Virus record (IMG/VR): IMGVR_UViG_3300020442_000769
Coordinates: 1 to 53,292 of that record
Direction: 5' to 3' (one strand)
DNA from: a virus
DNA length: 53,292 nucleotides
Part shown: positions 1 to 53,292 of the stretch, piece by piece
Layout of the letters: the number at the start of each line of letters is the position of its first letter
Position numbering within the stretch: position 1 is the stretch's first letter
Made by a program: the position numbers and the translations under genes
The notes under the pieces: model-generated
The model's input: only the letters and a program-made list of their open reading frames with translations
What the model was told of the DNA's origin: nothing
Databases searched by the model: none

Positions 1-503
1 CCAGGTGATTGTTTTGGATCAACTAAAACTTTTGCACCTGTGTTTAATGCTAGTGCTATTGTATTTTCTCTTACTGCTCCTTTATTATAATCACTAATTA
101 CAACTAAATCGTCTTTTTTAATATTACTGTAAAATCTTTCTAATGAGTCATTACATTCACATATTGCATCAGTATCAAATCTGCAAATTTGTTGTCCTTC
201 TGTGCTTACAATCCTAACTTTACTTGTAGTTGTATCCATACATTTTGCAAGATATGAATTTACATCTGTGTTCATCAGTAACTCTAGTATTGTAGACCCT
301 TGCTTGTCTCTTCCAATAGGTCCATACAAATCTACTTCACCATTAATACTTGCTATGTTGAGTGCTAAATTTCCTGCACCACCAACATTACGTTTGTAAT
401 TTGTTTCTACTAAAACTGGTACTGGTGCTTCTGGACTAATACGGTCTACTTTTCCTATACGCCATTCGTCAAGCATTACATCACCGTAAACGATAATACT
501 CAT
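1..503 (-). CDS. Heptose-7-phosphate kinase-like (RfaE/HldE N-domain), partial
   Basis: The 3' end is cut by the left edge of the window; about 167 N-terminal residues are visible from the ATG at 503. The translation starts MSIIVYGDVMLDEW and carries the glycine-rich VGGAGNLALNIAS block and a VVISDYNKG segment, both typical of the PfkB-fold kinase domain of HldE/RfaE. That enzyme phosphorylates heptose-7-phosphate on the way to ADP-heptose for lipopolysaccharide core. The start overlaps the stop of the upstream Nudix gene by one base (TAATG), so translation is probably coupled. A matching nucleotidyltransferase domain lies 21 kb away at 21142, so the two halves of a normally fused enzyme seem to be separate here. 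The substrate sugar cannot be fixed from sequence; another PfkB sugar kinase is the alternative. Confidence 0.8.
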   Translation of the reverse strand, partial: MSIIVYGDVMLDEWRIGKVDRISPEAPVPVLVETNYKRNVGGAGNLALNIASINGEVDLYGPIGRDKQGSTILELLMNTDVNSYLAKCMDTTTSKVRIVSTEGQQICRFDTDAICECNDSLERFYSNIKKDDLVVISDYNKGAVRENTIALALNTGAKVLVDPKQSP

Positions 504-940
504 TACTTCTCCATTAATGATACTAGTTGAAATACTGTTTGTAGTTTTGTTAAATTTTGTTTGTTTTGTAAAGTATTTCTTAAACCTTGGTGCAATGGTT
601 TAGGCCAATTATTAAAACTTACCCACGCATAACCGTTGTGTTCAAAATTTAATTTAGGAATAAATTCATTTTTTACAACACAAAGATATGTATGAAAACT
701 AAACTTTTCATCATTACTTACAAAAGTTTCTAAAGGAATACTTTTTACAATATTTGGTACAGAACCAATTTCTTCTTCTATTTCTCTCAGTAGTGCTTTA
801 TAAGGAATTTCTTCACTTTCATTTCTTCCGCCAACTAATCCCCAAACATTATTTTGTTTTGTTTGTGTTCTGTGTAAAAACAAGAAACGTTGGGTATCAA
901 GTGTATAGAAGAGAGCACCGCTACAAATAATACTATTCAT
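503..940 (-). CDS. Nudix hydrolase
   Basis: This 145-aa protein has an intact Nudix box (G38-x5-E-x7-REIEEEIG, ending near residue 59), the Mg-binding signature of enzymes that hydrolyse nucleoside diphosphates linked to another group. The N-terminal layout (GALFYTLDTQRFLFLHRT, then NVWGLVGG) resembles GDP-mannose hydrolases and (d)NTP pyrophosphohydrolases. It sits directly upstream of the heptose-kinase-like gene with a one-base overlap, which hints at a nucleotide-sugar role, but nucleotide-pool cleaning is equally possible. It follows the gp15 gene with a 13-base gap on the same strand and may be cotranscribed with it. Confidence 0.85.
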   Translation of the reverse strand: MNSIICSGALFYTLDTQRFLFLHRTQTKQNNVWGLVGGRNESEEIPYKALLREIEEEIGSVPNIVKSIPLETFVSNDEKFSFHTYLCVVKNEFIPKLNFEHNGYAWVSFNNWPKPLHQGLRNTLQNKQNLTKLQTVFQLVSLMEK

Positions 941-953
941 ATTAGTACTTATT

Positions 954-2435
954 TTAGAGGCCTAGTCGCCAAGTGCCGTTTCGATATTCGCCTTCAAAGG
1001 ATAGTGTCCAATCTATACCATTCCATTTATATTGAACACCTGTGTTAAGGTTAGTCGTGTATGTGATAGTTGATCCGTCATCTGTACTTGCATCAAAAAC
1101 CATATTCCATTTTGTGCCGTCCCATTCAATAATATCATTTTCATCTGCTACAAAGTCTGTACCATCAGCATTTTTCCAAGCATCAGGACCATCATATTGA
1201 TATGTATATGGTGTTTCACCAACTGTTTGTCCTACATTTTCACTATCATTAATTGCATTTAATAATAATATTCTATTACCTGCAACTTTAATACTTGTAG
1301 GATTAGTTTTTTGTGGATCAATAATTGCGTTAATAGTTCCTTTAGGACCACCAGGACCAATTAAAATAGTATTGCTTGGAACTGTATCCATATCCCAATT
1401 AACAATGATTTGTGTTTCATCTAAAGTGTTTAATGCAAAAGTACCAACTACTGGTGAACCTTGATCAATTCTATCTAGATAAATTTTACTTAAACCTGCT
1501 CTATAAGTACCTGGGTGTGAATCTAATACAAGTGTCCAAGGAGTTTCTCCTGCAATACCGTTCTTACCTAACTGTACAATATTGTTCATTACAATAGCAT
1601 CATAGTTTTGATAAGTTACACTTTGTACACTTCCTGCATCTGCTCTAGTTGTAATACCCATACCATCTTTACCAGCAGTAGATGTGTCACCACCTTTAGT
1701 GCCTTCTGTATATGAATCATTATATTGTTTTAATTCTGGCATACTATCACCTAGGTCTATTGTGCCTCTAGATTCATCAAAAATACTCATTACAACATTT
1801 GTTATAACACCTAACTTTTTAACTTTTGCTGGAGGTGAAATGTAAATAGGTGTGCTAAATTGAAGTTGTGCAACATCTATTTCTGATTCAGTTCCCATTG
1901 GTATACTTCTTGTACTAAAGGTAATACCTTCTAAATCAACTACACTTAAACTTGTCCAGTCCACATAGTTGTCTGTTGTTTGTATTTCTAAACTAGGATT
2001 AAACAGCATTAGTATCTGTTCCATAATTTGTAATTTTTGTTCTGTGTTAGTTGACCAAATATCAGCATTCATTTTCATGATATAAGGTGTAGGCATTAAT
2101 CTTTCTACAGTATAGTTTTTACCTTCTGTATTAAGATACCCATCTGTAGAATTGTGTTCACGTTCTCTTAGATGAATTTTGCCTGTGTATGTTGCATCAG
2201 CAGTTCTTGTACGATCCATTTCTAAACCAGTAACGTAAACACTCATACGTGGAGCAGATGGAATTTTGTTTTCACTATTATCTCTTATGATATGACCAAC
2301 TTGTCTTGTAATGTCTCCATACATAACAGGTATTTGTCTTAGTACGCCTTTACCATCAGCATAAGAAAAATTACTCATTAGACGAATCATTTGAGTAATA
2401 TATCTTCTTATTTGTCCATCGTAAAAATGTTGCAT
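954..2435 (-). CDS. 15: Tail sheath stabilizer and completion protein, gp15-like
   Basis: This 493-aa protein matches the T4 gp15 pattern: an N-terminal aromatic YDGQIRRYITQMIRLMSNF helix, then a conserved IPVMYGD strand, and an IMEQILMLFNP segment near residue 140 that corresponds to the IVEQILPYF region of T4 gp15. In T4, gp15 caps the contracted-state-competent tail and joins it to the neck. The protein is about twice the T4 length. The extra C-terminal half (roughly residues 230-493) ends in repeated DG/NG-x-x-W strands (IIEWDGTKW, YKWNGIDW, RNGTWRL) that also occur in the gp14 and gp18 of this window. The start overlaps the gp14 stop by one base (TAATG). The assignment rests on motif and gene order. 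Confidence 0.8.
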   Translation of the reverse strand: MQHFYDGQIRRYITQMIRLMSNFSYADGKGVLRQIPVMYGDITRQVGHIIRDNSENKIPSAPRMSVYVTGLEMDRTRTADATYTGKIHLREREHNSTDGYLNTEGKNYTVERLMPTPYIMKMNADIWSTNTEQKLQIMEQILMLFNPSLEIQTTDNYVDWTSLSVVDLEGITFSTRSIPMGTESEIDVAQLQFSTPIYISPPAKVKKLGVITNVVMSIFDESRGTIDLGDSMPELKQYNDSYTEGTKGGDTSTAGKDGMGITTRADAGSVQSVTYQNYDAIVMNNIVQLGKNGIAGETPWTLVLDSHPGTYRAGLSKIYLDRIDQGSPVVGTFALNTLDETQIIVNWDMDTVPSNTILIGPGGPKGTINAIIDPQKTNPTSIKVAGNRILLLNAINDSENVGQTVGETPYTYQYDGPDAWKNADGTDFVADENDIIEWDGTKWNMVFDASTDDGSTITYTTNLNTGVQYKWNGIDWTLSFEGEYRNGTWRLGL

Positions 2436-3598
2436 TAGTTGTCCGCCCTAGGCTTTAGTGCTTTACTTAAAGGTTGACGTTCTTGTACAGTTTCGCCACC
2501 TATACTATCTGTTTTAGTGTTGTTAATAAATGTTCCTTTTTGTGTATTCTTAGTATCAGTATTTGAAATATTAACACGTACTGAATCTTCATATTTAACC
2601 CAACGTTGTCCGTCAAATCTAAACAATCTATTAGGCATAAAATCTGTTCTTAGGAAGTAATCACCTTTAATAGATGCAGTTGGGAAAGTAATACCATGAC
2701 CAAATACTTCTCCATTAGGTGCAATACCATCTCCTAGCAAGTAACCTTGATAACCATCACGTTCTGGAGTTTGATTAACTCTACTTGCATCTAATTGACC
2801 GCTATTAACACTTGCATCTATATCTGTTTCATCAGCAGTAACAAGTTCTGGTTTACCTGTTTTGTCAACTTGTAAAGTATACAAGTGTGAAGTTTCATAA
2901 CCTGACTTGGCCGAATCTGCTTCTGCCTGTGCCAATACAGCATTGTTGATTTGCATTTCTTTTTCATATGTTGAAAGCACATCACGTAGTGTATTTGTAC
3001 TACCTTCTTCTGCAGGTAAGTCAAGTATTTCTTTAAATTCTTGTGAGTCTACTATTTGTTTAAGTTTTACTCTATATAAGTGTGGATACCAACTTTGTGA
3101 AAATCCTTCTGCCGCTCTGTTTACATCTTCTACAACATAAAAACGTTTTAATGCAACTTGGTAATCATTTAGTGCGTGTTCATCTTTTAAGTGTGGTAAT
3201 TCAAAAACATCACCAGCCATTACTTTTCTACCTAAAGTTTTTACACTATAATTTATAGGTATAGTCATAAACAATGTATCATTTTGTAAAAATAATCCAA
3301 ATTGACTCATGTCAAAGTCTACATCTTGCACATTATAGATACCACGTAAAACATAAATGTTTGGATCGTATTTTCTGTCCCTATTTTCCAAGAAAAGCAT
3401 ATCCTGAATATTAGTTTCTTTTACAGCATCATATCTAGGCTGGCTAGGAGTTGCTTCAGATTCATCAGGATTTTGAGGACCTAAATATTTGTGTACGAAT
3501 ACGTCAGTACCACCAACAGTGAACATCTCTGCTATGGTTTTATCTAAAAAATCGTAATCATTGCCCTTTTCGGGTTTGTATAAACTGAGTCTTGGCAT
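2435..3598 (-). CDS. 14: Neck protein, gp14-like head completion
   Basis: I place the start at the ATG at 3598 (MPRLSLYKPEKG), giving 387 aa; a longer reading frame would run into the divergent gp13 gene. The N-terminal part (IAEMFTVGGTDVFVHKYL, then FLENRDRKYDPNIYVL, then FGLFLQNDTLFMTI) follows the gp14 layout of marine T4-like phages. gp14 is the head-side neck protein to which the tail docks. Around residues 310-336 there is an extra module with RLFRFDGQRWVKY, shared in form with gp15 and gp18 here. A GATAAATA motif lies 8 bases before the ATG and no ribosome-binding site is visible, so the transcript may have almost no leader. Confidence 0.8.
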   Translation of the reverse strand: MPRLSLYKPEKGNDYDFLDKTIAEMFTVGGTDVFVHKYLGPQNPDESEATPSQPRYDAVKETNIQDMLFLENRDRKYDPNIYVLRGIYNVQDVDFDMSQFGLFLQNDTLFMTIPINYSVKTLGRKVMAGDVFELPHLKDEHALNDYQVALKRFYVVEDVNRAAEGFSQSWYPHLYRVKLKQIVDSQEFKEILDLPAEEGSTNTLRDVLSTYEKEMQINNAVLAQAEADSAKSGYETSHLYTLQVDKTGKPELVTADETDIDASVNSGQLDASRVNQTPERDGYQGYLLGDGIAPNGEVFGHGITFPTASIKGDYFLRTDFMPNRLFRFDGQRWVKYEDSVRVNISNTDTKNTQKGTFINNTKTDSIGGETVQERQPLSKALKPRADN

Positions 3599-3606
3599 AA
3601 CATTAG

Positions 3607-3614
3607 TATTTATC
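3607..3614 (-). promoter_or_regulatory. T4-type late promoter for gp14-gp15
   Basis: On the minus strand this reads GATAAATA, a one-base variant of the T4 late -10 element TATAAATA recognised by gp55-RNA polymerase. It is back to back with a plus-strand TATAAATA at 3620 and lies 8 bases from the gp14 start. Confidence 0.7.
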
Positions 3615-3619
3615 GAACG

Positions 3620-3627
3620 TATAAATA
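3620..3627 (+). promoter_or_regulatory. T4-type late promoter for gp13
   Basis: A perfect TATAAATA lies 19 bases before the gp13 ATG, followed by a GGAG ribosome-binding site. Six bases separate it from the opposing late promoter, so neck genes on both strands share a divergent late control point. Confidence 0.75.
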
Positions 3628-3646
3628 CATATGGAGCCGAGAAGAT

Positions 3647-4405
3647 ATGACAACATTGACACAACAAAAGCAAGAAGTATATGATTATGTAAACGCCAGT
3701 TTAGGTGGTGGAATGGTAGATGTGGAGTTAGATCCCGTACATTATGAAACTGCTCTTAAAACGGCACTTACAAGATTCAGACAAAGATCGGACAATTCAG
3801 TAGAAGAGTCGTATATGTTCCTTCCAACTGTAATTGACCAAAACAAATATATACTACCAAATGAAGTTATTGAAGTGAGAAAATTGTTTCGTAGATCAAT
3901 TGGTTCAAGAACAGGCGGAGGAGATGGTGGTACACTATTTGAACCATTCAACTTGGCGTACACAAACACCTATCTTTTAGCAAGTTCAAACATGGGCGGA
4001 TTAGCAACTTATGAATTGTTTAGTCAGTACCAAGAATTAGTAGGCAGAATGTTTGGTTCATTTATTGAATTCAAATGGAATACTACTACAAAAGAATTAT
4101 TACTTCTACAAAGACCAAGAGCAGAAGAAGAACTATTATTGTATTGTTACAATTACAGACCAGATAGTGAATTATTAAAAGACTATCTAGCAGTTCAGTG
4201 GATTAAAGATTACACACTCGCACGTTGTAAGATTATGCTTGGTGAAGCAAGAAGTAAATTTGCTACTATTGCCGGTCCACAAGGTGGTTCTACACTTAAC
4301 GGTGATAATCTAAAGGCTGAAGGCCTTGCTGATATAGAGAAATTGGAAGAAGAAGTTAAAACTCAAATACCAGGCGGTGTTGGGTATGGTTTCACAATTG
4401 GCTAA
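3647..4405 (+). CDS. 13: Neck protein, gp13-like head completion
   Basis: This 252-aa protein matches marine gp13. It has an N-terminal helical segment (YDYVNASLGGGMVDVEL, then ALKTALTRFRQRS), a central YILPNEVIEVRKLFRRS strand-turn and a C-terminal helix. gp13 and gp14 form the neck that seals the filled head and receives the tail. It is transcribed away from gp14, whereas the T4 order has 13-14-15 on one strand, so the neck cluster has been split by an inversion. A late promoter and a GGAG site precede the start. Confidence 0.82.
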   Translation: MTTLTQQKQEVYDYVNASLGGGMVDVELDPVHYETALKTALTRFRQRSDNSVEESYMFLPTVIDQNKYILPNEVIEVRKLFRRSIGSRTGGGDGGTLFEPFNLAYTNTYLLASSNMGGLATYELFSQYQELVGRMFGSFIEFKWNTTTKELLLLQRPRAEEELLLYCYNYRPDSELLKDYLAVQWIKDYTLARCKIMLGEARSKFATIAGPQGGSTLNGDNLKAEGLADIEKLEEEVKTQIPGGVGYGFTIG

Positions 4406-4412
4406 AAACTTC

Positions 4413-4441
4413 TTGACTTTTTGCTAAACATATATTAGTAT
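4413..4441 (+). promoter_or_regulatory. Sigma70-type promoter before lipoprotein and dNMP kinase
   Basis: TTGACT (4413-4418), a 17-base spacer and TAGTAT (4436-4441) form a near-consensus housekeeping promoter; an overlapping TATAAT starts three bases later. It should fire early and feed the lipoprotein and dNMP kinase genes. Confidence 0.75.
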
Positions 4442-4466
4442 AATAATACGAACAGAAGGAAATCTG

Positions 4467-4664
4467 ATGAAAATCTTCAGTACAATATTAATTTTGCTTT
4501 TTCTTGCAGGCTGTTCAGGGCATATTGCTCCGCCGGCTGTAAAATTTGGTAAAAAATGTACAGTAGCAGAAGACGGTAACGTTGTCTACTCTTACATTTG
4601 GTTACACAAAAAAGGCGAGAAATTAAACGCAAATAAGGAAACTTGTAAACAAATACAGGACTAA
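4467..4664 (+). CDS. Small lipoprotein
   Basis: This 65-aa protein has a short hydrophobic signal and a lipobox LAGC with the lipidated cysteine at residue 16, giving a mature protein of about 50 residues with two further cysteines. The start has an AAGGAAA ribosome-binding site, and a sigma70-type promoter lies just upstream, so it is probably made early. An early phage lipoprotein could act in superinfection exclusion or envelope modification; a spanin role is less likely without a partner next to it. The function is not known. Confidence 0.75.
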   Translation: MKIFSTILILLFLAGCSGHIAPPAVKFGKKCTVAEDGNVVYSYIWLHKKGEKLNANKETCKQIQD

Positions 4665-4667
4665 AAA

Positions 4668-5261
4668 ATGATAGTTGGAATCTGTGGTCTAATAGGCAGT
4701 GGTAAAGACACAATAGCAGAGCATTTAATACAAAATCATAAGTTTGTAAAAATAAGTTTTGCAGACAAATTGAAAGATGCTGTCGCTACTATGTTTGATT
4801 GGCCACGTGATATGCTAGATGGCAAAACTGAACAAAGTAGGTTTTGGCGTGAACAAGTAGATCAATTTTGGACCGCAGAAACCGGCCGTGAAATAACACC
4901 AAGACTAGTTCTACAAGAATTTGGTACAGAATGTATGCGTGAAGGGTTCTTTGACGGTATCTGGGTAAGTTTAGTTAAACATAAATTAATTAACAATCCT
5001 GAAACTAATTGGGTTATTCCTGATGTACGTTTTCCAAATGAAGCAAAAATGCTATATCAAATAGGTGGAGAAGTATGGCGTGTAAAACGTGGTCCTGATC
5101 CTGCTTGGTTTAGTGAATATGTACAATTTAATGTTGAGCCTACTGATGTTCATGCTAGTGAATGGGCCTGGGCACATACAAAGTTTACTAAAGTGTTTGA
5201 AAACGATACTACAATACAAGGACTTAAAGATCAGGTACAAGATCACCTTGTTTCCATTTAA
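4668..5261 (+). CDS. 1: Deoxynucleoside monophosphate kinase, T4 gp1-like
   Basis: This 197-aa protein starts with a P-loop GLIGSGKDT (residues 7-15) and continues with FADKLKDAVATMF and a WVIPDVRFPNEA block near residue 110, as in the phage dNMP kinase family (T4 gp1). The enzyme phosphorylates dNMPs released from host DNA breakdown to dNDPs for phage replication. It lies three bases after the lipoprotein gene and probably shares its early promoter. Its 3' end overlaps the end of the convergent HNH-like gene by 38 bases. Confidence 0.88.
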   Translation: MIVGICGLIGSGKDTIAEHLIQNHKFVKISFADKLKDAVATMFDWPRDMLDGKTEQSRFWREQVDQFWTAETGREITPRLVLQEFGTECMREGFFDGIWVSLVKHKLINNPETNWVIPDVRFPNEAKMLYQIGGEVWRVKRGPDPAWFSEYVQFNVEPTDVHASEWAWAHTKFTKVFENDTTIQGLKDQVQDHLVSI

Positions 5262-5562
5262 CACCTTCTTTATATAGAATCTTACTGCAATTAGAACAAA
5301 CTGTTTTTAAGTTACTAAACCTTACGTTGTTTAGGTTACCATCAATATAGTAAACACTGAATTGTTCTTTGTGTCTACTTTTAAATCCACACTTGTCACA
5401 GTTGTTTTTCATAGTATATCCTGCTTGTTGCCATTTAGGCACACCATGGTGAGGTCTTCCATGTCTAGTACAGGACTCACACTTACTTCGATAGAAAGGT
5501 TTACCTTTCTTATAGTAATTAATAGCAACTGGTCGTTGCCCACAAGCACATAAAGGTCTCAT
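5224..5562 (-). CDS. HNH-endonuclease-like zinc-binding protein
   Basis: This 112-aa protein has four CxxC-type knuckles (CACGQ, CESC, CDKCG, CSNC) and a YYIDGNLNNVRFSNLKTVC segment that copies the core of HNH nucleases, but the first histidine of that motif is a tyrosine. Related small proteins occur as stand-alone genes in T4-like marine phages. It may be a free-standing homing-type nuclease, or a decayed one that kept only its zinc fold. It is the only minus-strand gene between 3.6 and 38 kb. It overlaps the 3' end of the dNMP kinase gene, which suggests later insertion. A GGTAAATA late-type motif is exactly 5 bases before the ATG. Confidence 0.65.
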   Translation of the reverse strand: MRPLCACGQRPVAINYYKKGKPFYRSKCESCTRHGRPHHGVPKWQQAGYTMKNNCDKCGFKSRHKEQFSVYYIDGNLNNVRFSNLKTVCSNCSKILYKEGVKWKQGDLVPDL

Positions 5563-5567
5563 ATAAC

Positions 5568-5575
5568 TATTTACC
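5568..5575 (-). promoter_or_regulatory. Late-type promoter, 5 bases from ATG of the HNH-like gene
   Basis: The minus strand reads GGTAAATA-GTTAT-ATG. The stretch TAAATAGTTATATGAG is identical to the one in front of the 15553 gene. This spacing would put the transcription start on the start codon. Confidence 0.55.
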
Positions 5576-5630
5576 TGCCCTTTTACTTCCCTTTTTAACG
5601 GTATTTAACCCCTATGATTTTGGTTTTCGG

Positions 5631-5638
5631 CATAAATA
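5631..5638 (+). promoter_or_regulatory. T4-type late promoter for tail sheath
   Basis: CATAAATA lies 47 bases before the gp18 ATG. The leader then carries a strong AGGAG ribosome-binding site, in contrast to the leaderless genes elsewhere in the window. Confidence 0.6.
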
Positions 5639-5685
5639 ATAGTAAACAAGAATAGTATGAACTATTACCAACAGGAGAAAACAAA

Positions 5686-8600
5686 ATGGCTTTAACATCA
5701 CCAGGTGTACAGGTTACTGTAATAGACGAGTCGTTCTATACCCCAGCAGAACCAGGTACAGTACCAATGTTGTTTGTTGTATCTGCACAAGATAAAACAA
5801 ACGGATCAGGAACAGGAACAGCGAGTGCTACTACAAAAGCAAATGCTGGTAAACCTTTCCTAGTTACTTCACAGAGAGAATTAACTGAATTATTTGGGGA
5901 CCCAACTTTTTATGTAGATTCAAACAATAACCCATTACACGGTAATGAGTTAAATGAGTACGGATTACAAGCGGCATACTCTTATTTAGGTGCGGCAAAT
6001 AGAGCATTCGTAACTAGAGCGGATTTAAATACTTCAGAGTTAACAGCGGCTTCTACAGCCCCTGCGGCAAATCCGGCAAACGGTACATACTGGTTTGATA
6101 CAGCAAATTCAATATTTGGTATCTTTGAATGGAATGGTGCGTCAGCGACTACTACTGGTGGGCAGTCGTTTACAAACAAAATTCCTACAGTAATTACTGA
6201 TGCAACTAAAGTAGATAGCGGAGCGCCTAAGACTTCTGTTGGTGGAATTGGCGATTACGCGATTGTATCTACAACAACACTTAACAAGTTGTTTTACAAA
6301 AATAAATCAGGAACATGGGTACAAGTAGGTTCAACTGCTTGGATTAGTTCATGGTCAACTGTAACAGGAACACAAAGCAATCCTACAATAACTAACGGTG
6401 CTACAATGAGCATTAATGGTTCAGTTGTAACTTCAGGTGGTGTTGCACTATCTGATGTAGTAACAGCAATTGGATCTGCAGGTATTAGCGGAATTACTTC
6501 AGCAGTAGTTGATGGTAAATTAGAAATTTACTCAACTGGTGCAGATGTTGTGTTAGCAGATAACAGTTCAACATTGTTATCAGAAATAGGTTTAACAGCA
6601 GGTACTTACAAAGCACCTAAGTTAACTATTGCTCCACACACGCAAGTTCCAGGTTACAAGTCAACAGATACAGCACCAAGACCAACTGGTTCAATGTGGA
6701 TTAAAACTACACAACCAAACAAAGGTGCTAACTGGCAGGTTAAAGTTTGGAATGACACAACTAAATTGTGGGAAACTAAATCTGCTCCAATTTATGCAAA
6801 CAACCAAGAAGCACTATACGGTTTAGATAAAACTGGTGGTGGACTTAACTTACCAACTGGTGATGTGTTTGTAAAATATAATGTTGATGAAGCAACTGAC
6901 CCGATTGCAGATTTTAAAATCTACAGAAGAGGATCAACAGGTGCTACAACAATTAAATCAAACATTATTACTACACAATTAACAGCGGGTACTTACGCAT
7001 TTAATATAGCCGAAACTGCACCAAACTCAAGTGCATTAGGTTCAGATGTAACAGTAAGTGTAACAACAACAGCGGCAACAAGTGATGCTGATTTAGTTGC
7101 AGGTGCAATTAACTCTGCAGGCTTTACAAACGTTGTTGCAAGTGTTGATTCAAGTAACAGAATTGTAATTGAACACAATGATGGCGGTGACTTCCATATT
7201 ACTGACACAGGTGGCGTACTAGGACTAGCAGGCTTTACAGCAACTGGTTCAAATGCTACACAGTTCTTATTAGAAGCACCATCTACTCACTCACATGATT
7301 TTATTGCAAGTAACTGGGTTATTTTAACAGTAACTAACTCACCAACTGCACCAACTTCATTGACAACAGACGGTACTTTATGGTACAGTTCAATTATTGA
7401 CGAAGTAGACATTATGATCCACAATGGTACAACTTGGGTTGGATATCAAGATTCAACAAGTCCGTACTTTGCGGCGGCGGCTGGCGATAAGACAGATCCA
7501 GCAGGTCCTATTGTAAGTGCAACTGAGCCTACTAAACAATCAGATGCAACTGATCTTAAAAATGGTGACCTTTGGATTTCAACTGCTGACTTAGAAAACT
7601 ATCCTAAGATATACAAATACAATGGCGCAACTTTAAAATGGGTGCTAATTGACAATGGTGATCAAACTACTGAAGATGGTATTTTGTTTGCAGATGCTAG
7701 ATACAATACAGCAGGTGCAAATAGTGCCACAGCAGGTACAATTGAAGCACTATTAAGTTCTAACTACTTAGACCCAGATGCTCCAGATCCAGCATTATAT
7801 CCAAAAGGTATGTTGCTATGGAACTTACGTAGAAGCGGATTCAACGTAAGAAAATTTGTACGTAACTCAATTGATGTATCAGGTAACAACTTAAGATTCA
7901 ATAACAACGAATCAATGGCGGCTTACTACTCACACAGATGGGTAACTGAATCAGGCAACCAAGCAGACGGTTCAGGTTCATTTGGTAGAAAAGCACAAAG
8001 AAAAGTTGTTGTACAAGCATTACAGGCAATGGTTAACAGCAACCAAGACATTAGAGATGACAACTCAAGAATCTTTAACTTGATTGCTTGTCCAGGTTAT
8101 CCAGAACTAATCGGTGAAATGGTAACACTAAACACAGACAGAGGCCTAAGTGCATTTGTTGTAGGTGATACACCATTTAGATTAACAAGCGATGCAACTT
8201 CATTAAATGAATGGGCAACAAACGTTAAACTAGCAACTGAAGATAACGATGATGGTGCAGTTACAAGAGATGAATATGTTGGAATGTTTTATCCAAGTTT
8301 ATTCACTAGTGATAACGCAGGAAATAACGTAGTTGTTCCAGCATCACATGGTATACTTAGAACTATTGCATTAAGTGACCAAGTATCGTTTCCATGGTTT
8401 GCACCAGCAGGTACAAGACGTGGTGGCATTACAAACGCAAGTGCATCAGGATTTATTGACAGCGAAGGCGAATTTAAATCAATTGCACTTAACGAAGGTC
8501 AAAGAGATACATTGTACTCAAATGCTATAAACCCTGTAACATTCTTAAGTGGTGCAGGACTTGTAAACTTTGGTCAAAAAACTAGAGCCAAAAATGCTAG

Positions 8601-8925
8601 TGCTTTAGACAGAATCAACGTTGCAAGACTAGTTGTGTACTTACGTTCACAGTTAAACAAACTTGCTAAACCTTACATTTTTGAACCTAATGATAAAATC
8701 ACTAGAGATGAAATTAAGGCGCAAGTAGACTCCTTACTATTAGAACTTGTAGGTCAAAGAGCATTATATGACTTCTTAGTAGTGTGTGACGAATCAAACA
8801 ACACACCAACTAGAATTGATAGAAATGAGTTGTATGTAGATGTTGCTATTGAGCCAGTGAAGGCTGTAGAGTTTATTTACATTCCACTAAGACTTAAAAA
8901 TACAGGTGAAATAGCGGGGCTATAA
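5686..8925 (+). CDS. 18: Tail sheath protein gp18, enlarged
   Basis: At 1079 aa this is far longer than T4 gp18 (659 aa). The N-terminus (MALTSPGVQVTVIDESFYTP, then MLFVVSAQDKTNGSG) and C-terminus (FEPNDKITRDEIKAQVDSLL, then VEFIYIPLRLKNTGEI) are the conserved sheath ends that build the contractile core and the inter-subunit handshake. The extra mass is central, about residues 120-660, and carries at least five modules ending in a G-x-W strand and an NG-x-x-W turn (near 133-150, 188-218, 335-366, 563-590 and 626-658). These should project from the outside of the sheath. A late promoter at 5631 and an AGGAG site precede the start. Confidence 0.92.
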   Translation: MALTSPGVQVTVIDESFYTPAEPGTVPMLFVVSAQDKTNGSGTGTASATTKANAGKPFLVTSQRELTELFGDPTFYVDSNNNPLHGNELNEYGLQAAYSYLGAANRAFVTRADLNTSELTAASTAPAANPANGTYWFDTANSIFGIFEWNGASATTTGGQSFTNKIPTVITDATKVDSGAPKTSVGGIGDYAIVSTTTLNKLFYKNKSGTWVQVGSTAWISSWSTVTGTQSNPTITNGATMSINGSVVTSGGVALSDVVTAIGSAGISGITSAVVDGKLEIYSTGADVVLADNSSTLLSEIGLTAGTYKAPKLTIAPHTQVPGYKSTDTAPRPTGSMWIKTTQPNKGANWQVKVWNDTTKLWETKSAPIYANNQEALYGLDKTGGGLNLPTGDVFVKYNVDEATDPIADFKIYRRGSTGATTIKSNIITTQLTAGTYAFNIAETAPNSSALGSDVTVSVTTTAATSDADLVAGAINSAGFTNVVASVDSSNRIVIEHNDGGDFHITDTGGVLGLAGFTATGSNATQFLLEAPSTHSHDFIASNWVILTVTNSPTAPTSLTTDGTLWYSSIIDEVDIMIHNGTTWVGYQDSTSPYFAAAAGDKTDPAGPIVSATEPTKQSDATDLKNGDLWISTADLENYPKIYKYNGATLKWVLIDNGDQTTEDGILFADARYNTAGANSATAGTIEALLSSNYLDPDAPDPALYPKGMLLWNLRRSGFNVRKFVRNSIDVSGNNLRFNNNESMAAYYSHRWVTESGNQADGSGSFGRKAQRKVVVQALQAMVNSNQDIRDDNSRIFNLIACPGYPELIGEMVTLNTDRGLSAFVVGDTPFRLTSDATSLNEWATNVKLATEDNDDGAVTRDEYVGMFYPSLFTSDNAGNNVVVPASHGILRTIALSDQVSFPWFAPAGTRRGGITNASASGFIDSEGEFKSIALNEGQRDTLYSNAINPVTFLSGAGLVNFGQKTRAKNASALDRINVARLVVYLRSQLNKLAKPYIFEPNDKITRDEIKAQVDSLLLELVGQRALYDFLVVCDESNNTPTRIDRNELYVDVAIEPVKAVEFIYIPLRLKNTGEIAGL

Positions 8926-8929
8926 GGTA

Positions 8930-8937
8930 GATAAATA
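8930..8937 (+). promoter_or_regulatory. T4-type late promoter for tail tube
   Basis: GATAAATA lies immediately after the gp18 stop and 21 bases before the gp19 ATG, followed by a CAGGAGAT ribosome-binding site. It allows separate high-level expression of the tube protein. Confidence 0.7.
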
Positions 8938-8958
8938 CATTAAACAGGAGATATTATA

Positions 8959-9588
8959 ATGGCAATTTCAACACTATCTAAAATTACAGTACCTTTAGAT
9001 TCTAGTGCAAGTGCATCGAATCAAGGACTGTTGATGCCAAAACTCCAGTATCGCTTTAGAGTGTCGCTGGAAAACTTTGGTGTTTCAACTCCAACAACAG
9101 AGTTGACAAAACAAGTTGTAGACGTTACTAGACCTAACGTTTCTTTCGAACAAATCACAGTTGATGTATACAACTCAAGAGTATACCTAGCAGGTAAACA
9201 TACTTGGGAACCTATTACATTAAACTTAAGAGAAGACGTATCCAACAACGTACAAAAATTAGTTGGTGAGCAACTTCAGAAACAATTTGACTTCTTCGAA
9301 CAGTCAAGTGCGGCTTCAGGAAGTGACTACAAATTCGTTACTAGAATCGAGATACTTGATGGTGGTAACGGCGTAAATGTAGCAAGTGTTTTAGAAACAT
9401 TTGAATTATATGGTTGTTACTTAGAAAGTGCTAACTACAATACATTAGCATATTCAACTAACGATCCAGTTACAGTTGCTTTATCAATCAGATACGATAA
9501 TGCTATACAGACTCCACAAGGTACAGGAGTAGGTACAGCAGTAGGTAGAACTGTTAATACTGCAATCACAGGCGGTGGTTCTACGTAA
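8959..9588 (+). CDS. 19: Tail tube protein gp19
   Basis: This 209-aa protein follows the sheath gene directly, as in T4. The segments LQYRFRVSLENFGV, ELTKQVVDVTRPNVSFEQIT and KHTWEPITLNLRED are the conserved tube-protein strands. The C-terminal glycine- and threonine-rich tail is typical of marine homologues, and the length is a little above T4 gp19 (163 aa). It forms the rigid inner tube through which DNA passes. It has its own late promoter, and a hairpin at 9621 closes the unit. Confidence 0.9.
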   Translation: MAISTLSKITVPLDSSASASNQGLLMPKLQYRFRVSLENFGVSTPTTELTKQVVDVTRPNVSFEQITVDVYNSRVYLAGKHTWEPITLNLREDVSNNVQKLVGEQLQKQFDFFEQSSAASGSDYKFVTRIEILDGGNGVNVASVLETFELYGCYLESANYNTLAYSTNDPVTVALSIRYDNAIQTPQGTGVGTAVGRTVNTAITGGGST

Positions 9589-9620
9589 GAACTAAATTAA
9601 TAATATTTCCTGTAATATTG

Positions 9621-9640
9621 AAAGGGGCTACGGCCCCTTT
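9621..9640 (+). terminator. UACG-tetraloop hairpin after gp19
   Basis: AAAGGGGC and GCCCCTTT form an 8-bp stem around a TACG loop. The stem is followed by a mixed rather than pure T-tract. The same tetraloop closes the hairpins at 13914 and 34964. Confidence 0.75.
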
Positions 9641-9669
9641 CGTCATTTTATACGCACTTAATTTAATTG

Positions 9670-9677
9670 GATAAATA
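9670..9677 (+). promoter_or_regulatory. Late promoter 5 bases from ATG
   Basis: GATAAATA-TTAGT-ATG, with no ribosome-binding site between motif and start. T4 late transcripts start about 6 bases past the motif, so this predicts a leaderless mRNA. Confidence 0.7.
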
Positions 9678-9682
9678 TTAGT

Positions 9683-11050
9683 ATGGCAAATAAACTCAAT
9701 GGATTCTTAGATAATTTAGTTAGTGGAGCATTAAGTCCAAAAGGTAATCTTGGTGACTTTGCACACGCGGCAAGACTGTATGTAGATGACGCACATAGAT
9801 TATCGCCTAAACATAAATTTTTATATCACGTAAGTTTTAATTTAAATCCAGAAGCAGTAAAAATTATTCCACAATTAAAAACACAAGAAATTAATATGTT
9901 AGTTAAAAGTGTTGACTTGCCTAAATATCAAATCAGTACAACACTAAAACATCAATACAACAAGAAAAGAAACTTACAAACAAGATTAGATTATGATCCT
10001 ATCAACATTGTATTCCATGATGACAACTATGGACAAACAACTGCTATGTGGGAAGCATATTATAGATATTATTACAAAGACGGAAACTATGCGGCATTAG
10101 ATGGAAGTAGACAACCTAATACTAGTAACCCTGCCTATGCAAGGTCAACAACGTATGGTAACGAAATGGTCAACAATTATAGATTTGGTTTAGACAATGA
10201 TCAATTAGAAAACTTTTTTGAAAGTATACAAATTTATCAAATGTCAAGACATAGATATACTTGTTTCACTTTAGCAAATCCTATAATAAGTTCTTGGCAA
10301 CATGATACAATGGACAACAGCGACAGTGGTGCAGTTTCAAACACAATGACAGTACAGTACGAAACTGTATGGTATGCAAGAGGTCCTGTAACTGAAGGTA
10401 CTGCTCCTAAAATGTTTGGTCCCGCAAGTGGTCATTATGATAGTATGCCTTCGCCTAATTCATTAGCAGGTGGTGGTGCAGTAAACTTATTTGGTCAAGG
10501 TGGTATTGCCGCAGGAGCATCAGATGTATTCAGTGATATAACAAGTGGTAATGCATTTACAAGTCCACAAAACTTTTTAGGTACAGTATTAAAAGCATCT
10601 AGTGTTGTTACAAATGCTAAAAACTTATCAAGCGATGGTATTAGACAAGAAGGCTTTGGTATATTAAAAGATCAAATTGGTGCCGCTACTGGTATTGACG
10701 TAAGTGGTGTTGCCAATACTGCTTTTCCTAAGATAGGTGGCAGTGGTGGACTAGGAAAGACTGCATTAGCAGTTGGTGGTGTTACAGCGGCTATTGGTGT
10801 TGCTAAAGCAATCAAGAATGGTTCATTAAGTAGTGCAACAAGTTTTTTAAGTCAAAATCCTAATGCATTAGATGATTTAACTAAAGCAACTACATTTAAA
10901 AAAGCACACATCAACAACGGTGGTATACCAACTCCCGACGCAATAAATACTGCATGGAACAATTTAAGTTCTAATGTTAAAAGTGCATTGAATAGTGATA
11001 CATCAAGTAATTTAAAATCACATAATCAAAACTTTGACATAAGCACATAA
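9683..11050 (+). CDS. Tube-like baseplate or tail protein
   Basis: This 455-aa protein has an N-terminal half of tail-tube type (KFLYHVSFNLNPEA, INMLVKSVDLPKYQIS, LDYDPINIVFHDDNYG, then a YETVWYARGPV strand near residue 230). This is the fold shared by gp19 and the baseplate initiators gp48 and gp54. The C-terminal half, after about residue 240, is rich in Gly, Ala and Ser and looks flexible. Its place behind gp19 fits a second tube or tube-initiator component. I cannot say whether it is the functional gp54 or gp48 counterpart. It starts five bases after a late promoter. Confidence 0.65.
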   Translation: MANKLNGFLDNLVSGALSPKGNLGDFAHAARLYVDDAHRLSPKHKFLYHVSFNLNPEAVKIIPQLKTQEINMLVKSVDLPKYQISTTLKHQYNKKRNLQTRLDYDPINIVFHDDNYGQTTAMWEAYYRYYYKDGNYAALDGSRQPNTSNPAYARSTTYGNEMVNNYRFGLDNDQLENFFESIQIYQMSRHRYTCFTLANPIISSWQHDTMDNSDSGAVSNTMTVQYETVWYARGPVTEGTAPKMFGPASGHYDSMPSPNSLAGGGAVNLFGQGGIAAGASDVFSDITSGNAFTSPQNFLGTVLKASSVVTNAKNLSSDGIRQEGFGILKDQIGAATGIDVSGVANTAFPKIGGSGGLGKTALAVGGVTAAIGVAKAIKNGSLSSATSFLSQNPNALDDLTKATTFKKAHINNGGIPTPDAINTAWNNLSSNVKSALNSDTSSNLKSHNQNFDIST

Positions 11051-11060
11051 GGTAGATGAC

Positions 11061-11477
11061 ATGGGTGAAAACATTACAACAAAACAAAATACAGTTGCTT
11101 CAAATGTAAGTGGTAATCTACCTCAGAGTCAGCAAGTAAATGATTCTTCAACTTTAGTTAAAAAATTCTTTAATTCATATTACACAAAACCTTTAGAATT
11201 TAATAGTAACGAAGTAGATGCAACTATTGGATTTTTTGAAAAAAGAGGTTTTGATAAAACTAGTGCTCAAACAATTTCAACTATAATAATGCAACAAGCA
11301 AAAATAGATGGAGTAAAAACTTTTGAATTACTAGACACATTGGGTGGATTTGATGATGTGCAATTAAGTTCTGTCATTACAGAAGTTTTAAATTATAACA
11401 GAACAAAAATAAGTGCATTAGGTTATAAAGTAGATCAAGCAACAAACAAATTAGATGCACGTAACATAATGGTATAG
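11061..11477 (+). CDS. Conserved hypothetical, probable virion protein
   Basis: This 138-aa soluble protein is not recognised. The N-terminal 35 residues are Ser, Asn and Gln rich and look disordered; the rest is predicted helical (VDATIGFFEKRGFDKTSAQT, then FELLDTLGGFDDVQLSSVI). It lies between the tube-like gene and gp4 in a late block with 10- and 4-base gaps, so a structural or assembly role in tail or baseplate is likely by context. T4 has baseplate gp53 near this place, but I see no motif to support that. Confidence 0.6.
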   Translation: MGENITTKQNTVASNVSGNLPQSQQVNDSSTLVKKFFNSYYTKPLEFNSNEVDATIGFFEKRGFDKTSAQTISTIIMQQAKIDGVKTFELLDTLGGFDDVQLSSVITEVLNYNRTKISALGYKVDQATNKLDARNIMV

Positions 11478-11481
11478 TGCT

Positions 11482-11922
11482 ATGCCTAAGTTCGCACAAG
11501 GCAGATACAATTTAAAATTTCCAGAAAAATATTTAGGTAGAAAAACTCCTTTGTATAGATCAAGTTGGGAGTTTGCTTTCATGAAGTTTTGTGATGAGAA
11601 TCCAAGTGTGGCTCGTTGGGCAAGTGAAAGTGTTAAGATACCTTATAGAGATCCTTTGACAGGCAGTATGACAATATATGTTCCTGATTTCCTTATACAA
11701 TATACAGATAGAAAAGGCAAACAAAGAGTAGAATTAATTGAAGTTAAACCTGAAAACCAAATGAAGCGAGAATCTGTAGGTAGGGATAAATTTAGACAAG
11801 CACAATACGTAAGAAATATCGCTAAATGGGAAGCCGCTAGGGCATGGTGTAAACAGAAGAAAATAGTGTTTAGAGTCATAACCGAAAATGACATTTTTCA
11901 TCAGGGCAAGAGAAAAGGCTGA
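11482..11922 (+). CDS. 4: Head completion protein gp4, TnsA-like nuclease fold
   Basis: This 146-aa protein matches T4 gp4 (gp50/gp65 family). It opens with FAQGRYNLKFPEKYLG, has YRSSWEFAFMKFCDEN with E30, then VPDFL (D69) and ELIEVKPE (E87-x-K89). These residues form the D..ExK active site of the TnsA-type restriction-like nuclease fold. In T4 gp4 acts at head completion after packaging, presumably trimming or guarding the DNA end before tail joining. It is followed by the terminase small subunit gene, and a GATAAATA motif overlaps its stop codon. Confidence 0.88.
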   Translation: MPKFAQGRYNLKFPEKYLGRKTPLYRSSWEFAFMKFCDENPSVARWASESVKIPYRDPLTGSMTIYVPDFLIQYTDRKGKQRVELIEVKPENQMKRESVGRDKFRQAQYVRNIAKWEAARAWCKQKKIVFRVITENDIFHQGKRKG

Positions 11923-11928
11923 TAAATA
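11921..11928 (+). promoter_or_regulatory. T4-type late promoter for gp16
   Basis: GATAAATA overlaps the gp4 stop codon (CTGATAAATA) and lies 26 bases before the gp16 start. Confidence 0.6.
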
Positions 11929-11954
11929 ATAGTAGTATATAATGGATCCAAAAT

Positions 11955-12455
11955 ATGACTAAAAAATTAGAGGAACTTTTAAACTTACCTGACTCTAAAG
12001 AGATTATAGAAGCAGATAAAAAGAAAGCAGAAACTGAAGAAAAGACTCAGGCTGTAACACAACAGCAAGAAACATTACGCGATATAGCAGAGATGGATAA
12101 AATTGCGGCCGCACTACCACAAGTAAAAGGCTTGGGAGAAATGGCTGATAATGAACTGAATGAAGTTGCTGAAAAATCTATGAGTGCTTATGAAGATCTA
12201 ATGGATTTAGGCATGAATGTTGAATCACGTTATAGTGGCAGGGTATTTGAAGTAGCAGGACAAATGCTAAAAACTAACCTAGATGCCAAAGTTGCTAAAT
12301 TGGATAAAAAGTTAAAAATGGTAGAATTGCAACTTAAAAAAGAAAAACAAGACAAAGATTCTGGTAATGATGAGGGTAATATAGTTAACGGAGAAGGCTA
12401 TATCGTAACTGACCGTAACAGTTTGCTGGAGAAACTAAAGAATATGGATAAATAA
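11955..12455 (+). CDS. 16: Terminase small subunit, gp16-like
   Basis: This 166-aa, strongly charged helical protein has a central YEDLMDLGMNVESRYSGRVF segment followed by VAGQMLKTNLDAKVAKLDKK. That is the helix-turn then coiled-coil core of gp16, which forms rings that regulate the gp17 packaging motor. The C-terminal segment VNGEGYIVTDRNSLLEKLK resembles the gp17-contacting tail. It lies upstream of gp17, with three small virion genes between them instead of direct adjacency as in T4. A six-codon out-of-frame ATG at 11942 precedes the true start at 11955. Confidence 0.78.
   Translation: MTKKLEELLNLPDSKEIIEADKKKAETEEKTQAVTQQQETLRDIAEMDKIAAALPQVKGLGEMADNELNEVAEKSMSAYEDLMDLGMNVESRYSGRVFEVAGQMLKTNLDAKVAKLDKKLKMVELQLKKEKQDKDSGNDEGNIVNGEGYIVTDRNSLLEKLKNMDK
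12447..12454 (+). promoter_or_regulatory. Late promoter embedded in the gp16 stop region
   Basis: GATAAATA is formed by the last codons of gp16 (Asp-Lys-stop). It lies 20 bases before the ATG at 12475. Confidence 0.5.
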
Positions 12456-12474
12456 TGTATAGATGGGAAGTAAT

Positions 12475-13044
12475 ATGAAAAAGTTTACAGAATATTTAAC
12501 AGAGTCAAAAAAGATATACGAATTTAAAGTAGGCATCGCTGGCGAATTACCAGAAAACTGTGCAGACAGCATGGAAAGTTGTTTACAAAAGTTTGGACTA
12601 GAAAGCATGAGCAGTCCAAAGAAAACACCAATCCAAGAACGCCCATTAGACTTCCCTCAGTTACAAAATTGCGAATGCCACTATTATGATATAGCAGTAC
12701 AATATCCTACAACTCCACAAGTTATGGGTGAATACTTATCTACTTGTTGCAACATTGATCCAGCATACATTATTGTACGTTCAAAGAATGCACCACAAGA
12801 AGAATATCAAGATAAAGAGTACAACAAAGTTTACGAACCTAAGTTAGGTTCAGATATTGACAACGGTTTATCAGCACAAGAAGATGTTGGTACAAACAGA
12901 ACAATGAATTTATTAGCAGAATTAGAAAAGGCAAGAAAAGAAAGAGACAATGATCCAGGCCAAGGCGTAAAGGGAAACACAGAACAAAAACAAATGGCTC
13001 TAAATGAACCAGAAGAGTCAAAAAGTCCAGTGGGGAGCAAATAA
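12475..13044 (+). CDS. Probable internal head protein with capsid-targeting-like N-terminus
   Basis: I choose the ATG at 12475, which has a GGGAAG ribosome-binding site, over the in-frame ATG at 12463. The 189-aa protein then begins MKKFTEYLTES, closely resembling the T4 capsid targeting sequence MKTYQEFIAEA that sends internal proteins and Alt into the prohead. The body holds a cysteine-rich segment (CADSMESCLQKFG, LQNCECHYYD, YLSTCCNIDP). The C-terminal third, after about residue 110, is hydrophilic, charged and likely disordered. Placement between gp16 and gp17 supports a head role. The targeting function is inferred by resemblance only. Confidence 0.65.
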   Translation: MKKFTEYLTESKKIYEFKVGIAGELPENCADSMESCLQKFGLESMSSPKKTPIQERPLDFPQLQNCECHYYDIAVQYPTTPQVMGEYLSTCCNIDPAYIIVRSKNAPQEEYQDKEYNKVYEPKLGSDIDNGLSAQEDVGTNRTMNLLAELEKARKERDNDPGQGVKGNTEQKQMALNEPEESKSPVGSK

Positions 13045-13532
13045 TGAACGCAAAAGATATCTATAAGAAAATAGACGACTTAAACGAAGCAGTATCAATG
13101 AATATCTCCATGTCGGGTGACAATGCAGAGGATGTTGGAAACCTTTTTAATATGATGAGAGGTGATAAACCTGAAATGAAGCCTGTTGATATTAAGATGC
13201 TTTCCCCAAGAGACGATATCGCAAAAAGTTTATCTATTATGGGACCAAAGAAACCAGAGATGGACAAACCAATGCCGATGAAGTTGCCTATGGATCCTAA
13301 GCCTTGCGGTGAAGACGAAGTAGAAGAAAAGTCTTGGGATAATTCACCAGACGAAGATTACAAAGATACAAAATATATGACAAAAGATTTAAGTGGTGGT
13401 TTAAACAGACCTAAGAAAACTTATCCTAAAGTTGCAGGCGGAGACAATCCAATGCAGGCTACTGAAGATAAAATTAAAGAAGGTTTAAAAAATAGACTAC
13501 AAGAACTTATGTCAGAACTAGAGGAGAAGTAA
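13044..13532 (+). CDS. Conserved marine T4-like structural protein
   Basis: This 162-aa acidic protein contains EAVSMNISMSGDNAEDVGNL near the N-terminus, a block that recurs in head-associated proteins of T4-like marine phages. The rest is rich in Pro, Lys, Asp and Met (KPEMDKPMPMKLPMDPKP) and probably unfolded. It overlaps the previous stop by one base (TAATG), so the two are probably cotranslated. An internal-head or prohead-core role is plausible from context but not shown. Confidence 0.6.
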   Translation: MNAKDIYKKIDDLNEAVSMNISMSGDNAEDVGNLFNMMRGDKPEMKPVDIKMLSPRDDIAKSLSIMGPKKPEMDKPMPMKLPMDPKPCGEDEVEEKSWDNSPDEDYKDTKYMTKDLSGGLNRPKKTYPKVAGGDNPMQATEDKIKEGLKNRLQELMSELEEK

Positions 13533-13533
13533 G

Positions 13534-13887
13534 ATGGTAGCAGTAACAAGAGTAACAGGATTAGGTGTAACTGCTGGTACATTATATTCTCATAATGCAA
13601 AGGCAATGTTAGTTACTGTAAAGAATGCTGGCGGTAGTGCAATTGACTTACGTGCAGAAGATGATGCAGTAGGTGAAGCGGCTGAAGTAGTACTAGGAGA
13701 AGTTAGTCCTTTAATGTATTTGGTAACTAATTCTGCGGCAGGTACAATTTCAATTATTACTGATATTAGTGCTAACGCGGCAGACTTACAAGCAAAGATT
13801 AGAGCATTAGGAACAGCAGTAGGACCAAACGATATTGACGTATCAGGTACAACTGTTGCTGATGGCTCAAGTGTAACAGTAGCATAA
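13534..13887 (+). CDS. Small beta-rich virion protein, hypothetical
   Basis: This 117-aa protein is rich in Ala, Val, Thr and Gly with alternating hydrophobic strands (AMLVTVKNAGGSAIDL, GTISIITDIS). It looks like a small beta-sandwich head-decoration or fibre-like protein. It has a GGAG-type site overlapping the previous stop region and is followed by a strong hairpin at 13914. No family is recognised; a structural role is inferred from composition and place. Confidence 0.55.
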   Translation: MVAVTRVTGLGVTAGTLYSHNAKAMLVTVKNAGGSAIDLRAEDDAVGEAAEVVLGEVSPLMYLVTNSAAGTISIITDISANAADLQAKIRALGTAVGPNDIDVSGTTVADGSSVTVA

Positions 13888-13913
13888 TAAATCCAAAAGT
13901 TTAAAATACAACC

Positions 13914-13935
13914 AATAGGCCCTACGGGGCCTATT
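13914..13935 (+). terminator. UACG-tetraloop hairpin before gp17
   Basis: AATAGGCCC and GGGCCTATT form a perfect 9-bp stem around TACG. It separates the gp4-gp16 block from the gp17 late promoter at 13942. Confidence 0.75.
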
Positions 13936-13941
13936 TTCACC

Positions 13942-13949
13942 TATAAATA
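13942..13949 (+). promoter_or_regulatory. T4-type late promoter 5 bases from the gp17 ATG
   Basis: TATAAATA-CTAGT-ATG is a perfect late -10 element with no ribosome-binding site before the start, so the predicted mRNA is leaderless. Confidence 0.75.
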
Positions 13950-13954
13950 CTAGT

Positions 13955-15544
13955 ATGGCAACTAAAAGTTTAGACGGTGTCTTAACCAAAAAAGCACACC
14001 AACGAGAAAATTTTACTAATGAGCAAGTAGAAGAATTAAGTAATTGTATTAATCCTGACACTGGCTTTGAATATTTTTGTGAAAAGTTTTTCTATATACA
14101 ACATCCTGTAAAAGGTAAAACTTTGTTTAAGCCATTTGAATATCAACAAAGACTTTTAAAAAGTTATCACAATCATAGATTCAATGTTAATATGCTACCA
14201 AGACAAAGTGGTAAGACAACAACTGCCGCAGGTTACTTGTTATGGTATGCTATGTTTCATCCAGATCAAACAATACTAATTGCCGCACACAAATACACAG
14301 GTGCTCAAGAAATTATGCAACGTATTAGATACGGATATGAATTATGTCCTGATCATATACGAGCAGGAGTTGTAAACTACAACAAAGGTTCAATGGAATT
14401 TGAAAATGGTAGTAGAATAGTTAGTGCTACTACAACAGGCAACACAGGAAGAGGTATGTCAATATCTTTACTATACTGTGATGAGTTTGCATTTGTTAAT
14501 CCAAGTATTGCTGATGAATTTTGGACTTCGATATCTCCAACACTAGCAACAGGTGGTCGTGCAATTATTACAAGTACACCTAACTCAGACGAAGATACGT
14601 TTGCTATCATATGGAAAGAATCACAAAACAAATACGATGAGAATGGTAATGAACAAGCAGAAGGTGTAAATGGCTTTCACGGATTTACAGCAAGTTGGGA
14701 CGAACATCCTGATAGAGATGATGAATGGATGAAAGTTGAAGTTGGTCGTATTGGTGAAGAAAGATTTAGACGTGAGTATGGTTGCGAATTCTTAGTCTAT
14801 GATGAAACATTAATTAATAGTATTAAACTTGCTACAATAGAAGGAATAGATCCTATACGCAATCAAGGACAAATACGTTGGTATGGTACACCTAAAGGAA
14901 ACTACACGTATGTTGTTGCACTAGATCCTGCTATGGGTACAGGTGGAGACTTTGCCGCAATACAAATTATAGAATTACCTACATACAAACAGATAGGCGA
15001 ATGGAGACACAACCAAACTGCTATACCTGGACAAATTAGAATTTTAAGAGATATTTGTAATTACATAAAAGAAGAATGTCAAAACGATGGCCAAAACATT
15101 TATTGGAGTGTAGAAAATAATACTATAGGTGAAGGCGCATTGATTGTTATTAGAGACTTAGGTGAAGAGAATATACCAGGTATGTTAGTAAGTGAACCTA
15201 TTAGAAAAGGTCATGTGCGTAAATTTAGAAAAGGATTTAATACAACTCATGCTACAAAAATTAGTGCTTGTTCAAGATTAAAAGCAATGGTTGAGAGTGA
15301 TAAATTTAAAATACACAGCAAACCTTTGATATCAGAACTTAAAGGGTTTGTTGCTAGTGGTAGTAGTTACAAAGCAAAACCTGGTGAAACAGATGACCTT
15401 GTTAGTGCTACATTATTAAGTATGAGGCTAATTGCGGTGCTTAAAGACTGGGATCCTAAGATATACGAAACGTTTAATCATGCTGAATCTGAAGAAGATC
15501 TACAACCGCCAATGCCTATATTCGTTTCCACTAACATAAGATAA
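13955..15544 (+). CDS. 17: Terminase large subunit gp17
   Basis: This 529-aa protein is the packaging motor. The N-terminal ATPase has Walker A RQSGKTT (about 83-89), Walker B LLYCDEF (about 172-178) and the coupling motif region ending in IITSTPN. The C-terminal RNase-H-like nuclease starts at VVALDPAMGTGGD near residue 322 and has a second acidic cluster in YWSVENNTIGEG. It translocates DNA into the prohead and cuts concatemers at headful. The length is close to T4 gp17 (610 aa), minus a variable N-terminus. It begins directly after a late promoter with no visible ribosome-binding site. Confidence 0.95.
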   Translation: MATKSLDGVLTKKAHQRENFTNEQVEELSNCINPDTGFEYFCEKFFYIQHPVKGKTLFKPFEYQQRLLKSYHNHRFNVNMLPRQSGKTTTAAGYLLWYAMFHPDQTILIAAHKYTGAQEIMQRIRYGYELCPDHIRAGVVNYNKGSMEFENGSRIVSATTTGNTGRGMSISLLYCDEFAFVNPSIADEFWTSISPTLATGGRAIITSTPNSDEDTFAIIWKESQNKYDENGNEQAEGVNGFHGFTASWDEHPDRDDEWMKVEVGRIGEERFRREYGCEFLVYDETLINSIKLATIEGIDPIRNQGQIRWYGTPKGNYTYVVALDPAMGTGGDFAAIQIIELPTYKQIGEWRHNQTAIPGQIRILRDICNYIKEECQNDGQNIYWSVENNTIGEGALIVIRDLGEENIPGMLVSEPIRKGHVRKFRKGFNTTHATKISACSRLKAMVESDKFKIHSKPLISELKGFVASGSSYKAKPGETDDLVSATLLSMRLIAVLKDWDPKIYETFNHAESEEDLQPPMPIFVSTNIR

Positions 15545-15547
15545 ATA
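15540..15547 (+). promoter_or_regulatory. Late promoter 5 bases from ATG
   Basis: GATAAATA-GTTAT-ATG, overlapping the gp17 stop codon. The downstream sequence is identical to that at the minus-strand HNH-like gene. Confidence 0.7.
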
Positions 15548-15552
15548 GTTAT

Positions 15553-17541
15553 ATGAGTAATATGGAACCAATTTCAGAACGTTTATTTGCTAAAATTAGA
15601 GGCAGATTTCCATCTGTGACTATTGGTGATATGAATGGTGCAGTTACAGATAACCCTAAACTTGCACGTTACTTTGACTTTGACTACATGGAAGGCAATA
15701 ACGTACTTGGAAAAGTAAGTGTAACATTAGATGAAAAAGAAGTTGTCGTGCTTTATAATACAAATATTATGGCAGAAGCAGACGAGGCAGAAAAAAATAA
15801 TTGGTATGACTTTTTAAAAGAAATTAGATTTTTTGCTAAAAAGAATATGCTTAACTTCGACACAAGAGATATTACAAAAAGCAATTTAGACAAAAGGGAT
15901 TATGCACATTTAACAAAAGTTGCCGGAGAGAAGGAAATGCAAACAGAATCAGTAATGTATGGAACAGCAAGAACTAGTTATGAAGATTGCGACAAAGCAA
16001 GACTAGTATTAAAACACACTAAACCAATTAATCAAGAAACACCCGGTGGCCGTACACAACACGTTGAAGCAATTTACATTGAAAGCGATAACGGAGAAAG
16101 ATTCAAATATCCATTTAGACATTTAAATGGTGCAAGAGCATTAGCACGTCACGTAAGCAATGGCGGTAACTTATATGATGACTTTGGACAACACATTGTA
16201 GGTTTATCAGAAGAATTAAACAAGTTACGTAAATTTAGAACTTACATGAACCGTTCAGCAGTAATGGCAGAAAGTCTAAAAGGTTATTTAGATATTGTTG
16301 CTGAAAGAGTAGAACAAATTAAAAAAGAAGTGCATAGTTTACAAAGACAAAACTATTACACAGAAGCATCAAAAGATTTTAAACCAGCAGTAAAAGAAGA
16401 AGTTCCAGAAGATTTACAAAATGCTTGGATCGACGAATTAACTATTAGAACATTCAATGAAGAATTAAAATCTGTATTTCCATACATTTATAATTTGGTA
16501 CAAGAAAAAAATAAAATTGAAGAAATGGGTCCAGAAGCATTTGCAGAATATGATGGTCCTGATGAAACAGCAGATGGTCCAAGTTCAATGGGCATGAACA
16601 AATATGGTCTTTCCGCTGTTAACAAAGGTGGAAAATTTATTTCATATAAAGATGGTAAGATGACAGGCGAGTTTGATTCATTAGAAGACCTTGCTAAACA
16701 TCAAGAAGAATTAATTAAAGACGAAAGTATTACACCAGAAGCAGAATATGAATATGCACTAAACCAAATTGTTGGTGAAGAAGATTTGTTAAGTGGTGAT
16801 CAAGAAGCATTACAAAAATTAAACAAGTTAATGAAATCTCATTTTGCGGCAGGCGTAAATGGTAACAATGGTATTTCAAGTTTAAAAGGTATTATTGACG
16901 ATCCAGAATTATTAATGCAAATTAAAAAAGCAGGACAAGAAGATGCAGATGTTTGCATACGTCCAATGATAATGGATTATGTTAAAAAGAAAGCACCTGA
17001 AATGGTTTCTAAAATTGACACAGGCGATATGGAAGAAGTGTCCACTGACGAAAGTGGCATTATGTACAAAGCAGGTGTTAAGAAATACGGCAAAGATGGA
17101 ATGACAAAAATCCAAAGTGCCGCTGGTAAAGGTGCAAGTGCAGAAGAAATTGGTGCTATCAAAGACAAGTACAATAAGAAAAAAGATGAAGGTTCAGACG
17201 ACGATTATCAAGCAAAGAAAAAAGCAATACAAGATATTCAAGCAGATCCAAATACATCAAAAGACCCCGAATTGAAGAAAGAACTAATTAGACGCAAGGC
17301 AGAATTAGAAAAGAAAAAAGAATCACATGAAAAATCACCTGGAGAAAAATTAGAAGAGTTAGTTAAGAGTCATTATGATTACACAACTAACGCATTTCCA
17401 AAAGGTGAACAAGCAGTTATTACTGCTTGTGAAAAAGAATTTGGTGACAAGAGTGTACCATTCGCAGAGAAGATGATAGGAAGATTGCTAGGTGGCAAAG
17501 ATCCTGAAATGGAACGTATCAAGAAATTGAGCGGCCTATAA
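15553..17541 (+). CDS. Large conserved marine T4-like structural protein
   Basis: This 662-aa protein is of a type common in T4-like marine phages. The N-terminal domain (ISERLFAKIRGRFPSVTIGD, then YFDFDYMEGNNVLGKVSVTL) precedes a domain with RFKYPFRHLNGARALARHV near residue 175. After that come long helical segments and, from about residue 540, a Lys/Glu/Asp-rich coiled region with AKKKAIQDIQ-type repeats. The function is not known; the late promoter and position after gp17 suggest a head- or packaging-associated virion protein. The charged C-terminus suggests interaction with nucleic acid or multimer formation. Confidence 0.7.
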   Translation: MSNMEPISERLFAKIRGRFPSVTIGDMNGAVTDNPKLARYFDFDYMEGNNVLGKVSVTLDEKEVVVLYNTNIMAEADEAEKNNWYDFLKEIRFFAKKNMLNFDTRDITKSNLDKRDYAHLTKVAGEKEMQTESVMYGTARTSYEDCDKARLVLKHTKPINQETPGGRTQHVEAIYIESDNGERFKYPFRHLNGARALARHVSNGGNLYDDFGQHIVGLSEELNKLRKFRTYMNRSAVMAESLKGYLDIVAERVEQIKKEVHSLQRQNYYTEASKDFKPAVKEEVPEDLQNAWIDELTIRTFNEELKSVFPYIYNLVQEKNKIEEMGPEAFAEYDGPDETADGPSSMGMNKYGLSAVNKGGKFISYKDGKMTGEFDSLEDLAKHQEELIKDESITPEAEYEYALNQIVGEEDLLSGDQEALQKLNKLMKSHFAAGVNGNNGISSLKGIIDDPELLMQIKKAGQEDADVCIRPMIMDYVKKKAPEMVSKIDTGDMEEVSTDESGIMYKAGVKKYGKDGMTKIQSAAGKGASAEEIGAIKDKYNKKKDEGSDDDYQAKKKAIQDIQADPNTSKDPELKKELIRRKAELEKKKESHEKSPGEKLEELVKSHYDYTTNAFPKGEQAVITACEKEFGDKSVPFAEKMIGRLLGGKDPEMERIKKLSGL

Positions 17542-17563
17542 TCACTTTTCGGCGAATAAACAC

Positions 17564-17592
17564 TTGACATTACTAAATATCTGTAGTAGTAT
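17564..17592 (+). promoter_or_regulatory. Consensus sigma70-type promoter for gp32
   Basis: TTGACA (17564-17569), exactly 17 bases, then TAGTAT (17587-17592). This is one of the best matches to a host promoter in the window and should give early, strong gp32 expression. Confidence 0.85.
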
Positions 17593-17598
17593 GTATTT

Positions 17599-17657
17599 TA
17601 TTGTGCTACTACATGAAGGCACTAAACAGCGAAGGCTATAATATAGGAGGCTTAACA
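17599..17657 (+). promoter_or_regulatory. gp32 5' leader with AGGAGG site
   Basis: The predicted transcript has a leader of about 58 bases ending in a perfect AGGAGG. T4 gp32 represses its own translation by binding an unstructured leader next to a pseudoknot. The length and AT-rich make-up here are compatible with such autoregulation, but I cannot demonstrate a pseudoknot. Confidence 0.4.
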
Positions 17658-18626
17658 ATGGCAACATTAGCAGAAATTCGTGCAAAACTTAAAGAGCAAG
17701 AAGCAAATACTGGCGGCAATCGTTCGTCAGGCGGTGACAACGCAATTTACCCATTTTGGAATATGAAAGAAGGACAGACTGCAACAGTCCGTTTTCTTCC
17801 TGATGGCGATGAATCCAATACATTTTTCTGGCAGGAACGTTTATTAATTAAACTTCCATTTGCTGGAATCAAAGGCGAGACAGACTCTCGTCCAGTACAG
17901 GTACAAGTACCTTGTATGGAAATGTATGGTGAAACTTGTCCAGTACTTTCAGAAGTACGTGGATGGTTTAAGGATCCAAAGTTAGAAGATATGGGTAGAA
18001 AGTATTGGAAGAAACGTTCTTACGTATTCCAAGGCTTTGTAACTGACAATCCTTTAACAGAGGATTCAACTCCAGATAATCCAATTAGAAGATTTATCAT
18101 TGGTCCACAAATCTTTCAAATCATTAAAGGTGCTTTGATGGATCCGGACATGAATGAATTGCCTACAGATTATACTGCGGGTGTAGACTTTAGACTTACT
18201 AAAAATTCAAAAGGTGGATATGCAGATTATTCAACTTCAACTTGGGCACGTAGAGAACGTGCATTAAATGAAGATGAGTATAAAGCAATTGAAACTAATG
18301 GATTGTATAACTTATCTGACTACTTACCTAAGAAGCCAGGTGACGTTGAAGTAGAAGTCATTAAAAAGATGTTTGAAGCATCAGTTGATGGTGAAGCATA
18401 TGACATGGACGCATTTGGTCAATATTTCCGTCCAGCAGGTATGGCTTCAAGAACTGGTGATCCAGTAAAGGCATCTACTCCACAACCAGCAAAGGTTGAG
18501 GAGACGGTAGTAGCAAAAACAGAAGAAGAAACTGTAAAAGTTTCAGAACCTGTTGCAGAGTCTAAACCAGCAGACAATAACAAGGCGGAAGACATTCTAG
18601 CAATGATCCGTTCTAGACAGCAGTAA
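17658..18626 (+). CDS. 32: Single-stranded DNA-binding protein gp32
   Basis: The start at 17658 (MATLAEIRAKLKEQ) is fixed by AGGAGG; an upstream in-frame ATG lacks a site. The 322-aa protein has the N-terminal cooperativity helix with basic residues, an OB core (FWNMKEGQTATVRFLPDGD, then KKRSYVFQGFV) and a Cys cluster around residues 77-87 (VPCMEMYGETCPV) that should hold the zinc. The C-terminal tail is acidic and ends in EDILAMIRSRQQ, used in T4 to contact replication and recombination partners. It coats single-stranded DNA for replication and UvsX recombination. Confidence 0.93.
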   Translation: MATLAEIRAKLKEQEANTGGNRSSGGDNAIYPFWNMKEGQTATVRFLPDGDESNTFFWQERLLIKLPFAGIKGETDSRPVQVQVPCMEMYGETCPVLSEVRGWFKDPKLEDMGRKYWKKRSYVFQGFVTDNPLTEDSTPDNPIRRFIIGPQIFQIIKGALMDPDMNELPTDYTAGVDFRLTKNSKGGYADYSTSTWARRERALNEDEYKAIETNGLYNLSDYLPKKPGDVEVEVIKKMFEASVDGEAYDMDAFGQYFRPAGMASRTGDPVKASTPQPAKVEETVVAKTEEETVKVSEPVAESKPADNNKAEDILAMIRSRQQ

Positions 18627-18632
18627 TATATC

Positions 18633-18664
18633 TGGGGTGTGTGTCAAAAGCACACCCCATTTTA
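18633..18664 (+). terminator. Intrinsic terminator after gp32
   Basis: TGGGGTGTG pairs with CACACCCCA (9 bp, 9-base loop), followed by TTTTA. It lets gp32 be produced independently of uvsX. Confidence 0.8.
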
Positions 18665-18682
18665 TTAGATTAAGGAGTAACA

Positions 18683-19747
18683 ATGGCGAGCAAAGCATTT
18701 GACGTTTCTAAGTTTCGTAAAAACTTAACTAAATCAATCACAGGTATGAGTGCAGGATTTAACGATCCTACTGATTGGATTAGTACAGGTAACTATGCAC
18801 TCAACTATCTTGTGTCAGGTGATTTCCACAAAGGTGTACCTTTAGGTAAGGTAACTGTATTTGCAGGAGAGTCTGGCTCAGGTAAGTCTTATTTTTGTGC
18901 AGGTAACATTGTAAAGGCGGCACAGGAACAAGGTATATTTGTTGTACTAATTGATTCTGAGAACGCACTAGATGAACAATGGCTACAAGCACTTGATGTA
19001 GACACAGGCGAAGACAAACTTCTTAAACTTAATATGTCAATGATTGATGATGTTGCTAAAACAGTATCAACATTTATGACAGACTACAAAGCAATGAATG
19101 AGGAAGAACGTCCTAAAGTATTGTTTGTAATTGATAGTTTAGGTATGTTACTTACTCCAACAGATGTTGATCAGTTTACAAAAGGTGATATGAAAGGTGA
19201 CATGGGTAGAAAGCCTAAGGCACTAACGGCACTTGTAAGAAACTGTGTTAATATGTTTGGTAGTCATAACGTAGGACTAGTAGCAACTAACCATACGTAT
19301 GCATCGCAAGATATGTTTGATCCAGATGATAAGATATCAGGTGGTCAAGGATTTATCTATGCATCTTCAATTGTTGTAGCAATGAAAAAACTAAAACTAA
19401 AAGAAGATGAAGATGGTAAAAAGGTAACTGATGTAAGAGGTATTAGAGCCGCTTGTAAAGTTATGAAGACAAGATATGCTAAACCTTTTGAAGGTGTACA
19501 AGTTAAGATTCCATATGAAACAGGAATGAATCCTTACAGTGGACTTGTTGACTTGTTCGAAAAGAAAGGTTTGTTAAAGCAAGAAGGTAACAGATTAAAG
19601 TATGTTGATACAAAAGGTCAAGAACACAAAGAATATCGTAAAGATTGGGATGGTGAAAAACTTGATTTTATTATCAAAGACTCTGCTGAAGCACTTGCTG
19701 ATACAGGCAAAGTCGAAACTGAGGTAGTAGAAACAAGTGATGAATAA
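18683..19747 (+). CDS. uvsX: UvsX RecA-like recombinase
   Basis: This 354-aa protein has Walker A GESGSGKS (residues 62-69), a RecA-type Walker B (KVLFVIDSLGML), the DNA-binding loop region around TKGDMKGDMGRKPKAL and GLVATNHTYASQ. UvsX forms filaments on gp32-coated DNA with the help of UvsY and drives recombination-dependent replication. An AAGGAG site lies ahead of the ATG. It is followed by the acidic gene and uvsY, so the recombination genes are clustered more tightly than in T4. Confidence 0.94.
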   Translation: MASKAFDVSKFRKNLTKSITGMSAGFNDPTDWISTGNYALNYLVSGDFHKGVPLGKVTVFAGESGSGKSYFCAGNIVKAAQEQGIFVVLIDSENALDEQWLQALDVDTGEDKLLKLNMSMIDDVAKTVSTFMTDYKAMNEEERPKVLFVIDSLGMLLTPTDVDQFTKGDMKGDMGRKPKALTALVRNCVNMFGSHNVGLVATNHTYASQDMFDPDDKISGGQGFIYASSIVVAMKKLKLKEDEDGKKVTDVRGIRAACKVMKTRYAKPFEGVQVKIPYETGMNPYSGLVDLFEKKGLLKQEGNRLKYVDTKGQEHKEYRKDWDGEKLDFIIKDSAEALADTGKVETEVVETSDE

Positions 19748-19749
19748 AA

Positions 19750-19757
19750 TATAAATA
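19750..19757 (+). promoter_or_regulatory. T4-type late promoter before the acidic gene and uvsY
   Basis: A perfect TATAAATA lies 2 bases after the uvsX stop and 27 bases before the next ATG, which has an AAGGAG site. It gives the acidic gene and uvsY late expression. Confidence 0.65.
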
Positions 19758-19784
19758 TCCATTGGATATAAGGAGTCACAGACT

Positions 19785-20027
19785 ATGGAATCAGGATCGC
19801 AAATAATTGAAATTTGGCAGGTGTTTAAAGAATACATCGATAAGAAAAATATCGAGACAGTTGCCGAAAGGTTTGTTGATGTTTGTGCTGACTTTGGCAC
19901 ATCAGATGAATCTTTTAGAGAAGCCTTAGGGTCTGATAGTCAATTGGATAAAGCAATTGGTTATTATCTGGAAGAGGATATTGATGATGACGATTATGGT
20001 ACAAGCGAAGATGATGATTGGGATTAA
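19785..20027 (+). CDS. Small acidic protein between uvsX and uvsY
   Basis: This 80-aa protein has a helical N-terminus (IIEIWQVFKEYIDKKNIETV) and a very acidic tail (EEDIDDDDYGTSEDDDWD). Proteins of this form lie next to recombination genes in other marine T4-like phages, but I know no function. The acidic tail could mimic DNA or dock onto a basic partner such as UvsY. The start has an AAGGAG site and a late promoter ahead of it. Confidence 0.7.
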   Translation: MESGSQIIEIWQVFKEYIDKKNIETVAERFVDVCADFGTSDESFREALGSDSQLDKAIGYYLEEDIDDDDYGTSEDDDWD

Positions 20028-20029
20028 AC

Positions 20030-20485
20030 ATGGGATGGTATTCTAAAATTGCTAAAGATATTAGTTCAATACCAAATGCAATTGATTATTACGAAACTGA
20101 ACTAGAAGACGCAAAGAAAGAATGTAAAATCTATGGTAACATAGAAAAAGCATCTGCTCAAATGCCTGGACTAGTTGAACACCGTTTTAATCAATTACAA
20201 GAACTAGAAGCAATATTAGAATACCTGAACATTGAATTACGCCGATTAAGAAGTACATTTTTCAAAAAATATTTAGAAAACTATCAACGTGCTTTATCCA
20301 GCAGAGACGTTGAAAAATATGTTGACGGTGAACAAGATGTTGTCGACATGGAAAAGATCATAAACGAATTTGCCTTAATGAGAAATAAATGGTTAGGTAT
20401 CACAAAAGGACTTGATCAAAAACAATGGCAGATAACTAATATTGTAAAACTTCGTGTTGCTGGCATGGAAGACGCAAGTTTATAA
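20030..20485 (+). CDS. uvsY: UvsY recombination mediator
   Basis: I start at the ATG at 20030 (MGWYSKIAKDISSIPNAIDY). The 151-aa all-helical protein carries LVEHRFNQLQELEAILEYLN and a KWLGITKGLDQKQWQITNIV block, the marine-phage UvsY form that ends in VKLRVAGMEDASL. UvsY forms a ring that helps UvsX displace gp32 from single-stranded DNA. The position two genes after uvsX supports it; similarity to T4 UvsY itself is weak. Confidence 0.78.
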   Translation: MGWYSKIAKDISSIPNAIDYYETELEDAKKECKIYGNIEKASAQMPGLVEHRFNQLQELEAILEYLNIELRRLRSTFFKKYLENYQRALSSRDVEKYVDGEQDVVDMEKIINEFALMRNKWLGITKGLDQKQWQITNIVKLRVAGMEDASL

Positions 20486-20513
20486 TATTTCAAACATAAC
20501 TAACGGAGCAAAT

Positions 20514-21116
20514 ATGACAGAAGGATTTAAAATCCCATTAACAACCTTTAAGGTTAGAGAAGGTGATGTTGTATTAGAAGATGGTTGCAGTTTTGATGAA
20601 GGCAAGTGGACTGAAAAAACTACAGACGATTACTTCAAAGGTAAACGTGTAGTATTGTTTAGTCTACCTGGAGCCTTTACTCCAACTTGTACTAGTACAC
20701 AACTTCCTAGTTTTGAAGAGAACTATAATACAATCAAAGACTTAAACATTGATGAAGTGTATTGTTGTTCAGTAAACGACACATTCGTAATGAATGCTTG
20801 GGCGGAAGTACTAAAGATTAAAAATGTAAAAGTTATTCCAGATGGTAGTGGTAACTTTACAAGATTTATGGGTATGCTTATAGGCAAAAACCATAGAGGC
20901 TTTGGTAACCGTTCATGGAGATATATGTGTGTTATCAATGACGGTGTTGTTGAGAAATGGTGGCAAGAGCCAGGCATCAATAACAATGGTGAAGATGATG
21001 ATCCATATATTGAAACTACTCCAGAGAATATGATGGAGTATCTAAAGTCCTCGTTCGAACCTGCGAATAGGTTAGAACAAATGAAAGTTCTAGACGAGCC
21101 AGTTGCGGTAGAATAA
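20514..21116 (+). CDS. Peroxiredoxin, Prx5/AhpC-TSA type
   Basis: The start at 20514 has an ACGGAGC site. The 200-aa protein carries the peroxidatic motif PGAFTPTCT with C59, preceded by RVVLFSLPG, and a thioredoxin-like body with YCCSVNDTFVMNAWAE. Prx5-family enzymes reduce hydrogen peroxide and organic peroxides through the active-site cysteine and an external thiol. The C-terminal ~40 residues are acidic and longer than in cellular Prx5. In a phage this should protect infected cells from oxidative stress in sunlit water. It closes the recombination cluster and precedes the glycan cassette. Confidence 0.88.
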   Translation: MTEGFKIPLTTFKVREGDVVLEDGCSFDEGKWTEKTTDDYFKGKRVVLFSLPGAFTPTCTSTQLPSFEENYNTIKDLNIDEVYCCSVNDTFVMNAWAEVLKIKNVKVIPDGSGNFTRFMGMLIGKNHRGFGNRSWRYMCVINDGVVEKWWQEPGINNNGEDDDPYIETTPENMMEYLKSSFEPANRLEQMKVLDEPVAVE

Positions 21117-21128
21117 AAACCAATACCT

Positions 21129-21136
21129 GTTAAATA
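21129..21136 (+). promoter_or_regulatory. Possible late-type promoter 5 bases from ATG
   Basis: GTTAAATA-ATACT-ATG: a weak match to the late element but with the same 5-base spacing seen at better sites, and no ribosome-binding site before the 21142 start. Confidence 0.35.
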
Positions 21137-21141
21137 ATACT

Positions 21142-21918
21142 ATGAAGTTGGTATTAGTTACAGGTGGGTTTGATCCACTACACAAAGGACATTTAGAATA
21201 TTTCAAAGCCGCAAAAAAACTTGGTGACAAGTTAATAGTTGGCGTTAATTCAGATGAATGGCTTACCCGTAAAAAAGGTAGGCCATTTATGCCCTTCCAA
21301 GATAGAATAGAAATAATAAAAAATTTAGAGATGGTAGACGGCGTCGTTGATATTCCCAATGACGATAAGTTTGATGATGCTGGTGGAGCCATTTTTAAAT
21401 TAATGTCTATTAATCCTGCTGATACAAAAATTATTGTTGCAAACGGCGGCGATAGAATAAAAGGTAACGTACCCGAAATGGATACATTCAACGATAGTAG
21501 AAACGTTGAATTTGTGTTTGGGGTAGGAGGTACAGATAAAATGAATTCTTCAAGTTGGATTTTAGACGAATGGAAAGCACCTAAGACAGAACGTAACTGG
21601 GGTTACTATCGTGTGCTACACGAAGATGGACCAACAACAAAAGTAAAAGAACTTACAGTTGACCCAGGTAAAAAATTATCAATGCAACGTCATGAAAATC
21701 GTTCAGAGTATTGGTTAGTGACTGAAGGTATTGCAACAGTATATACAATTAATATATCATCAGATGCTGAACTATTAGGCACATTTAAGAAGCATCAATC
21801 ATTAAGAATTGACGAAGGGCAATGGCATCAATTAGTAAATGAAACAGATAAGCCTGTTAAAATAGTTGAAATACAATATGGTAAAAACTGTATTGAAGAC
21901 GATATTGAAAGAAAATAA
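21142..21918 (+). CDS. Heptose-type nucleotidyltransferase fused to a sugar-isomerase cupin
   Basis: The 258-aa protein joins two domains. Residues 1-130 are a cytidylyltransferase-fold domain with HxGH (PLHKGH, H14 and H17) and VGVNSDEWL, like the C-terminal half of HldE/RfaE that makes ADP-heptose. Residues about 150-258 are a type II mannose-6-phosphate isomerase cupin (LSMQRHENRSEYWLVTEGIA, DEGQWHQLVNETDKPVKIVE). The reaction is expected to be activation of a sugar phosphate with parallel isomerisation or binding of the sugar. The kinase half of HldE is at the left edge of the window. The stop overlaps the next start by one base (TAATG). Confidence 0.85.
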   Translation: MKLVLVTGGFDPLHKGHLEYFKAAKKLGDKLIVGVNSDEWLTRKKGRPFMPFQDRIEIIKNLEMVDGVVDIPNDDKFDDAGGAIFKLMSINPADTKIIVANGGDRIKGNVPEMDTFNDSRNVEFVFGVGGTDKMNSSSWILDEWKAPKTERNWGYYRVLHEDGPTTKVKELTVDPGKKLSMQRHENRSEYWLVTEGIATVYTINISSDAELLGTFKKHQSLRIDEGQWHQLVNETDKPVKIVEIQYGKNCIEDDIERK

Positions 21919-22625
21919 TGGAGCCTACACAAGAAGAACTGTCTATACTTTCGACAGCAAAACCTTACACCATGACGAGTGGTGAAAGACTTTTACATAC
22001 TATTCGCACAGTAAGGCAACTAGATAAGAATAATATTAAAGGTGATATTGTTGAGTGCGGTGTGTGGAAAGGCGGACATCCTATTGCGGCTTATCTTGCA
22101 AATACAAATACGCAAAGACATTTTTGGTTGTATGATACATTTGATGGTATGACTATACCTACCCAACACGATTATAAAATAAAACAAAAAACAAGTTTAG
22201 ATATTGCAACTAATACTATTACATCAACTCCTGTTACCAAACTTGCAGAAAATAATCCAAAAGCAAAAAGAGGATTTGAAAATTGGTGTGCGGCCAGTTT
22301 AGAAGAAGTAAGAGGTAATGTAAATCAGTTTATTCCAAGTAATCTAACAAAGTATATCAAGGGTGATGTTGTTAATACATTACAAGATTCAAACAATAGG
22401 CCTAATAAAATTGCTCTTTTAAGACTAGATACAGACTGGTATGAAAGTACATTTGCAGAAATAATGAATCTGTATCCTAAATTAAGTGTAGGTGGTATAA
22501 TGGTTTTGGACGACTATCTTACATGGGAAGGAAGTAGAAAAGCCTTTAATGAAGTATTTGGTGATAGTTTAAAGATACATACTATTGATAACAAAGCGGT
22601 ATGGGTAGAGAAAACACATGAGTAA
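21918..22625 (+). CDS. TylF/macrocin O-methyltransferase-like protein
   Basis: This 235-aa protein shows the SAM-binding block DIVECGVWKGGHPIAAYLA, the DTFDGM turn and the metal-site strands ALLRLDTDWYEST and GGIMVLDDYLTW of the TylF family. These enzymes methylate sugar hydroxyls of glycosides. It lies in the glycan cassette between the nucleotidyltransferase and a glycosyltransferase, with a one-base overlap upstream and an 8-base overlap downstream. It should methylate the sugar product of the cassette. Confidence 0.85.
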   Translation: MEPTQEELSILSTAKPYTMTSGERLLHTIRTVRQLDKNNIKGDIVECGVWKGGHPIAAYLANTNTQRHFWLYDTFDGMTIPTQHDYKIKQKTSLDIATNTITSTPVTKLAENNPKAKRGFENWCAASLEEVRGNVNQFIPSNLTKYIKGDVVNTLQDSNNRPNKIALLRLDTDWYESTFAEIMNLYPKLSVGGIMVLDDYLTWEGSRKAFNEVFGDSLKIHTIDNKAVWVEKTHE

Positions 22626-23313
22626 TAAAATATTTGTAGGTTATGATACTAGAGAAGATATAGCATACCAAGTATGTGAACACAGTATCAAACGTTATAA
22701 TAACGATGCAGAAGTTATTCCATTAATACAAAAAGATCTAAGACAGTCAAAAATTTATTGGCGTGAACTTGATAAACTTGCATCAACAGAATTTACATTC
22801 ACTAGATTTTTAATTCCACATCTAATGAACTATAAAGGTTGGGCATTATTTTGTGATAGTGATATTGTATTTTTAGAAGATGTAGACAATCTATTTGCTC
22901 TTGCAGATGATAGTAAAGCAGTGATGGTTGTGCAACATGATTACAAACCTAAACCAGGAATGAAAATGGACGGACAAGTACAAACTGTTTATCCAAGAAA
23001 GAACTGGTCAAGTGTAATACTTTGGAACTGCGGACATCCATCAAATGAAAAAGTAACAGTCGATAGTGTAAACAATCCTAATTATGATGGTGCATACTTT
23101 CATAGATTCAGTTGGTTGAAAGATGAAGAAATAGGTGTGCTACCATGTGATTGGAATTGGTTAGTAGGTTGGTACAAAGAAGGTGACGGTAAACCTCGTG
23201 CATTACATTATACAGAAGGCGGACCATGGTTTAAAAATTATAGAAACTGTGAACTTGCTAGTGCTTGGAAAGATTGTTTATATTCAATGATGGAGAACAA
23301 AGATGCCGAATGA
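22618..23313 (+). CDS. DxD glycosyltransferase-like protein
   Basis: This 231-aa protein begins KIFVGYDTREDIAYQVCEHS and has a metal-binding DSD (residues 80-82) in LFCDSDIVFLEDV, the layout of GT-A fold, GT8-like transferases. The C-terminal part has a HYTEGGPWF segment, which in this type closes the active site. It should transfer a sugar from a nucleotide donor. It overlaps both neighbours by 8-11 bases. Confidence 0.82.
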   Translation: MSNKIFVGYDTREDIAYQVCEHSIKRYNNDAEVIPLIQKDLRQSKIYWRELDKLASTEFTFTRFLIPHLMNYKGWALFCDSDIVFLEDVDNLFALADDSKAVMVVQHDYKPKPGMKMDGQVQTVYPRKNWSSVILWNCGHPSNEKVTVDSVNNPNYDGAYFHRFSWLKDEEIGVLPCDWNWLVGWYKEGDGKPRALHYTEGGPWFKNYRNCELASAWKDCLYSMMENKDAE

Positions 23314-24307
23314 TTATTATGGCGAATGGGATCCAAGAGAATTGAGGCCTGAATTGAAAGAAACAATAGACAAAATATTATACAGTATTGCTACACAGAG
23401 CAACACACACGCCATCGAAGCAATACAAGACGTAATGGATTCAGTTAAGAATCCTAATTTAATTTGTATTGATAGCGGAATTAAAAAAGTAGAAAAGAAA
23501 GTAAAAGGTTCTTTTGGTATTGTTGATTCTTTTATAATGGGAATGGCACTAGGTAGTGGAGGAAAATATATTCGTGCAGATGATGTAAATGATTATTGGG
23601 ATCATCCTGCACCTTTTCTTGTACGTGGGTTAGGTAAACAAAAAATTATTAAAGAATGTATTGCACGTGGCAAAGATTTTTATTTTATGGACACAGGTTA
23701 CTTAGGTAACAATCCAAGTCCACGTAATCCCAACGGTAAAAAAATTACACATAGAATTGTAAAAAATGCTTTACAAAATCTTCATATGCCAGACAGAGAT
23801 GCTGAAGGCAGTGATAAGCATTACGGTAGTGGAAGATGGAATAGTTTAGGAATACAATTAAAGGATTGGTACCCAGGAAGTAAAATTTTAATTGTTCCAC
23901 CAAGTCAAAAAGTAATGAAATACTTTGAACAAGACTTAGATTTATGGATTGAAGAAACTGTTAAAACTTTAAAAATGCATACTAAACGTCCTATTAAAAT
24001 ACGTAAGAAACCTAGTAGAGAAGATAGGGTAAGCATTAACACACTCGAGCAAGAACTTGCAAACGATGTACATTGTTTGGTAACTTATAATAGTATTGCC
24101 GCACTAGAGGCAATGGTATATGGCAAACCAGCGATAGTGTTAGGTCCTAATTGTGCTCAAGACGTTTGTGAGAAAAGTTTAGGTAGAGTAGAATTTGCAG
24201 AACATCCAGGACGTAAATCATTAACGTATCTATGTCGCTACCTATCTAATAACCAATTTACATATGAAGAAATGTTAAGTGGATATGCTTGGAGTGTTTT
24301 AAAATGA
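23303..24307 (+). CDS. Capsule-transferase-like protein, first of three related copies
   Basis: This 334-aa protein has a C-terminal half like capsule or teichoic polysaccharide transferases with a GT-B type fold: ILIVPPSQKVMKYF, RPIKIRKKPSRED, then HCLVTYNSIAALEAMVYGKP. In this form the two other paralogues carry RPHP; here the same place reads RKKP. It shares a trailing FTYEEMLSGYAW segment with the paralogues at 24304 and 26035. It overlaps the next gene by ATGA. The donor and acceptor are unknown. Confidence 0.68.
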   Translation: MPNDYYGEWDPRELRPELKETIDKILYSIATQSNTHAIEAIQDVMDSVKNPNLICIDSGIKKVEKKVKGSFGIVDSFIMGMALGSGGKYIRADDVNDYWDHPAPFLVRGLGKQKIIKECIARGKDFYFMDTGYLGNNPSPRNPNGKKITHRIVKNALQNLHMPDRDAEGSDKHYGSGRWNSLGIQLKDWYPGSKILIVPPSQKVMKYFEQDLDLWIEETVKTLKMHTKRPIKIRKKPSREDRVSINTLEQELANDVHCLVTYNSIAALEAMVYGKPAIVLGPNCAQDVCEKSLGRVEFAEHPGRKSLTYLCRYLSNNQFTYEEMLSGYAWSVLK

Positions 24308-25233
24308 GAGTAATTGCTTACGCAAAAGTTATACCGCCAGGGAAGGCACTGAAACCTTCAAAAGAAAATCATAAGTATGAAATCTTAAAAAATTTTATTG
24401 AAGGCGTTAGAGTAAACGGCGATAACGGTTTACTATATGAAGGCTTTGATTTGATGTCTTGTGATGTTGCAGTAATGCAAGGTTGGATGCACGATAAAAG
24501 CGATCATGTACCACACATTAATTTGCGTAGACAAATAGCATCTAATACACATAACAAAATGTTTATTACTGCTGATGCTAATTTATTTCTATATAAAGCA
24601 AGACAAAACGCACCACATCATTATTTAAGATACAGTTTTAACGGTGTGTTCCAAAACACAGGATTGTATTGTAATGACGAGCCAGGTGAAGAAAACTGGC
24701 AAAAGATACAACGTGACTTAGGTGTTGTGCTTAAGAACTGGGACTTTCAAAATAGAGAAAATATTCTGCTGTGCCTACAGCGGAATGGTGGTTGGAGTAT
24801 GAAAGGCAAAGACGTTGTTAATTGGGCAAATGAAAAAATTGCACAAATAAGACAATATACAAATAGACCTATCATTGTTAGACCACACCCAGGAGATAAA
24901 AAAGCACCACAGTATGTTAAAGGTATACAAGGCAAAGATGTTAGAATAAGTCAACACACGTTTATAGAACATGACCTAGCAAACGCATATTGTACAATAG
25001 GATTTAATAGTAGTCCACTAGTTGCAAGTGCAATTGAAGGCGTTCCTATTATTTGTGAAGATCCAAAAGCAAGTCAAGTTGAAGAAGTTTCACATCACAG
25101 AATAGATCAAATAACACAACTAAGACCATGGGACAGAGAAAAATGGATACGTAAAATTGCACAATGTCATTGGAGTTTTACTGACCTACGTAGTGGTGCT
25201 TGTTGGCAACATATGAAGAGATTTGTAAAATGA
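24304..25233 (+). CDS. Capsule-transferase-like protein, second copy
   Basis: I place the start at 24304, where ATGA overlaps the previous stop; the protein is then 309 aa. The C-terminal half carries RPIIVRPHPGDKKAPQYV and CTIGFNSSPLVASAIEGVPI, the layout of the donor-binding half of capsule polysaccharide and CDP-glycerol-type transferases. It ends in WSFTDLRSGACWQHM, which aligns with the tails of its two paralogues. The next gene again overlaps by ATGA at 25230. Confidence 0.7.
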   Translation: MRVIAYAKVIPPGKALKPSKENHKYEILKNFIEGVRVNGDNGLLYEGFDLMSCDVAVMQGWMHDKSDHVPHINLRRQIASNTHNKMFITADANLFLYKARQNAPHHYLRYSFNGVFQNTGLYCNDEPGEENWQKIQRDLGVVLKNWDFQNRENILLCLQRNGGWSMKGKDVVNWANEKIAQIRQYTNRPIIVRPHPGDKKAPQYVKGIQGKDVRISQHTFIEHDLANAYCTIGFNSSPLVASAIEGVPIICEDPKASQVEEVSHHRIDQITQLRPWDREKWIRKIAQCHWSFTDLRSGACWQHMKRFVK

Positions 25234-26045
25234 ATATAACAGTAATAACTACTTTCCATGAACCAGGCATGGTACAATATGGACAAAGATTTATTGATAG
25301 TTTTCAACAAAGGGTTGATCCACGTGTTAAGTTAAGAGTGTATGCCGAAAATTGTAAACCTATTGTTGCTAGACCAGAACAAGTAACAGTAGTAGATGCC
25401 AAAGAAGCATTACCAGATCTTAATGCATTTAAGGAACGTTGGAAAGATGTACCTAAAGCAAACGGCACTTGTCCTTGGCCTGCAAGAAGACCACGTGATC
25501 ATCACAAGGCTTTTAAATGGGACGCAGTTAGATTTGCTAACAAAACTTATGCTGTATTCGAAGCGGCAAAAGATCCTAACACAGATATTTTAGTATGGAT
25601 GGACGCAGACACTTATGTACACAGTCCTATTACATACGGTCAGTTCAGAGCCATGTGTCCTGCAACTGTATGGTTATCATTCTTAGGCAGAAATAAAAAA
25701 TGGCCTGAGTGTGGGTTTTATCATTTAACATTAAGAACTCCTGGCAGTGATGCATTTTTAAAAGAGTTCCAACGTGTTTATGATGAAGCAGAACAAGGTA
25801 TCTTTTTAATGGAAGAATGGCATGATAGTTATGTGTTCTGGGAAGTTCTTAAAAAGATTAGAACACAGTTTCCACAAATTAAAGACTTTAGTGGACACTT
25901 GATTAACGGCGAAGGTCATCCTTTAATTAATTGTGAACTAGGACAATTTTTTGATCACCTTAAAGGTGTAAGAAAAGATGAAGGAAAAAGTAGAAGGAAG
26001 GATCTACTTAAACCAAGACCAGAGCAATATTGGAATGAAATTTAG
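25230..26045 (+). CDS. Second DxD glycosyltransferase-like protein
   Basis: The start at 25230 overlaps the previous stop (ATGA); the protein is 271 aa. It has a DAD motif (residues 125-127) in ILVWMDADTYVHSP, after a conserved DHHKAFKWDAVRF segment, and a C-terminal VFWEVLKKI region. This is the pattern of GT-A glycosyltransferases that need a divalent metal. It lies between two capsule-transferase-like paralogues, so the cassette alternates two fold types. Confidence 0.78.
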   Translation: MNITVITTFHEPGMVQYGQRFIDSFQQRVDPRVKLRVYAENCKPIVARPEQVTVVDAKEALPDLNAFKERWKDVPKANGTCPWPARRPRDHHKAFKWDAVRFANKTYAVFEAAKDPNTDILVWMDADTYVHSPITYGQFRAMCPATVWLSFLGRNKKWPECGFYHLTLRTPGSDAFLKEFQRVYDEAEQGIFLMEEWHDSYVFWEVLKKIRTQFPQIKDFSGHLINGEGHPLINCELGQFFDHLKGVRKDEGKSRRKDLLKPRPEQYWNEI

Positions 26046-26880
26046 TTTATTTACAGATTATGGCGCACTTAATAGTAAAGAAGTTTTTGACGCTTTTGCA
26101 AGTGGTATTACTAATTGTGGGCATACCTATTCTTATAATGAGTACGATTGTGATGTTCCTGTCATTTGGTCTGTGCTATGGCATGGTAGAATGGCTGGAA
26201 ACAAAAAAGTTTGGGATTACTTCAAAGCACAGAACAAACAAGTTTTAGTTTTAGAAGTTGGCGGACTTAAACGTGGCACTACTTGGAAAGTTGGCATAGA
26301 TGGTATTAACAAAGAAGCATACTTTGGTCCAGACGGCAATGACGACACAAGAGCAAAAGAACTAGGACTTACTTTAAAACCTTGGCAAGAAAATAATAAC
26401 GGTGACATATTAATTTGTGCCCAACACAATAAAAGTCATCAGTTAAGATCAGTACTACAAACTAATTTAATACTAGATACATTAGAACACATACGAAATC
26501 AAACTGACAGAAGAATAATTGTAAGACCCCACCCACGTTGTCCATTAACAGGTATGGAACACGAATTTCCAAATGTAGTAATTCAAAGACCTGTTCATGT
26601 AAAAGGAACATATGATGATTTTGATTTGAATCTATCAAATGTTTTTATGTTATATTCATACACTAGCAATCCAGGACTTCAAGCAGTAATGGAAGGTATA
26701 CCTGTTGCAGTAAGTGAAAGCAGTTTGGCATATCCTGTTGCTAACGAATGGTTTTGTAATTTAAATGATATCAAACGTCCTGATAGAACACAATGGCTAA
26801 ATGATTTGGCTTACACAGAGTGGACATTGGACGAAATTCGTGCAGGAATTCCGCTAAATCGCTTGACTTATTTCTTTTAA
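26035..26880 (+). CDS. Capsule-transferase-like protein, third copy
   Basis: The start at 26035 lies 11 bases inside the previous gene; the protein is 281 aa. It carries RRIIVRPHPRCPLTGM and FMLYSYTSNPGLQAVMEGIP, aligning with RPIIVRPHP and the SSPLVASAIEGVP region of the 24304 protein. It ends in WTLDEIRAGIPLNRL, the same tail as the other copies. The three copies probably arose by tandem duplication and then divergence in acceptor specificity. Its 3' end holds the sigma70-type promoter for the next gene. Confidence 0.7.
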   Translation: MKFSLFTDYGALNSKEVFDAFASGITNCGHTYSYNEYDCDVPVIWSVLWHGRMAGNKKVWDYFKAQNKQVLVLEVGGLKRGTTWKVGIDGINKEAYFGPDGNDDTRAKELGLTLKPWQENNNGDILICAQHNKSHQLRSVLQTNLILDTLEHIRNQTDRRIIVRPHPRCPLTGMEHEFPNVVIQRPVHVKGTYDDFDLNLSNVFMLYSYTSNPGLQAVMEGIPVAVSESSLAYPVANEWFCNLNDIKRPDRTQWLNDLAYTEWTLDEIRAGIPLNRLTYFF

Positions 26881-26891
26881 TCAAGTATAAT
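26863..26891 (+). promoter_or_regulatory. Consensus sigma70 promoter ending 6 bases before ATG
   Basis: TTGACT (26863-26868), a 17-base spacer, then TATAAT (26886-26891) and ATAACA before the ATG at 26898. The predicted start site coincides with the start codon, so the mRNA should be leaderless. Confidence 0.8.
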
Positions 26892-26897
26892 ATAACA

Positions 26898-28193
26898 ATG
26901 AAAGTATTCACTCAATCCATTAATGACCTTACCTGTGAAGATTGTTTAGAACTCGTTGCGGGTATTAGTAACTTAAAATGGAGTGGAGTTGCTAAACTAC
27001 AAGACTTACATAGTTTTAAATTACATCCTGACAACCATAGAATAATGTTTAGTATTGCTAAACAAGTCTTTAGAGGTACTGCACTAACACAAAAACAACA
27101 CGAACTTGTAAAAAGTTTACTTGTAGAATATTATGCTGACCAATTTAAGGAAAGAGATATTGATGTTGTAGAACACGTAGACAACTTAAGGTTTCCTTAT
27201 CGGGAAGTAAATCAAGAGCATTGGTTAAAAGTGTTAGATGTAAAACATCCTAAAACTTATGTTGAAACAAAAATGCTTGTCATAAGATTTCCATTTAATA
27301 AAAAAGTTATAAGCAGAATTGATGAATTAAAAAACAATTCTGACAAAGATTATTTCTACAAAGATCACAAACATTACTTTCCATTAACAGAAAGAAACGT
27401 TTATAAACTTGTTACTATTGCAAGACGTTTTAGGCATAAGTTTGATATTGATAATGAAGTACAAACAATATTTGATAAGTGTATGGAGTACGAAGACAAT
27501 AGAGAACAATACTTGCCTGGTGTATATGATTATAAAATAAAAAACATACCTGATCTAGCAGTTCAACATTTACATGAAGACATAGGAGAAGTTGATGTAG
27601 ATAATCTTTTCAAATATTATGATAGGCGTAGAAAATATGGCCTTTGTGAATTTGATATTATGTCAGTAACTGATAGTATGATGGGATTGAACGCATTAAG
27701 CAAACAATTAATTGATAGGCCTTCTACTGCCGTTATGGTTAATTCTAAAAAATGGACATTAGATAATCTTTTGGATAGTCTGTTTGAAATGGATAGGTTG
27801 CCTATTGCAGTAGTGCTTGATGATGAAACTGCTTTGGATACTTTAATTGAAATGCATAGAAGATTAACTTTACGTATTCCAACAGAACAAATGTCTGTTA
27901 TGTTTAGATTAGATAAAGGTAAAAAAGATGCTGATGCATTTAACCAATTTGTGAGAGATAAGGCCTTAAATAATTATGTTGACAAAAATACAAAAGTAGT
28001 GTATATTAATAATAATAAAGTTCCTAAACCCGTTTACAGAAGCGATTGGGAACCTCTTACATTATTCTTATATACTAGGCAATCAATCGGTAGGCAAATG
28101 CAACAATGGTGTGAAGGCCATGATTTTATTTTACAATATGACGAAGGCAATTTAGGCTACATTTTTGGATACACGAAAGTAATATTAATATGA
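26898..28193 (+). CDS. Orphan 431-aa protein coupled to UvsW
   Basis: I do not recognise this protein. The start at 26898 follows a consensus promoter at leaderless distance. It is soluble and charged, mixed alpha/beta, with an N-terminal helical domain (ALTQKQHELVKSLLVEYYAD near residues 70-90) and a DIMSVTDSMMGLNALSKQL region near 270. No Walker A, nuclease triad or zinc site is evident. Its stop overlaps the UvsW start (ATGA at 28190), so the two are probably made together. A partner or DNA-recognition role for the UvsW helicase is the simplest guess. Confidence 0.7.
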   Translation: MKVFTQSINDLTCEDCLELVAGISNLKWSGVAKLQDLHSFKLHPDNHRIMFSIAKQVFRGTALTQKQHELVKSLLVEYYADQFKERDIDVVEHVDNLRFPYREVNQEHWLKVLDVKHPKTYVETKMLVIRFPFNKKVISRIDELKNNSDKDYFYKDHKHYFPLTERNVYKLVTIARRFRHKFDIDNEVQTIFDKCMEYEDNREQYLPGVYDYKIKNIPDLAVQHLHEDIGEVDVDNLFKYYDRRRKYGLCEFDIMSVTDSMMGLNALSKQLIDRPSTAVMVNSKKWTLDNLLDSLFEMDRLPIAVVLDDETALDTLIEMHRRLTLRIPTEQMSVMFRLDKGKKDADAFNQFVRDKALNNYVDKNTKVVYINNNKVPKPVYRSDWEPLTLFLYTRQSIGRQMQQWCEGHDFILQYDEGNLGYIFGYTKVILI

Positions 28194-29644
28194 TAAGTTG
28201 TAGGATAGTAATACAAGACGAAGTAAACGTAAAGGTAGAAAACTTGCCTGTTGAATATCGTAGAAAGATTGCAAACAAGTTAAAGTTTCAAGTACCATAT
28301 GCACGTTACCTACCACAATACAAACTAGGAAGATGGGATGGAACTATATCTTTTTTCGGAATTGGTGGTACTGGTTACGTTAATCATCTTGATATCATTG
28401 TAAACACACTTGTTGACGCAGGTGTTGAGATTGCAGATATTGTAGATAAAAGACAAAAGCATGAACTAACTTTTGATGCTATTGACGAAAATTATTGGGG
28501 TGATACAACGTGGCCCGAAGGACATCAATGTGCTGGGCAACCAATTGTATTGAGAGACTATCAAGTAGAAGTTGTAAACAATTTTATTAAAAGTCCTCAA
28601 GCATTACAAGAAGTTGCCACAGGCGCAGGTAAAACTATTATTACTGCAACACTATCTCACTTATGTGAAAAGTATGGACGCACATTAGTTATTGTTCCAA
28701 ACAAATCACTAGTAACACAAACAGAAGAAGATTATGTAAACTGCGGATTAGACGTAGGTGTTTACTTTGGTGACAGAAAAGAATTAGGTAAGACTCACAC
28801 TATCTGTACTTGGCAAAGTTTGAATATACTTGACAAGAAGACAAAAGACGGAGAAGCAGTATTGACACTAGCAGAGTTTTTAGATGGTGTGAGCACAATT
28901 ATTATTGATGAAGTGCATCAAGCAAAAGCAGATGTACTTAAAAAATTACTAACACAAAATTTAAAAAATGCTCCAATACGTTGGGGACTTACAGGTACTA
29001 TACCTAAAGAGCAGTTTGAATTCCAAAGCATACTAGCAAGTATAGGCCCTGTAATTAATCAAATAAGTGCAAAAGAATTACAAGATAAAGGTGTATTAAG
29101 TAAATGTCATGTTAATATTGTACAGTTACTAGATACAAAAGAATATAGATCTTATCAAGAAGAATTAAAATATCTTGTTACAGATAAAGAAAGAGTAAAG
29201 TATATTTCTAAAATGTGTGACAGTATTAAAGATTCAGGTAATACTCTAATTCTAGTTGATAGAATTAGTGCAGGCGAACAAATACAAGAATTAATACCCG
29301 GTTCAACATTCGTTAAAGGCGATGTAAAATTAAAAGAAAGAAAAGTAGCATACGATGAAATTCAAAAAGGAACTAACAATGTGGTTATTGCAACCTATGG
29401 CGTTGCGGCGGTGGGAATTAATATTCCTCGCATTTTTAATCTCGTCCTTATTGAGCCTGGCAAGTCTTTTGTCAGGGTAATACAATCAATTGGCAGAGGC
29501 ATAAGAAAGGCAGAAGACAAAGACTTTGTACAGATATGGGATCTTACATCTACTTGTAAGTATGCAAAGCGACATTTAACTTCACGTAAAAAGTTTTACA
29601 AAGAAGCAGAATACCCATTTACTATTGAAAAGGTAGATTGGTAA
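28190..29644 (+). CDS. uvsW: UvsW recombination helicase
   Basis: This 484-aa superfamily 2 helicase has an N-terminal substrate-recognition domain (YARYLPQYKLGRWDG), Walker A ATGAGKT (about 143-149), DEVH near residue 242, LTGT and the C-terminal motif QSIGRGIRK. UvsW unwinds branched DNA, R-loops and stalled forks, and in T4 switches replication from origin to recombination mode. The length is close to T4 UvsW (502 aa). It is translationally coupled to the orphan gene upstream and to the small gene downstream (TAATG). Confidence 0.93.
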   Translation: MISCRIVIQDEVNVKVENLPVEYRRKIANKLKFQVPYARYLPQYKLGRWDGTISFFGIGGTGYVNHLDIIVNTLVDAGVEIADIVDKRQKHELTFDAIDENYWGDTTWPEGHQCAGQPIVLRDYQVEVVNNFIKSPQALQEVATGAGKTIITATLSHLCEKYGRTLVIVPNKSLVTQTEEDYVNCGLDVGVYFGDRKELGKTHTICTWQSLNILDKKTKDGEAVLTLAEFLDGVSTIIIDEVHQAKADVLKKLLTQNLKNAPIRWGLTGTIPKEQFEFQSILASIGPVINQISAKELQDKGVLSKCHVNIVQLLDTKEYRSYQEELKYLVTDKERVKYISKMCDSIKDSGNTLILVDRISAGEQIQELIPGSTFVKGDVKLKERKVAYDEIQKGTNNVVIATYGVAAVGINIPRIFNLVLIEPGKSFVRVIQSIGRGIRKAEDKDFVQIWDLTSTCKYAKRHLTSRKKFYKEAEYPFTIEKVDW

Positions 29645-29868
29645 TGAAGAAATTTACAGTTGAAATAAATGTTGGTGATGAAATATATGTAGGTAGATTC
29701 CGTAACGTGACTACAAAAATAAAAGCAATAGAGTTTGATGATCACGGACAGCCTGTGCTAGTGACGAGCAAAGGAAAGAAAAATCTTTTTAGTTGCAGAC
29801 TAGCAAAACTTGACCCTGGGAATTTAACTCCTAAACAAATTATGGCTAAGAAAAAGCGACAGGAGTGA
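29644..29868 (+). CDS. Small hypothetical protein after UvsW
   Basis: The 74-aa basic protein starts at 29644, overlapping the UvsW stop by one base. It has a short beta-barrel-like order (KKFTVEINVGDEIYVGRF, TKIKAIEFDDHGQPVLVTS) and a lysine-rich end. It may bind RNA or DNA or a protein partner; I see no family. Confidence 0.65.
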   Translation: MKKFTVEINVGDEIYVGRFRNVTTKIKAIEFDDHGQPVLVTSKGKKNLFSCRLAKLDPGNLTPKQIMAKKKRQE

Positions 29869-29869
29869 A

Positions 29870-30376
29870 ATGAGAATACTTACATTAGATAATAAGTGTT
29901 ACAAGTTAGAGCATTTGCCAGACGAACTAACAGAAGACATACGTTTTGCAGTATTAGATAATTCTGATCCAAAAAACCCAGACTTCTTTTATATCCCTTT
30001 GATATTTTTAGAAAGTTTTAATTCACCAGCAATGGTAATGGAAATAAATGGAAAAGAAATTACTATGCCAATTGATTGGCACCTAGCAGTAGGAGATAGC
30101 GAAGGTACTGGAGATATAGAAGTGTTGCCACTAACCAGTTTAAATGATAGAGGGTTTGAAGCATTTCTTTTTAATCCTTTAACAAGTTATACTATGAACT
30201 GGGGCGAAGTTAAGATTACTAATTTTTATAATGATGTAAAATGGTACTTTCCAAAAATGAAAAATGGACAGTTACTAGGAGTACCAATCACAGATGGTGA
30301 TAATCCACAATGTGCTTGGTTTGTTAAAGATATTAGTAGGCAAAGTGAAACAATAGATTATGGTGCATTGGTTTAA
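29870..30376 (+). CDS. Conserved hypothetical, 168 aa
   Basis: This acidic protein is not recognised. It contains FYIPLIFLESFNSPAMVMEI and a DWHLAVGDSEGTGDIEVLP segment, with a central FNPLTSYTMNWGEVKIT. It looks like a single beta-rich domain with no signal peptide or membrane segment. It sits between the UvsW unit and a gene of the 30360/37551 pair, which it overlaps by 17 bases. Confidence 0.6.
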   Translation: MRILTLDNKCYKLEHLPDELTEDIRFAVLDNSDPKNPDFFYIPLIFLESFNSPAMVMEINGKEITMPIDWHLAVGDSEGTGDIEVLPLTSLNDRGFEAFLFNPLTSYTMNWGEVKITNFYNDVKWYFPKMKNGQLLGVPITDGDNPQCAWFVKDISRQSETIDYGALV

Positions 30377-31100
30377 AAAGAAAAAGATAAAACTAGAAGT
30401 TTTTACAAATCAGCAGTATGCTTTTGATCAATTCCAACCTATGTTGGCTAAAAAGTTTATTCCTGATTGGTGGAAAAAATTACCTGCAAGTAGAACTGAC
30501 GCAGGGTTATTTACAGAAGGTAATAATACTATTCCTGTAAGCAGTATGAAACAATGTCCTGCTATAAACGAAATATTAAAAACAGGAGTAATATTTCCAA
30601 GTTGGTGTGAACTACATTTTAAAGTAGGCGAGTTTGGAGAAATAGAACAAAGAGTTTTTCCAGAACATACTGCACTAATACCACATGATGCACAAGATTG
30701 GTTGTTCCATAAACCAGAATATTCACACGTAAAGGTTGGGTCTCCTTGGTTAATTAGAGAAACATCAGGTGTGGATTTTATGTGGATAAAACCCGATTGG
30801 CATACAACCGATCCGTTAGCATACTGGGGTGTGCCTGGAATAGTAGAGTACAAATATCAACACGCAGTCTTAAACAACATAATGGTAAAGAATGGATCCG
30901 AAATCAAAATTAATGCAGGTGATCCTTGGTTACAACTTATACCATTAAGTGATGCAGAAATTGAAATAGACTGCCAGGTTGTCTCAAGTGAAGAAATGAG
31001 TCGATTAAATACAACGAACATTTCAGCAGTAGGAAGTTACATGAAGACAATCAAAAATATCAAAAAGCAAAAGGAAAGACTAGATGGAAAAAACAATTAG
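30360..31100 (+). CDS. DUF6065-like hypothetical, copy 1 of 2
   Basis: This 246-aa protein shares its order of blocks with the gene at 37551: a WWKKLP-type start, CPAINEILKTGVIFPSWCE, a GSPWLI region and a C-terminal beta half ending in LQLIPLSD. The other copy reads CPAVLDVLNMGYIIPLWCD and VQIIPFKRE at the same places. I associate this pattern with the phage family DUF6065 from memory, with moderate confidence. The function is unknown; the conserved Trp and Cys suggest a metal- or ligand-binding beta domain. Confidence 0.6.
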   Translation: MVHWFKKKKIKLEVFTNQQYAFDQFQPMLAKKFIPDWWKKLPASRTDAGLFTEGNNTIPVSSMKQCPAINEILKTGVIFPSWCELHFKVGEFGEIEQRVFPEHTALIPHDAQDWLFHKPEYSHVKVGSPWLIRETSGVDFMWIKPDWHTTDPLAYWGVPGIVEYKYQHAVLNNIMVKNGSEIKINAGDPWLQLIPLSDAEIEIDCQVVSSEEMSRLNTTNISAVGSYMKTIKNIKKQKERLDGKNN

Positions 31101-31653
31101 TGAAGAATACGTTCAGCAGTTATCACAACTGCATGATGAGAAAGCATCATTTGGTGATGCTAAAGGATTAAAAGCAATCGAAAAATGGATTCAAGAATTT
31201 AAACCTCAATCAATTATAGACTATGGTTGCGGTAAAGGTGGCGTTGTTCTTGCACTAAAAGAAAATTATTCTTCTATTGATACAATTGGTTATGATCCAG
31301 GTATGGTAGACTTTAAAGTAAAACCTACGAAAAAATTTGATATGCTTATTAGTACTGATGTGTTAGAACATATTGAACCTGTGTTTTTAGATGCTGTCTT
31401 AAAAGAAATGAACCAGTACTTTACAAAAAATGCTTTCCTTATTATTGCTACAAGTCCTGCTAAAAAGTTTTTACCAGACGGACGTAATGCACACTTGATT
31501 GTTGAAACGCCAGGTTGGTGGAAACACAAATTAGAAACACTTATGCCAGATTGCATTATACATTGGCACGAGTTTGTTGAGAAAACACGCACAGATAAAA
31601 AAGGAAATGTTAAACCTAACAACAAGTACATTGTTGTATTAAGGAAAAAATAA
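31084..31653 (+). CDS. Class I SAM methyltransferase
   Basis: This 189-aa protein has motif I IIDYGCGKGGVVLAL (about 40-54), the acidic ribose-binding step IGYDPGM and a DVLEHIEP motif near residue 97. These mark Rossmann-type methyltransferases. The C-terminal half is short with WWKHKLETLMPDC. The target cannot be inferred; a small molecule or sugar is possible given the nearby methyltransferase-like, oxygenase and cupin genes. It overlaps the previous gene by 17 bases and the next by one. Confidence 0.82.
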   Translation: MEKTISEEYVQQLSQLHDEKASFGDAKGLKAIEKWIQEFKPQSIIDYGCGKGGVVLALKENYSSIDTIGYDPGMVDFKVKPTKKFDMLISTDVLEHIEPVFLDAVLKEMNQYFTKNAFLIIATSPAKKFLPDGRNAHLIVETPGWWKHKLETLMPDCIIHWHEFVEKTRTDKKGNVKPNNKYIVVLRKK

Positions 31654-32372
31654 TGAGTTTTACTAACTTAATTACAACTGCTATTGACTCAGTTGCTGAC
31701 GAAATATTAAGTCAGCCTAATCCAAGTGTTTGTGAATTAGGAAACCAAAGATTAAAAAATAATAAATCACGTGCAAAATTATTTCAAAGAAAAAATATTA
31801 CTACAAGTTGTTCAACTACAAAAGAATTTTTCTTAGCATTAGGATTCAAAAGATATCTAGCAATAGATGTTAATACTGAAATGGATGCAGTTGCTATGGA
31901 CCTTAATATGGACATAGTTTCACATTATAACTTTACAGAAAAATTTAATCTAGTTACAAATAACGGTACTGGCGAACACGTTTTTAATCAACTTGCAGTA
32001 TTTAAAAACACACACGATATTACTAAAACAGGTGGATTTATGATCCATGTGTTACCTTTTTATAGATGGGTAGATCATGGCTTTTATAACTTTCACCCTA
32101 ACTTATTTTTCTGTCTAGCACATCAAAACAATTACAATATGCGTGGCGTATGGATTGGTACAAGTGATGGTGCTCATGTTGAAAAACTAGGAACAAAACT
32201 TAATAGAGATAAAGGTTACCGAGGCAAATTCAATTTGGATTCTTGGGAAAGAGACCCAATGGTTGTCGCTATAATGCAGAAAGTAGATCACAAAGAATTC
32301 GAAATGCCTCAACAACATCTGTACTCAGGCGACAACATAACAAGTAGTGAGATAAGTGAAAGGTACAAATGA
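31653..32372 (+). CDS. Divergent methyltransferase-like protein
   Basis: This 239-aa protein has a degenerate SAM-fold layout: SVCELGNQRL where motif I should be, then YLAIDVNTEMDAVAMDLN, FNLVTNNGTGEHVFN and GGFMIHVLPFYRW. The glycine-rich loop of motif I is missing, so it may bind SAM differently or have lost activity. Similar proteins act on sugars or peptides in other phages. Stop and next start overlap (ATGA). Confidence 0.6.
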   Translation: MSFTNLITTAIDSVADEILSQPNPSVCELGNQRLKNNKSRAKLFQRKNITTSCSTTKEFFLALGFKRYLAIDVNTEMDAVAMDLNMDIVSHYNFTEKFNLVTNNGTGEHVFNQLAVFKNTHDITKTGGFMIHVLPFYRWVDHGFYNFHPNLFFCLAHQNNYNMRGVWIGTSDGAHVEKLGTKLNRDKGYRGKFNLDSWERDPMVVAIMQKVDHKEFEMPQQHLYSGDNITSSEISERYK

Positions 32373-33145
32373 ACCAATACTCCGTATTGCAAAACTTTAC
32401 GCCAGAGTGCTTAAAGTTAGATCCGTTTCCTTACATACATATTCCACAGGTGTTACCGTGGCCGTTGTATGAAAAACTAGAAGCGGAATATCCAGAACAA
32501 CACGTAACAGGTGGTACTGATAAAGGCTTTGGTACTGCTAGATATAGACAACATGAATTTGATTATGTAAATGTTGTCAGTGATACTTGGCGTGAGTTTA
32601 TTGCTTACAATACAAGTAGAGAATTCAAAGACGAACTAATAAGAGCATTTAGAACAGCCATTGTTGAACATTACAATACTAACAAAGGTTGGAAAGAAGA
32701 CCTTTATACAAAATATACAAGAGCAGATGTAAGTCCAAGAATGGAACCTAAGAAAGGTTCAATTAGAATGGAAATGCAATTTGTTTGTAACGCAATAGAT
32801 AATATTCAAATTAGAACACCGCACGTAGATCAATCAAAAGAATTATTTGCTTGTTTATTTTATTTTAAAAAACCAGAAGACGAAGGTACAGATGGTGGAT
32901 TAAATGTTTATAGAAATACAGCAGGTAAACAATGGCGTAGAGTAACAGGACGAGAAGCAGTAGCAGAAGATATTAATGCAGTGGATCATATTCCTTATGC
33001 AAGAAACACAATGGCTTGTTTTCTTAATACTGTGAATAGTTTACATGGCGTGACCCCTAGAGCAAATCCAAAAACTATTCGTAGGTATATTAACATTGAT
33101 GGTCACGTAGAGGAGAAACTGTTTAGGTTTATTGATGATGAGTAG
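32369..33145 (+). CDS. 2-oxoglutarate/Fe(II) oxygenase-like protein
   Basis: This 258-aa protein contains HVDQSKELFACLFYF (Fe-binding H-x-D), LNTVNSLHGVTPR (distal His) and an RRYI segment that would bind 2-oxoglutarate. This is the facial triad of the dioxygenase superfamily. Such phage enzymes hydroxylate sugars, nucleobases or proteins. It lies between methyltransferase-like genes and a cupin, which supports a small-molecule or glycan tailoring cluster. Confidence 0.8.
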   Translation: MNQYSVLQNFTPECLKLDPFPYIHIPQVLPWPLYEKLEAEYPEQHVTGGTDKGFGTARYRQHEFDYVNVVSDTWREFIAYNTSREFKDELIRAFRTAIVEHYNTNKGWKEDLYTKYTRADVSPRMEPKKGSIRMEMQFVCNAIDNIQIRTPHVDQSKELFACLFYFKKPEDEGTDGGLNVYRNTAGKQWRRVTGREAVAEDINAVDHIPYARNTMACFLNTVNSLHGVTPRANPKTIRRYINIDGHVEEKLFRFIDDE

Positions 33146-33290
33146 TAGTTTAACTGCCAGTGAATGGACAATGCTTGGTGTTTTAGAAAACACAACCATT
33201 TTAGATGAGGAAGAAAAACAAATGCCCGTTGAAGAATGGATAGAATATAAAGTTAAACAGTTAAAGGAGAAACAAAATGAAAGCAGGTAA
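33135..33290 (+). CDS. 51-aa hypothetical protein
   Basis: A small frame begins at 33135 inside the end of the oxygenase gene (MMSSSLTASEWTMLGVLEN) and ends at 33290, overlapping the cupin start at 33277 by 14 bases. It fills the only gap between these genes with typical phage codon use, and its C-terminus (EEWIEYKVKQLKEKQNE) is helical and charged. The ribosome-binding site is weak. Confidence 0.6.
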   Translation: MMSSSLTASEWTMLGVLENTTILDEEEKQMPVEEWIEYKVKQLKEKQNESR

Positions 33291-33627
33291 GATATGGGGA
33301 CAAACAGAACTCATTCATGCCAATGGAGTTCTAGAGTTTCACAGAATAGAATTTAAAAAAGGTTTTAAGTGTTCAGAACACGAACACAGATATAAATGGA
33401 ACGGATTCTTTGTTGAATCGGGCAAGATGCTTGTCCGTGTTTGGCAAGATGACCAAGGATTGGTCGACGAAACAATTCTTGGACCTGGAGACTTTACACA
33501 GGTAAAACCTGGTAAGGTACATCAGTTTGAAGGCATTGAAGATGGAGTTGCCTTTGAGTTGTACTGGGCGGAGTTTAATCATGATGACATAGTTAGACGC
33601 ACGTCTGGTACTAAAGTAGAGAAATAA
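33277..33627 (+). CDS. Cupin-domain protein
   Basis: This 116-aa protein is a single cupin: FKCSEHEHRYKWNGFFVESG gives the first metal motif, and GDFTQVKPGKVHQFEGIE the second, with the paired His and Glu residues. Small stand-alone cupins bind a metal and act as isomerases or dioxygenases. AGGAG precedes the start. It lies directly ahead of the purine permease gene and may be cotranscribed with it. Confidence 0.82.
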   Translation: MKAGKIWGQTELIHANGVLEFHRIEFKKGFKCSEHEHRYKWNGFFVESGKMLVRVWQDDQGLVDETILGPGDFTQVKPGKVHQFEGIEDGVAFELYWAEFNHDDIVRRTSGTKVEK

Positions 33628-33643
33628 ACAAAGGAGGAACAGT

Positions 33644-34954
33644 ATGTTCAAATCACTTTCAGAAAGTGTTGGTAACTTTTTTAGTTTACCTAAAGGCAGT
33701 TCAGTCAGAACAGAAGTTATGGCAGGATTGGCTACCTTTCTAACAATGGCATATATCACGGTAGTAAACCCTGCTATATTGTCAACTGAAGGTACCGGTA
33801 TGGAGTTCGGTGCCGTATTTACTGCAACCATTATTGCGGCAGTAGTAGGTACATTAATAATGGGACTTTGGGCCAAATGGCCTGTAGCACTAGCACCAGG
33901 AATGGGACTAAATGCCTTTTTTGCATTTGGTGTTGTCTTTGGTATGGGTTACACTTACCAACAGGCACTAGCGGCTGTGTTTATCGCAGGTATTGTGTTT
34001 ATTGGTTTAAGTATAACACCGGCTAGAAAATATATCATCAACAGTATTCCTAAGTCAATGAAATTAGGTGTAGGAGCAGGTATTGGTTTGTTCCTTGCTA
34101 TCATTGGTTTAAAGAATGCAGGTGTTGTTGTAGATAATCCGGCAACTTTAGTTGGCTTAGGTGACATTAGTAGTTGGCCAGTTTTATTAGCAGGACTTGG
34201 TTTTGCTATTATGGCGATTGCTGACAAACGTGGTATCCCAGGTGCAATTATTATTGGTATTCTAGCAACAAGTATTATTGCTTGGATTTTTGGAGTTTCA
34301 GAAATCGGCGGTGTAGTTGGTAGTATTCCTAACCCAAGTCATGCATTTAGTATGGACTTCAGTTTGATTGCGACAGCAGGTTTCATTGGAACTGCATTTG
34401 CATTCTTATTTGTTGACTTCTTTGATACTGCTGGAACACTAACAAGTGTTGCTAACTTAACAGGAAAAGTAAACAAGAAAGGCGAAGTCGAAGGTATCGA
34501 TAGAGCATTGTTGGCTGACTCTGTAGCAACATCAGTTGGAGCATTAGCAGGTACTAGTAACACAACTTCATACATTGAAAGTGGTGCTGGTATTAAAGAA
34601 GGTGGTAAGACAGGACTAACGGCAGTAACAGTTGCCGTATTGTTTGCACTATGTTTATTCTTTGCACCATTGGCGCAGAGCATTCCTGCATTTGCAACGG
34701 CTCCTGCACTTGTATTCATTGCAACATATTTCTTACGTAATCTAAAAGATATCGAATGGGATGATGTGAGTGAATACGCACCGGCAGTACTAGCGGCAAT
34801 CATTATGCCGTTGACTTTTAGTATTGCATACGGTATTGCACTTGGCTTTATTGCACACGTTGTAATTAAAGCAGTAAGTGGTAAACACGCAGATTTAAAT
34901 GGCGGTTCATTAGCAATCGCGGCTGTTAGTGTTTTATACTTTGCAGTAGCATAA
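33644..34954 (+). CDS. AzgA-type purine permease (NCS2 family)
   Basis: This 436-aa protein is a full-length nucleobase transporter with 12-14 predicted membrane helices. It has the family landmarks: N-terminal RTEVMAGLATFLTMAYITVV, a DFFDTAGTL helix near residue 262 and GTSNTTSYIESGAGIKEGG near residues 304-322, which forms the substrate site in AzgA (PurP) proteins of the inner membrane. These import adenine, guanine or hypoxanthine with protons. The length matches E. coli AzgA-type proteins and no frameshift is present. An AAGGAGG site precedes it and a hairpin follows, so it is the last gene of its operon. Codon use resembles its neighbours, so the acquisition may be old. Confidence 0.93.
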   Translation: MFKSLSESVGNFFSLPKGSSVRTEVMAGLATFLTMAYITVVNPAILSTEGTGMEFGAVFTATIIAAVVGTLIMGLWAKWPVALAPGMGLNAFFAFGVVFGMGYTYQQALAAVFIAGIVFIGLSITPARKYIINSIPKSMKLGVGAGIGLFLAIIGLKNAGVVVDNPATLVGLGDISSWPVLLAGLGFAIMAIADKRGIPGAIIIGILATSIIAWIFGVSEIGGVVGSIPNPSHAFSMDFSLIATAGFIGTAFAFLFVDFFDTAGTLTSVANLTGKVNKKGEVEGIDRALLADSVATSVGALAGTSNTTSYIESGAGIKEGGKTGLTAVTVAVLFALCLFFAPLAQSIPAFATAPALVFIATYFLRNLKDIEWDDVSEYAPAVLAAIIMPLTFSIAYGIALGFIAHVVIKAVSGKHADLNGGSLAIAAVSVLYFAVA

Positions 34955-34963
34955 TATTAACCT

Positions 34964-34987
34964 ACAAAGGCCCTACGGGGCCTTTGT
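34964..34987 (+). terminator. UACG-tetraloop hairpin after the permease
   Basis: ACAAAGGCCC and GGGCCTTTGT form a 10-bp stem around TACG. It has no pure T-run and is the third UACG hairpin at a module end. Confidence 0.75.
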
Positions 34988-35006
34988 TAACCTTATAGGA
35001 GATCCA

Positions 35007-35237
35007 ATGGGTAACCTAATATACGAAAGGGTTGAAGATACAGTATTTGCTAGAGACCCTGACAAACCAGAAGTTCCAAGATGGATAATTTCTGGTCCTG
35101 CACAAAAAGGATTATTTGAAGATTTTAACAATTGGCAGGATATGATGGATGCAAGTAAAAAGTATCCAACAATTAAAAAACAACTTGACAAATTAGAGAT
35201 TTTGTGGTACACTATAAAAGATGAACAAGACACGTAA
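35007..35237 (+). CDS. Small hypothetical before gp62
   Basis: This 76-aa protein has a beta-turn start (GNLIYERVEDTVFARDP), a PRWIISGP strand and a C-terminal helix (SKKYPTIKKQLDKLEILWYT). A strong AGGAG site is present. The stop lies 16 bases into the next gene. I know no function; small proteins of this type recur in marine T4-like phages. Confidence 0.65.
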   Translation: MGNLIYERVEDTVFARDPDKPEVPRWIISGPAQKGLFEDFNNWQDMMDASKKYPTIKKQLDKLEILWYTIKDEQDT

Positions 35238-35688
35238 ACTTCCGCTAAATGAAATTTTTATGGCAATGGATTGTAATGTTAAATCCGCCTATAAAGATTG
35301 GACTGACGAAGAACGAAAAGAATTAAACTTTTGGTTACTGAATCGTTATGCTAGTTCTGTTGCAGGAAATAGAGATGCTCAAGAATGGGCCGTTGTTGCA
35401 ACAAATGAATATTACAATAAGAACTGGAACGTACTAGGAACCAGACACCCGCAACTGCAATGGCAGTTATTGTGTGCTACACACAACGCACAGGCACAAC
35501 CACGTAGACACGTATGGATGGGTTTGAAGCAAAAAGGATCTGATAACAAAACTATGAAATGGTTATTAGATCAATTTCCAAATATGAAAAAAGACGAGGT
35601 AGAACTACTTGCTACAATATCTACAAAAAAAGAATTACAAGAATATGCAACCGATCTTGGACTTGAGAAGAAAGATGTCAAACTCTGA
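35221..35688 (+). CDS. 62: Clamp-loader subunit gp62-like
   Basis: This 155-aa helical protein has FWLLNRYASSVAGN, then a HPQLQWQLLCATHN block, a QPRRHVWMGLKQKG basic segment and a C-terminal DEVELLATISTKKELQEY. This matches the order NR-Y...L-Q-W/Y...RKRF-W...LL...T seen in gp62 of marine T4-like phages. gp62 joins gp44 to load the gp45 sliding clamp. No gp44 or gp45 gene lies beside it here, unlike in T4, which lowers my confidence. Confidence 0.55.
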   Translation: MNKTRKLPLNEIFMAMDCNVKSAYKDWTDEERKELNFWLLNRYASSVAGNRDAQEWAVVATNEYYNKNWNVLGTRHPQLQWQLLCATHNAQAQPRRHVWMGLKQKGSDNKTMKWLLDQFPNMKKDEVELLATISTKKELQEYATDLGLEKKDVKL

Positions 35689-36364
35689 TAAACCATTTGT
35701 ATGTCCTTATTGCGGTGTTGGATACACTAGAGAGAAAACTCTCATTGCTCATATGTGTGAGCCTAAACGTAGACACTTGCAAAAAGATGAGAAACGTGTA
35801 CAACTTGGCTATCTAACATTTAATAGATTTTATAAACTATGCCAAAAGGCAACAGAAAACAAAACGTATGAACAGTTTTGTAAAAGTCCTTACTACAATG
35901 CATTTGTAAAATTTGGATCGTTTGTAAACAATGTAAGACCTTTATATCCTGAAAAATATATTGACTATGTTGTTACAAGCGGAGTAAAACTAGATCATTG
36001 GTGCAGAGAAGAAATGTATGAACGTTATGCACTAGATCTAATATTAAAAGAAGACGTTACTACTGCACTAGAACGTAGCATTAAAACTATGATGGACTGG
36101 GCAGATGAAAATGAATCACAGTGGCAACACTATTTCTTGTATGCAAGTTTGAATAGAGTAACACAACATATAAGAGATGGAAAGATTAGTCCATGGTTAC
36201 TTTTAAACTGCAAGTCAGGTAGAGAAATGTTAAGTAAAATGAATGACGAGCAGTTGCAAATAATTAGTAATGTTATGAATCCAAATCATTGGCACATTAG
36301 ATTCAAACGTCATGTAGCAGATGTAGAACTAGTAAAAGAAATAGTAAAAGAAAGTAACTTATGA
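35675..36364 (+). CDS. Conserved zinc-finger protein
   Basis: I start at the ATG at 35675 (MSNSDKPFVCPYCGVGY), 14 bases before the gp62 stop; the protein is 229 aa. The N-terminus is a C2H2-type finger: CPYC at 10-13 and HMC near 28. The remaining 190 residues are helical with conserved KSPYYNAFVKFGSFV and LYPEKYIDYVVTSGVKLDHW blocks and a C-terminal HHW-type end. Proteins of this form are widespread in T4-like marine phages and remain unassigned. Position after gp62 hints at replication or late transcription. Confidence 0.7.
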   Translation: MSNSDKPFVCPYCGVGYTREKTLIAHMCEPKRRHLQKDEKRVQLGYLTFNRFYKLCQKATENKTYEQFCKSPYYNAFVKFGSFVNNVRPLYPEKYIDYVVTSGVKLDHWCREEMYERYALDLILKEDVTTALERSIKTMMDWADENESQWQHYFLYASLNRVTQHIRDGKISPWLLLNCKSGREMLSKMNDEQLQIISNVMNPNHWHIRFKRHVADVELVKEIVKESNL

Positions 36365-36660
36365 GCGATATACAAATAGTGAGTAATCATATGGGACCAG
36401 AAGGCGAAAGCATAGATAGAATATATGGATCGCCTGCAAGTGGTGGTAGCATGAGATTGATCAATAAAGATTATTCACAATACAAAGGCAAAATAACAAA
36501 ACGATCACTTACCAAAAAAGATTTAAATGGTAATAATTTTAGAAGTCATTGTTATGTAACTGATGACAACAGATGGTTCGATCGAGCAGGAATGCCAATC
36601 CAAAAACCAAATAGTATAGTAGAAGAAACAGTTGACAATTCTACAGAAAGTGTGTTATAA
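36361..36660 (+). CDS. Hypothetical, 99 aa
   Basis: This polar protein begins MSDIQIVSNHMGPEGESIDR at an ATGA overlap with the previous gene. It has a SGGSMRLINKDYSQYKGK segment and a basic middle, no hydrophobic stretches and no recognised motif. The sigma70 promoter for the next gene lies inside its 3' end. Confidence 0.6.
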   Translation: MSDIQIVSNHMGPEGESIDRIYGSPASGGSMRLINKDYSQYKGKITKRSLTKKDLNGNNFRSHCYVTDDNRWFDRAGMPIQKPNSIVEETVDNSTESVL

Positions 36661-36661
36661 T
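36632..36661 (+). promoter_or_regulatory. Sigma70 promoter ending 5 bases before ATG
   Basis: TTGACA (36632-36637), 18 bases, TATAAT (36656-36661), then AGTTT and the ATG at 36667. It is a third sigma70 promoter placed for a leaderless message. Confidence 0.75.
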
Positions 36662-36666
36662 AGTTT

Positions 36667-36867
36667 ATGAAATTAAATCCAAAATATGTATTTTTCTTTG
36701 CAACACTGACAATAGGGTTGCTAGTAAGTTTAAGTGCGAATGCTTACTTGTTAAATGAATTATTAGACATAAGAGAAATACTAGATGCACAATATGAAAC
36801 AATCTTTCAAATAATGAAAATGTTAGGTTTTCAATTTGGAGAAGCAGGAATAGGTGATACAATATAA
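36667..36867 (+). CDS. Small membrane protein
   Basis: This 66-aa protein has one hydrophobic segment (VFFFATLTIGLLVSLSANAY, about residues 8-27) and an acidic helix (ELLDIREILDAQYETIFQIM). The end of the hydrophobic part (ANAY) could be read as a signal peptide cleavage site. It follows a consensus promoter at leaderless distance and is followed by another small membrane gene with a one-base overlap. The function is unknown. Confidence 0.65.
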   Translation: MKLNPKYVFFFATLTIGLLVSLSANAYLLNELLDIREILDAQYETIFQIMKMLGFQFGEAGIGDTI

Positions 36868-36995
36868 TGAAAAATAAATTTATAGATCCAAAGAATAGTC
36901 ACACAGTAGGAACAAGTTGGTTGAATCTTGGTAACCATGTATTGGTTGCAGGATTTATTGCTTGTATTTTATTTGTAGTGTATGCGAGTTACTAA
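36867..36995 (+). CDS. Very small membrane protein, 42 aa
   Basis: A frame starts one base inside the previous stop (TAATG at 36865-36869) and ends exactly where the next gene starts (36995, TAATG again). The C-terminal half (HVLVAGFIACILFVVYASY) is a membrane helix. The perfect chaining of stops and starts makes it likely real. The function is unknown. Confidence 0.65.
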   Translation: MKNKFIDPKNSHTVGTSWLNLGNHVLVAGFIACILFVVYASY

Positions 36996-37561
36996 TGCCT
37001 GATATAGATATAGACTTTGCAGATAGAAGTATAGTATTAGATAAGATTAAACATCGTGTTGCTAAACTAGATACAGAAAAGAAACACAACACAGGAGTCT
37101 ATGTCACAGAAATTCCACACAATCCAGTTGATATGTTATCTACTATTGATTATGAAAAGGCTGAAGATAGAGGATACTTTAAATTAGATTTTTTAAATGT
37201 ATCATTGTACAAAGACATAAAAGATGAAGAACATCTTTTAAGATTGATGAAAAAGGAACCAATGTGGGAACTACTACAACACGAAGAATTTACGGATCAA
37301 CTATTTCATTTAAACGGACATGGGACGGTAGTGAAGAAACTTTGCCCTACTTCCGTGGAACAATTAGCATCAGTCCTTGCTATTATCCGTCCAGCGAAGA
37401 GACATCTCGTAAACAAGACTTGGAACGAGATAGAGAAGCAAGTATGGGTCAAGCCAAGTGATGGTAGTTATTATTTTAAAAAAGCACACGCCGTTGCTTA
37501 TGCTCATGCTATTGTAGTGCAAATGAATTTGTTGTGCGAAGGAGTAACCAATGACAACTGA
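36995..37561 (+). CDS. Mini DnaE-like protein (DNA polymerase III alpha core)
   Basis: The start at 36995 overlaps the previous stop. The 188-aa protein opens with MPDIDIDF, matching the catalytic PDxDxDF of DnaE (D5 and D7), and continues with HNTGVYVTEIP, RGYFKLDFLNV (third catalytic Asp, D65) and LAIIRPAKRHL. It ends in YYFKKAHAVAYAHAIVVQMN, like the DnaE FNKSHAAAYA helix. In E. coli DnaE the aspartates are 150 residues apart; here only 60, so most of the fingers and all PHP, OB and tau parts are gone. Homologues occur in marine T4-like phages. Polymerase activity is uncertain; it could be a regulator or subunit. Confidence 0.78.
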   Translation: MPDIDIDFADRSIVLDKIKHRVAKLDTEKKHNTGVYVTEIPHNPVDMLSTIDYEKAEDRGYFKLDFLNVSLYKDIKDEEHLLRLMKKEPMWELLQHEEFTDQLFHLNGHGTVVKKLCPTSVEQLASVLAIIRPAKRHLVNKTWNEIEKQVWVKPSDGSYYFKKAHAVAYAHAIVVQMNLLCEGVTNDN

Positions 37562-38312
37562 AGTAACATTTTTTACACAGTATGAAGAACTAAGAGAGGC
37601 AATGCCTCCTGTACAGGCAAGTAAGTTTTGGCCTGAATGGTTTAAGAAACAAGGTGGAGCAAAGAACTGGGAACGTGGTTCTGAGAAGAATGGTATGGCG
37701 CCAGATGGTAGTCACCAAGATGGTTATCAAACTGTAAAAAGTTGTCCAGCAGTACTAGATGTATTGAACATGGGATATATTATTCCACTGTGGTGTGATT
37801 ACAAAGTTAAAAGAATAGAAAAGAGTCAAGAGTGTCCACAAGGTATTGTATGGCGTATGCCTGCAGGTCCTTTTAATAATATGTTTGGTGCGGCAACACA
37901 CCCACATGAACAAATGGATGCATATCCTTTTCCACCAGATACATTTGAAGGAACATTTAAACTTTTAAACCCTTGGGGTGTAAAAACTCCTAAAGGTTAT
38001 AGTTGTTATGTATGTGCTCCACACTATAACAAACACGGTAACTTAGAAATACTTAACGGTGTTATTGACACAGACATCTATCATGAACTGCACGTAAACA
38101 CTTGGTTCACTGCACCACTGAATGAAGAAATAACTTTGAATATGGGTATGCCCATTGTACAAATTATTCCATTCAAACGTGAGGAATATAAGATGGATAT
38201 TAAAGTTGGTGATCATAGATCAATGCATAACAAGGTAACACAATTTATACATAATGCTATGTTCAAAGCACAACATTATCGTCCTAAATTAAGTCCTAAA
38301 AATTACAAATAA
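37551..38312 (+). CDS. DUF6065-like hypothetical, copy 2 of 2
   Basis: This 253-aa protein is a diverged paralogue of the 30360 gene. It shares CPAVLDVLNMGYIIPLWCD, a FKLLNPWGVKTPKGYSCYV region and a C-terminal VQIIPFKRE strand. It overlaps the mini-DnaE gene by 11 bases and ends one base before the convergent gene at 38313. The two copies lie 6.5 kb apart, so duplication was followed by relocation. The function is unknown. Confidence 0.6.
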   Translation: MTTEVTFFTQYEELREAMPPVQASKFWPEWFKKQGGAKNWERGSEKNGMAPDGSHQDGYQTVKSCPAVLDVLNMGYIIPLWCDYKVKRIEKSQECPQGIVWRMPAGPFNNMFGAATHPHEQMDAYPFPPDTFEGTFKLLNPWGVKTPKGYSCYVCAPHYNKHGNLEILNGVIDTDIYHELHVNTWFTAPLNEEITLNMGMPIVQIIPFKREEYKMDIKVGDHRSMHNKVTQFIHNAMFKAQHYRPKLSPKNYK

Positions 38313-38684
38313 TTATTTGCTTGGTTTTCTTACGAGTTGAACACTCTTACGTTTGATTCTTTTGATAGTTAAATTACTTAAATTTACTACTGGCCCTGCT
38401 GTCACTTTCACATCTTTTGTATTCATAGTTACTAAACAATGCCTAAATCTAGGAAATTCTTTAGGTAGAAAGATGCTAATAGGAATAGTTCTATTGCTTT
38501 CAAACCACCATGTTTCGCCCATATCTAAGAAGTGCTTACGTTCTGCATCATCGTTTAGCAGACTGTAAACGTACATACTAGTAACGTTATTATCCTGGTT
38601 GTTTATAATACCAACATATTCGTTACCACCGTATTGTACGATGCTTAAATAAGGAAATTTTGTCTCTATATCTTTCAATAACAT
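38313..38684 (-). CDS. Conserved marine T4-like hypothetical, minus strand
   Basis: This 123-aa protein carries SIVQYGGNEYVGIINNQDNN, a GETWWFESNRTIPISIFLP block and a basic end (LTIKRIKRKSVQLVRKPSK). I recall this WESNR-xIPIxIFL block from many marine T4-like phages, without a known role. It ends tail to tail with the 37551 gene with no gap, and its start region abuts the late promoter for 38703. Opposed orientation at such tight spacing may involve antisense transcription. Confidence 0.65.
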   Translation of the reverse strand: MLLKDIETKFPYLSIVQYGGNEYVGIINNQDNNVTSMYVYSLLNDDAERKHFLDMGETWWFESNRTIPISIFLPKEFPRFRHCLVTMNTKDVKVTAGPVVNLSNLTIKRIKRKSVQLVRKPSK

Positions 38685-38690
38685 TTTTCT

Positions 38691-38698
38691 AATAAATA
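38691..38698 (+). promoter_or_regulatory. Late promoter 4 bases from ATG
   Basis: AATAAATA-CTGT-ATG at 38703, with no ribosome-binding site. It lies in the 18-base gap between divergent genes. Confidence 0.6.
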
Positions 38699-38702
38699 CT
38701 GT

Positions 38703-39488
38703 ATGCAGTTAAGTTATAGATATTTAGTAAACCAAAAGGCCACTCTCATAGCAGATTTGGCAAACGCAACTACGGAGTATAGACCAGTGTACCAGAGAAA
38801 TTTAAATGTGTACAGGGGGATTGATAACACCCTGACATTCGAAATAAAAAATCAAGATCAGAAACCTGTAAGTATATTAAATGTATACACGCCTAAGTTC
38901 ATGGCATTTGATAGCAAAGGAACTTTAATATTAGAAAAGACAGGAACAATCACAGAAACAACTACACCAAGTAAAGTAGGACAGTTCACTGTAAATATCA
39001 CTGCAAACGATTTACTAAATGTTGATTCACAATTTTTATCTTACAATGTACACTTAACTGATTCTAATAGCAACAATACAATCACATATTCAGGTGCAAG
39101 TTTTGATATGACTGGTACTATCCAAATTACATCTGAAGCATTTCCAGGACCGGCGGCCACTTATAGTATATCTACATTTACTGAATCAGATGTTGATTCA
39201 GGTGTATTCTATAGTGAATCTATTACAGCCGAACCGGCAAAGAATGGCAACGAAGCATTACATACTGCGGCAGTATACGGAACTAACCTTACTGCTGACA
39301 TAACAATACAAGGCACTTTGGATAATCAAGTTACTGGTAACACCTATTGGGGAGACATAGCAACTTTGAATTTGGCTAATCCAACTACACCTGAGTATGT
39401 AAACTTTAATGGTGTATACTCACACCTTAGAGCCAAAATGTCAAACAAAACTTCTGGTACAGTAGATAAAATTTTAGTAAGAAATTAG
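38703..39488 (+). CDS. Virion structural protein, beta-sandwich type
   Basis: This 261-aa protein starts MQLSYRYLVNQKATLIADLA and has NVYRGIDNTLTFEIKNQDQKP, typical of tail- or fibre-associated structural proteins of marine T4-like phages. The rest is rich in Thr, Ser and Asn with alternating strands, like Ig or fibre domains. It is isolated from other structural genes but has its own late promoter at leaderless distance, which supports late, virion-linked expression. A baseplate or short-fibre role is a guess. Confidence 0.68.
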   Translation: MQLSYRYLVNQKATLIADLANATTEYRPVYQRNLNVYRGIDNTLTFEIKNQDQKPVSILNVYTPKFMAFDSKGTLILEKTGTITETTTPSKVGQFTVNITANDLLNVDSQFLSYNVHLTDSNSNNTITYSGASFDMTGTIQITSEAFPGPAATYSISTFTESDVDSGVFYSESITAEPAKNGNEALHTAAVYGTNLTADITIQGTLDNQVTGNTYWGDIATLNLANPTTPEYVNFNGVYSHLRAKMSNKTSGTVDKILVRN

Positions 39489-39517
39489 TTGACTTTTAAC
39501 TAGACTTATACTATAAT
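39489..39517 (+). promoter_or_regulatory. Consensus sigma70 promoter ending 6 bases before the primase ATG
   Basis: TTGACT (39489-39494), 17 bases, TATAAT (39512-39517), AATAGT, then the ATG at 39524. The start site is predicted at the start codon. Confidence 0.8.
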
Positions 39518-39523
39518 AATAGT

Positions 39524-40528
39524 ATGAGTGGTCTAGTATTTGAAACAATTTTGGCTCATTTGCCCGCCAAACGCAAAACGACACCAAGTGGGTGGACATC
39601 GTTCAATGCCCCTTGTTGTATCCATAATGGAACCACTCAAGATACTAGACAACGAGGCGGGTTAATCACAAACGCAGATGATGGCGTAAGTTATCACTGT
39701 TTCAATTGTGGCTTCAAGGCATCTTGGGCCAAAGGTAGAAAACTTTCATATAAAATGAGAACTTTCTTACAATGGCTCGGTGCCTCTGATGATGTAATAA
39801 ACAAACTAGCATTACAAGTTTTACAATACAGTGAACAAGCAAGTCAAGAACTTATTGTTGAATTACCAAAGTTTAAAACTGTTGAATTGCCAGAAGGTGC
39901 GAGACCAATTAGTCAATGGGACGATTGGCAGGCATTAGAATCAACAGGTGCAGATGAAAACTTGGTTAAGATGTTTGACTATATACATTCAAGAGGATTG
40001 AATACAGATGATTATACATTCTATTGGACACCAAAGATAGGATATAGAGATAGATTAATTATTCCTTTTATGTATGATGATGAAGTTGTTGGATATACTG
40101 CAAGGAAAATTAATGGCGGTAGTCCGAAATATCTAAGTGAACAACAGCCTGGTTATGTGTTTAACTTTGATGCACAAAACTATAATAGACTTTTTACAAT
40201 AGTTATGGAAGGTCCATTAGATGCAATAGGCGTAGATGGTGTTGCATTACTTGGAAGTGAAGTCAAAGATCAACAGGCACTACTCCTAAAAACTTTAAAT
40301 AAAGAAGTAATACTAGTTCCTGACAGAGACGAAAATGGTAAACATCTAGTTGAACAAGCAATGGAACTAGGGTGGTCAGTAAGTATGCCTGAGTGGACAG
40401 AAGATATAAAAGATGTAAATGATGCAGTGATCAAGTATGGTAAAATATTTACACTACACTCAATTGTCAATGCAAAAGAATCTAACGAACTAAAAATTAA
40501 ATTAAGGAGCAAACAATGGTTTGGTTAA
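39524..40528 (+). CDS. 61: DNA primase gp61-like
   Basis: This 334-aa protein has a zinc ribbon (C31, C32, H34, C59, C62, in YHCFNCGFKASW) followed by a TOPRIM core: VMEGPLDAIGVDG near residue 228 and LVPDRDENG near 265. It makes RNA primers for the lagging strand with gp41 helicase, encoded at 43488. The length is close to T4 gp61 (342 aa). It is read from a strong sigma70 promoter with a leaderless start and is followed by two small overlapping genes. Confidence 0.92.
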   Translation: MSGLVFETILAHLPAKRKTTPSGWTSFNAPCCIHNGTTQDTRQRGGLITNADDGVSYHCFNCGFKASWAKGRKLSYKMRTFLQWLGASDDVINKLALQVLQYSEQASQELIVELPKFKTVELPEGARPISQWDDWQALESTGADENLVKMFDYIHSRGLNTDDYTFYWTPKIGYRDRLIIPFMYDDEVVGYTARKINGGSPKYLSEQQPGYVFNFDAQNYNRLFTIVMEGPLDAIGVDGVALLGSEVKDQQALLLKTLNKEVILVPDRDENGKHLVEQAMELGWSVSMPEWTEDIKDVNDAVIKYGKIFTLHSIVNAKESNELKIKLRSKQWFG

Positions 40529-40638
40529 AAAACATACTTTGCTATCCGATTAAAAAATATAAAAAATGGCAAGAGGATAGAAAGTTTAAAAAGAAAATAA
40601 AGGAACTTCAAAAGAAAGATCCTTTTATATACAAGTAA
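40516..40638 (+). CDS. Very basic 40-aa protein
   Basis: A small frame with an AAGGAGC site starts 13 bases inside the primase stop region and ends at 40638, overlapping the next start (TAATG). The product (MVWLKNILCYPIKKYKKW then a lysine-rich helix ending in KKDPFIYK) is amphipathic and strongly basic. The DPFIYK ending recurs in small proteins of marine T4-like phages as I remember them. It could bind the membrane or nucleic acid. Confidence 0.65.
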   Translation: MVWLKNILCYPIKKYKKWQEDRKFKKKIKELQKKDPFIYK

Positions 40639-40877
40639 TGGATGATATGAGACTTCCGCACGAAACAGAAAAGACCTATAGGGAAATAGAAGAACTATGG
40701 AACAAGTACATCTTAGAACAAGGTCTTGATCCTTTAGAACTTGCAGGAATATTTACTGCTATTGCTATGAAGTCATATAAAGCAAATTTATCACCAGAAG
40801 ACTTTGATGCTATAATGGAAGAGATATACGTAACAAAAGATTACACAGTAGGAATGAAAGGACCAACAAAACACTAA
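40638..40877 (+). CDS. Small hypothetical, 79 aa
   Basis: This all-helical acidic protein (RLPHETEKTYREIEELWNKY, then LAGIFTAIAMKSYKANLSPE) overlaps both neighbours by one base. No motif is recognised. It lies between primase and an oxygenase, so it is probably an early-expressed accessory. Confidence 0.6.
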   Translation: MDDMRLPHETEKTYREIEELWNKYILEQGLDPLELAGIFTAIAMKSYKANLSPEDFDAIMEEIYVTKDYTVGMKGPTKH

Positions 40878-41533
40878 TGACAGATTATATTAGACCCTTT
40901 GGACCAACAATCTATCGTGCTGAGATGGATAGTGAAGAACTTGCTATGTTTACAAAATGTGCAGAGTATTCACTTGAAGAACCACAACCACATGGACAAC
41001 AACTTGCAGGTAATATTGCAAAACAATATCAAGCGAAGTTTGAGGACAGAGAAAAGTTTATGTCATTTGTACACAAACACGTTTCTGCTTTTACAAAATA
41101 TGAAATGGAACGTGCTAATGAATTATTAATTAATCCTGTGAATACAGATGTTGATTGGAAACAAATGTATTTTAGTTTACACACAGGACCTTGGATAAAC
41201 TATCAAGAAGCAAACGAATTCAACCCAATACATAGTCACAATGGTACGTTAAGTGCAGTAATTTATATAGACGTGCCAAAAGAAATACAAGAGGAAGCCA
41301 ATGACGGTTTGCCTACTAATATGAGATGCCCAGGCCAAATAGAATTCCTATATGGGTCTGACGTTGTAGGGTCAAGTGGTACACATAAGATAATACCAAA
41401 GACTGGAGATATATTACTCTTCCACGCAGGACTTAAACATCAAGTTTATCCTTTCAAGTCGAATGTCACTAGAGTAAGTATGTCGTTTAATGTATTTGAC
41501 ATTCGCTATGGAAGGGAGGTAAAGGATGACTGA
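40877..41533 (+). CDS. 2-oxoglutarate/Fe(II) oxygenase-like protein, second
   Basis: This 218-aa protein resembles the phage 2OG-FeII oxygenase families. It has FNPIHSHNGTLSAVIYID with an H-x-H metal site, a LLFHAGLKHQVYPF distal His and a VSMSFNV strand after R. The first half (about 1-100) is helical and may be a cap. Unlike the 32369 enzyme it uses HxH, not HxD, in the first motif. The substrate is unknown; related genes are common in marine phages. It overlaps the DUF2061 gene by 8 bases. Confidence 0.78.
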   Translation: MTDYIRPFGPTIYRAEMDSEELAMFTKCAEYSLEEPQPHGQQLAGNIAKQYQAKFEDREKFMSFVHKHVSAFTKYEMERANELLINPVNTDVDWKQMYFSLHTGPWINYQEANEFNPIHSHNGTLSAVIYIDVPKEIQEEANDGLPTNMRCPGQIEFLYGSDVVGSSGTHKIIPKTGDILLFHAGLKHQVYPFKSNVTRVSMSFNVFDIRYGREVKDD

Positions 41534-41762
41534 AATTAGAAACGGTATATTTAATGTTACTTCTAAGATGGCACAATCATCTTTCGGGTTAGCAATAATT
41601 TATACACTAGGCCATATTGTAATCGCGGCTTCTGTTGTTACACTTGTAACAGGAGCAAGTTGGTGGGAAGCAGGTACAGTTGCACTTATTGAGCCGGCAA
41701 TTAATGGCGTATGGTTTTATGTTTTACACAAAATTTATACTAAACTAAAGGAGAAAAAATAG
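41526..41762 (+). CDS. DUF2061 membrane protein
   Basis: This 78-aa protein has two hydrophobic segments ([20 protein letters not shown] and the region of [19 protein letters not shown]) and the [14 protein letters not shown] ending of DUF2061. The family is found in bacteria and phages without a known function; a small inner-membrane protein is expected. It lies one base before the ClpP gene. Confidence 0.78.
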
Positions 41763-41763
41763 T

Positions 41764-42348
41764 ATGTCAACACTAATACCTATGGTAGTTGAGCAAACTA
41801 GTAGAGGCGAAAGAGCCTATGACATTTATTCTAGATTGTTAAAAGATAGAATTATATTTGTTACAGGTCCTATTGAAGATAACATGGCGTCTAGTATTTG
41901 TGCCCAACTATTATTTTTAGAAGCAGAAGATAAAAATAAAGATATCAATATGTATATTAACTCGCCAGGTGGTATGGTAACCGCTGGGTTGGCTATGTAT
42001 GATACAATGCAATATGTTAAACCAGATGTTAAAACAGTTTGTATTGGATTGGCCGCAAGTGCAGGTTCCTTACTATTAATGGCAGGTGCAGAAGGAAAAA
42101 GAATTAGTTTACCTAACAGTAAGATTATGATTCATCAACCTAGTGCAGGCTTTAGAGGACAAGCAACTGATATCGAGATCCATGCTAAAGAAATTTTAGA
42201 AACTAAGAAAAGACTAAATGAAATTTATGCTAAACACACAGGCAAACCATATGAAGAAATTGTTGATGCTATGGAGCGAGATAATTTTATGACACCTGAA
42301 CAAGCGGCAGAGTTTGGTCTTATAGATAGTATTGTGGAGAAAAGATAA
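41764..42348 (+). CDS. clpP: ClpP protease subunit
   Basis: This 194-aa protein is a complete ClpP with an intact catalytic triad: S99 in LAASAGS, H124 in MIHQP and D173 in ERDNFMTP. It forms a 14-subunit chamber that needs an unfoldase; no ClpX or ClpA is in this window, so it would use host ClpX or ClpA. The length and motifs match cellular ClpP, not the prohead protease gp21. It could redirect host proteolysis or substitute for a decaying host subunit. The final codon overlaps the carbamoyltransferase start (TAATG). Confidence 0.94.
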
Positions 42349-43337
42349 TGGTTGTATGGGGAATGGTAGGTAACAGTCACGATGCCAGCCTAGCAGTTTT
42401 CTTAGATGGAAAACTTGTATGGGCCAGTCTTGCTAAAGACTTTAGTGATGTACCAAACGACCCTAAACATAGTTGGACACAGATAGAAGCCGCTAGGCAA
42501 AGTTTTGGTCCACCAGATAAAGTTGTTTGGTATGAAAAGCCGATACTTAAAACTTTGAGACAGTATTGGGCAGGACAAGGTTGGTTGTTAAATGAAAACA
42601 ACATTAAAAAATATCTTGCTCAATGGGATATTGATGTGCCTGTAAAATATATTCAGCATCATGAAAGTCATGCCGCATATGGTTATTACACATCAGGAAA
42701 ACTAGATGCTTACGTAATGTGTTTAGATAGCATAGGAGAGTTTGAAACATTTACTTTATGGCACGGTAAAGGTAATAAACTTAAAAAGATTTATTCACAA
42801 AGATATCCACATAGTGTTGGATTATTTTATAGTGCTATGACAATGCGTTGCGGATTTAAACCTAATGCAGAAGAATATAAAATTAGTGAACTAGCAAAAC
42901 AAATCAGTATTACAGAAAACTTACCTTTAATTAATGATGTAATCAAAACATTTATTGATGGAGATTTAAGTGGTAAGATGCCTGGCATACATTTCAAAGT
43001 TAATTTACACAAAGGTGCAAATTGGTACAAGCCTGATCTTACAACTGAAGACGATATGATTAGACTAGCCAATGCTACTCAAAGTGTTTTTGAAATGATT
43101 GTTATGTCAAATTCAAAATGGTTAAAGAACCAAAACTACTCAGCAACCAGAGACATGATAGTCACAGGTGGTTGTGCGTTAAATAGAGATGCGATGGATA
43201 GATTGCGTACTGAATGGAAAAGTGTTTGGGTACCACCAAATCCAGGAGATCCAGGAAGTTGTGTAGGTGCTGTTTTGGCAATGAACAAGAAACATATTGA
43301 CTTTAATTCTAATATATGGTATAATAATGACAAGTAA
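42348..43337 (+). CDS. Carbamoyltransferase, NodU/TobZ type, short
   Basis: This 329-aa protein has GMVGNSHDASLAVFLDGKL, the metal-binding IQHHESHAAYGYY and the ATP-binding VTGGCALN, the signature of the YrdC-like/Kae1-like core of O-carbamoyltransferases. The usual family length is about 550 aa; the C-terminal acceptor domain is missing or reduced. Phage members of this type have been linked with modification of sugars or bases. It follows ClpP and precedes gp41. Its last 40 bases hold a sigma70 promoter. Confidence 0.85.
   Translation: MVVWGMVGNSHDASLAVFLDGKLVWASLAKDFSDVPNDPKHSWTQIEAARQSFGPPDKVVWYEKPILKTLRQYWAGQGWLLNENNIKKYLAQWDIDVPVKYIQHHESHAAYGYYTSGKLDAYVMCLDSIGEFETFTLWHGKGNKLKKIYSQRYPHSVGLFYSAMTMRCGFKPNAEEYKISELAKQISITENLPLINDVIKTFIDGDLSGKMPGIHFKVNLHKGANWYKPDLTTEDDMIRLANATQSVFEMIVMSNSKWLKNQNYSATRDMIVTGGCALNRDAMDRLRTEWKSVWVPPNPGDPGSCVGAVLAMNKKHIDFNSNIWYNNDK
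43298..43326 (+). promoter_or_regulatory. Sigma70 promoter upstream of gp41
   Basis: TTGACT (43298-43303), 17 bases, TATAAT (43321-43326), overlapping the end of the carbamoyltransferase gene. The first ATG follows the -10 directly, so the transcript should start inside the 43327 gene and mainly serve gp41. Confidence 0.7.
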
Positions 43338-43491
43338 AGAAATAAAAGAATTAGAAAAAAAGATTGACAAACTGCAAGAAACAGTTGAACGTCTTGAAAA
43401 CAAATTGAATAAGCACATTGATTTTATTGATGATACATATGAAGGTTTACGCAATCCAATCAATGCCGCAAAGAAATGGTTAGGTAGATGA
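43327..43491 (+). CDS. Small coiled-coil protein
   Basis: This 54-aa protein (MTSKEIKELEKKIDKLQETV, then ERLENKLNKHIDF) is a clear heptad coiled coil. It ends 4 bases into the gp41 start. The promoter's -10 hexamer abuts its ATG, so the full frame is only translated from a longer upstream transcript. A role as a partner for gp41 is possible. Confidence 0.6.
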   Translation: MTSKEIKELEKKIDKLQETVERLENKLNKHIDFIDDTYEGLRNPINAAKKWLGR

Positions 43492-44918
43492 AGCAAAACG
43501 TTGACTACGGATTTGATATACAGAAAACATATTTAGAAATGATGTTGAGTGATGCACAAACATTTGTGCGTTGTCAAGGTATATTTGATCCAGAAAACTT
43601 TGATCGTAAACTTGCTCCAGCGGCTGAGTTTATACATAAGTTTGTACAAGAACACAACGTATTGCCTACAGAACAAATTGTAAATGCAAACAGTAAAGTA
43701 AAATTAGAAGTTCCTAAAGGACTTAATGAGCAACACTATGATTGGTTATTAAGTGACTTTGAAACATTTAGTAGACACAAAAGTTTAGAACGTGCTATTC
43801 TACAAAGTGCTGACTTGCTTGAAAAAGGTGAGTATGGTCCAGTTGAGCAAAAGATTAAAGAAGCAGTACAAATAGGATTACAAAAAGACTTAGGTATTGA
43901 TTACTTTGATGATCCTAAAGGTAGACTTACAGGACTAAAAGATAACAACGGTCAAGTAAGTACTGGTTGGGAAAGTTTAGATAAGAAACTGTTTGGCGGA
44001 TTTAACAAAGGTGAACTAAACATCTTTGCAGGTGGATCAGGTGCAGGTAAGAGTTTGTTCTTAGCAAACTTAGGTGTCAACTGGGTGCTGAACGGAATGA
44101 ATGTTGTATATCTAACATTAGAATTAAGTGAAGCCTTAGTTGCTATGAGATTAGATAGTATGATGACTGATGTTCCAAGCAGAGAAATATTTAGAGATTT
44201 AGATGGTGTTGAAATGAAAGTTAAACTTGTTGGTAAGAAGGCAGGTGCATTTCAGATCAAATATATGCCAAGTGGTAAGACAGCAAATGACATTAGAAGT
44301 TTTGTAAAAGAATATGAAATTAAAACAGGCAAAAAGATTGATGTATTACTAATTGACTACTTAGACTTGTTGATGCCAATGAGTAAGAAAGTAAGTCCAA
44401 GTGATTTGTTTGTTAAAGATAAGTTTGTATCTGAAGAACTTAGAAACTTGGCAATGGAACTACAATGTATATTTGTAACTGCATCGCAGTTGAACAGAGC
44501 AAGTGTTGAAGAAATAGAATTTGATCATTCGCATATTGCAGGTGGTTTATCTAAGATACAAACTGCTGACAACGTGATTGGTATCTTTACAAGTAGAGCG
44601 ATGCGTGAACGTGGTAGATATCAGATACAACTTATGAAAACTAGAAGTAGTTCTGGTGTAGGTGCAAAAATAGATTTAGAATTTGATATTGATTGTTTAC
44701 GTATTAGAGACTTGGCCGAAGATGAAGACTATCAAGAATTTAATAAACGTAAGAGTACAATTTATGAAGGACTTAAACGTACAAGTGTAACTAATGGTGA
44801 AGCAGAAACAGATACTCCAAAGGAACCAACTGAAGGTGATACAGTAGGCAAAATAACTGCACAGACAGACTCAACTAAACTTAGACAGTTCTTAAATAAT
44901 CTTGATGACGAGGAATAG
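43488..44918 (+). CDS. 41: Replicative helicase gp41 (DnaB type)
   Basis: This 476-aa protein has a helical N-terminal domain and a RecA-type core with Walker A GGSGAGKS (about 183-190), VLLIDYLDLL, a SQLNRAS sensor block and an arginine finger region near SRAMRERGRYQ. It forms the hexamer that unwinds the fork and partners with gp61. The length matches T4 gp41 (475 aa). It is read from the promoter at 43298 with a leader of about 155 bases; the stop is immediately followed by the next start. Confidence 0.93.
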   Translation: MKQNVDYGFDIQKTYLEMMLSDAQTFVRCQGIFDPENFDRKLAPAAEFIHKFVQEHNVLPTEQIVNANSKVKLEVPKGLNEQHYDWLLSDFETFSRHKSLERAILQSADLLEKGEYGPVEQKIKEAVQIGLQKDLGIDYFDDPKGRLTGLKDNNGQVSTGWESLDKKLFGGFNKGELNIFAGGSGAGKSLFLANLGVNWVLNGMNVVYLTLELSEALVAMRLDSMMTDVPSREIFRDLDGVEMKVKLVGKKAGAFQIKYMPSGKTANDIRSFVKEYEIKTGKKIDVLLIDYLDLLMPMSKKVSPSDLFVKDKFVSEELRNLAMELQCIFVTASQLNRASVEEIEFDHSHIAGGLSKIQTADNVIGIFTSRAMRERGRYQIQLMKTRSSSGVGAKIDLEFDIDCLRIRDLAEDEDYQEFNKRKSTIYEGLKRTSVTNGEAETDTPKEPTEGDTVGKITAQTDSTKLRQFLNNLDDEE

Positions 44919-45707
44919 ATGCGTAAAATATATTTCTTCGGAGATAGTTTCACAGTAGACTACCAAACTGATTGGACTTGGACTAGACAAGTCGCACAAA
45001 GACTAAACGTAGATGGTCTAGTTAATCACAGTATGATAGGAACCAGCAACGATTGGATCCTAATGCAACTCCGAGATAATTTAAAAGATATAACATCAAA
45101 TGATATTGTTATAGTTGTATTAACAAGTTTATATCGCTATTGGTTCTTTAAAGACAAGCCTGAACTATCAAACTATATGATAGGTAATTGGGATAACTTT
45201 GCAAAGCAAACAGGTGATAAGAGTCAAGTAGATGCAGTAAAGGGTTACGTTACTCACTTACAAAGAGACGATTTAGATCAGTTTAGATTCCAACAACAGG
45301 TTGCATGGCTCAAAGGAACACAGAAAAGTTATGGCTTTGATATGTTAGTAATACCTGGATTTACTATGGACATAGACTACTCAGGTATGATACCTGTCAT
45401 AGGAGATATGACTGGGAGTGTTAGTAACGGAGAATTTAAAACTGCAAAAGATGATGAGAAATGGTATAGTGATGGTATTGATACTAGATACAATCATATG
45501 CTACAAGACAATCATACTATAATGGCAGACAAAGTCGTAAACAGTTTATTAACAAAAGCACCATTAGACTTACAAGTAGGATTCAACAGATTTATACTTG
45601 AAGGACACGAACGACTTACACACAAACAAATAGGACCTAAACTAGTACAAACCAGCAACGACCTTTACGGCGAATCAGATAAGAAAGGTGGCCATTGGTT
45701 AAAATGA
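44919..45707 (+). CDS. SGNH/GDSL hydrolase-like protein
   Basis: This 262-aa protein opens RKIYFFGDSFT with the catalytic Ser (S10), has GTSND (block with N44) and a C-terminal DNH (residues 197-199) that would supply the Asp-His pair. This is the SGNH esterase fold; substrates include acyl or acetyl groups on sugars. It is placed behind gp41 with no gap, so it is expressed with replication genes, but could serve glycan de-acetylation as part of the same tailoring theme. The next gene overlaps by ATGA. Confidence 0.78.
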   Translation: MRKIYFFGDSFTVDYQTDWTWTRQVAQRLNVDGLVNHSMIGTSNDWILMQLRDNLKDITSNDIVIVVLTSLYRYWFFKDKPELSNYMIGNWDNFAKQTGDKSQVDAVKGYVTHLQRDDLDQFRFQQQVAWLKGTQKSYGFDMLVIPGFTMDIDYSGMIPVIGDMTGSVSNGEFKTAKDDEKWYSDGIDTRYNHMLQDNHTIMADKVVNSLLTKAPLDLQVGFNRFILEGHERLTHKQIGPKLVQTSNDLYGESDKKGGHWLK

Positions 45708-45877
45708 GTGAAGAAGAAGTAAACAAAAGATTGAATAGAGAATATCCAAAACTGTTACAAGCAGTACATTCACCAATGCCCGAACAACGTAAGAAGGCAG
45801 TGGTGTATAAGTTTATTGAAACGTTACAGGATTTAGCAAAGGCGGTAGATGGTAAAAGTAATGACTGTAAGACCTAA
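45704..45877 (+). CDS. Small charged protein, 57 aa
   Basis: A helical, highly charged frame starting at the ATGA overlap (45704) of the SGNH gene (MSEEEVNKRLNREYPKLLQA). It overlaps the next small gene. No motif is known. Confidence 0.6.
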   Translation: MSEEEVNKRLNREYPKLLQAVHSPMPEQRKKAVVYKFIETLQDLAKAVDGKSNDCKT

Positions 45878-46064
45878 GATTAAACAAAGAATGGATGTGC
45901 TACAACACTGGATGGAAGAAAACTATCATCTAAAACGCCCTGAAGTTGTAGAAGAACATATACAAACTATTACAAAGTTTTGGTCAGTAATGTCTGAAGA
46001 AGATCAAGATTATATAGAAGGTGCCAGATACGCCATTGAAAATAAAACAGTTTGGTCAAAGTAA
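45861..46064 (+). CDS. Small hypothetical, 67 aa
   Basis: The start is at 45861 (MTVRPKIKQRMDVLQHWMEE) or four codons upstream at 45849. The helical protein ends in YIEGARYAIENKTVWSK, a form common among small proteins of marine T4-like phages as I remember them. It lies ahead of the second DnaE-like gene. Confidence 0.6.
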   Translation: MTVRPKIKQRMDVLQHWMEENYHLKRPEVVEEHIQTITKFWSVMSEEDQDYIEGARYAIENKTVWSK

Positions 46065-46136
46065 TTTGTCCAAAATCTAACACCCATAGTTTTTTGATTG
46101 GTAAATAATTTTACTTAGGCTTAACAAGGGAAAACT

Positions 46137-47780
46137 ATGCAAACTGACTTAGACAACATACAAAGGCTGTTAGATAGATTTAAAAGAAAAGTACCAGAAG
46201 GCACAGAATATCAAACACGTCTGACAGAAGAATTCGAACTTATACTTAATCAGAGATTCACTGATTACTTTCTACAAATATGCGATATCATTGATCTTAC
46301 CAAAGACCTTACACACATGACTCGTGGAAGTGCTGGTAGCAGTTTAATCTGTTACCTACTAGGTATTACTGATGTTGATCCAATCAAATGGAATATACCA
46401 GTAGCACGTTTTATGAATCCGTTACGTGATGACTTACCTGACGTAGACATAGACTTTGAACATTGGCGTCAGCATGATGTAATGGAACGTATATTTAAAA
46501 AGTGGCCAGGCAAGTCTGCAAGACTTTCTAACTATGTAACTTACAAAGAAAAGAGTGCAAGACGTGAAGCGGCTAAACGTTTAGGCGTTACAGGTAACTT
46601 ACCACGTAACTTTAAATACGAAAACTTAGGCATTGATGTTAAAGAAGCAAAACGTATAGAGAAAAAACTGTTAGGCAAGAAAAGAGCAATATCAAAACAT
46701 TGTGGAGGCATCGTTATGTTTACTAGGCAATTACCTAAATCATTAATATCACAAGACAATCAAATACTATTAGACAAGTATGAGATTGAAGACTTAGAAC
46801 ACTTAAAGGTTGACATATTAGCAAACAGAGGTTTGAGTCAACTGCTAGAAATAGATTCAATTACAAAATTAGAACACTATCCAGAGACAGATGAAAAGAC
46901 AAGTGCGTTACTATCACGAGGAGATGTGCTAGGTGTAACACAAGGTGAGTCGCCAGCCATGCGAAGATTATTTAGAGCGATACAACCTAAGTCAGTATAT
47001 GACTGTGTGTTTGCAACTGCAATGATACGTCCTGTTGCAATGAGTGGTAGACAAAAAGCAAGTATGTTTCAAGACTGGTCAAAAGAAGCAGTACAGGATT
47101 CAGTAGTGTTTGAAGATGATGCTATTGATATTATATCAGATATCATTGGTGTAGATATGTACGAAGCAGATATGTATCGTAGAGCATTTGCAAAAAAGAA
47201 TGACGAAAAAATATTAGAGTTTGTTGAGAAGTTAGGTAATCACCCACGTAAACAAGAAGCCATGGCCGCACTACAAGAACTATCAGGGTTTGGATTATGT
47301 AGAGCACACGCAGTAAACTTAGGTAGACTTATATGGGCATTAGCATATCATAAAGCACATAACCCAGAAGATTTCTGGAGAGCAAACCTAAAGCATTGTG
47401 AAGGATCATACAAACGTTGGGTATATCAATGTGAAGCACATCGTAGAGGTATAGATACTAAACCAGGTTGGTGGCAAAGAGGATTTATTAAAAATTGTTT
47501 TGTTAAGCAACAGTGGTTAGAACGTGTAGAGTTTGCAGGTGTGATTGCTAACGGTCGTGTGTTTAAAGGTAAGAACGGCAAGTACGTTACATTTGTTACA
47601 CTAGGTATAAATTACGGACAGTACATAGACGTAACAATACAAAAGCCATTTGGATACAGAGATGGAGATATCATACACGGCACAGGTGTAATAAGAAGTA
47701 GCAACAACAGTGACTACATACAAAGCACTGATGCAAAACTTTTTACACTTTCTGAATGGACCAATAAACGTACCGTTTGA
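46137..47780 (+). CDS. DnaE-like DNA polymerase, PHP-less (family C)
   Basis: This 547-aa protein begins in the palm of DNA polymerase III alpha: TEEFELILNQRFTDYFLQIC, then RGSAGSSLICYLLGITDVDP and LPDVDIDF with D104 and D106; the third catalytic Asp is D226 in LKVDILANRG. It continues with TQGESPAMRRLFRAIQPKS, the SGFGLCRAHAVNLGR helix and an OB-like end (AGVIANGRVFKGKNGKYVTF). The N-terminal PHP domain is absent and the C-terminal tau-binding part is not seen. T4 phages use family B gp43, so this is an extra or alternative polymerase. An AAGGGAAA site precedes the start. Confidence 0.82.
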   Translation: MQTDLDNIQRLLDRFKRKVPEGTEYQTRLTEEFELILNQRFTDYFLQICDIIDLTKDLTHMTRGSAGSSLICYLLGITDVDPIKWNIPVARFMNPLRDDLPDVDIDFEHWRQHDVMERIFKKWPGKSARLSNYVTYKEKSARREAAKRLGVTGNLPRNFKYENLGIDVKEAKRIEKKLLGKKRAISKHCGGIVMFTRQLPKSLISQDNQILLDKYEIEDLEHLKVDILANRGLSQLLEIDSITKLEHYPETDEKTSALLSRGDVLGVTQGESPAMRRLFRAIQPKSVYDCVFATAMIRPVAMSGRQKASMFQDWSKEAVQDSVVFEDDAIDIISDIIGVDMYEADMYRRAFAKKNDEKILEFVEKLGNHPRKQEAMAALQELSGFGLCRAHAVNLGRLIWALAYHKAHNPEDFWRANLKHCEGSYKRWVYQCEAHRRGIDTKPGWWQRGFIKNCFVKQQWLERVEFAGVIANGRVFKGKNGKYVTFVTLGINYGQYIDVTIQKPFGYRDGDIIHGTGVIRSSNNSDYIQSTDAKLFTLSEWTNKRTV

Positions 47781-47789
47781 TCTCAAGTT

Positions 47790-47797
47790 GATAAATA
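47790..47797 (+). promoter_or_regulatory. Late promoter before the 47808 gene
   Basis: GATAAATA lies 10 bases before the ATG at 47808, giving a leader of only a few bases. It controls the short gene and the synthetase-like gene behind it. Confidence 0.65.
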
Positions 47798-47807
47798 TAC
47801 TTTTAGT

Positions 47808-48071
47808 ATGCAGAGACGTAATACTAAAAGATTCCACATAAGCGGGTCTTCCATGCCAGACGTTGAACTGGTAGCAATTATGGATAAGGCCCTAAAGAGT
47901 CCTTCGTCCTCCGTTTACAAAGTCAAAGTTGAAAACCAAAGATGGGACCGTCAGTACAAAATACTGTGGGCCGATCACATCAATACAATCGATCATTGGA
48001 AGCCGTTTGTTTACAAATACAACAAACGTTCTGATGAGTTTGTCTTCTATAAAGAAAGGAAAAAGAAATGA
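47808..48071 (+). CDS. Basic 87-aa protein ahead of the synthetase-like gene
   Basis: This protein (MQRRNTKRFHISGSSMPDVE, then SSVYKVKVENQRWDRQYKIL) is basic with a tyrosine- and tryptophan-rich middle and could bind RNA. The stop overlaps the next start by ATGA. It is not recognised, but its position ahead of a synthetase-like gene and a tRNA suggests a partner role. Confidence 0.6.
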   Translation: MQRRNTKRFHISGSSMPDVELVAIMDKALKSPSSSVYKVKVENQRWDRQYKILWADHINTIDHWKPFVYKYNKRSDEFVFYKERKKK

Positions 48072-48883
48072 CACAACTAATCGAACCCTCAAAGTTTACT
48101 TCTACCGTTGGCCTTTTAAGGTCATTTTTTTTGGATAAAGGATTTGAAGAAGTCCATACACAAAATAGATTATCTATATTAGCGGCGTGTGAAGATCCAT
48201 TTAATGTAGCAACTTACAACTACGCAGGCCAGGTATGGCCCTTGCCCCAGACAGGCCAGATGTGGCTAGAATACGAGTTACTTACACGCCCCTCTTCGAA
48301 GGGGTTTTTTTGTGTCTCCACTTCCTATAGACAAGAGCCTAATGCAATCCCAGGTAGACATGATATAATATTTCCTATGTTTGAATTTGAAATGCCAGGT
48401 AACATAGATGATCTAAAGAAGATGGAATATGAACTATGCCAACACTTAGGTTTTAAAATGCCAACTGAAAAAACTTATGCAGAGTGGCAAAAAGAATATG
48501 GAACAGATGGTGAACTAACAGCAGAGCATGAAGGTAAAATGTTTAAGGAATATGTAACAACAATGATTACAGACTTTCCGGAGTTTACAAGTCCATTCTG
48601 GAATATGAGTAGATATGAAGATGGTGTAACAAGTAAAAAGATAGATGTTATACTAGGAGGCATGGAAACAATAGGATCAGCAGAACGTTCAACAGACGTA
48701 GAACAAATGCGTGATACATTTCACACAATAACAGATGGTGCTTACAGTAACTTGCTATACGATAAGTTTGGCAAGGATAGAGTAGAAGCAGAACTAGAAG
48801 AATTTCTAGCACATGATTTCTTTCCAAGAGTAGGTGGAGGAATAGGTATGACTAGAATGATTAGTGCATTAGACACTATCTAG
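48068..48883 (+). CDS. Minimal class II (Asn/Asp-type) aminoacyl-tRNA-synthetase core
   Basis: This 271-aa protein is a bare catalytic domain. Motif 1 is FFLDKGFEEVHTQ (20-32). Motif 2 is SYRQE (86-90) with RHDIIFPMFEFEM (97-109). The AsnRS/AspRS-type GGMETIGSAER block is at 197-207, and motif 3, GGGIGMTRMI, is at 256-265 with the ATP-binding R263. The N-terminal OB anticodon-binding domain is absent. It may charge a tRNA, or act on a free amino acid like related paralogues (AsnA, AS-AR). It lies ten bases upstream of the tRNA. Two terminator-like hairpins with T-runs lie inside the frame at 48111 and 48289, where they encode ordinary residues. Confidence 0.82.
   Translation: MTQLIEPSKFTSTVGLLRSFFLDKGFEEVHTQNRLSILAACEDPFNVATYNYAGQVWPLPQTGQMWLEYELLTRPSSKGFFCVSTSYRQEPNAIPGRHDIIFPMFEFEMPGNIDDLKKMEYELCQHLGFKMPTEKTYAEWQKEYGTDGELTAEHEGKMFKEYVTTMITDFPEFTSPFWNMSRYEDGVTSKKIDVILGGMETIGSAERSTDVEQMRDTFHTITDGAYSNLLYDKFGKDRVEAELEEFLAHDFFPRVGGGIGMTRMISALDTI
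48111..48133 (+). terminator. Terminator-like hairpin inside the synthetase frame
   Basis: GGCCTT and AAGGTC form a short stem (one G-T pair, 2-base loop) followed by A and eight T. It lies within the first 20 codons. The tiny loop lowers confidence. Confidence 0.35.
48289..48311 (+). terminator. Terminator-like hairpin with T7 inside the synthetase frame
   Basis: CCCCT and AGGGG form a 5-bp stem with a CTTCGA loop, followed by seven T. It looks like a textbook intrinsic terminator but is read through as coding sequence (TRPSSKGFF). Confidence 0.5.
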
Positions 48884-48893
48884 TTGTTTGTAA

Positions 48894-48978
48894 TCTGGGG
48901 TGGTGAAATTGGTAAACACGCACAACTGTTTATTGTGTGCAGAAATGCTTGTAGGTTCGAGTCCTACCCCCAGAGCCA
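48894..48978 (+). tRNA. tRNA with GUU (Asn) anticodon on a class II body
   Basis: An 85-base cloverleaf. Acceptor TCTGGGG pairs perfectly with CCCCAGA (48894-48900/48968-48974); D-arm GTG/CAC; anticodon stem CACAA/TTGTG with loop CTGTTTA (48926-48932), anticodon GTT at 48928-48930; a 13-base variable arm forming GCA-GAAA-TGC; T-stem GTAGG/CCTAC with TTCGAGT; G73 and an encoded CCA. The D-loop (AAATTGGTAAA) and long variable arm are like bacterial tRNA-Leu, while U1-A72, G73 and GUU are like tRNA-Asn. Base 37 is U, where a purine is usual. Charging by AsnRS, SerRS (reads arm and G73) or the adjacent synthetase core are the options. Confidence 0.88.
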
Positions 48979-49097
48979 AACGGCGACAATGACACCGTTC
49001 GAGCAACCTCGCAAACATAATGTAAACATCATTCCGAAATTGGTCTTTTGTCGTAAAAAATTAAATTACAAAAAATTTTAGGGAAGTACTTAAACTT

Positions 49098-49340
49098 TTA
49101 TTCAGGGTCTTTTTGGCCTGCTGGTTCACAAGTCTGTGGTGCAAATATACAACCTAATGCATCTGCTATTGCGTTAAAGTCAGCAGGTCCACCATTTGTT
49201 ATTCGTTCTTTATTAATGATGTTGCCCTCAAGTTTCTTCTTTTCTACTGTTGCATCTTTGTTTGCTACACTACTGCAACCTAACACAGATACGATTACTA
49301 CTGCACATAAACCGTTAACCATATATACCCTTTTGTTCAT
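49098..49340 (-). CDS. Small lipoprotein, second
   Basis: I start at the ATG at 49340 (MNKRVYMVNGLCAVVIVSVL), giving 80 aa; longer in-frame extensions run into the GC-rich control region. The lipobox is VLGC with Cys22. The mature part has two more cysteines near the end (CIFAPQTC). A GATAAGTA motif (49348-49355, minus) lies 7 bases before the ATG and may be a weak late promoter. The function is unknown: outer-membrane exclusion or lysis (o-spanin-like) are possible. It diverges from the porin gene. Confidence 0.68.
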   Translation of the reverse strand: MNKRVYMVNGLCAVVIVSVLGCSSVANKDATVEKKKLEGNIINKERITNGGPADFNAIADALGCIFAPQTCEPAGQKDPE

Positions 49341-49347
49341 ACACACA

Positions 49348-49355
49348 TACTTATC
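49348..49355 (-). promoter_or_regulatory. Weak late-type motif for the lipoprotein
   Basis: The minus strand reads GATAAGTA, one substitution from GATAAATA, 7 bases before the ATG. It is suggestive by position only. Confidence 0.35.
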
Positions 49356-49397
49356 GGGTTTTGGGTGCATGGAAATAGTAGTAGATAAGCCGCGACG

Positions 49398-49452
49398 CGG
49401 AAAAAGCCATTTAAGCGGTGTAACCGCGGTAGCGGTGGAAAAGCCATTTAAA
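49398..49452 (+). repeat. Direct repeat AAAAGCCATTTAA, two copies
   Basis: The two copies (49400-49413 and 49439-49451) share AAAAGCCATTTAA and flank GCGGT-GTA-ACCGC, a small inverted repeat (49415-49427). Several GGTAGC units follow to 49517. Confidence 0.65.
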
Positions 49453-49579
49453 GCAGATCGGTAGCGAAATTTTTTCGACCCGCGAAGCGGTAGCGGTAGC
49501 AACGCAAAAACGGTAGCACCGGAAATTGGCCTTTTAGTTTAATACCCTACCTCTTTTTAGCCATGCATTTAAGACACCG

Positions 49580-49622
49580 TAAATGCTCCTAAAATGCTCC
49601 TAAATGGCTCTTAAATGCCTCT
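49580..49622 (+). repeat. Iteron-like tandem repeat, period 10-11 bases
   Basis: Four imperfect units follow each other: TAAATGCTCC, TAAAATGCTCC, TAAATGGCTCT, TAAATGCCTCT; a weaker fifth follows. The helical-turn period would place all units on one face of the DNA, as in protein-binding iterons. Confidence 0.7.
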
Positions 49623-49698
49623 TTAGTGTCTTTGTAGTACAAACACCTATCAGACGTATACAAAGACCTTATAGTGCGTTTAAAACGCCTTTTTAAGT

Positions 49699-49721
49699 GT
49701 GTGCTATACTTCGTTGCACAC
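49699..49721 (+). repeat. Inverted repeat GTGTGC / GCACAC
   Basis: A 6-bp stem with an 11-base loop; the right arm (TGCACAC) is repeated at 49731-49737 next to the palindrome GGGGCCCC (49738-49745). Confidence 0.5.
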
Positions 49722-49821
49722 CGTTCGTACTGCACACGGGGCCCCTAGTACGCCAAAACCTTTTTACGATGCAAAACGGATACACGTTCAAATTGTACAA
49801 CCTTTTAGTGTACAATGGCTA

Positions 49822-49827
49822 TATAAT
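49822..49827 (+). promoter_or_regulatory. Candidate -10 element for the porin gene
   Basis: TATAAT with no clear -35 at 16-18 bases (AACCTT or neighbours). It could be an activated promoter. The start would fall at the first base of the hairpin at 49833. Confidence 0.45.
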
Positions 49828-49832
49828 ACGAG

Positions 49833-49859
49833 ACGCAAATTTCCGATTTGCGTTTTTTT
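49833..49859 (+). terminator. Hairpin with T-run in front of the porin gene
   Basis: ACGCAAAT and ATTTGCGT form a perfect 8-bp stem (5-base loop) followed by a run of seven T. It ends 28 bases before the porin ATG. It either ends upstream transcripts or acts as an attenuator or 5' hairpin of the porin mRNA. Confidence 0.7.
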
Positions 49860-49887
49860 ACGATCGTAGAAAAGGAAACAAACAATA

Positions 49888-50943
49888 ATGAATAAAATGA
49901 AAACAATCATTTTAGCAACTGCTCTGACTGTACTTACATTTGGTGCTGTTGCTGAAGAACTTTCGCTTGAAGACAGAGTAAGCAAGTTGGAAGACAAGAG
50001 TTTGGGATTACCCAACGGATTTTTTATTAACGGTGAAATAGAAGGTTATTATGATGACAAGACCTATGACTCAGGCTGGGACTCACGTGGTGCGTTACAG
50101 TTTGGCGTAGAAACATCATTACCTGACAATGAACTTAACATCGACTGGGTTGGTGGCACAACTACTATTGATTCACACTATGCACTTAATACTGCTGACA
50201 ACAACAAACTAGTTGAAAAGCAGTTGGGTTTTGGTAATGATACTGCTAGAATCTACATAGGTGAAACTGACGCACAGAGAATGGGATTTGCAAAGACTCC
50301 TAAAATTTCTGCTCCGTTGATCTATACAGAAACAAACTATCGTATTGATCATAGAGAAAAGACTGTGTTAACGTTTGGTGGTTGGCAGTATGACAATGAG
50401 TTTGACTTTGACAGTCACAGACTATCAAAAGAAAAGCCATGGGGTGTTGCACTGGCCTATGACAATAACAACAATGTATACTATGGAACTGCAACTGTGG
50501 ACCTAGGTCTTGCAGAAGTATCATATATGCACATCACTGGTCCAGAGGATACTAACAAGGATGATCAACAGGGTTACGCAATAGGCGGATCACTGCATCG
50601 TTTTGGTGTACCTATGCTGTGGGGTGTTGAACTGTGGGACGACAAGAACACAGGTACATACACTGAAGATGACAGACTAGACTATGGTGTTATGTATAAT
50701 GTTACTGAGGCTGTGTACGTTTCTGCACACAGAACAGAGAATGATGATCTAGGCTATGATGGAAACTACTATGGAGTTGTGTACAACTTGGTCACAGACT
50801 ATGATGCTACCAAACGTGCTGACAAACAGGACGGACTTGAAGTAGGATTATACTATCATGACAAAGAGCAGACTAACATAGCAACTGGTGCCTATACAGA
50901 TCACGGCAGTCAGTTTCTTGCTTCCGTTAGATACAAATTCTAA
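49888..50943 (+). CDS. Outer-membrane porin
   Basis: This 351-aa protein has a signal peptide (MNKMKTIILATALTVLTFGA, cut after AVA at residue 22), a short coiled segment (LSLEDRVSKLEDK) as in periplasmic necks, and a beta-barrel with alternating strands of Gly, Asp and aromatic residues. It ends in VRYKF with the terminal Phe required for BAM-dependent insertion. It resembles Gram-negative trimeric porins in size. Base composition is less AT-rich and codons such as CTG are more frequent than in most of the window, which suggests transfer from a host. It has its own terminator. Such phage porins can replace or mask receptors and alter uptake. Confidence 0.85.
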   Translation: MNKMKTIILATALTVLTFGAVAEELSLEDRVSKLEDKSLGLPNGFFINGEIEGYYDDKTYDSGWDSRGALQFGVETSLPDNELNIDWVGGTTTIDSHYALNTADNNKLVEKQLGFGNDTARIYIGETDAQRMGFAKTPKISAPLIYTETNYRIDHREKTVLTFGGWQYDNEFDFDSHRLSKEKPWGVALAYDNNNNVYYGTATVDLGLAEVSYMHITGPEDTNKDDQQGYAIGGSLHRFGVPMLWGVELWDDKNTGTYTEDDRLDYGVMYNVTEAVYVSAHRTENDDLGYDGNYYGVVYNLVTDYDATKRADKQDGLEVGLYYHDKEQTNIATGAYTDHGSQFLASVRYKF

Positions 50944-50958
50944 TAGCAATTATAAACT

Positions 50959-50992
50959 AAAAAGCCCCAAGCGAAAGCAAGGGGCTTTTTTT
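50959..50992 (+). terminator. Intrinsic terminator after the porin gene
   Basis: AAAAAGCCCC pairs with GGGGCTTTTT; the loop contains a nested GC-GAAA-GC. The T-run continues on the plus strand, and A-runs at the left give a possible reverse terminator for the minus gene at 50999. Confidence 0.85.
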
Positions 50993-50998
50993 GTGACT

Positions 50999-51193
50999 TT
51001 ATATCTTGTTCTTGGCTGGAACTGTAATGTGTCCGGCTACATGACCCACACGTGGACCATGCTTGAAACGATATCCTGAAGTACCGCCAGCATTGGCATC
51101 AACCGCTGGTCTTGAACCTGCAAGTAATCTTTCCTTGCGTTTCAAGATCTGTGCCTCACGGTACATCTTGTGTAAATGATCGAATCTGTTCAT
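50999..51193 (-). CDS. Basic 64-aa hypothetical
   Basis: A minus-strand frame with a very strong ribosome-binding site (AGGAGGG, 6 bases before the ATG). The product (MNRFDHLHKMYREAQILKRK, then a Gly- and Arg-rich tail) is basic and probably binds nucleic acid or is a virion peptide. It ends right at the shared terminator with the porin gene. Confidence 0.6.
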   Translation of the reverse strand: MNRFDHLHKMYREAQILKRKERLLAGSRPAVDANAGGTSGYRFKHGPRVGHVAGHITVPAKNKI

Positions 51194-51270
51194 AACACCC
51201 TCCTCTGTTAAAAGTTAGGTGCGTTCCTTCGCATTATGCTACTTCCGTCCCGATTGGGATGAACGTATTA

Positions 51271-51402
51271 CTATTTAGCAGGTGTGGTATGTTCAATTTG
51301 CTTGGGTGGCTGTGGATTTTCTGGTCCTCCAACGATGGCTAGTAGCACAAGCATTATTGCTATGCATAGTGAGAACCGCCAACTGTTTAAGAACTCATTC
51401 AT
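51271..51402 (-). CDS. Small membrane protein, 43 aa
   Basis: A minus-strand frame (MNEFLNSWRFSLCIAIMLVL then a Pro-rich tail ENPQPPKQIEHTTP) with one membrane helix (about residues 11-25). It lies upstream of the 64-aa gene on the same strand, 77 bases away. A small membrane protein of unknown role; the ribosome-binding site is unclear, which lowers confidence. Confidence 0.5.
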   Translation of the reverse strand: MNEFLNSWRFSLCIAIMLVLLAIVGGPENPQPPKQIEHTTPAK

Positions 51403-51465
51403 GTAGATTATTTAGCGATGTGCTGAAAATAATTACATTCGGCTTGTAGATAATATCCAATTACA

Positions 51466-51473
51466 TATAAATA
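51466..51473 (+). promoter_or_regulatory. T4-type late promoter for the 51488 unit
   Basis: Perfect TATAAATA, 14 bases before the ATG, with no ribosome-binding site in between. It starts the last late operon of the window. Confidence 0.7.
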
Positions 51474-51487
51474 CAAATTAAAAACTT

Positions 51488-51937
51488 ATGAGTTTAAAAG
51501 TGAGCGACAACACCAGTATATCAATGCCAATCAGAAATATGTTGGCGATCATAGGTGCGGTGGCAGTAGGTGTGTGGGCATACTTTGGTATAGTTGAAAG
51601 ACTGAACCTATTAGAAAACAAATCAGTGTTACTTGAAAAGGACATGGACTCTGCTCATGAAAGACTGCACACAGAAGTAAAACAAAACACAGAGTTTAGA
51701 ATAAAATATCCAAGAGGTGAATTAGGTCAAAGTGCTCAGGACATAGAACAGTTTATGTTGATTGAAGACCTTTACAAGAGTGTGGATAGAATTATCAAAG
51801 AATTAGATGAAGGTAGAAACAACAAAGTAAACATTGAATTCTTAAAAGAACAAATGGAAAAGGCACTGGAAAACATAGAACGTTTGAAAGATGCTGACAG
51901 AGAGATTGTTTACAAAAACGGTAATGGGGGACACTAA
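51488..51937 (+). CDS. Membrane-anchored coiled-coil protein
   Basis: This 149-aa protein has one N-terminal membrane segment (MLAIIGAVAVGVWAYFGIV, about residues 18-36) followed by long charged helices (ERLNLLENKSVLLEKDMDSA). The NTEFRIKYPRGELGQ and EQFMLIEDLYKSVD blocks are common in marine T4-like phages. The topology is like an inner-membrane spanin or holin partner, but I cannot assign it. Late promoter upstream; the next gene overlaps by one base. Confidence 0.7.
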   Translation: MSLKVSDNTSISMPIRNMLAIIGAVAVGVWAYFGIVERLNLLENKSVLLEKDMDSAHERLHTEVKQNTEFRIKYPRGELGQSAQDIEQFMLIEDLYKSVDRIIKELDEGRNNKVNIEFLKEQMEKALENIERLKDADREIVYKNGNGGH

Positions 51938-52146
51938 TGATAGAAACAGTAGTAGCATTGTTGATGTTTGTTAACGGCGAAATCAAAGAACATAGAATTC
52001 AAGAGAACATGGCAAAATGTTTGCGTGGTAAACGTCAAGCAGAAAGACAGTATTCTCCTAGTGTAAAATATCAATGTTGGAAAGGCCAAGGCGAAACAGA
52101 GATATACATGGGCGAGAAGTCAATCAAAGCAATCATACTTAATTAA
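51937..52146 (+). CDS. Small protein with N-terminal hydrophobic segment
   Basis: This 69-aa protein starts MIETVVALLMFVNGEIKEHR with a short hydrophobic segment and has two cysteines (CLRG, CWKG). A GEIKEHRI-type start recurs in small marine T4-like phage proteins as I remember them. It overlaps the previous gene by one base. The function is unknown. Confidence 0.65.
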   Translation: MIETVVALLMFVNGEIKEHRIQENMAKCLRGKRQAERQYSPSVKYQCWKGQGETEIYMGEKSIKAIILN

Positions 52147-52239
52147 TAATTACTTGCATTATTAAGTTAGCACATAATAAAAAATCTAAAAATTTTAAAT
52201 ACTGTTGAGAGCAGATTAACCTGAGCCAGGGAGAGGGCC

Positions 52240-52710
52240 ATAATAGATCCTATTAGTGCATTTGCCGTAGCAACTACGGCATACAAGACAATTTCAAAAG
52301 CAGTAGCCGTTGGACAAGACATAGAAAACGTAACCACCCAGTTGGGTAAATGGTTTACTGCAACTTCAGATATTCGCAAAGCCAAAGAACTAAACAAGAA
52401 AGCACCACTGTTTAAAAAAGTGTTTGCCGCAGGTTCAGTTGAAGAAGAAGCACTACAACTACTAATGCACGAAAAGAAAATCCAAGAGATGGAAAAAGAA
52501 TTACGCACTCTGCTGAACTTCCGCTATGGTCACAAGACCTGGGAAGAGATGATTGAGATGCGCCGTAAGATAGCCAAGAAGAGAGAAGAAGAGGTATATA
52601 GAGTTGAAGAGTTTAAACGTCAACTCATAGAAGCAGTCAGCATTATTGTCCTTATGCTACTGATAGCAGGAGTAGTATTAGGTACTGTATGGCTGTACAT
52701 GAACAGGTAA
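52240..52710 (+). CDS. Conserved virion-type protein with apparent AUA start
   Basis: The frame is open from an in-frame TGA at 52222 and has no ATG, GTG or TTG until 52342. A strong AGGGAGAGG site (52228-52236) precedes two ATA codons at 52240 and 52243. Reading from there gives (M)IDPISAFAVATTAYKTISKA, the N-terminus typical of this protein family in marine T4-like phages. The 156-aa protein ends in a membrane helix (IIVLMLLIAGVVLGTVWLYM). A downstream TTG (52342) would cut away the conserved start. AUA initiation, a sequencing change, or a rare start are the options. Confidence 0.7.
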   Translation: MIDPISAFAVATTAYKTISKAVAVGQDIENVTTQLGKWFTATSDIRKAKELNKKAPLFKKVFAAGSVEEEALQLLMHEKKIQEMEKELRTLLNFRYGHKTWEEMIEMRRKIAKKREEEVYRVEEFKRQLIEAVSIIVLMLLIAGVVLGTVWLYMNR

Positions 52711-52720
52711 GGAGCCGCAC

Positions 52721-53005
52721 ATGGAATACTCATTTGGAATACCCCTAAGTACCAGAACCACTGTAAATCAAGATGTAAGCGACAATCAAAGCAAATACAT
52801 ACGCACACGTATCAGTCAACTGCGTGAGGACATGGCCAAAGCACACGACCCAATGGATCAGCAATGGTACCAACGTTGCATACAAGAACTAGAATGGGTT
52901 CAGCAGATGAAAGGCAAACCCACGCACAACTGCTACATGAAACCCTCCGCAAGGACCTACGAACAAGATAAAATAGATTCAGATGCGAAAGGTAATTGGT
53001 TTTGA
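52721..53005 (+). CDS. Conserved hypothetical, 94 aa
   Basis: A hydrophilic protein with a helical middle (KYIRTRISQLREDMAKAHDP, then QWYQRCIQELEWVQQM) and a disordered tail. A GGAGC site precedes the start 11 bases after the previous stop. It belongs to the late operon at the right edge. No function is known. Confidence 0.6.
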   Translation: MEYSFGIPLSTRTTVNQDVSDNQSKYIRTRISQLREDMAKAHDPMDQQWYQRCIQELEWVQQMKGKPTHNCYMKPSARTYEQDKIDSDAKGNWF

Positions 53006-53232
53006 TTCATGCATTCATGCTCATAGTAGTACTAGGGTCAGGTGAAGAAGCCAAGCAACAGCCTAACCCTATGTACTTTAGAAGCATTGATGTTTGTCAG
53101 TATTATGCACGAAGAATTCCCCAACAGTATGGCAACTATGGATACCGAGATCTAGTTCCCAGAGAACACAGGATCACTGCATACTGTAAACCCACCTACA
53201 CCAAAGACGGAGCACACATATATGATCATTGA
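53002..53232 (+). CDS. Small secreted or membrane protein, probable TTG start
   Basis: The likely start is the TTG at 53002, which overlaps the previous stop (TTGA); the product then begins (M)IHAFMLIVVLGSGEEAKQQ. The first ATG (53017) would cut the hydrophobic segment. The 76-aa protein has two cysteines (DVCQYYARRI and TAYCKPTY). The function is unknown. Confidence 0.55.
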   Translation: MIHAFMLIVVLGSGEEAKQQPNPMYFRSIDVCQYYARRIPQQYGNYGYRDLVPREHRITAYCKPTYTKDGAHIYDH

Positions 53233-53292
53233 ACTGGCCATGGCAGGCTTTCTACAATGCCACCTCGCTATTAATGTAATAGAAGATGATGT
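53222..53292 (+). CDS. Partial gene at right edge
   Basis: A frame starts at the ATG at 53222 (MIIELAMAGFLQCHLAINVI) inside the previous gene's end and runs off the window. It is probably a further small gene of the late operon; only 23 residues are visible. Confidence 0.45.
   Translation, partial: MIIELAMAGFLQCHLAINVIEDD

Follow-up and report, generated by a model that had tools for sequence, protein, structure and literature searches.

Asparagine synthetase A (AsnA/AS-AR) and EpmA/GenX are OB-less paralogues of aminoacyl-tRNA synthetases, the latter of LysRS, and PylRS–tRNAPyl-type pairs combine a synthetase-like gene with an odd tRNA of its own. In the transamidation route of ND-AspRS and GatCAB, amidation of Asp-tRNA(Asn) is determined by U1-A72, and ND-AspRS achieves its dual recognition chiefly through the anticodon-binding domain (PMC9976931). 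The locus described here lies in a 53,292-nucleotide stretch of viral DNA (the whole of IMG/VR record IMGVR_UViG_3300020442_000769, hereafter the window) and consists of a gene for a small AsnRS-like enzyme and a long-arm tRNA gene directly behind it. The enzyme shares with AsnRS (TIGR00457) the catalytic fold (Z 27.3), the class II motifs and a QxxQxxLE pocket motif, but it is 21% identical, has no OB domain and is accompanied by a type II tRNA of its own. It resembles AsnA/AS-AR in its OB-less architecture and similar fold (3rex, Z 23.8), and differs in its AsnRS-type pocket, in its score with that family (18 bits, where the curated cut-off is 389) and in the association of its own family with a tRNA in phages and with pyr genes in bacteria. 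The OB-less class IIb core is likewise found in EpmA/GenX (3a5y, Z 23.9), from which the window enzyme is set apart by an aspartate/asparagine-type pocket and by a context in which no link to EF-P was seen. Unlike the PylRS-type pairs, the present one has the ordinary sense anticodon GUU, an OB-less class IIb core and bacterial members without the tRNA. Finally, the tRNA keeps the GUU, G73 and U1-A72 recognised in the ND-AspRS and GatCAB system, but on a tRNA-Leu-like long-arm body and with a private enzyme gene directly upstream. No paper was found in the literature that treats enzyme and tRNA as a system or that describes the family.

A minimal AsnRS-like enzyme

The window is a fragment of a T4-like phage, with genes for terminase, sheath, a RecA-like protein, helicase, ClpP and other proteins. 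An open reading frame with an ATG start at 48,068–48,883 (+) encodes 271 residues, and its single Pfam match, PF00152 (the class II D/K/N core; E=1.7e-14), covers residues 14–268 and so leaves no room for an OB domain. Correspondingly, an N-terminal OB anticodon-binding domain was absent both from the Pfam search and from the AlphaFold model, which was computed with 36 relatives (pLDDT 92.5) and consists of the core only. The class II motifs 1–3 and the catalytic residues are present. On the same strand, the amino-acid pocket motif QTGQMWLE occupies codons 61–68 (48,248–48,271), motif 2 runs from R88 to E108 (48,329–48,391; R88..E90..R97-H98..E106-F-E108), the GGMETIGSAER block with E200 and R207 spans residues 197–207 (48,656–48,688), and motif 3, GGGIGMTR, extends from G256 to R263 (48,833–48,856). 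Across 105 members of the family, Q61, Q64, E68, R88, E90, H98, E106, E108, E200, G203, E206, R207 and R263 are invariant; of the 22 key residues compared, 18 show no variation in this set, those at 42, 97, 256 and 258 are retained in 103 or 104, and 20 are found in at least 104.

The enzyme belongs to phrog_29758 (E=4e-132), a PHROG family of unknown function, and reached no curated NCBIfam family, the best being aspartate--tRNA(Asn) ligase at 26 bits against a cut-off of 353. The AsnRS family asnS (TIGR00457, cut-off 342.6 bits) gave no match to it at E≤1, and the best asnS score among 20 members of the enzyme family was E=4.6e-8. The nearest solved folds to the predicted structure were AsnRS catalytic cores (human 8h53, 247 residues, rmsd 2.2 Å); AspRS, EpmA and the archaeal asparagine synthetase A ranked next. 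By alignment, on which the pocket assignment rests, QTGQMWLE corresponds to QSSQLYLE of AsnRS, unlike QSPQLYKQ of AspRS. As far as sequence can tell, the window enzyme is a minimal AsnRS-like core that lost, or never had, an anticodon-binding domain. The preliminary description had proposed such a class II core on the basis of motifs 1–3 and the GGMETIGSAER block, and this assignment holds; neither a loss of essential residues nor clear orthology to asparagine synthetase A (PRK06462) was found. Copies in the cyanophages P-SSM2 and P-SSM7 are named 'tRNA ligase' in GenBank, a term that can only mean amino acid–tRNA ligase here, and a reading as RNA ligase was rejected, as the window enzyme gave PF00152 only and no RNA ligase domain.

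An 87-residue open reading frame at 47,808–48,071 overlaps the enzyme start codon (ATGA), in agreement with the earlier description. The further suggestion that its product supplies RNA binding as part of the system was not borne out: the protein has no Pfam or NCBIfam match, it was found upstream in only three related fetched loci besides the window's record, and in P-SSM7 a tRNA gene takes its place. Since it is not conserved, it was left out of the proposed system, and of the three-gene co-occurrence that had been envisaged only the enzyme and tRNA remain. Elsewhere in the window, matches to the NTPase and finger domains of Pol III alpha at 46,137–47,780 and similar motifs seen by eye at 36,962–37,561 (PDIDIDF) suggest split or paralogous pieces of that polymerase. 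A glutamine riboswitch (RF01739, 55.5 bits, E=1.4e-9) is located at 51,218–51,267 (−), upstream of a short minus-strand open reading frame at 50,999–51,193. A xanthine/uracil permease family protein (PF00860, E=7e-51) is encoded at 33,644–34,954, and the N-terminus of a carbamoyltransferase (PF02543, E=4.6e-26), a carbamoyl-phosphate-using enzyme, at 42,348–43,337; carbamoyltransferases are also tabulated for some of the same phages in a 2010 cyanophage comparison (PMC3037559).

The long-arm tRNA and its pairing with the enzyme in phages

Ten bases after the enzyme stop codon follows a type II tRNA with a tRNA-Leu-like body and an encoded CCA (48,894–48,978, +). Both ARAGORN and Rfam (RF00005, 52.1 bits) call a tRNA with a GTT anticodon, ending at 48,978 and 48,975 respectively, and the RNA model R1 scores it at 103.5 bits; the best bacterial matches to this model, in eight genomes, were tRNA-Leu at 60–79 bits. 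The anticodon occupies 48,928–48,930 and is followed by U at position 37 (48,931). The variable arm TGCAGAAATGCTT at 48,938–48,950 is 13 nt long and can pair as a GCA/TGC stem; in relatives it measures 10–38 nt as parsed, unlike the short class I variable loop of a decoding tRNA-Asn. The position and the long variable arm of this tRNA are thus as first reported. Stem pairing is retained in 99.5% of cells over 48 distinct sequences, with changes on both sides in 18 of 23 pairs, and none of 500 shuffled controls paired as well; the tRNA is, judging from this pattern, under selection.

Comparison of 61 distinct long-arm tRNAs revealed GUU, U1-A72 and G73 in every one. Position 37, which in a decoding tRNA-Asn is a purine (normally A/t6A), was a pyrimidine in 51 (U in 47, C in 4) and A in only 10, while control tRNAs from the same phage loci had a purine there in 45 of 46 cases (p ~6e-19 for the difference, indicative only, as the sequences are related). 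U33 was present in all 46 controls but in 57 of the 61, the other four having C or G, and the 32–38 pair types (CA/TC) keep the loop geometry. With the identity elements kept and a pyrimidine at 37, the tRNA looks chargeable and poorly built for decoding. We infer that GUU has been retained because it is seen by an anticodon-reading charging enzyme, the decoding-relevant flanks having been relaxed. The same features suggest that decoding is not the main use of the tRNA and that its charging falls to host enzymes which read the anticodon; the OB-less enzyme itself would hardly be expected to do so.

The association of the two genes was evident from both directions. In 81 of 87 phage loci obtained via the protein, the long-arm tRNA lies directly 3' of the enzyme gene. 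In the 85 tRNA-bearing loci measured, its median distance from the stop codon was 7 nt, and 79 of these tRNAs were within 40 nt. Conversely, a DNA pattern derived from the tRNA alone gave 75 matches with enough upstream DNA, and all 75 had the enzyme directly upstream on the same strand (69–90% identical). Many of the tRNAs were miscalled or missed by ARAGORN because their variable regions reach 25–38 nt. In the fetched loci, no other tRNA took the place directly behind the enzyme gene. The pairing is consequently real and reciprocal, in keeping with the dedicated partnership suggested in the preliminary description, and the enzyme has at least 595 confirmed relatives in IMG/VR.

Among cultured cyanophages, the pair occurs in P-SSM2, P-SSM5 and P-SSM7, annotated as 'tRNA ligase' and 'tRNA-Asn', and in P-SSM2 and P-SSM7 the cassette sits in different genome neighbourhoods. 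The 2010 comparison of 16 cyanophages gives the name 'tRNA ligase' and nothing more on the gene (PMC3037559). In NC_006883.2 (P-SSM2), the annotated tRNA-Asn PSSM2_199 at 164,094–164,179 appears to be annotated about 2 kb from its true place, since the actual tRNA sequence is at 162,083–162,171, directly after PSSM2_198. In the enzyme tree, the tRNA-linked marine phage enzymes form one supported group, and a second tRNA-bearing phage pair, L095 and L145, falls apart from it. The L145 tRNA, which was missed by the scripted count above and found on separate inspection, is a GUU tRNA of the same odd type at 6,077–6,170; 231 nt separate it from the enzyme gene upstream, and its acceptor end is mismatched (TCTGGGG/CCCCACC). 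In another locus (L093), the two acceptor halves of the odd tRNA, TCCGGGGT and CCCCCGGAGCCA, abut right behind the enzyme gene with the middle gone, as a remnant or through assembly collapse.

Relatives without the tRNA and their pyrimidine genes

Scanning 84,980 genomes identified 125 relatives, of which 80 were retrieved for study. Most of these were chromosomal copies, about 50–63% identical, and a few were on phage-like contigs binned with their hosts. The chromosomal carriers include Patescibacteria, Bacteroidota (Aureispira and others), Pasteurella atlantica (complete chromosome), Midichloriaceae, Myxococcota and DPANN bins. No long-arm GUU tRNA adjoined the chromosomal copies, and in a search of eight bacterial carrier genomes with model R1 the 30 loci fetched were all tRNA-Leu but for one tRNA-Tyr. 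Nor was the tRNA found in the huge phages LR756501 and LR756508, whose enzymes are 47–53% identical; distant viral scans with these copies returned two and zero loci. The catalytic residues are alike in the phage and bacterial members among the 105 sequences, and the changes that distinguish tRNA-linked phage enzymes from bacterial ones are scattered, with none at the catalytic positions checked. The bacterial members thus show that the catalytic core does not require the long-arm tRNA, so the latter would have been added or kept by the phages. The bacterial homologues were also considered as replacements for AsnRS, an idea that was rejected, as a full AsnRS scored above the cut-off in 26 of the 49 carriers.

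The neighbourhoods of the bacterial copies contain pyrimidine genes, with pyrF (OMP decarboxylase) 17, pyrE (orotate phosphoribosyltransferase) 12 and pyrD (dihydroorotate dehydrogenase) 9 times among 64 neighbour proteins that were hand-picked as informative. In P. atlantica the family gene lies between pyrD and pyrF; many Patescibacterial copies adjoin dusB/dnaX, not pyr genes. Aspartate transcarbamylase (PyrB) exceeded the cut-off in only 2 of 27 carriers, genomes chosen with a bias towards a pyr context, compared with 14 of 14 controls. Weak PyrB matches in two carriers (G004 and G012) were read as ornithine transcarbamylases from their neighbours, which are carAB/arg genes or a gene resembling carbamate kinase. 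CarB was similarly depleted (4 of 29 carriers, 14 of 14 controls). For dihydroorotase (PyrC), two of the 27 carriers scored above the cut-off and 12 gave no match to either type, among them P. atlantica with its complete chromosome. These absence counts have to be read with the nature of the carrier genomes in mind, which are mostly MAGs with completeness mostly unstated. When 119 genomes from one order were sampled without such bias, PyrB was absent in 7 of 7 carriers versus 11 of 112 non-carriers (Fisher p=6e-7, with kinship ignored and the seven carriers not independent). AsnB was present in 18 of 29 carriers, which suggests that the family is not simply filling an asparagine gap.

In two of the bacterial loci, an ArgH-like lyase gene lies just upstream of the family gene, preceded by a PRK06886 amidohydrolase in one (L102, 2,634–4,931) and by a pyrF-like open reading frame, recognised by eye, in the other (L137, 3,844–4,935). 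These lyases and adjoining genes possibly belong, with the family gene, to an alternative pyrimidine module. From the gene context and the missing enzymes, we infer that the bacterial members may provide a way towards dihydroorotate in which neither carbamoyl phosphate nor aspartate transcarbamylase is needed. No description of a PyrB bypass was found in the literature.

Possible roles of the enzyme and its tRNA

The explanation that we favour, tentatively and at less than even confidence, is that the tRNA serves as a carrier or acceptor outside normal decoding, together with an AsnRS-derived adenylate-forming enzyme from an alternative route toward dihydroorotate. The bacterial family would replace CarAB, PyrB and in part PyrC, probably through ATP-dependent activation of an aspartate/asparagine-type substrate, and would deliver dihydroorotate to PyrD, PyrE and PyrF; a candidate reaction is Asn + CO2 + ATP → dihydroorotate. 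As the catalytic residues are common to phage and bacterial members, activation probably proceeds in the phage enzyme by the same chemistry. The phage tRNA keeps the elements recognised by AspRS/AsnRS and GatCAB (GUU, G73, U1-A72) and could be loaded with Asn, or Asp, by host enzymes or by the phage enzyme itself, while its body and long arm would, as the preliminary description suspected, mark it for the OB-less enzyme, which could then use it as a private aminoacyl carrier or acceptor. The more specific proposition, that an aminoacyl-tRNA synthetase-derived enzyme makes dihydroorotate from asparagine or an Asn-type substrate without carbamoyl phosphate or aspartate transcarbamylase and that marine phages draw the amino acid from a dedicated, decoding-impaired Asn-tRNA, is rather unlikely in our estimation. 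An AsnRS-like binding mode would activate the alpha-carboxylate, whereas dihydroorotate synthesis needs this group free. A flipped ligand binding, as in AsnA, must therefore be assumed for the candidate reaction. Several observations also speak against the favoured reading. No recognised pyr gene was found beside the cassette in the phage loci examined, and PyrB is presumably available in the hosts of the phages. Why a tRNA should be needed is not explained by the metabolic role, since the bacterial members work without it; moreover, A37 in 10 and U33 in 57 of the 61 tRNAs leave room for decoding. The Patescibacterial neighbourhoods, the completeness of the MAGs and the non-independence of the carriers weigh in the same direction.

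Ranked next, and a serious rival, is a private translation pair, in which the minimal AsnRS would charge its own tRNA with Asn via the acceptor end and variable arm, for decoding of AAU/AAC in phage mRNAs when host tRNA-Asn is limiting. Such a role, which we consider a distinct possibility if short of probable, would account for the reciprocal pairing (81/87 and 75/75), the AsnRS-type pocket with intact motifs, the invariant GUU, U1-A72 and G73 and the preserved loop geometry, and Asn makes up 5.4% of codons in the 17 window open reading frames counted. It fits poorly with the pyrimidine at position 37 (51/61) and the exceptions to U33 (4/61). Huge phages, moreover, carry the enzyme but not the tRNA, and the catalytic residues do not differ in the tRNA-less bacterial members, which often coexist with a full AsnRS. 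The private aminoacylation system anticipated in the preliminary description is accordingly upheld in so far as a dedicated pair with an AsnRS-like core exists, but weakened as the basic function of the family by the bacterial relatives without the tRNA, their pyr association and the loss of CarB and PyrB.

An alternative metabolic role would be asparagine supply, with an AsnA-like synthetase (Asp + NH3 + ATP) and an extra tRNA-Asn raising Asn-tRNA for the phage. The OB-less architecture and the closeness of archaeal asparagine synthetase A among solved folds are compatible with this; the AsnRS-like pocket and the AsnB already present in bacterial carriers speak against it, and PyrB/CarB loss, the odd tRNA body and position 37 would be left unexplained. 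We regard it as improbable. In the proxy host Synechococcus elongatus, looked at for the idea that hosts without free Asn are the reason for the tRNA, AsnB is absent and AsnRS present. Phage tRNAs with anticodon-loop changes have been proposed to escape tRNA-cutting defences (PMC10264068), and the varying loop flanks around a fixed GUU would suit a tRNA-Asn made immune to host anticodon nucleases by its altered position 37 and kept charged by the enzyme. As the tRNA-Leu body, the 10–38-nt arm, the constant OB-less companion and the bacterial pyr context find no explanation there, we regard it as quite improbable. That the tRNA is only an mRNA 3' end or a recombination site behind an unrelated enzyme appears highly improbable: the tight spacing and the co-occurrence of tRNA genes with mobile, non-syntenic cyanophage genome regions (PMC3037559) agree with such structural hitchhiking, but a specificity of 75/75 for one odd tRNA type, the invariant identity elements, the strong stem covariation and the lack of substitution by other tRNAs in the fetched loci all oppose it.

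The novelty of the locus lies in the fact that no described system was found that matches the pair and its family; the mechanism is only proposed. An OB-less AsnRS-like enzyme with a private long-arm tRNA has no described counterpart that we found in the literature, and it is carried by many marine phage contigs. As a synthetase/tRNA-like pair, it is also a natural candidate for orthogonality. Provided that the link seen in bacteria is upheld, the family is a candidate for a missing step in genomes that have PyrD, PyrE and PyrF but neither CarAB nor PyrB and, if the more specific proposition on dihydroorotate is true, its members would represent an undescribed route of de novo pyrimidine synthesis in diverse bacteria.

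Follow-up and report, generated by a model that had tools for sequence, protein, structure and literature searches.

A class II tRNA-Asn linked to an AsnRS-like core enzyme in marine phages, with a possible role in pyrimidine metabolism

The tRNA gene with a GUU anticodon and a class II body in the window (the whole stretch of DNA analysed, 53,292 nucleotides, IMG/VR record IMGVR_UViG_3300020442_000769) is securely identified as a conserved, structured tRNA under selection, linked to a gene for an AsnRS-like catalytic core. The pair is carried by hundreds of marine phage fragments and very probably forms a functional unit. The overall best explanation, given about an even chance, is a dedicated Asn-tRNA module that would be mainly non-decoding and tied to pyrimidine metabolism.

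Results

Structure and conservation of the tRNA

ARAGORN found one tRNA in the window, tRNA-Asn(gtt) (Table 1), which also matches the Rfam family RF00005 (52.1 bits, E 2e-8). Read directly, it has a 7-bp acceptor stem (UCUGGGG/CCCCAGA), a 3-bp D-stem (GUG/CAC), a 5-bp anticodon stem (CACAA/UUGUG) with the loop CUGUUUA, and a 5-bp T-stem. The features listed by the sequence-only reading are thus all present: the cloverleaf with its 7-bp, 5-bp and 5-bp stems and CCA, the anticodon GUU, U1-A72 and G73, and a pyrimidine instead of a purine at position 37. U33 is present but position 37 is U, not A.

Table 1. Positions of the tRNA, the partner enzyme gene and its hairpins in the window
Feature	Position	Strand	Evidence
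Class II tRNA, anticodon GUU, CCA encoded	48894..48978	+	ARAGORN, Rfam, covariation, family model
GUU anticodon, followed by U37 at 48931	48928..48930	+	ARAGORN; GUU conserved downstream of aaRS homologues, positions 33 and 37 variable
Variable region of 13 nt, 3-bp hairpin GCA-GAAA-UGC	48938..48950	+	Sequence; helix covaries, 95.7% of cells paired
Discriminator G73 and encoded CCA	48975..48978	+	Sequence; in relatives G73 111/111, CCA 95/111
AsnRS-like class IIb catalytic core, 271 aa, without anticodon-binding domain	48068..48883	+	PF00152, AF2, PDB match
Terminator-like hairpin 1 and T8, codons 15-22 of the enzyme gene	48109..48132	+	Shuffling test, covariation
Terminator-like hairpin 2 and T run, about codons 74-81 of the enzyme gene	48288..48311	+	Shuffling test, covariation

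A set of 111 distinct tRNAs was gathered with a cloverleaf parser downstream of homologues of the enzyme gene and was selected for GTT at positions 34-36. U1-A72 and G73, which were no selection criteria, are found in all 111, and most encode CCA. Position 37 holds a pyrimidine in 98/111 (93 U, 5 C) and A in the other 13; at position 33 there are 95 with U and 16 without it (10 C, 4 A, 2 G). By comparison, 34/34 other tRNAs of the same loci have U33 and a purine at 37. GUU is therefore kept while the decoding context has been relaxed.

In an alignment of 31 relatives 99.4% of the cloverleaf cells are paired, with 172 double changes, a level reached in 0/500 shuffles. A pseudo-tRNA was rejected in view of this covariation and the 111 relatives, and as Leu and Ser anticodons are absent from the relatives, the window gene is not a degenerate copy. 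The earlier view, in which a class II body bearing Asn signals was remodelled by the phage, is upheld.

The variable arm is 12-39 nt long in the parsed tRNAs and about 7-39 nt over all relatives; a sister group has an arm of about 7-9 nt and an anticodon stem of 4 bp. The longer family tRNAs are miscalled as Glu, Asp or Ile by ARAGORN. Some are about 100 nt long (L028 4676-4776, L043, L044, L063 and others) and carry in the variable arm a long hairpin in which a UGUACUGCAAUAUAUUUA segment recurs. A class II tRNA-Asn with the loop CUGUUAA (R37) is also found in the Brevundimonas jumbo phages Kikimora and Gurke (L084 1510-1593, L088 1502-1585), in which no homologue of the enzyme was detected.

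With the family covariance model, tRNA-Leu scored 61-69 bits, tRNA-Tyr 48-53 and tRNA-Ser 38-44; no class I tRNA exceeded about 49. The class II body of the sequence-only reading stands, with its 13-nt variable arm, and the Leu, Ser or Tyr type proposed there is refined to Leu-like rather than Ser-like. The tRNA shares with bacterial and phage tRNA-Leu, the best-scoring ordinary tRNA, the D-arm GGUG-AA..GGUA-ACAC and a long variable arm, but tRNA-Leu has A73 and a Leu anticodon. With bacterial tRNA-Asn (GUU) it shares the anticodon, U1-A72, G73 and CCA, whereas that tRNA is class I with a variable loop of 4-5 nt and has t6A37 where U37 is found here; the D-arm is Leu-like and some relatives have lost U33. 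In bacteria, Asn identity is set by G73 together with the anticodon, and U1-A72 is the element on which amidation of Asp-tRNA-Asn depends (PMC9976931). The 'mixed identity' suggested earlier is too strong a term, as the elements read by AsnRS, ND-AspRS and GatCAB (GUU, G73 and U1-A72) are all those of Asn (PMC9976931). That the body is Leu-like and the identity elements are those of Asn is secure.

The partner enzyme

The protein encoded from 48068, a link merely hinted at by the sequence-only reading, proved to be the key: it is an AsnRS-like core of 271 codons whose ORF ends 10 nt upstream of the tRNA. It matches PF00152 (tRNA-synt_2; D, K, N) in Pfam with 1.7e-14. A first AlphaFold2 model from a shallow alignment (pLDDT 60) was replaced by a model from 52 sequences with a pLDDT of 92.5. 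In the PDB ranking AsnRS was best (Z 27.1), followed by AspRS, archaeal asparagine synthetase A (3rex, Z 23.8 over 240 residues), EpmA and LysRS. Motifs 2 and 3 of the class IIb core are present in the alignment. The phage segment QTGQMWLE lines up with SGQLNGE in E. coli AsnRS, Glu on Glu, and this residue, Glu68 of the S/T-G-Q-x-x-x-E segment, is invariant in the 52 homologues. The side-chain pocket thus has the AsnRS-type Glu and not the AspRS-type Lys; from AsnRS structures this Glu is presumed to read the amide of Asn.

The likeness to AsnRS comprises the class IIb core, motifs 2 and 3, the Glu pocket and the best PDB match. AsnRS, however, has an N-terminal OB domain, while the ORF and the AlphaFold2 model comprise the core only, with the OB anticodon-binding domain absent, and the NCBIfam scores of the phage protein are far below the cut-offs. 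AS-AR and EpmA/GenX are, like the phage enzyme, free-standing class IIb cores without an anticodon domain, but they score below AsnRS, and AS-AR is tRNA-independent whereas the phage enzyme is tRNA-linked. Because the anticodon domain is missing, the enzyme by itself does not account for the conserved GUU.

Linkage across phages

At least 595 relatives of the enzyme are found in IMG/VR. The tRNA lies within 450 nt downstream of the enzyme gene in about 54 of the 65 non-redundant phage loci with room for it, and 1 kb away in one more; the automatic tRNA labels for this count were corrected by hand with ARAGORN and by reading. In most loci ARAGORN places the GUU tRNA directly downstream, and some phage homologues of the enzyme have no tRNA. 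In a quick tree the tRNA-linked phages form two supported clades (25 and 42 rows) with bacterial rows between them.

The pair is also present in the isolates P-SSM7, P-SSM2 and P-SSM5. In P-SSM2 and P-SSM7 the enzyme homologues are 66-67% identical and the class II tRNA-Asn follows directly downstream. These homologues correspond to T4-GC 194, which in the part of PMC3037559 that covers it is listed just as an uncharacterised 'tRNA ligase', its pairing with a tRNA unremarked there. The annotated coordinates of the tRNA-Asn in the P-SSM2 record AY939844.2 are off by about 2007 bases, and the true gene lies directly after the 'tRNA ligase'. Literature searches on the enzyme-tRNA combination, or on an AsnRS-like enzyme of pyrimidine metabolism, gave no relevant match.

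In a family of 735-kb phages (L085/L169) a structured RNA of about 85 nt, with a 7-bp closing stem and a UUGUUA/GUGUUA loop, lies upstream of the enzyme gene. It was rejected as a tRNA: ARAGORN and Rfam were negative and the UUGUUA loop changes in the next relative.

Hairpins within the enzyme gene

Terminator-like hairpins number 1.52 per gene in the 42 enzyme genes of clade A, where they lie at codons 18 and 78-79; synonymous shuffling leaves 0.13. In the bacterial enzyme genes the corresponding numbers are 0.45 and 0.08, and in clade B synonymous shuffling gave no excess of hairpins above chance. In the other genes of the window 1 hairpin was counted where 0.8 was expected, and the rate in neighbouring phage genes is 0.025 per gene. 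Both stems covary, with a score reached in 0/500 shuffles. These results demonstrate selection at the RNA level on the hairpins of the enzyme gene.

A GC-rich hairpin followed by a U-run within a translated region, as in attenuators of the pyrBI/pyrE type, is present. Terminators of this kind are suppressed by ribosomes, which makes coupled attenuation upstream of the tRNA likely. Sensing of Asn was rejected, as the window gene has zero Asn codons before hairpin 1, and an attenuator of the UTP or coupling type is therefore preferred. UTP sensing is a candidate mechanism that would fit a pyrimidine link; alternatively, the T-runs may serve transcriptional slippage.

Pyrimidine genes around the enzyme

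Bacterial homologues, 55-63% identical to the window enzyme, occur in Pasteurella atlantica, Aureispira and other Bacteroidota, Midichloriaceae, Rhodospirillaceae, many Patescibacteria and others. They (loci L096-L168) often adjoin pyrD, pyrE, pyrF, a PRTase gene, prs or argH. ATCase scored over the cut-off in 2/35 and CarB in 4/35 of the bacterial carriers, whose genomes are possibly incomplete, compared with 14/14 controls for each. PyrF was over the cut-off in 19/22 carrier genomes, so the gap does not come from incompleteness alone. PyrC was over the cut-off in 1/22, but several of the larger carriers have dihydroorotase-like proteins below it, and thus just ATCase and CarB are clearly missing. 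An AsnRS-like core together with pyrD/E/F and without recognisable ATCase or CarB could mark a new entry into the pyrimidine pathway.

A search with the family covariance model R1 found no dedicated tRNA beside the bacterial homologues; a 69-bit match in L120 was dismissed as an ordinary tRNA-Leu(UAG). The enzyme family thus appears able to work without a dedicated tRNA.

Among the phages, a PyrD-, PRTase-, PyrF- or Prs-like gene lies within a few kb of the pair in 21/233 loci of a redundant set. Two loci (L035, L061) have the order PyrD-like gene, enzyme, tRNA, PRTase-like gene. The neighbouring DHO_dh, OMPdecase and Prs were confirmed by Pfam, and the PRTase-like protein was assigned solely from its resemblance to the bacterial protein. 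A search of the window for pyr genes was negative. Near the pair the window has a carbamoyltransferase (N-terminal domain, 42348-43334) and a DNA polymerase III alpha-like protein (46137-47777). A glutamine riboswitch aptamer (RF01739, 55.5 bits) lies at 51218-51267 on the minus strand, and similar motifs were seen by eye downstream of the tRNA in L044 and L067.

Discussion

In the best explanation the tRNA would serve the AsnRS-like enzyme as its own RNA partner, and the two genes would make up a module found in marine T4-like and related phages. The phage core enzyme may charge the tRNA with Asn through the acceptor end, where U1-A72 and G73 lie; alternatively the host may do so through GUU and G73, with its AsnRS or with ND-AspRS and GatCAB. 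The charged Asn-tRNA, or an Asn-derived intermediate, would then be supplied for pyrimidine nucleotides. The two intragenic hairpins with their U-tracts would act as transcription-translation-coupled attenuators over enzyme and tRNA jointly.

With U33 and a purine at 37 (t6A; decoding of ANN) unconserved in the family and GUU retained, the main role is probably not general decoding, and a mainly non-decoding tRNA is moderately favoured from these sequence patterns. Bacterial pyr loci mostly without ATCase and CarB, together with the PyrD-, OMP-decarboxylase- and Prs-like neighbours in phages, point to a role in pyrimidine supply. This link, read from gene context, is tentative, at somewhat below an even chance; most phage loci, and the window itself, are without a neighbouring pyrimidine gene, and the bacterial relatives are without the tRNA, which speaks against it as part of the best explanation. 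The phage members that have no tRNA, the GUU that a core without anticodon domain leaves unaccounted for, and the weaker dihydroorotase-like proteins of the larger bacterial carriers also weigh against that explanation. Taken together, the loop and the surroundings suggest that the main job of the tRNA may lie in pyrimidine metabolism and not in ordinary protein synthesis. tRNAs that serve outside the ribosome do exist, such as a tRNA-Gly of S. aureus for the cell wall and tRNA-Glu for haem. The phage tRNA resembles these in its relaxed decoding features and in its proposed use outside the ribosome, but the amino acid and the pathway would be different. A more specific version is unlikely: Asn, which holds N1, N3 and C4-C6 of the ring, would be activated and converted towards (dihydro)orotate independently of carbamoyl phosphate, in phages on the non-decoding tRNA and under UTP-sensitive attenuators.

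The strongest rival, though clearly less probable than the module itself, is an orthogonal translation pair, in which the core enzyme would charge its own tRNA with Asn for the decoding of AAC/AAU in late genes and so by-pass the AspRS/GatCAB route of the host. The AsnRS-like pocket and fold, GUU, the Asn identity set, the adjacency of the genes and the other tRNA genes in many of these phages all agree with such a pair. U33 and the purine at 37 are, however, unconserved, the architecture of the variable arm and stems drifts from class II to nearly class I, tRNA-less bacterial homologues lie in pyrimidine loci, and attenuators in the enzyme gene suit metabolic control better. The two genes could also be independent and travel together, an asparagine-synthetase-like or pyrimidine enzyme next to an odd decoding tRNA charged by the AsnRS or ND-AspRS of the host. 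The fold recurs in archaeal asparagine synthetase A, another free-standing core, the bacterial homologues have no tRNA and the Brevundimonas phages have the tRNA with no enzyme detected, but linkage retained in two separate phage clades with differing gene contexts, and an anticodon loop unlike that of a decoding tRNA, make independence improbable.

A decoy is far less credible still. As a non-decoding RNA with a QUU/GUU loop it would absorb anticodon nucleases of the host or of competitors, or a modification enzyme, and GUU is indeed the sole strictly kept part of the loop; a decoy would leave unexplained why U1-A72, G73 and CCA are constant and why an AsnRS-like enzyme is linked. Charging by SerRS through the variable arm and G73, with putative insertion of Ser at Asn codons as the sequence-only reading proposed, has a next to negligible chance. 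The class II body and G73 speak for it, but the body is nearest to tRNA-Leu, the linked enzyme is AsnRS-like, and a SerRS determinant is not conserved in an arm whose length in relatives lies anywhere between about 7 and 39 nt. Nor was any sign seen of an exchange of Ser and Asn at conserved Asn positions: residue 179, an Asn codon in the window gene, is Asn in 37/37 aligned bacterial homologues. Codon reassignment was rejected, as Asn codons retain their meaning at conserved sites.

If the dedicated Asn-tRNA module is correct, it is a natural synthetase/tRNA pair found across marine phages, in which tRNA identity has been kept and decoding features dropped, as in tRNA-dependent metabolism. 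The compact AsnRS core and its tRNA may offer a tool for orthogonal translation, and the proposal is directly testable in a cultured host-phage system, Prochlorococcus NATL1A with P-SSM7. It would also point to an unrecognised pyrimidine route in Patescibacteria, Bacteroidota, intracellular Alphaproteobacteria and phages.
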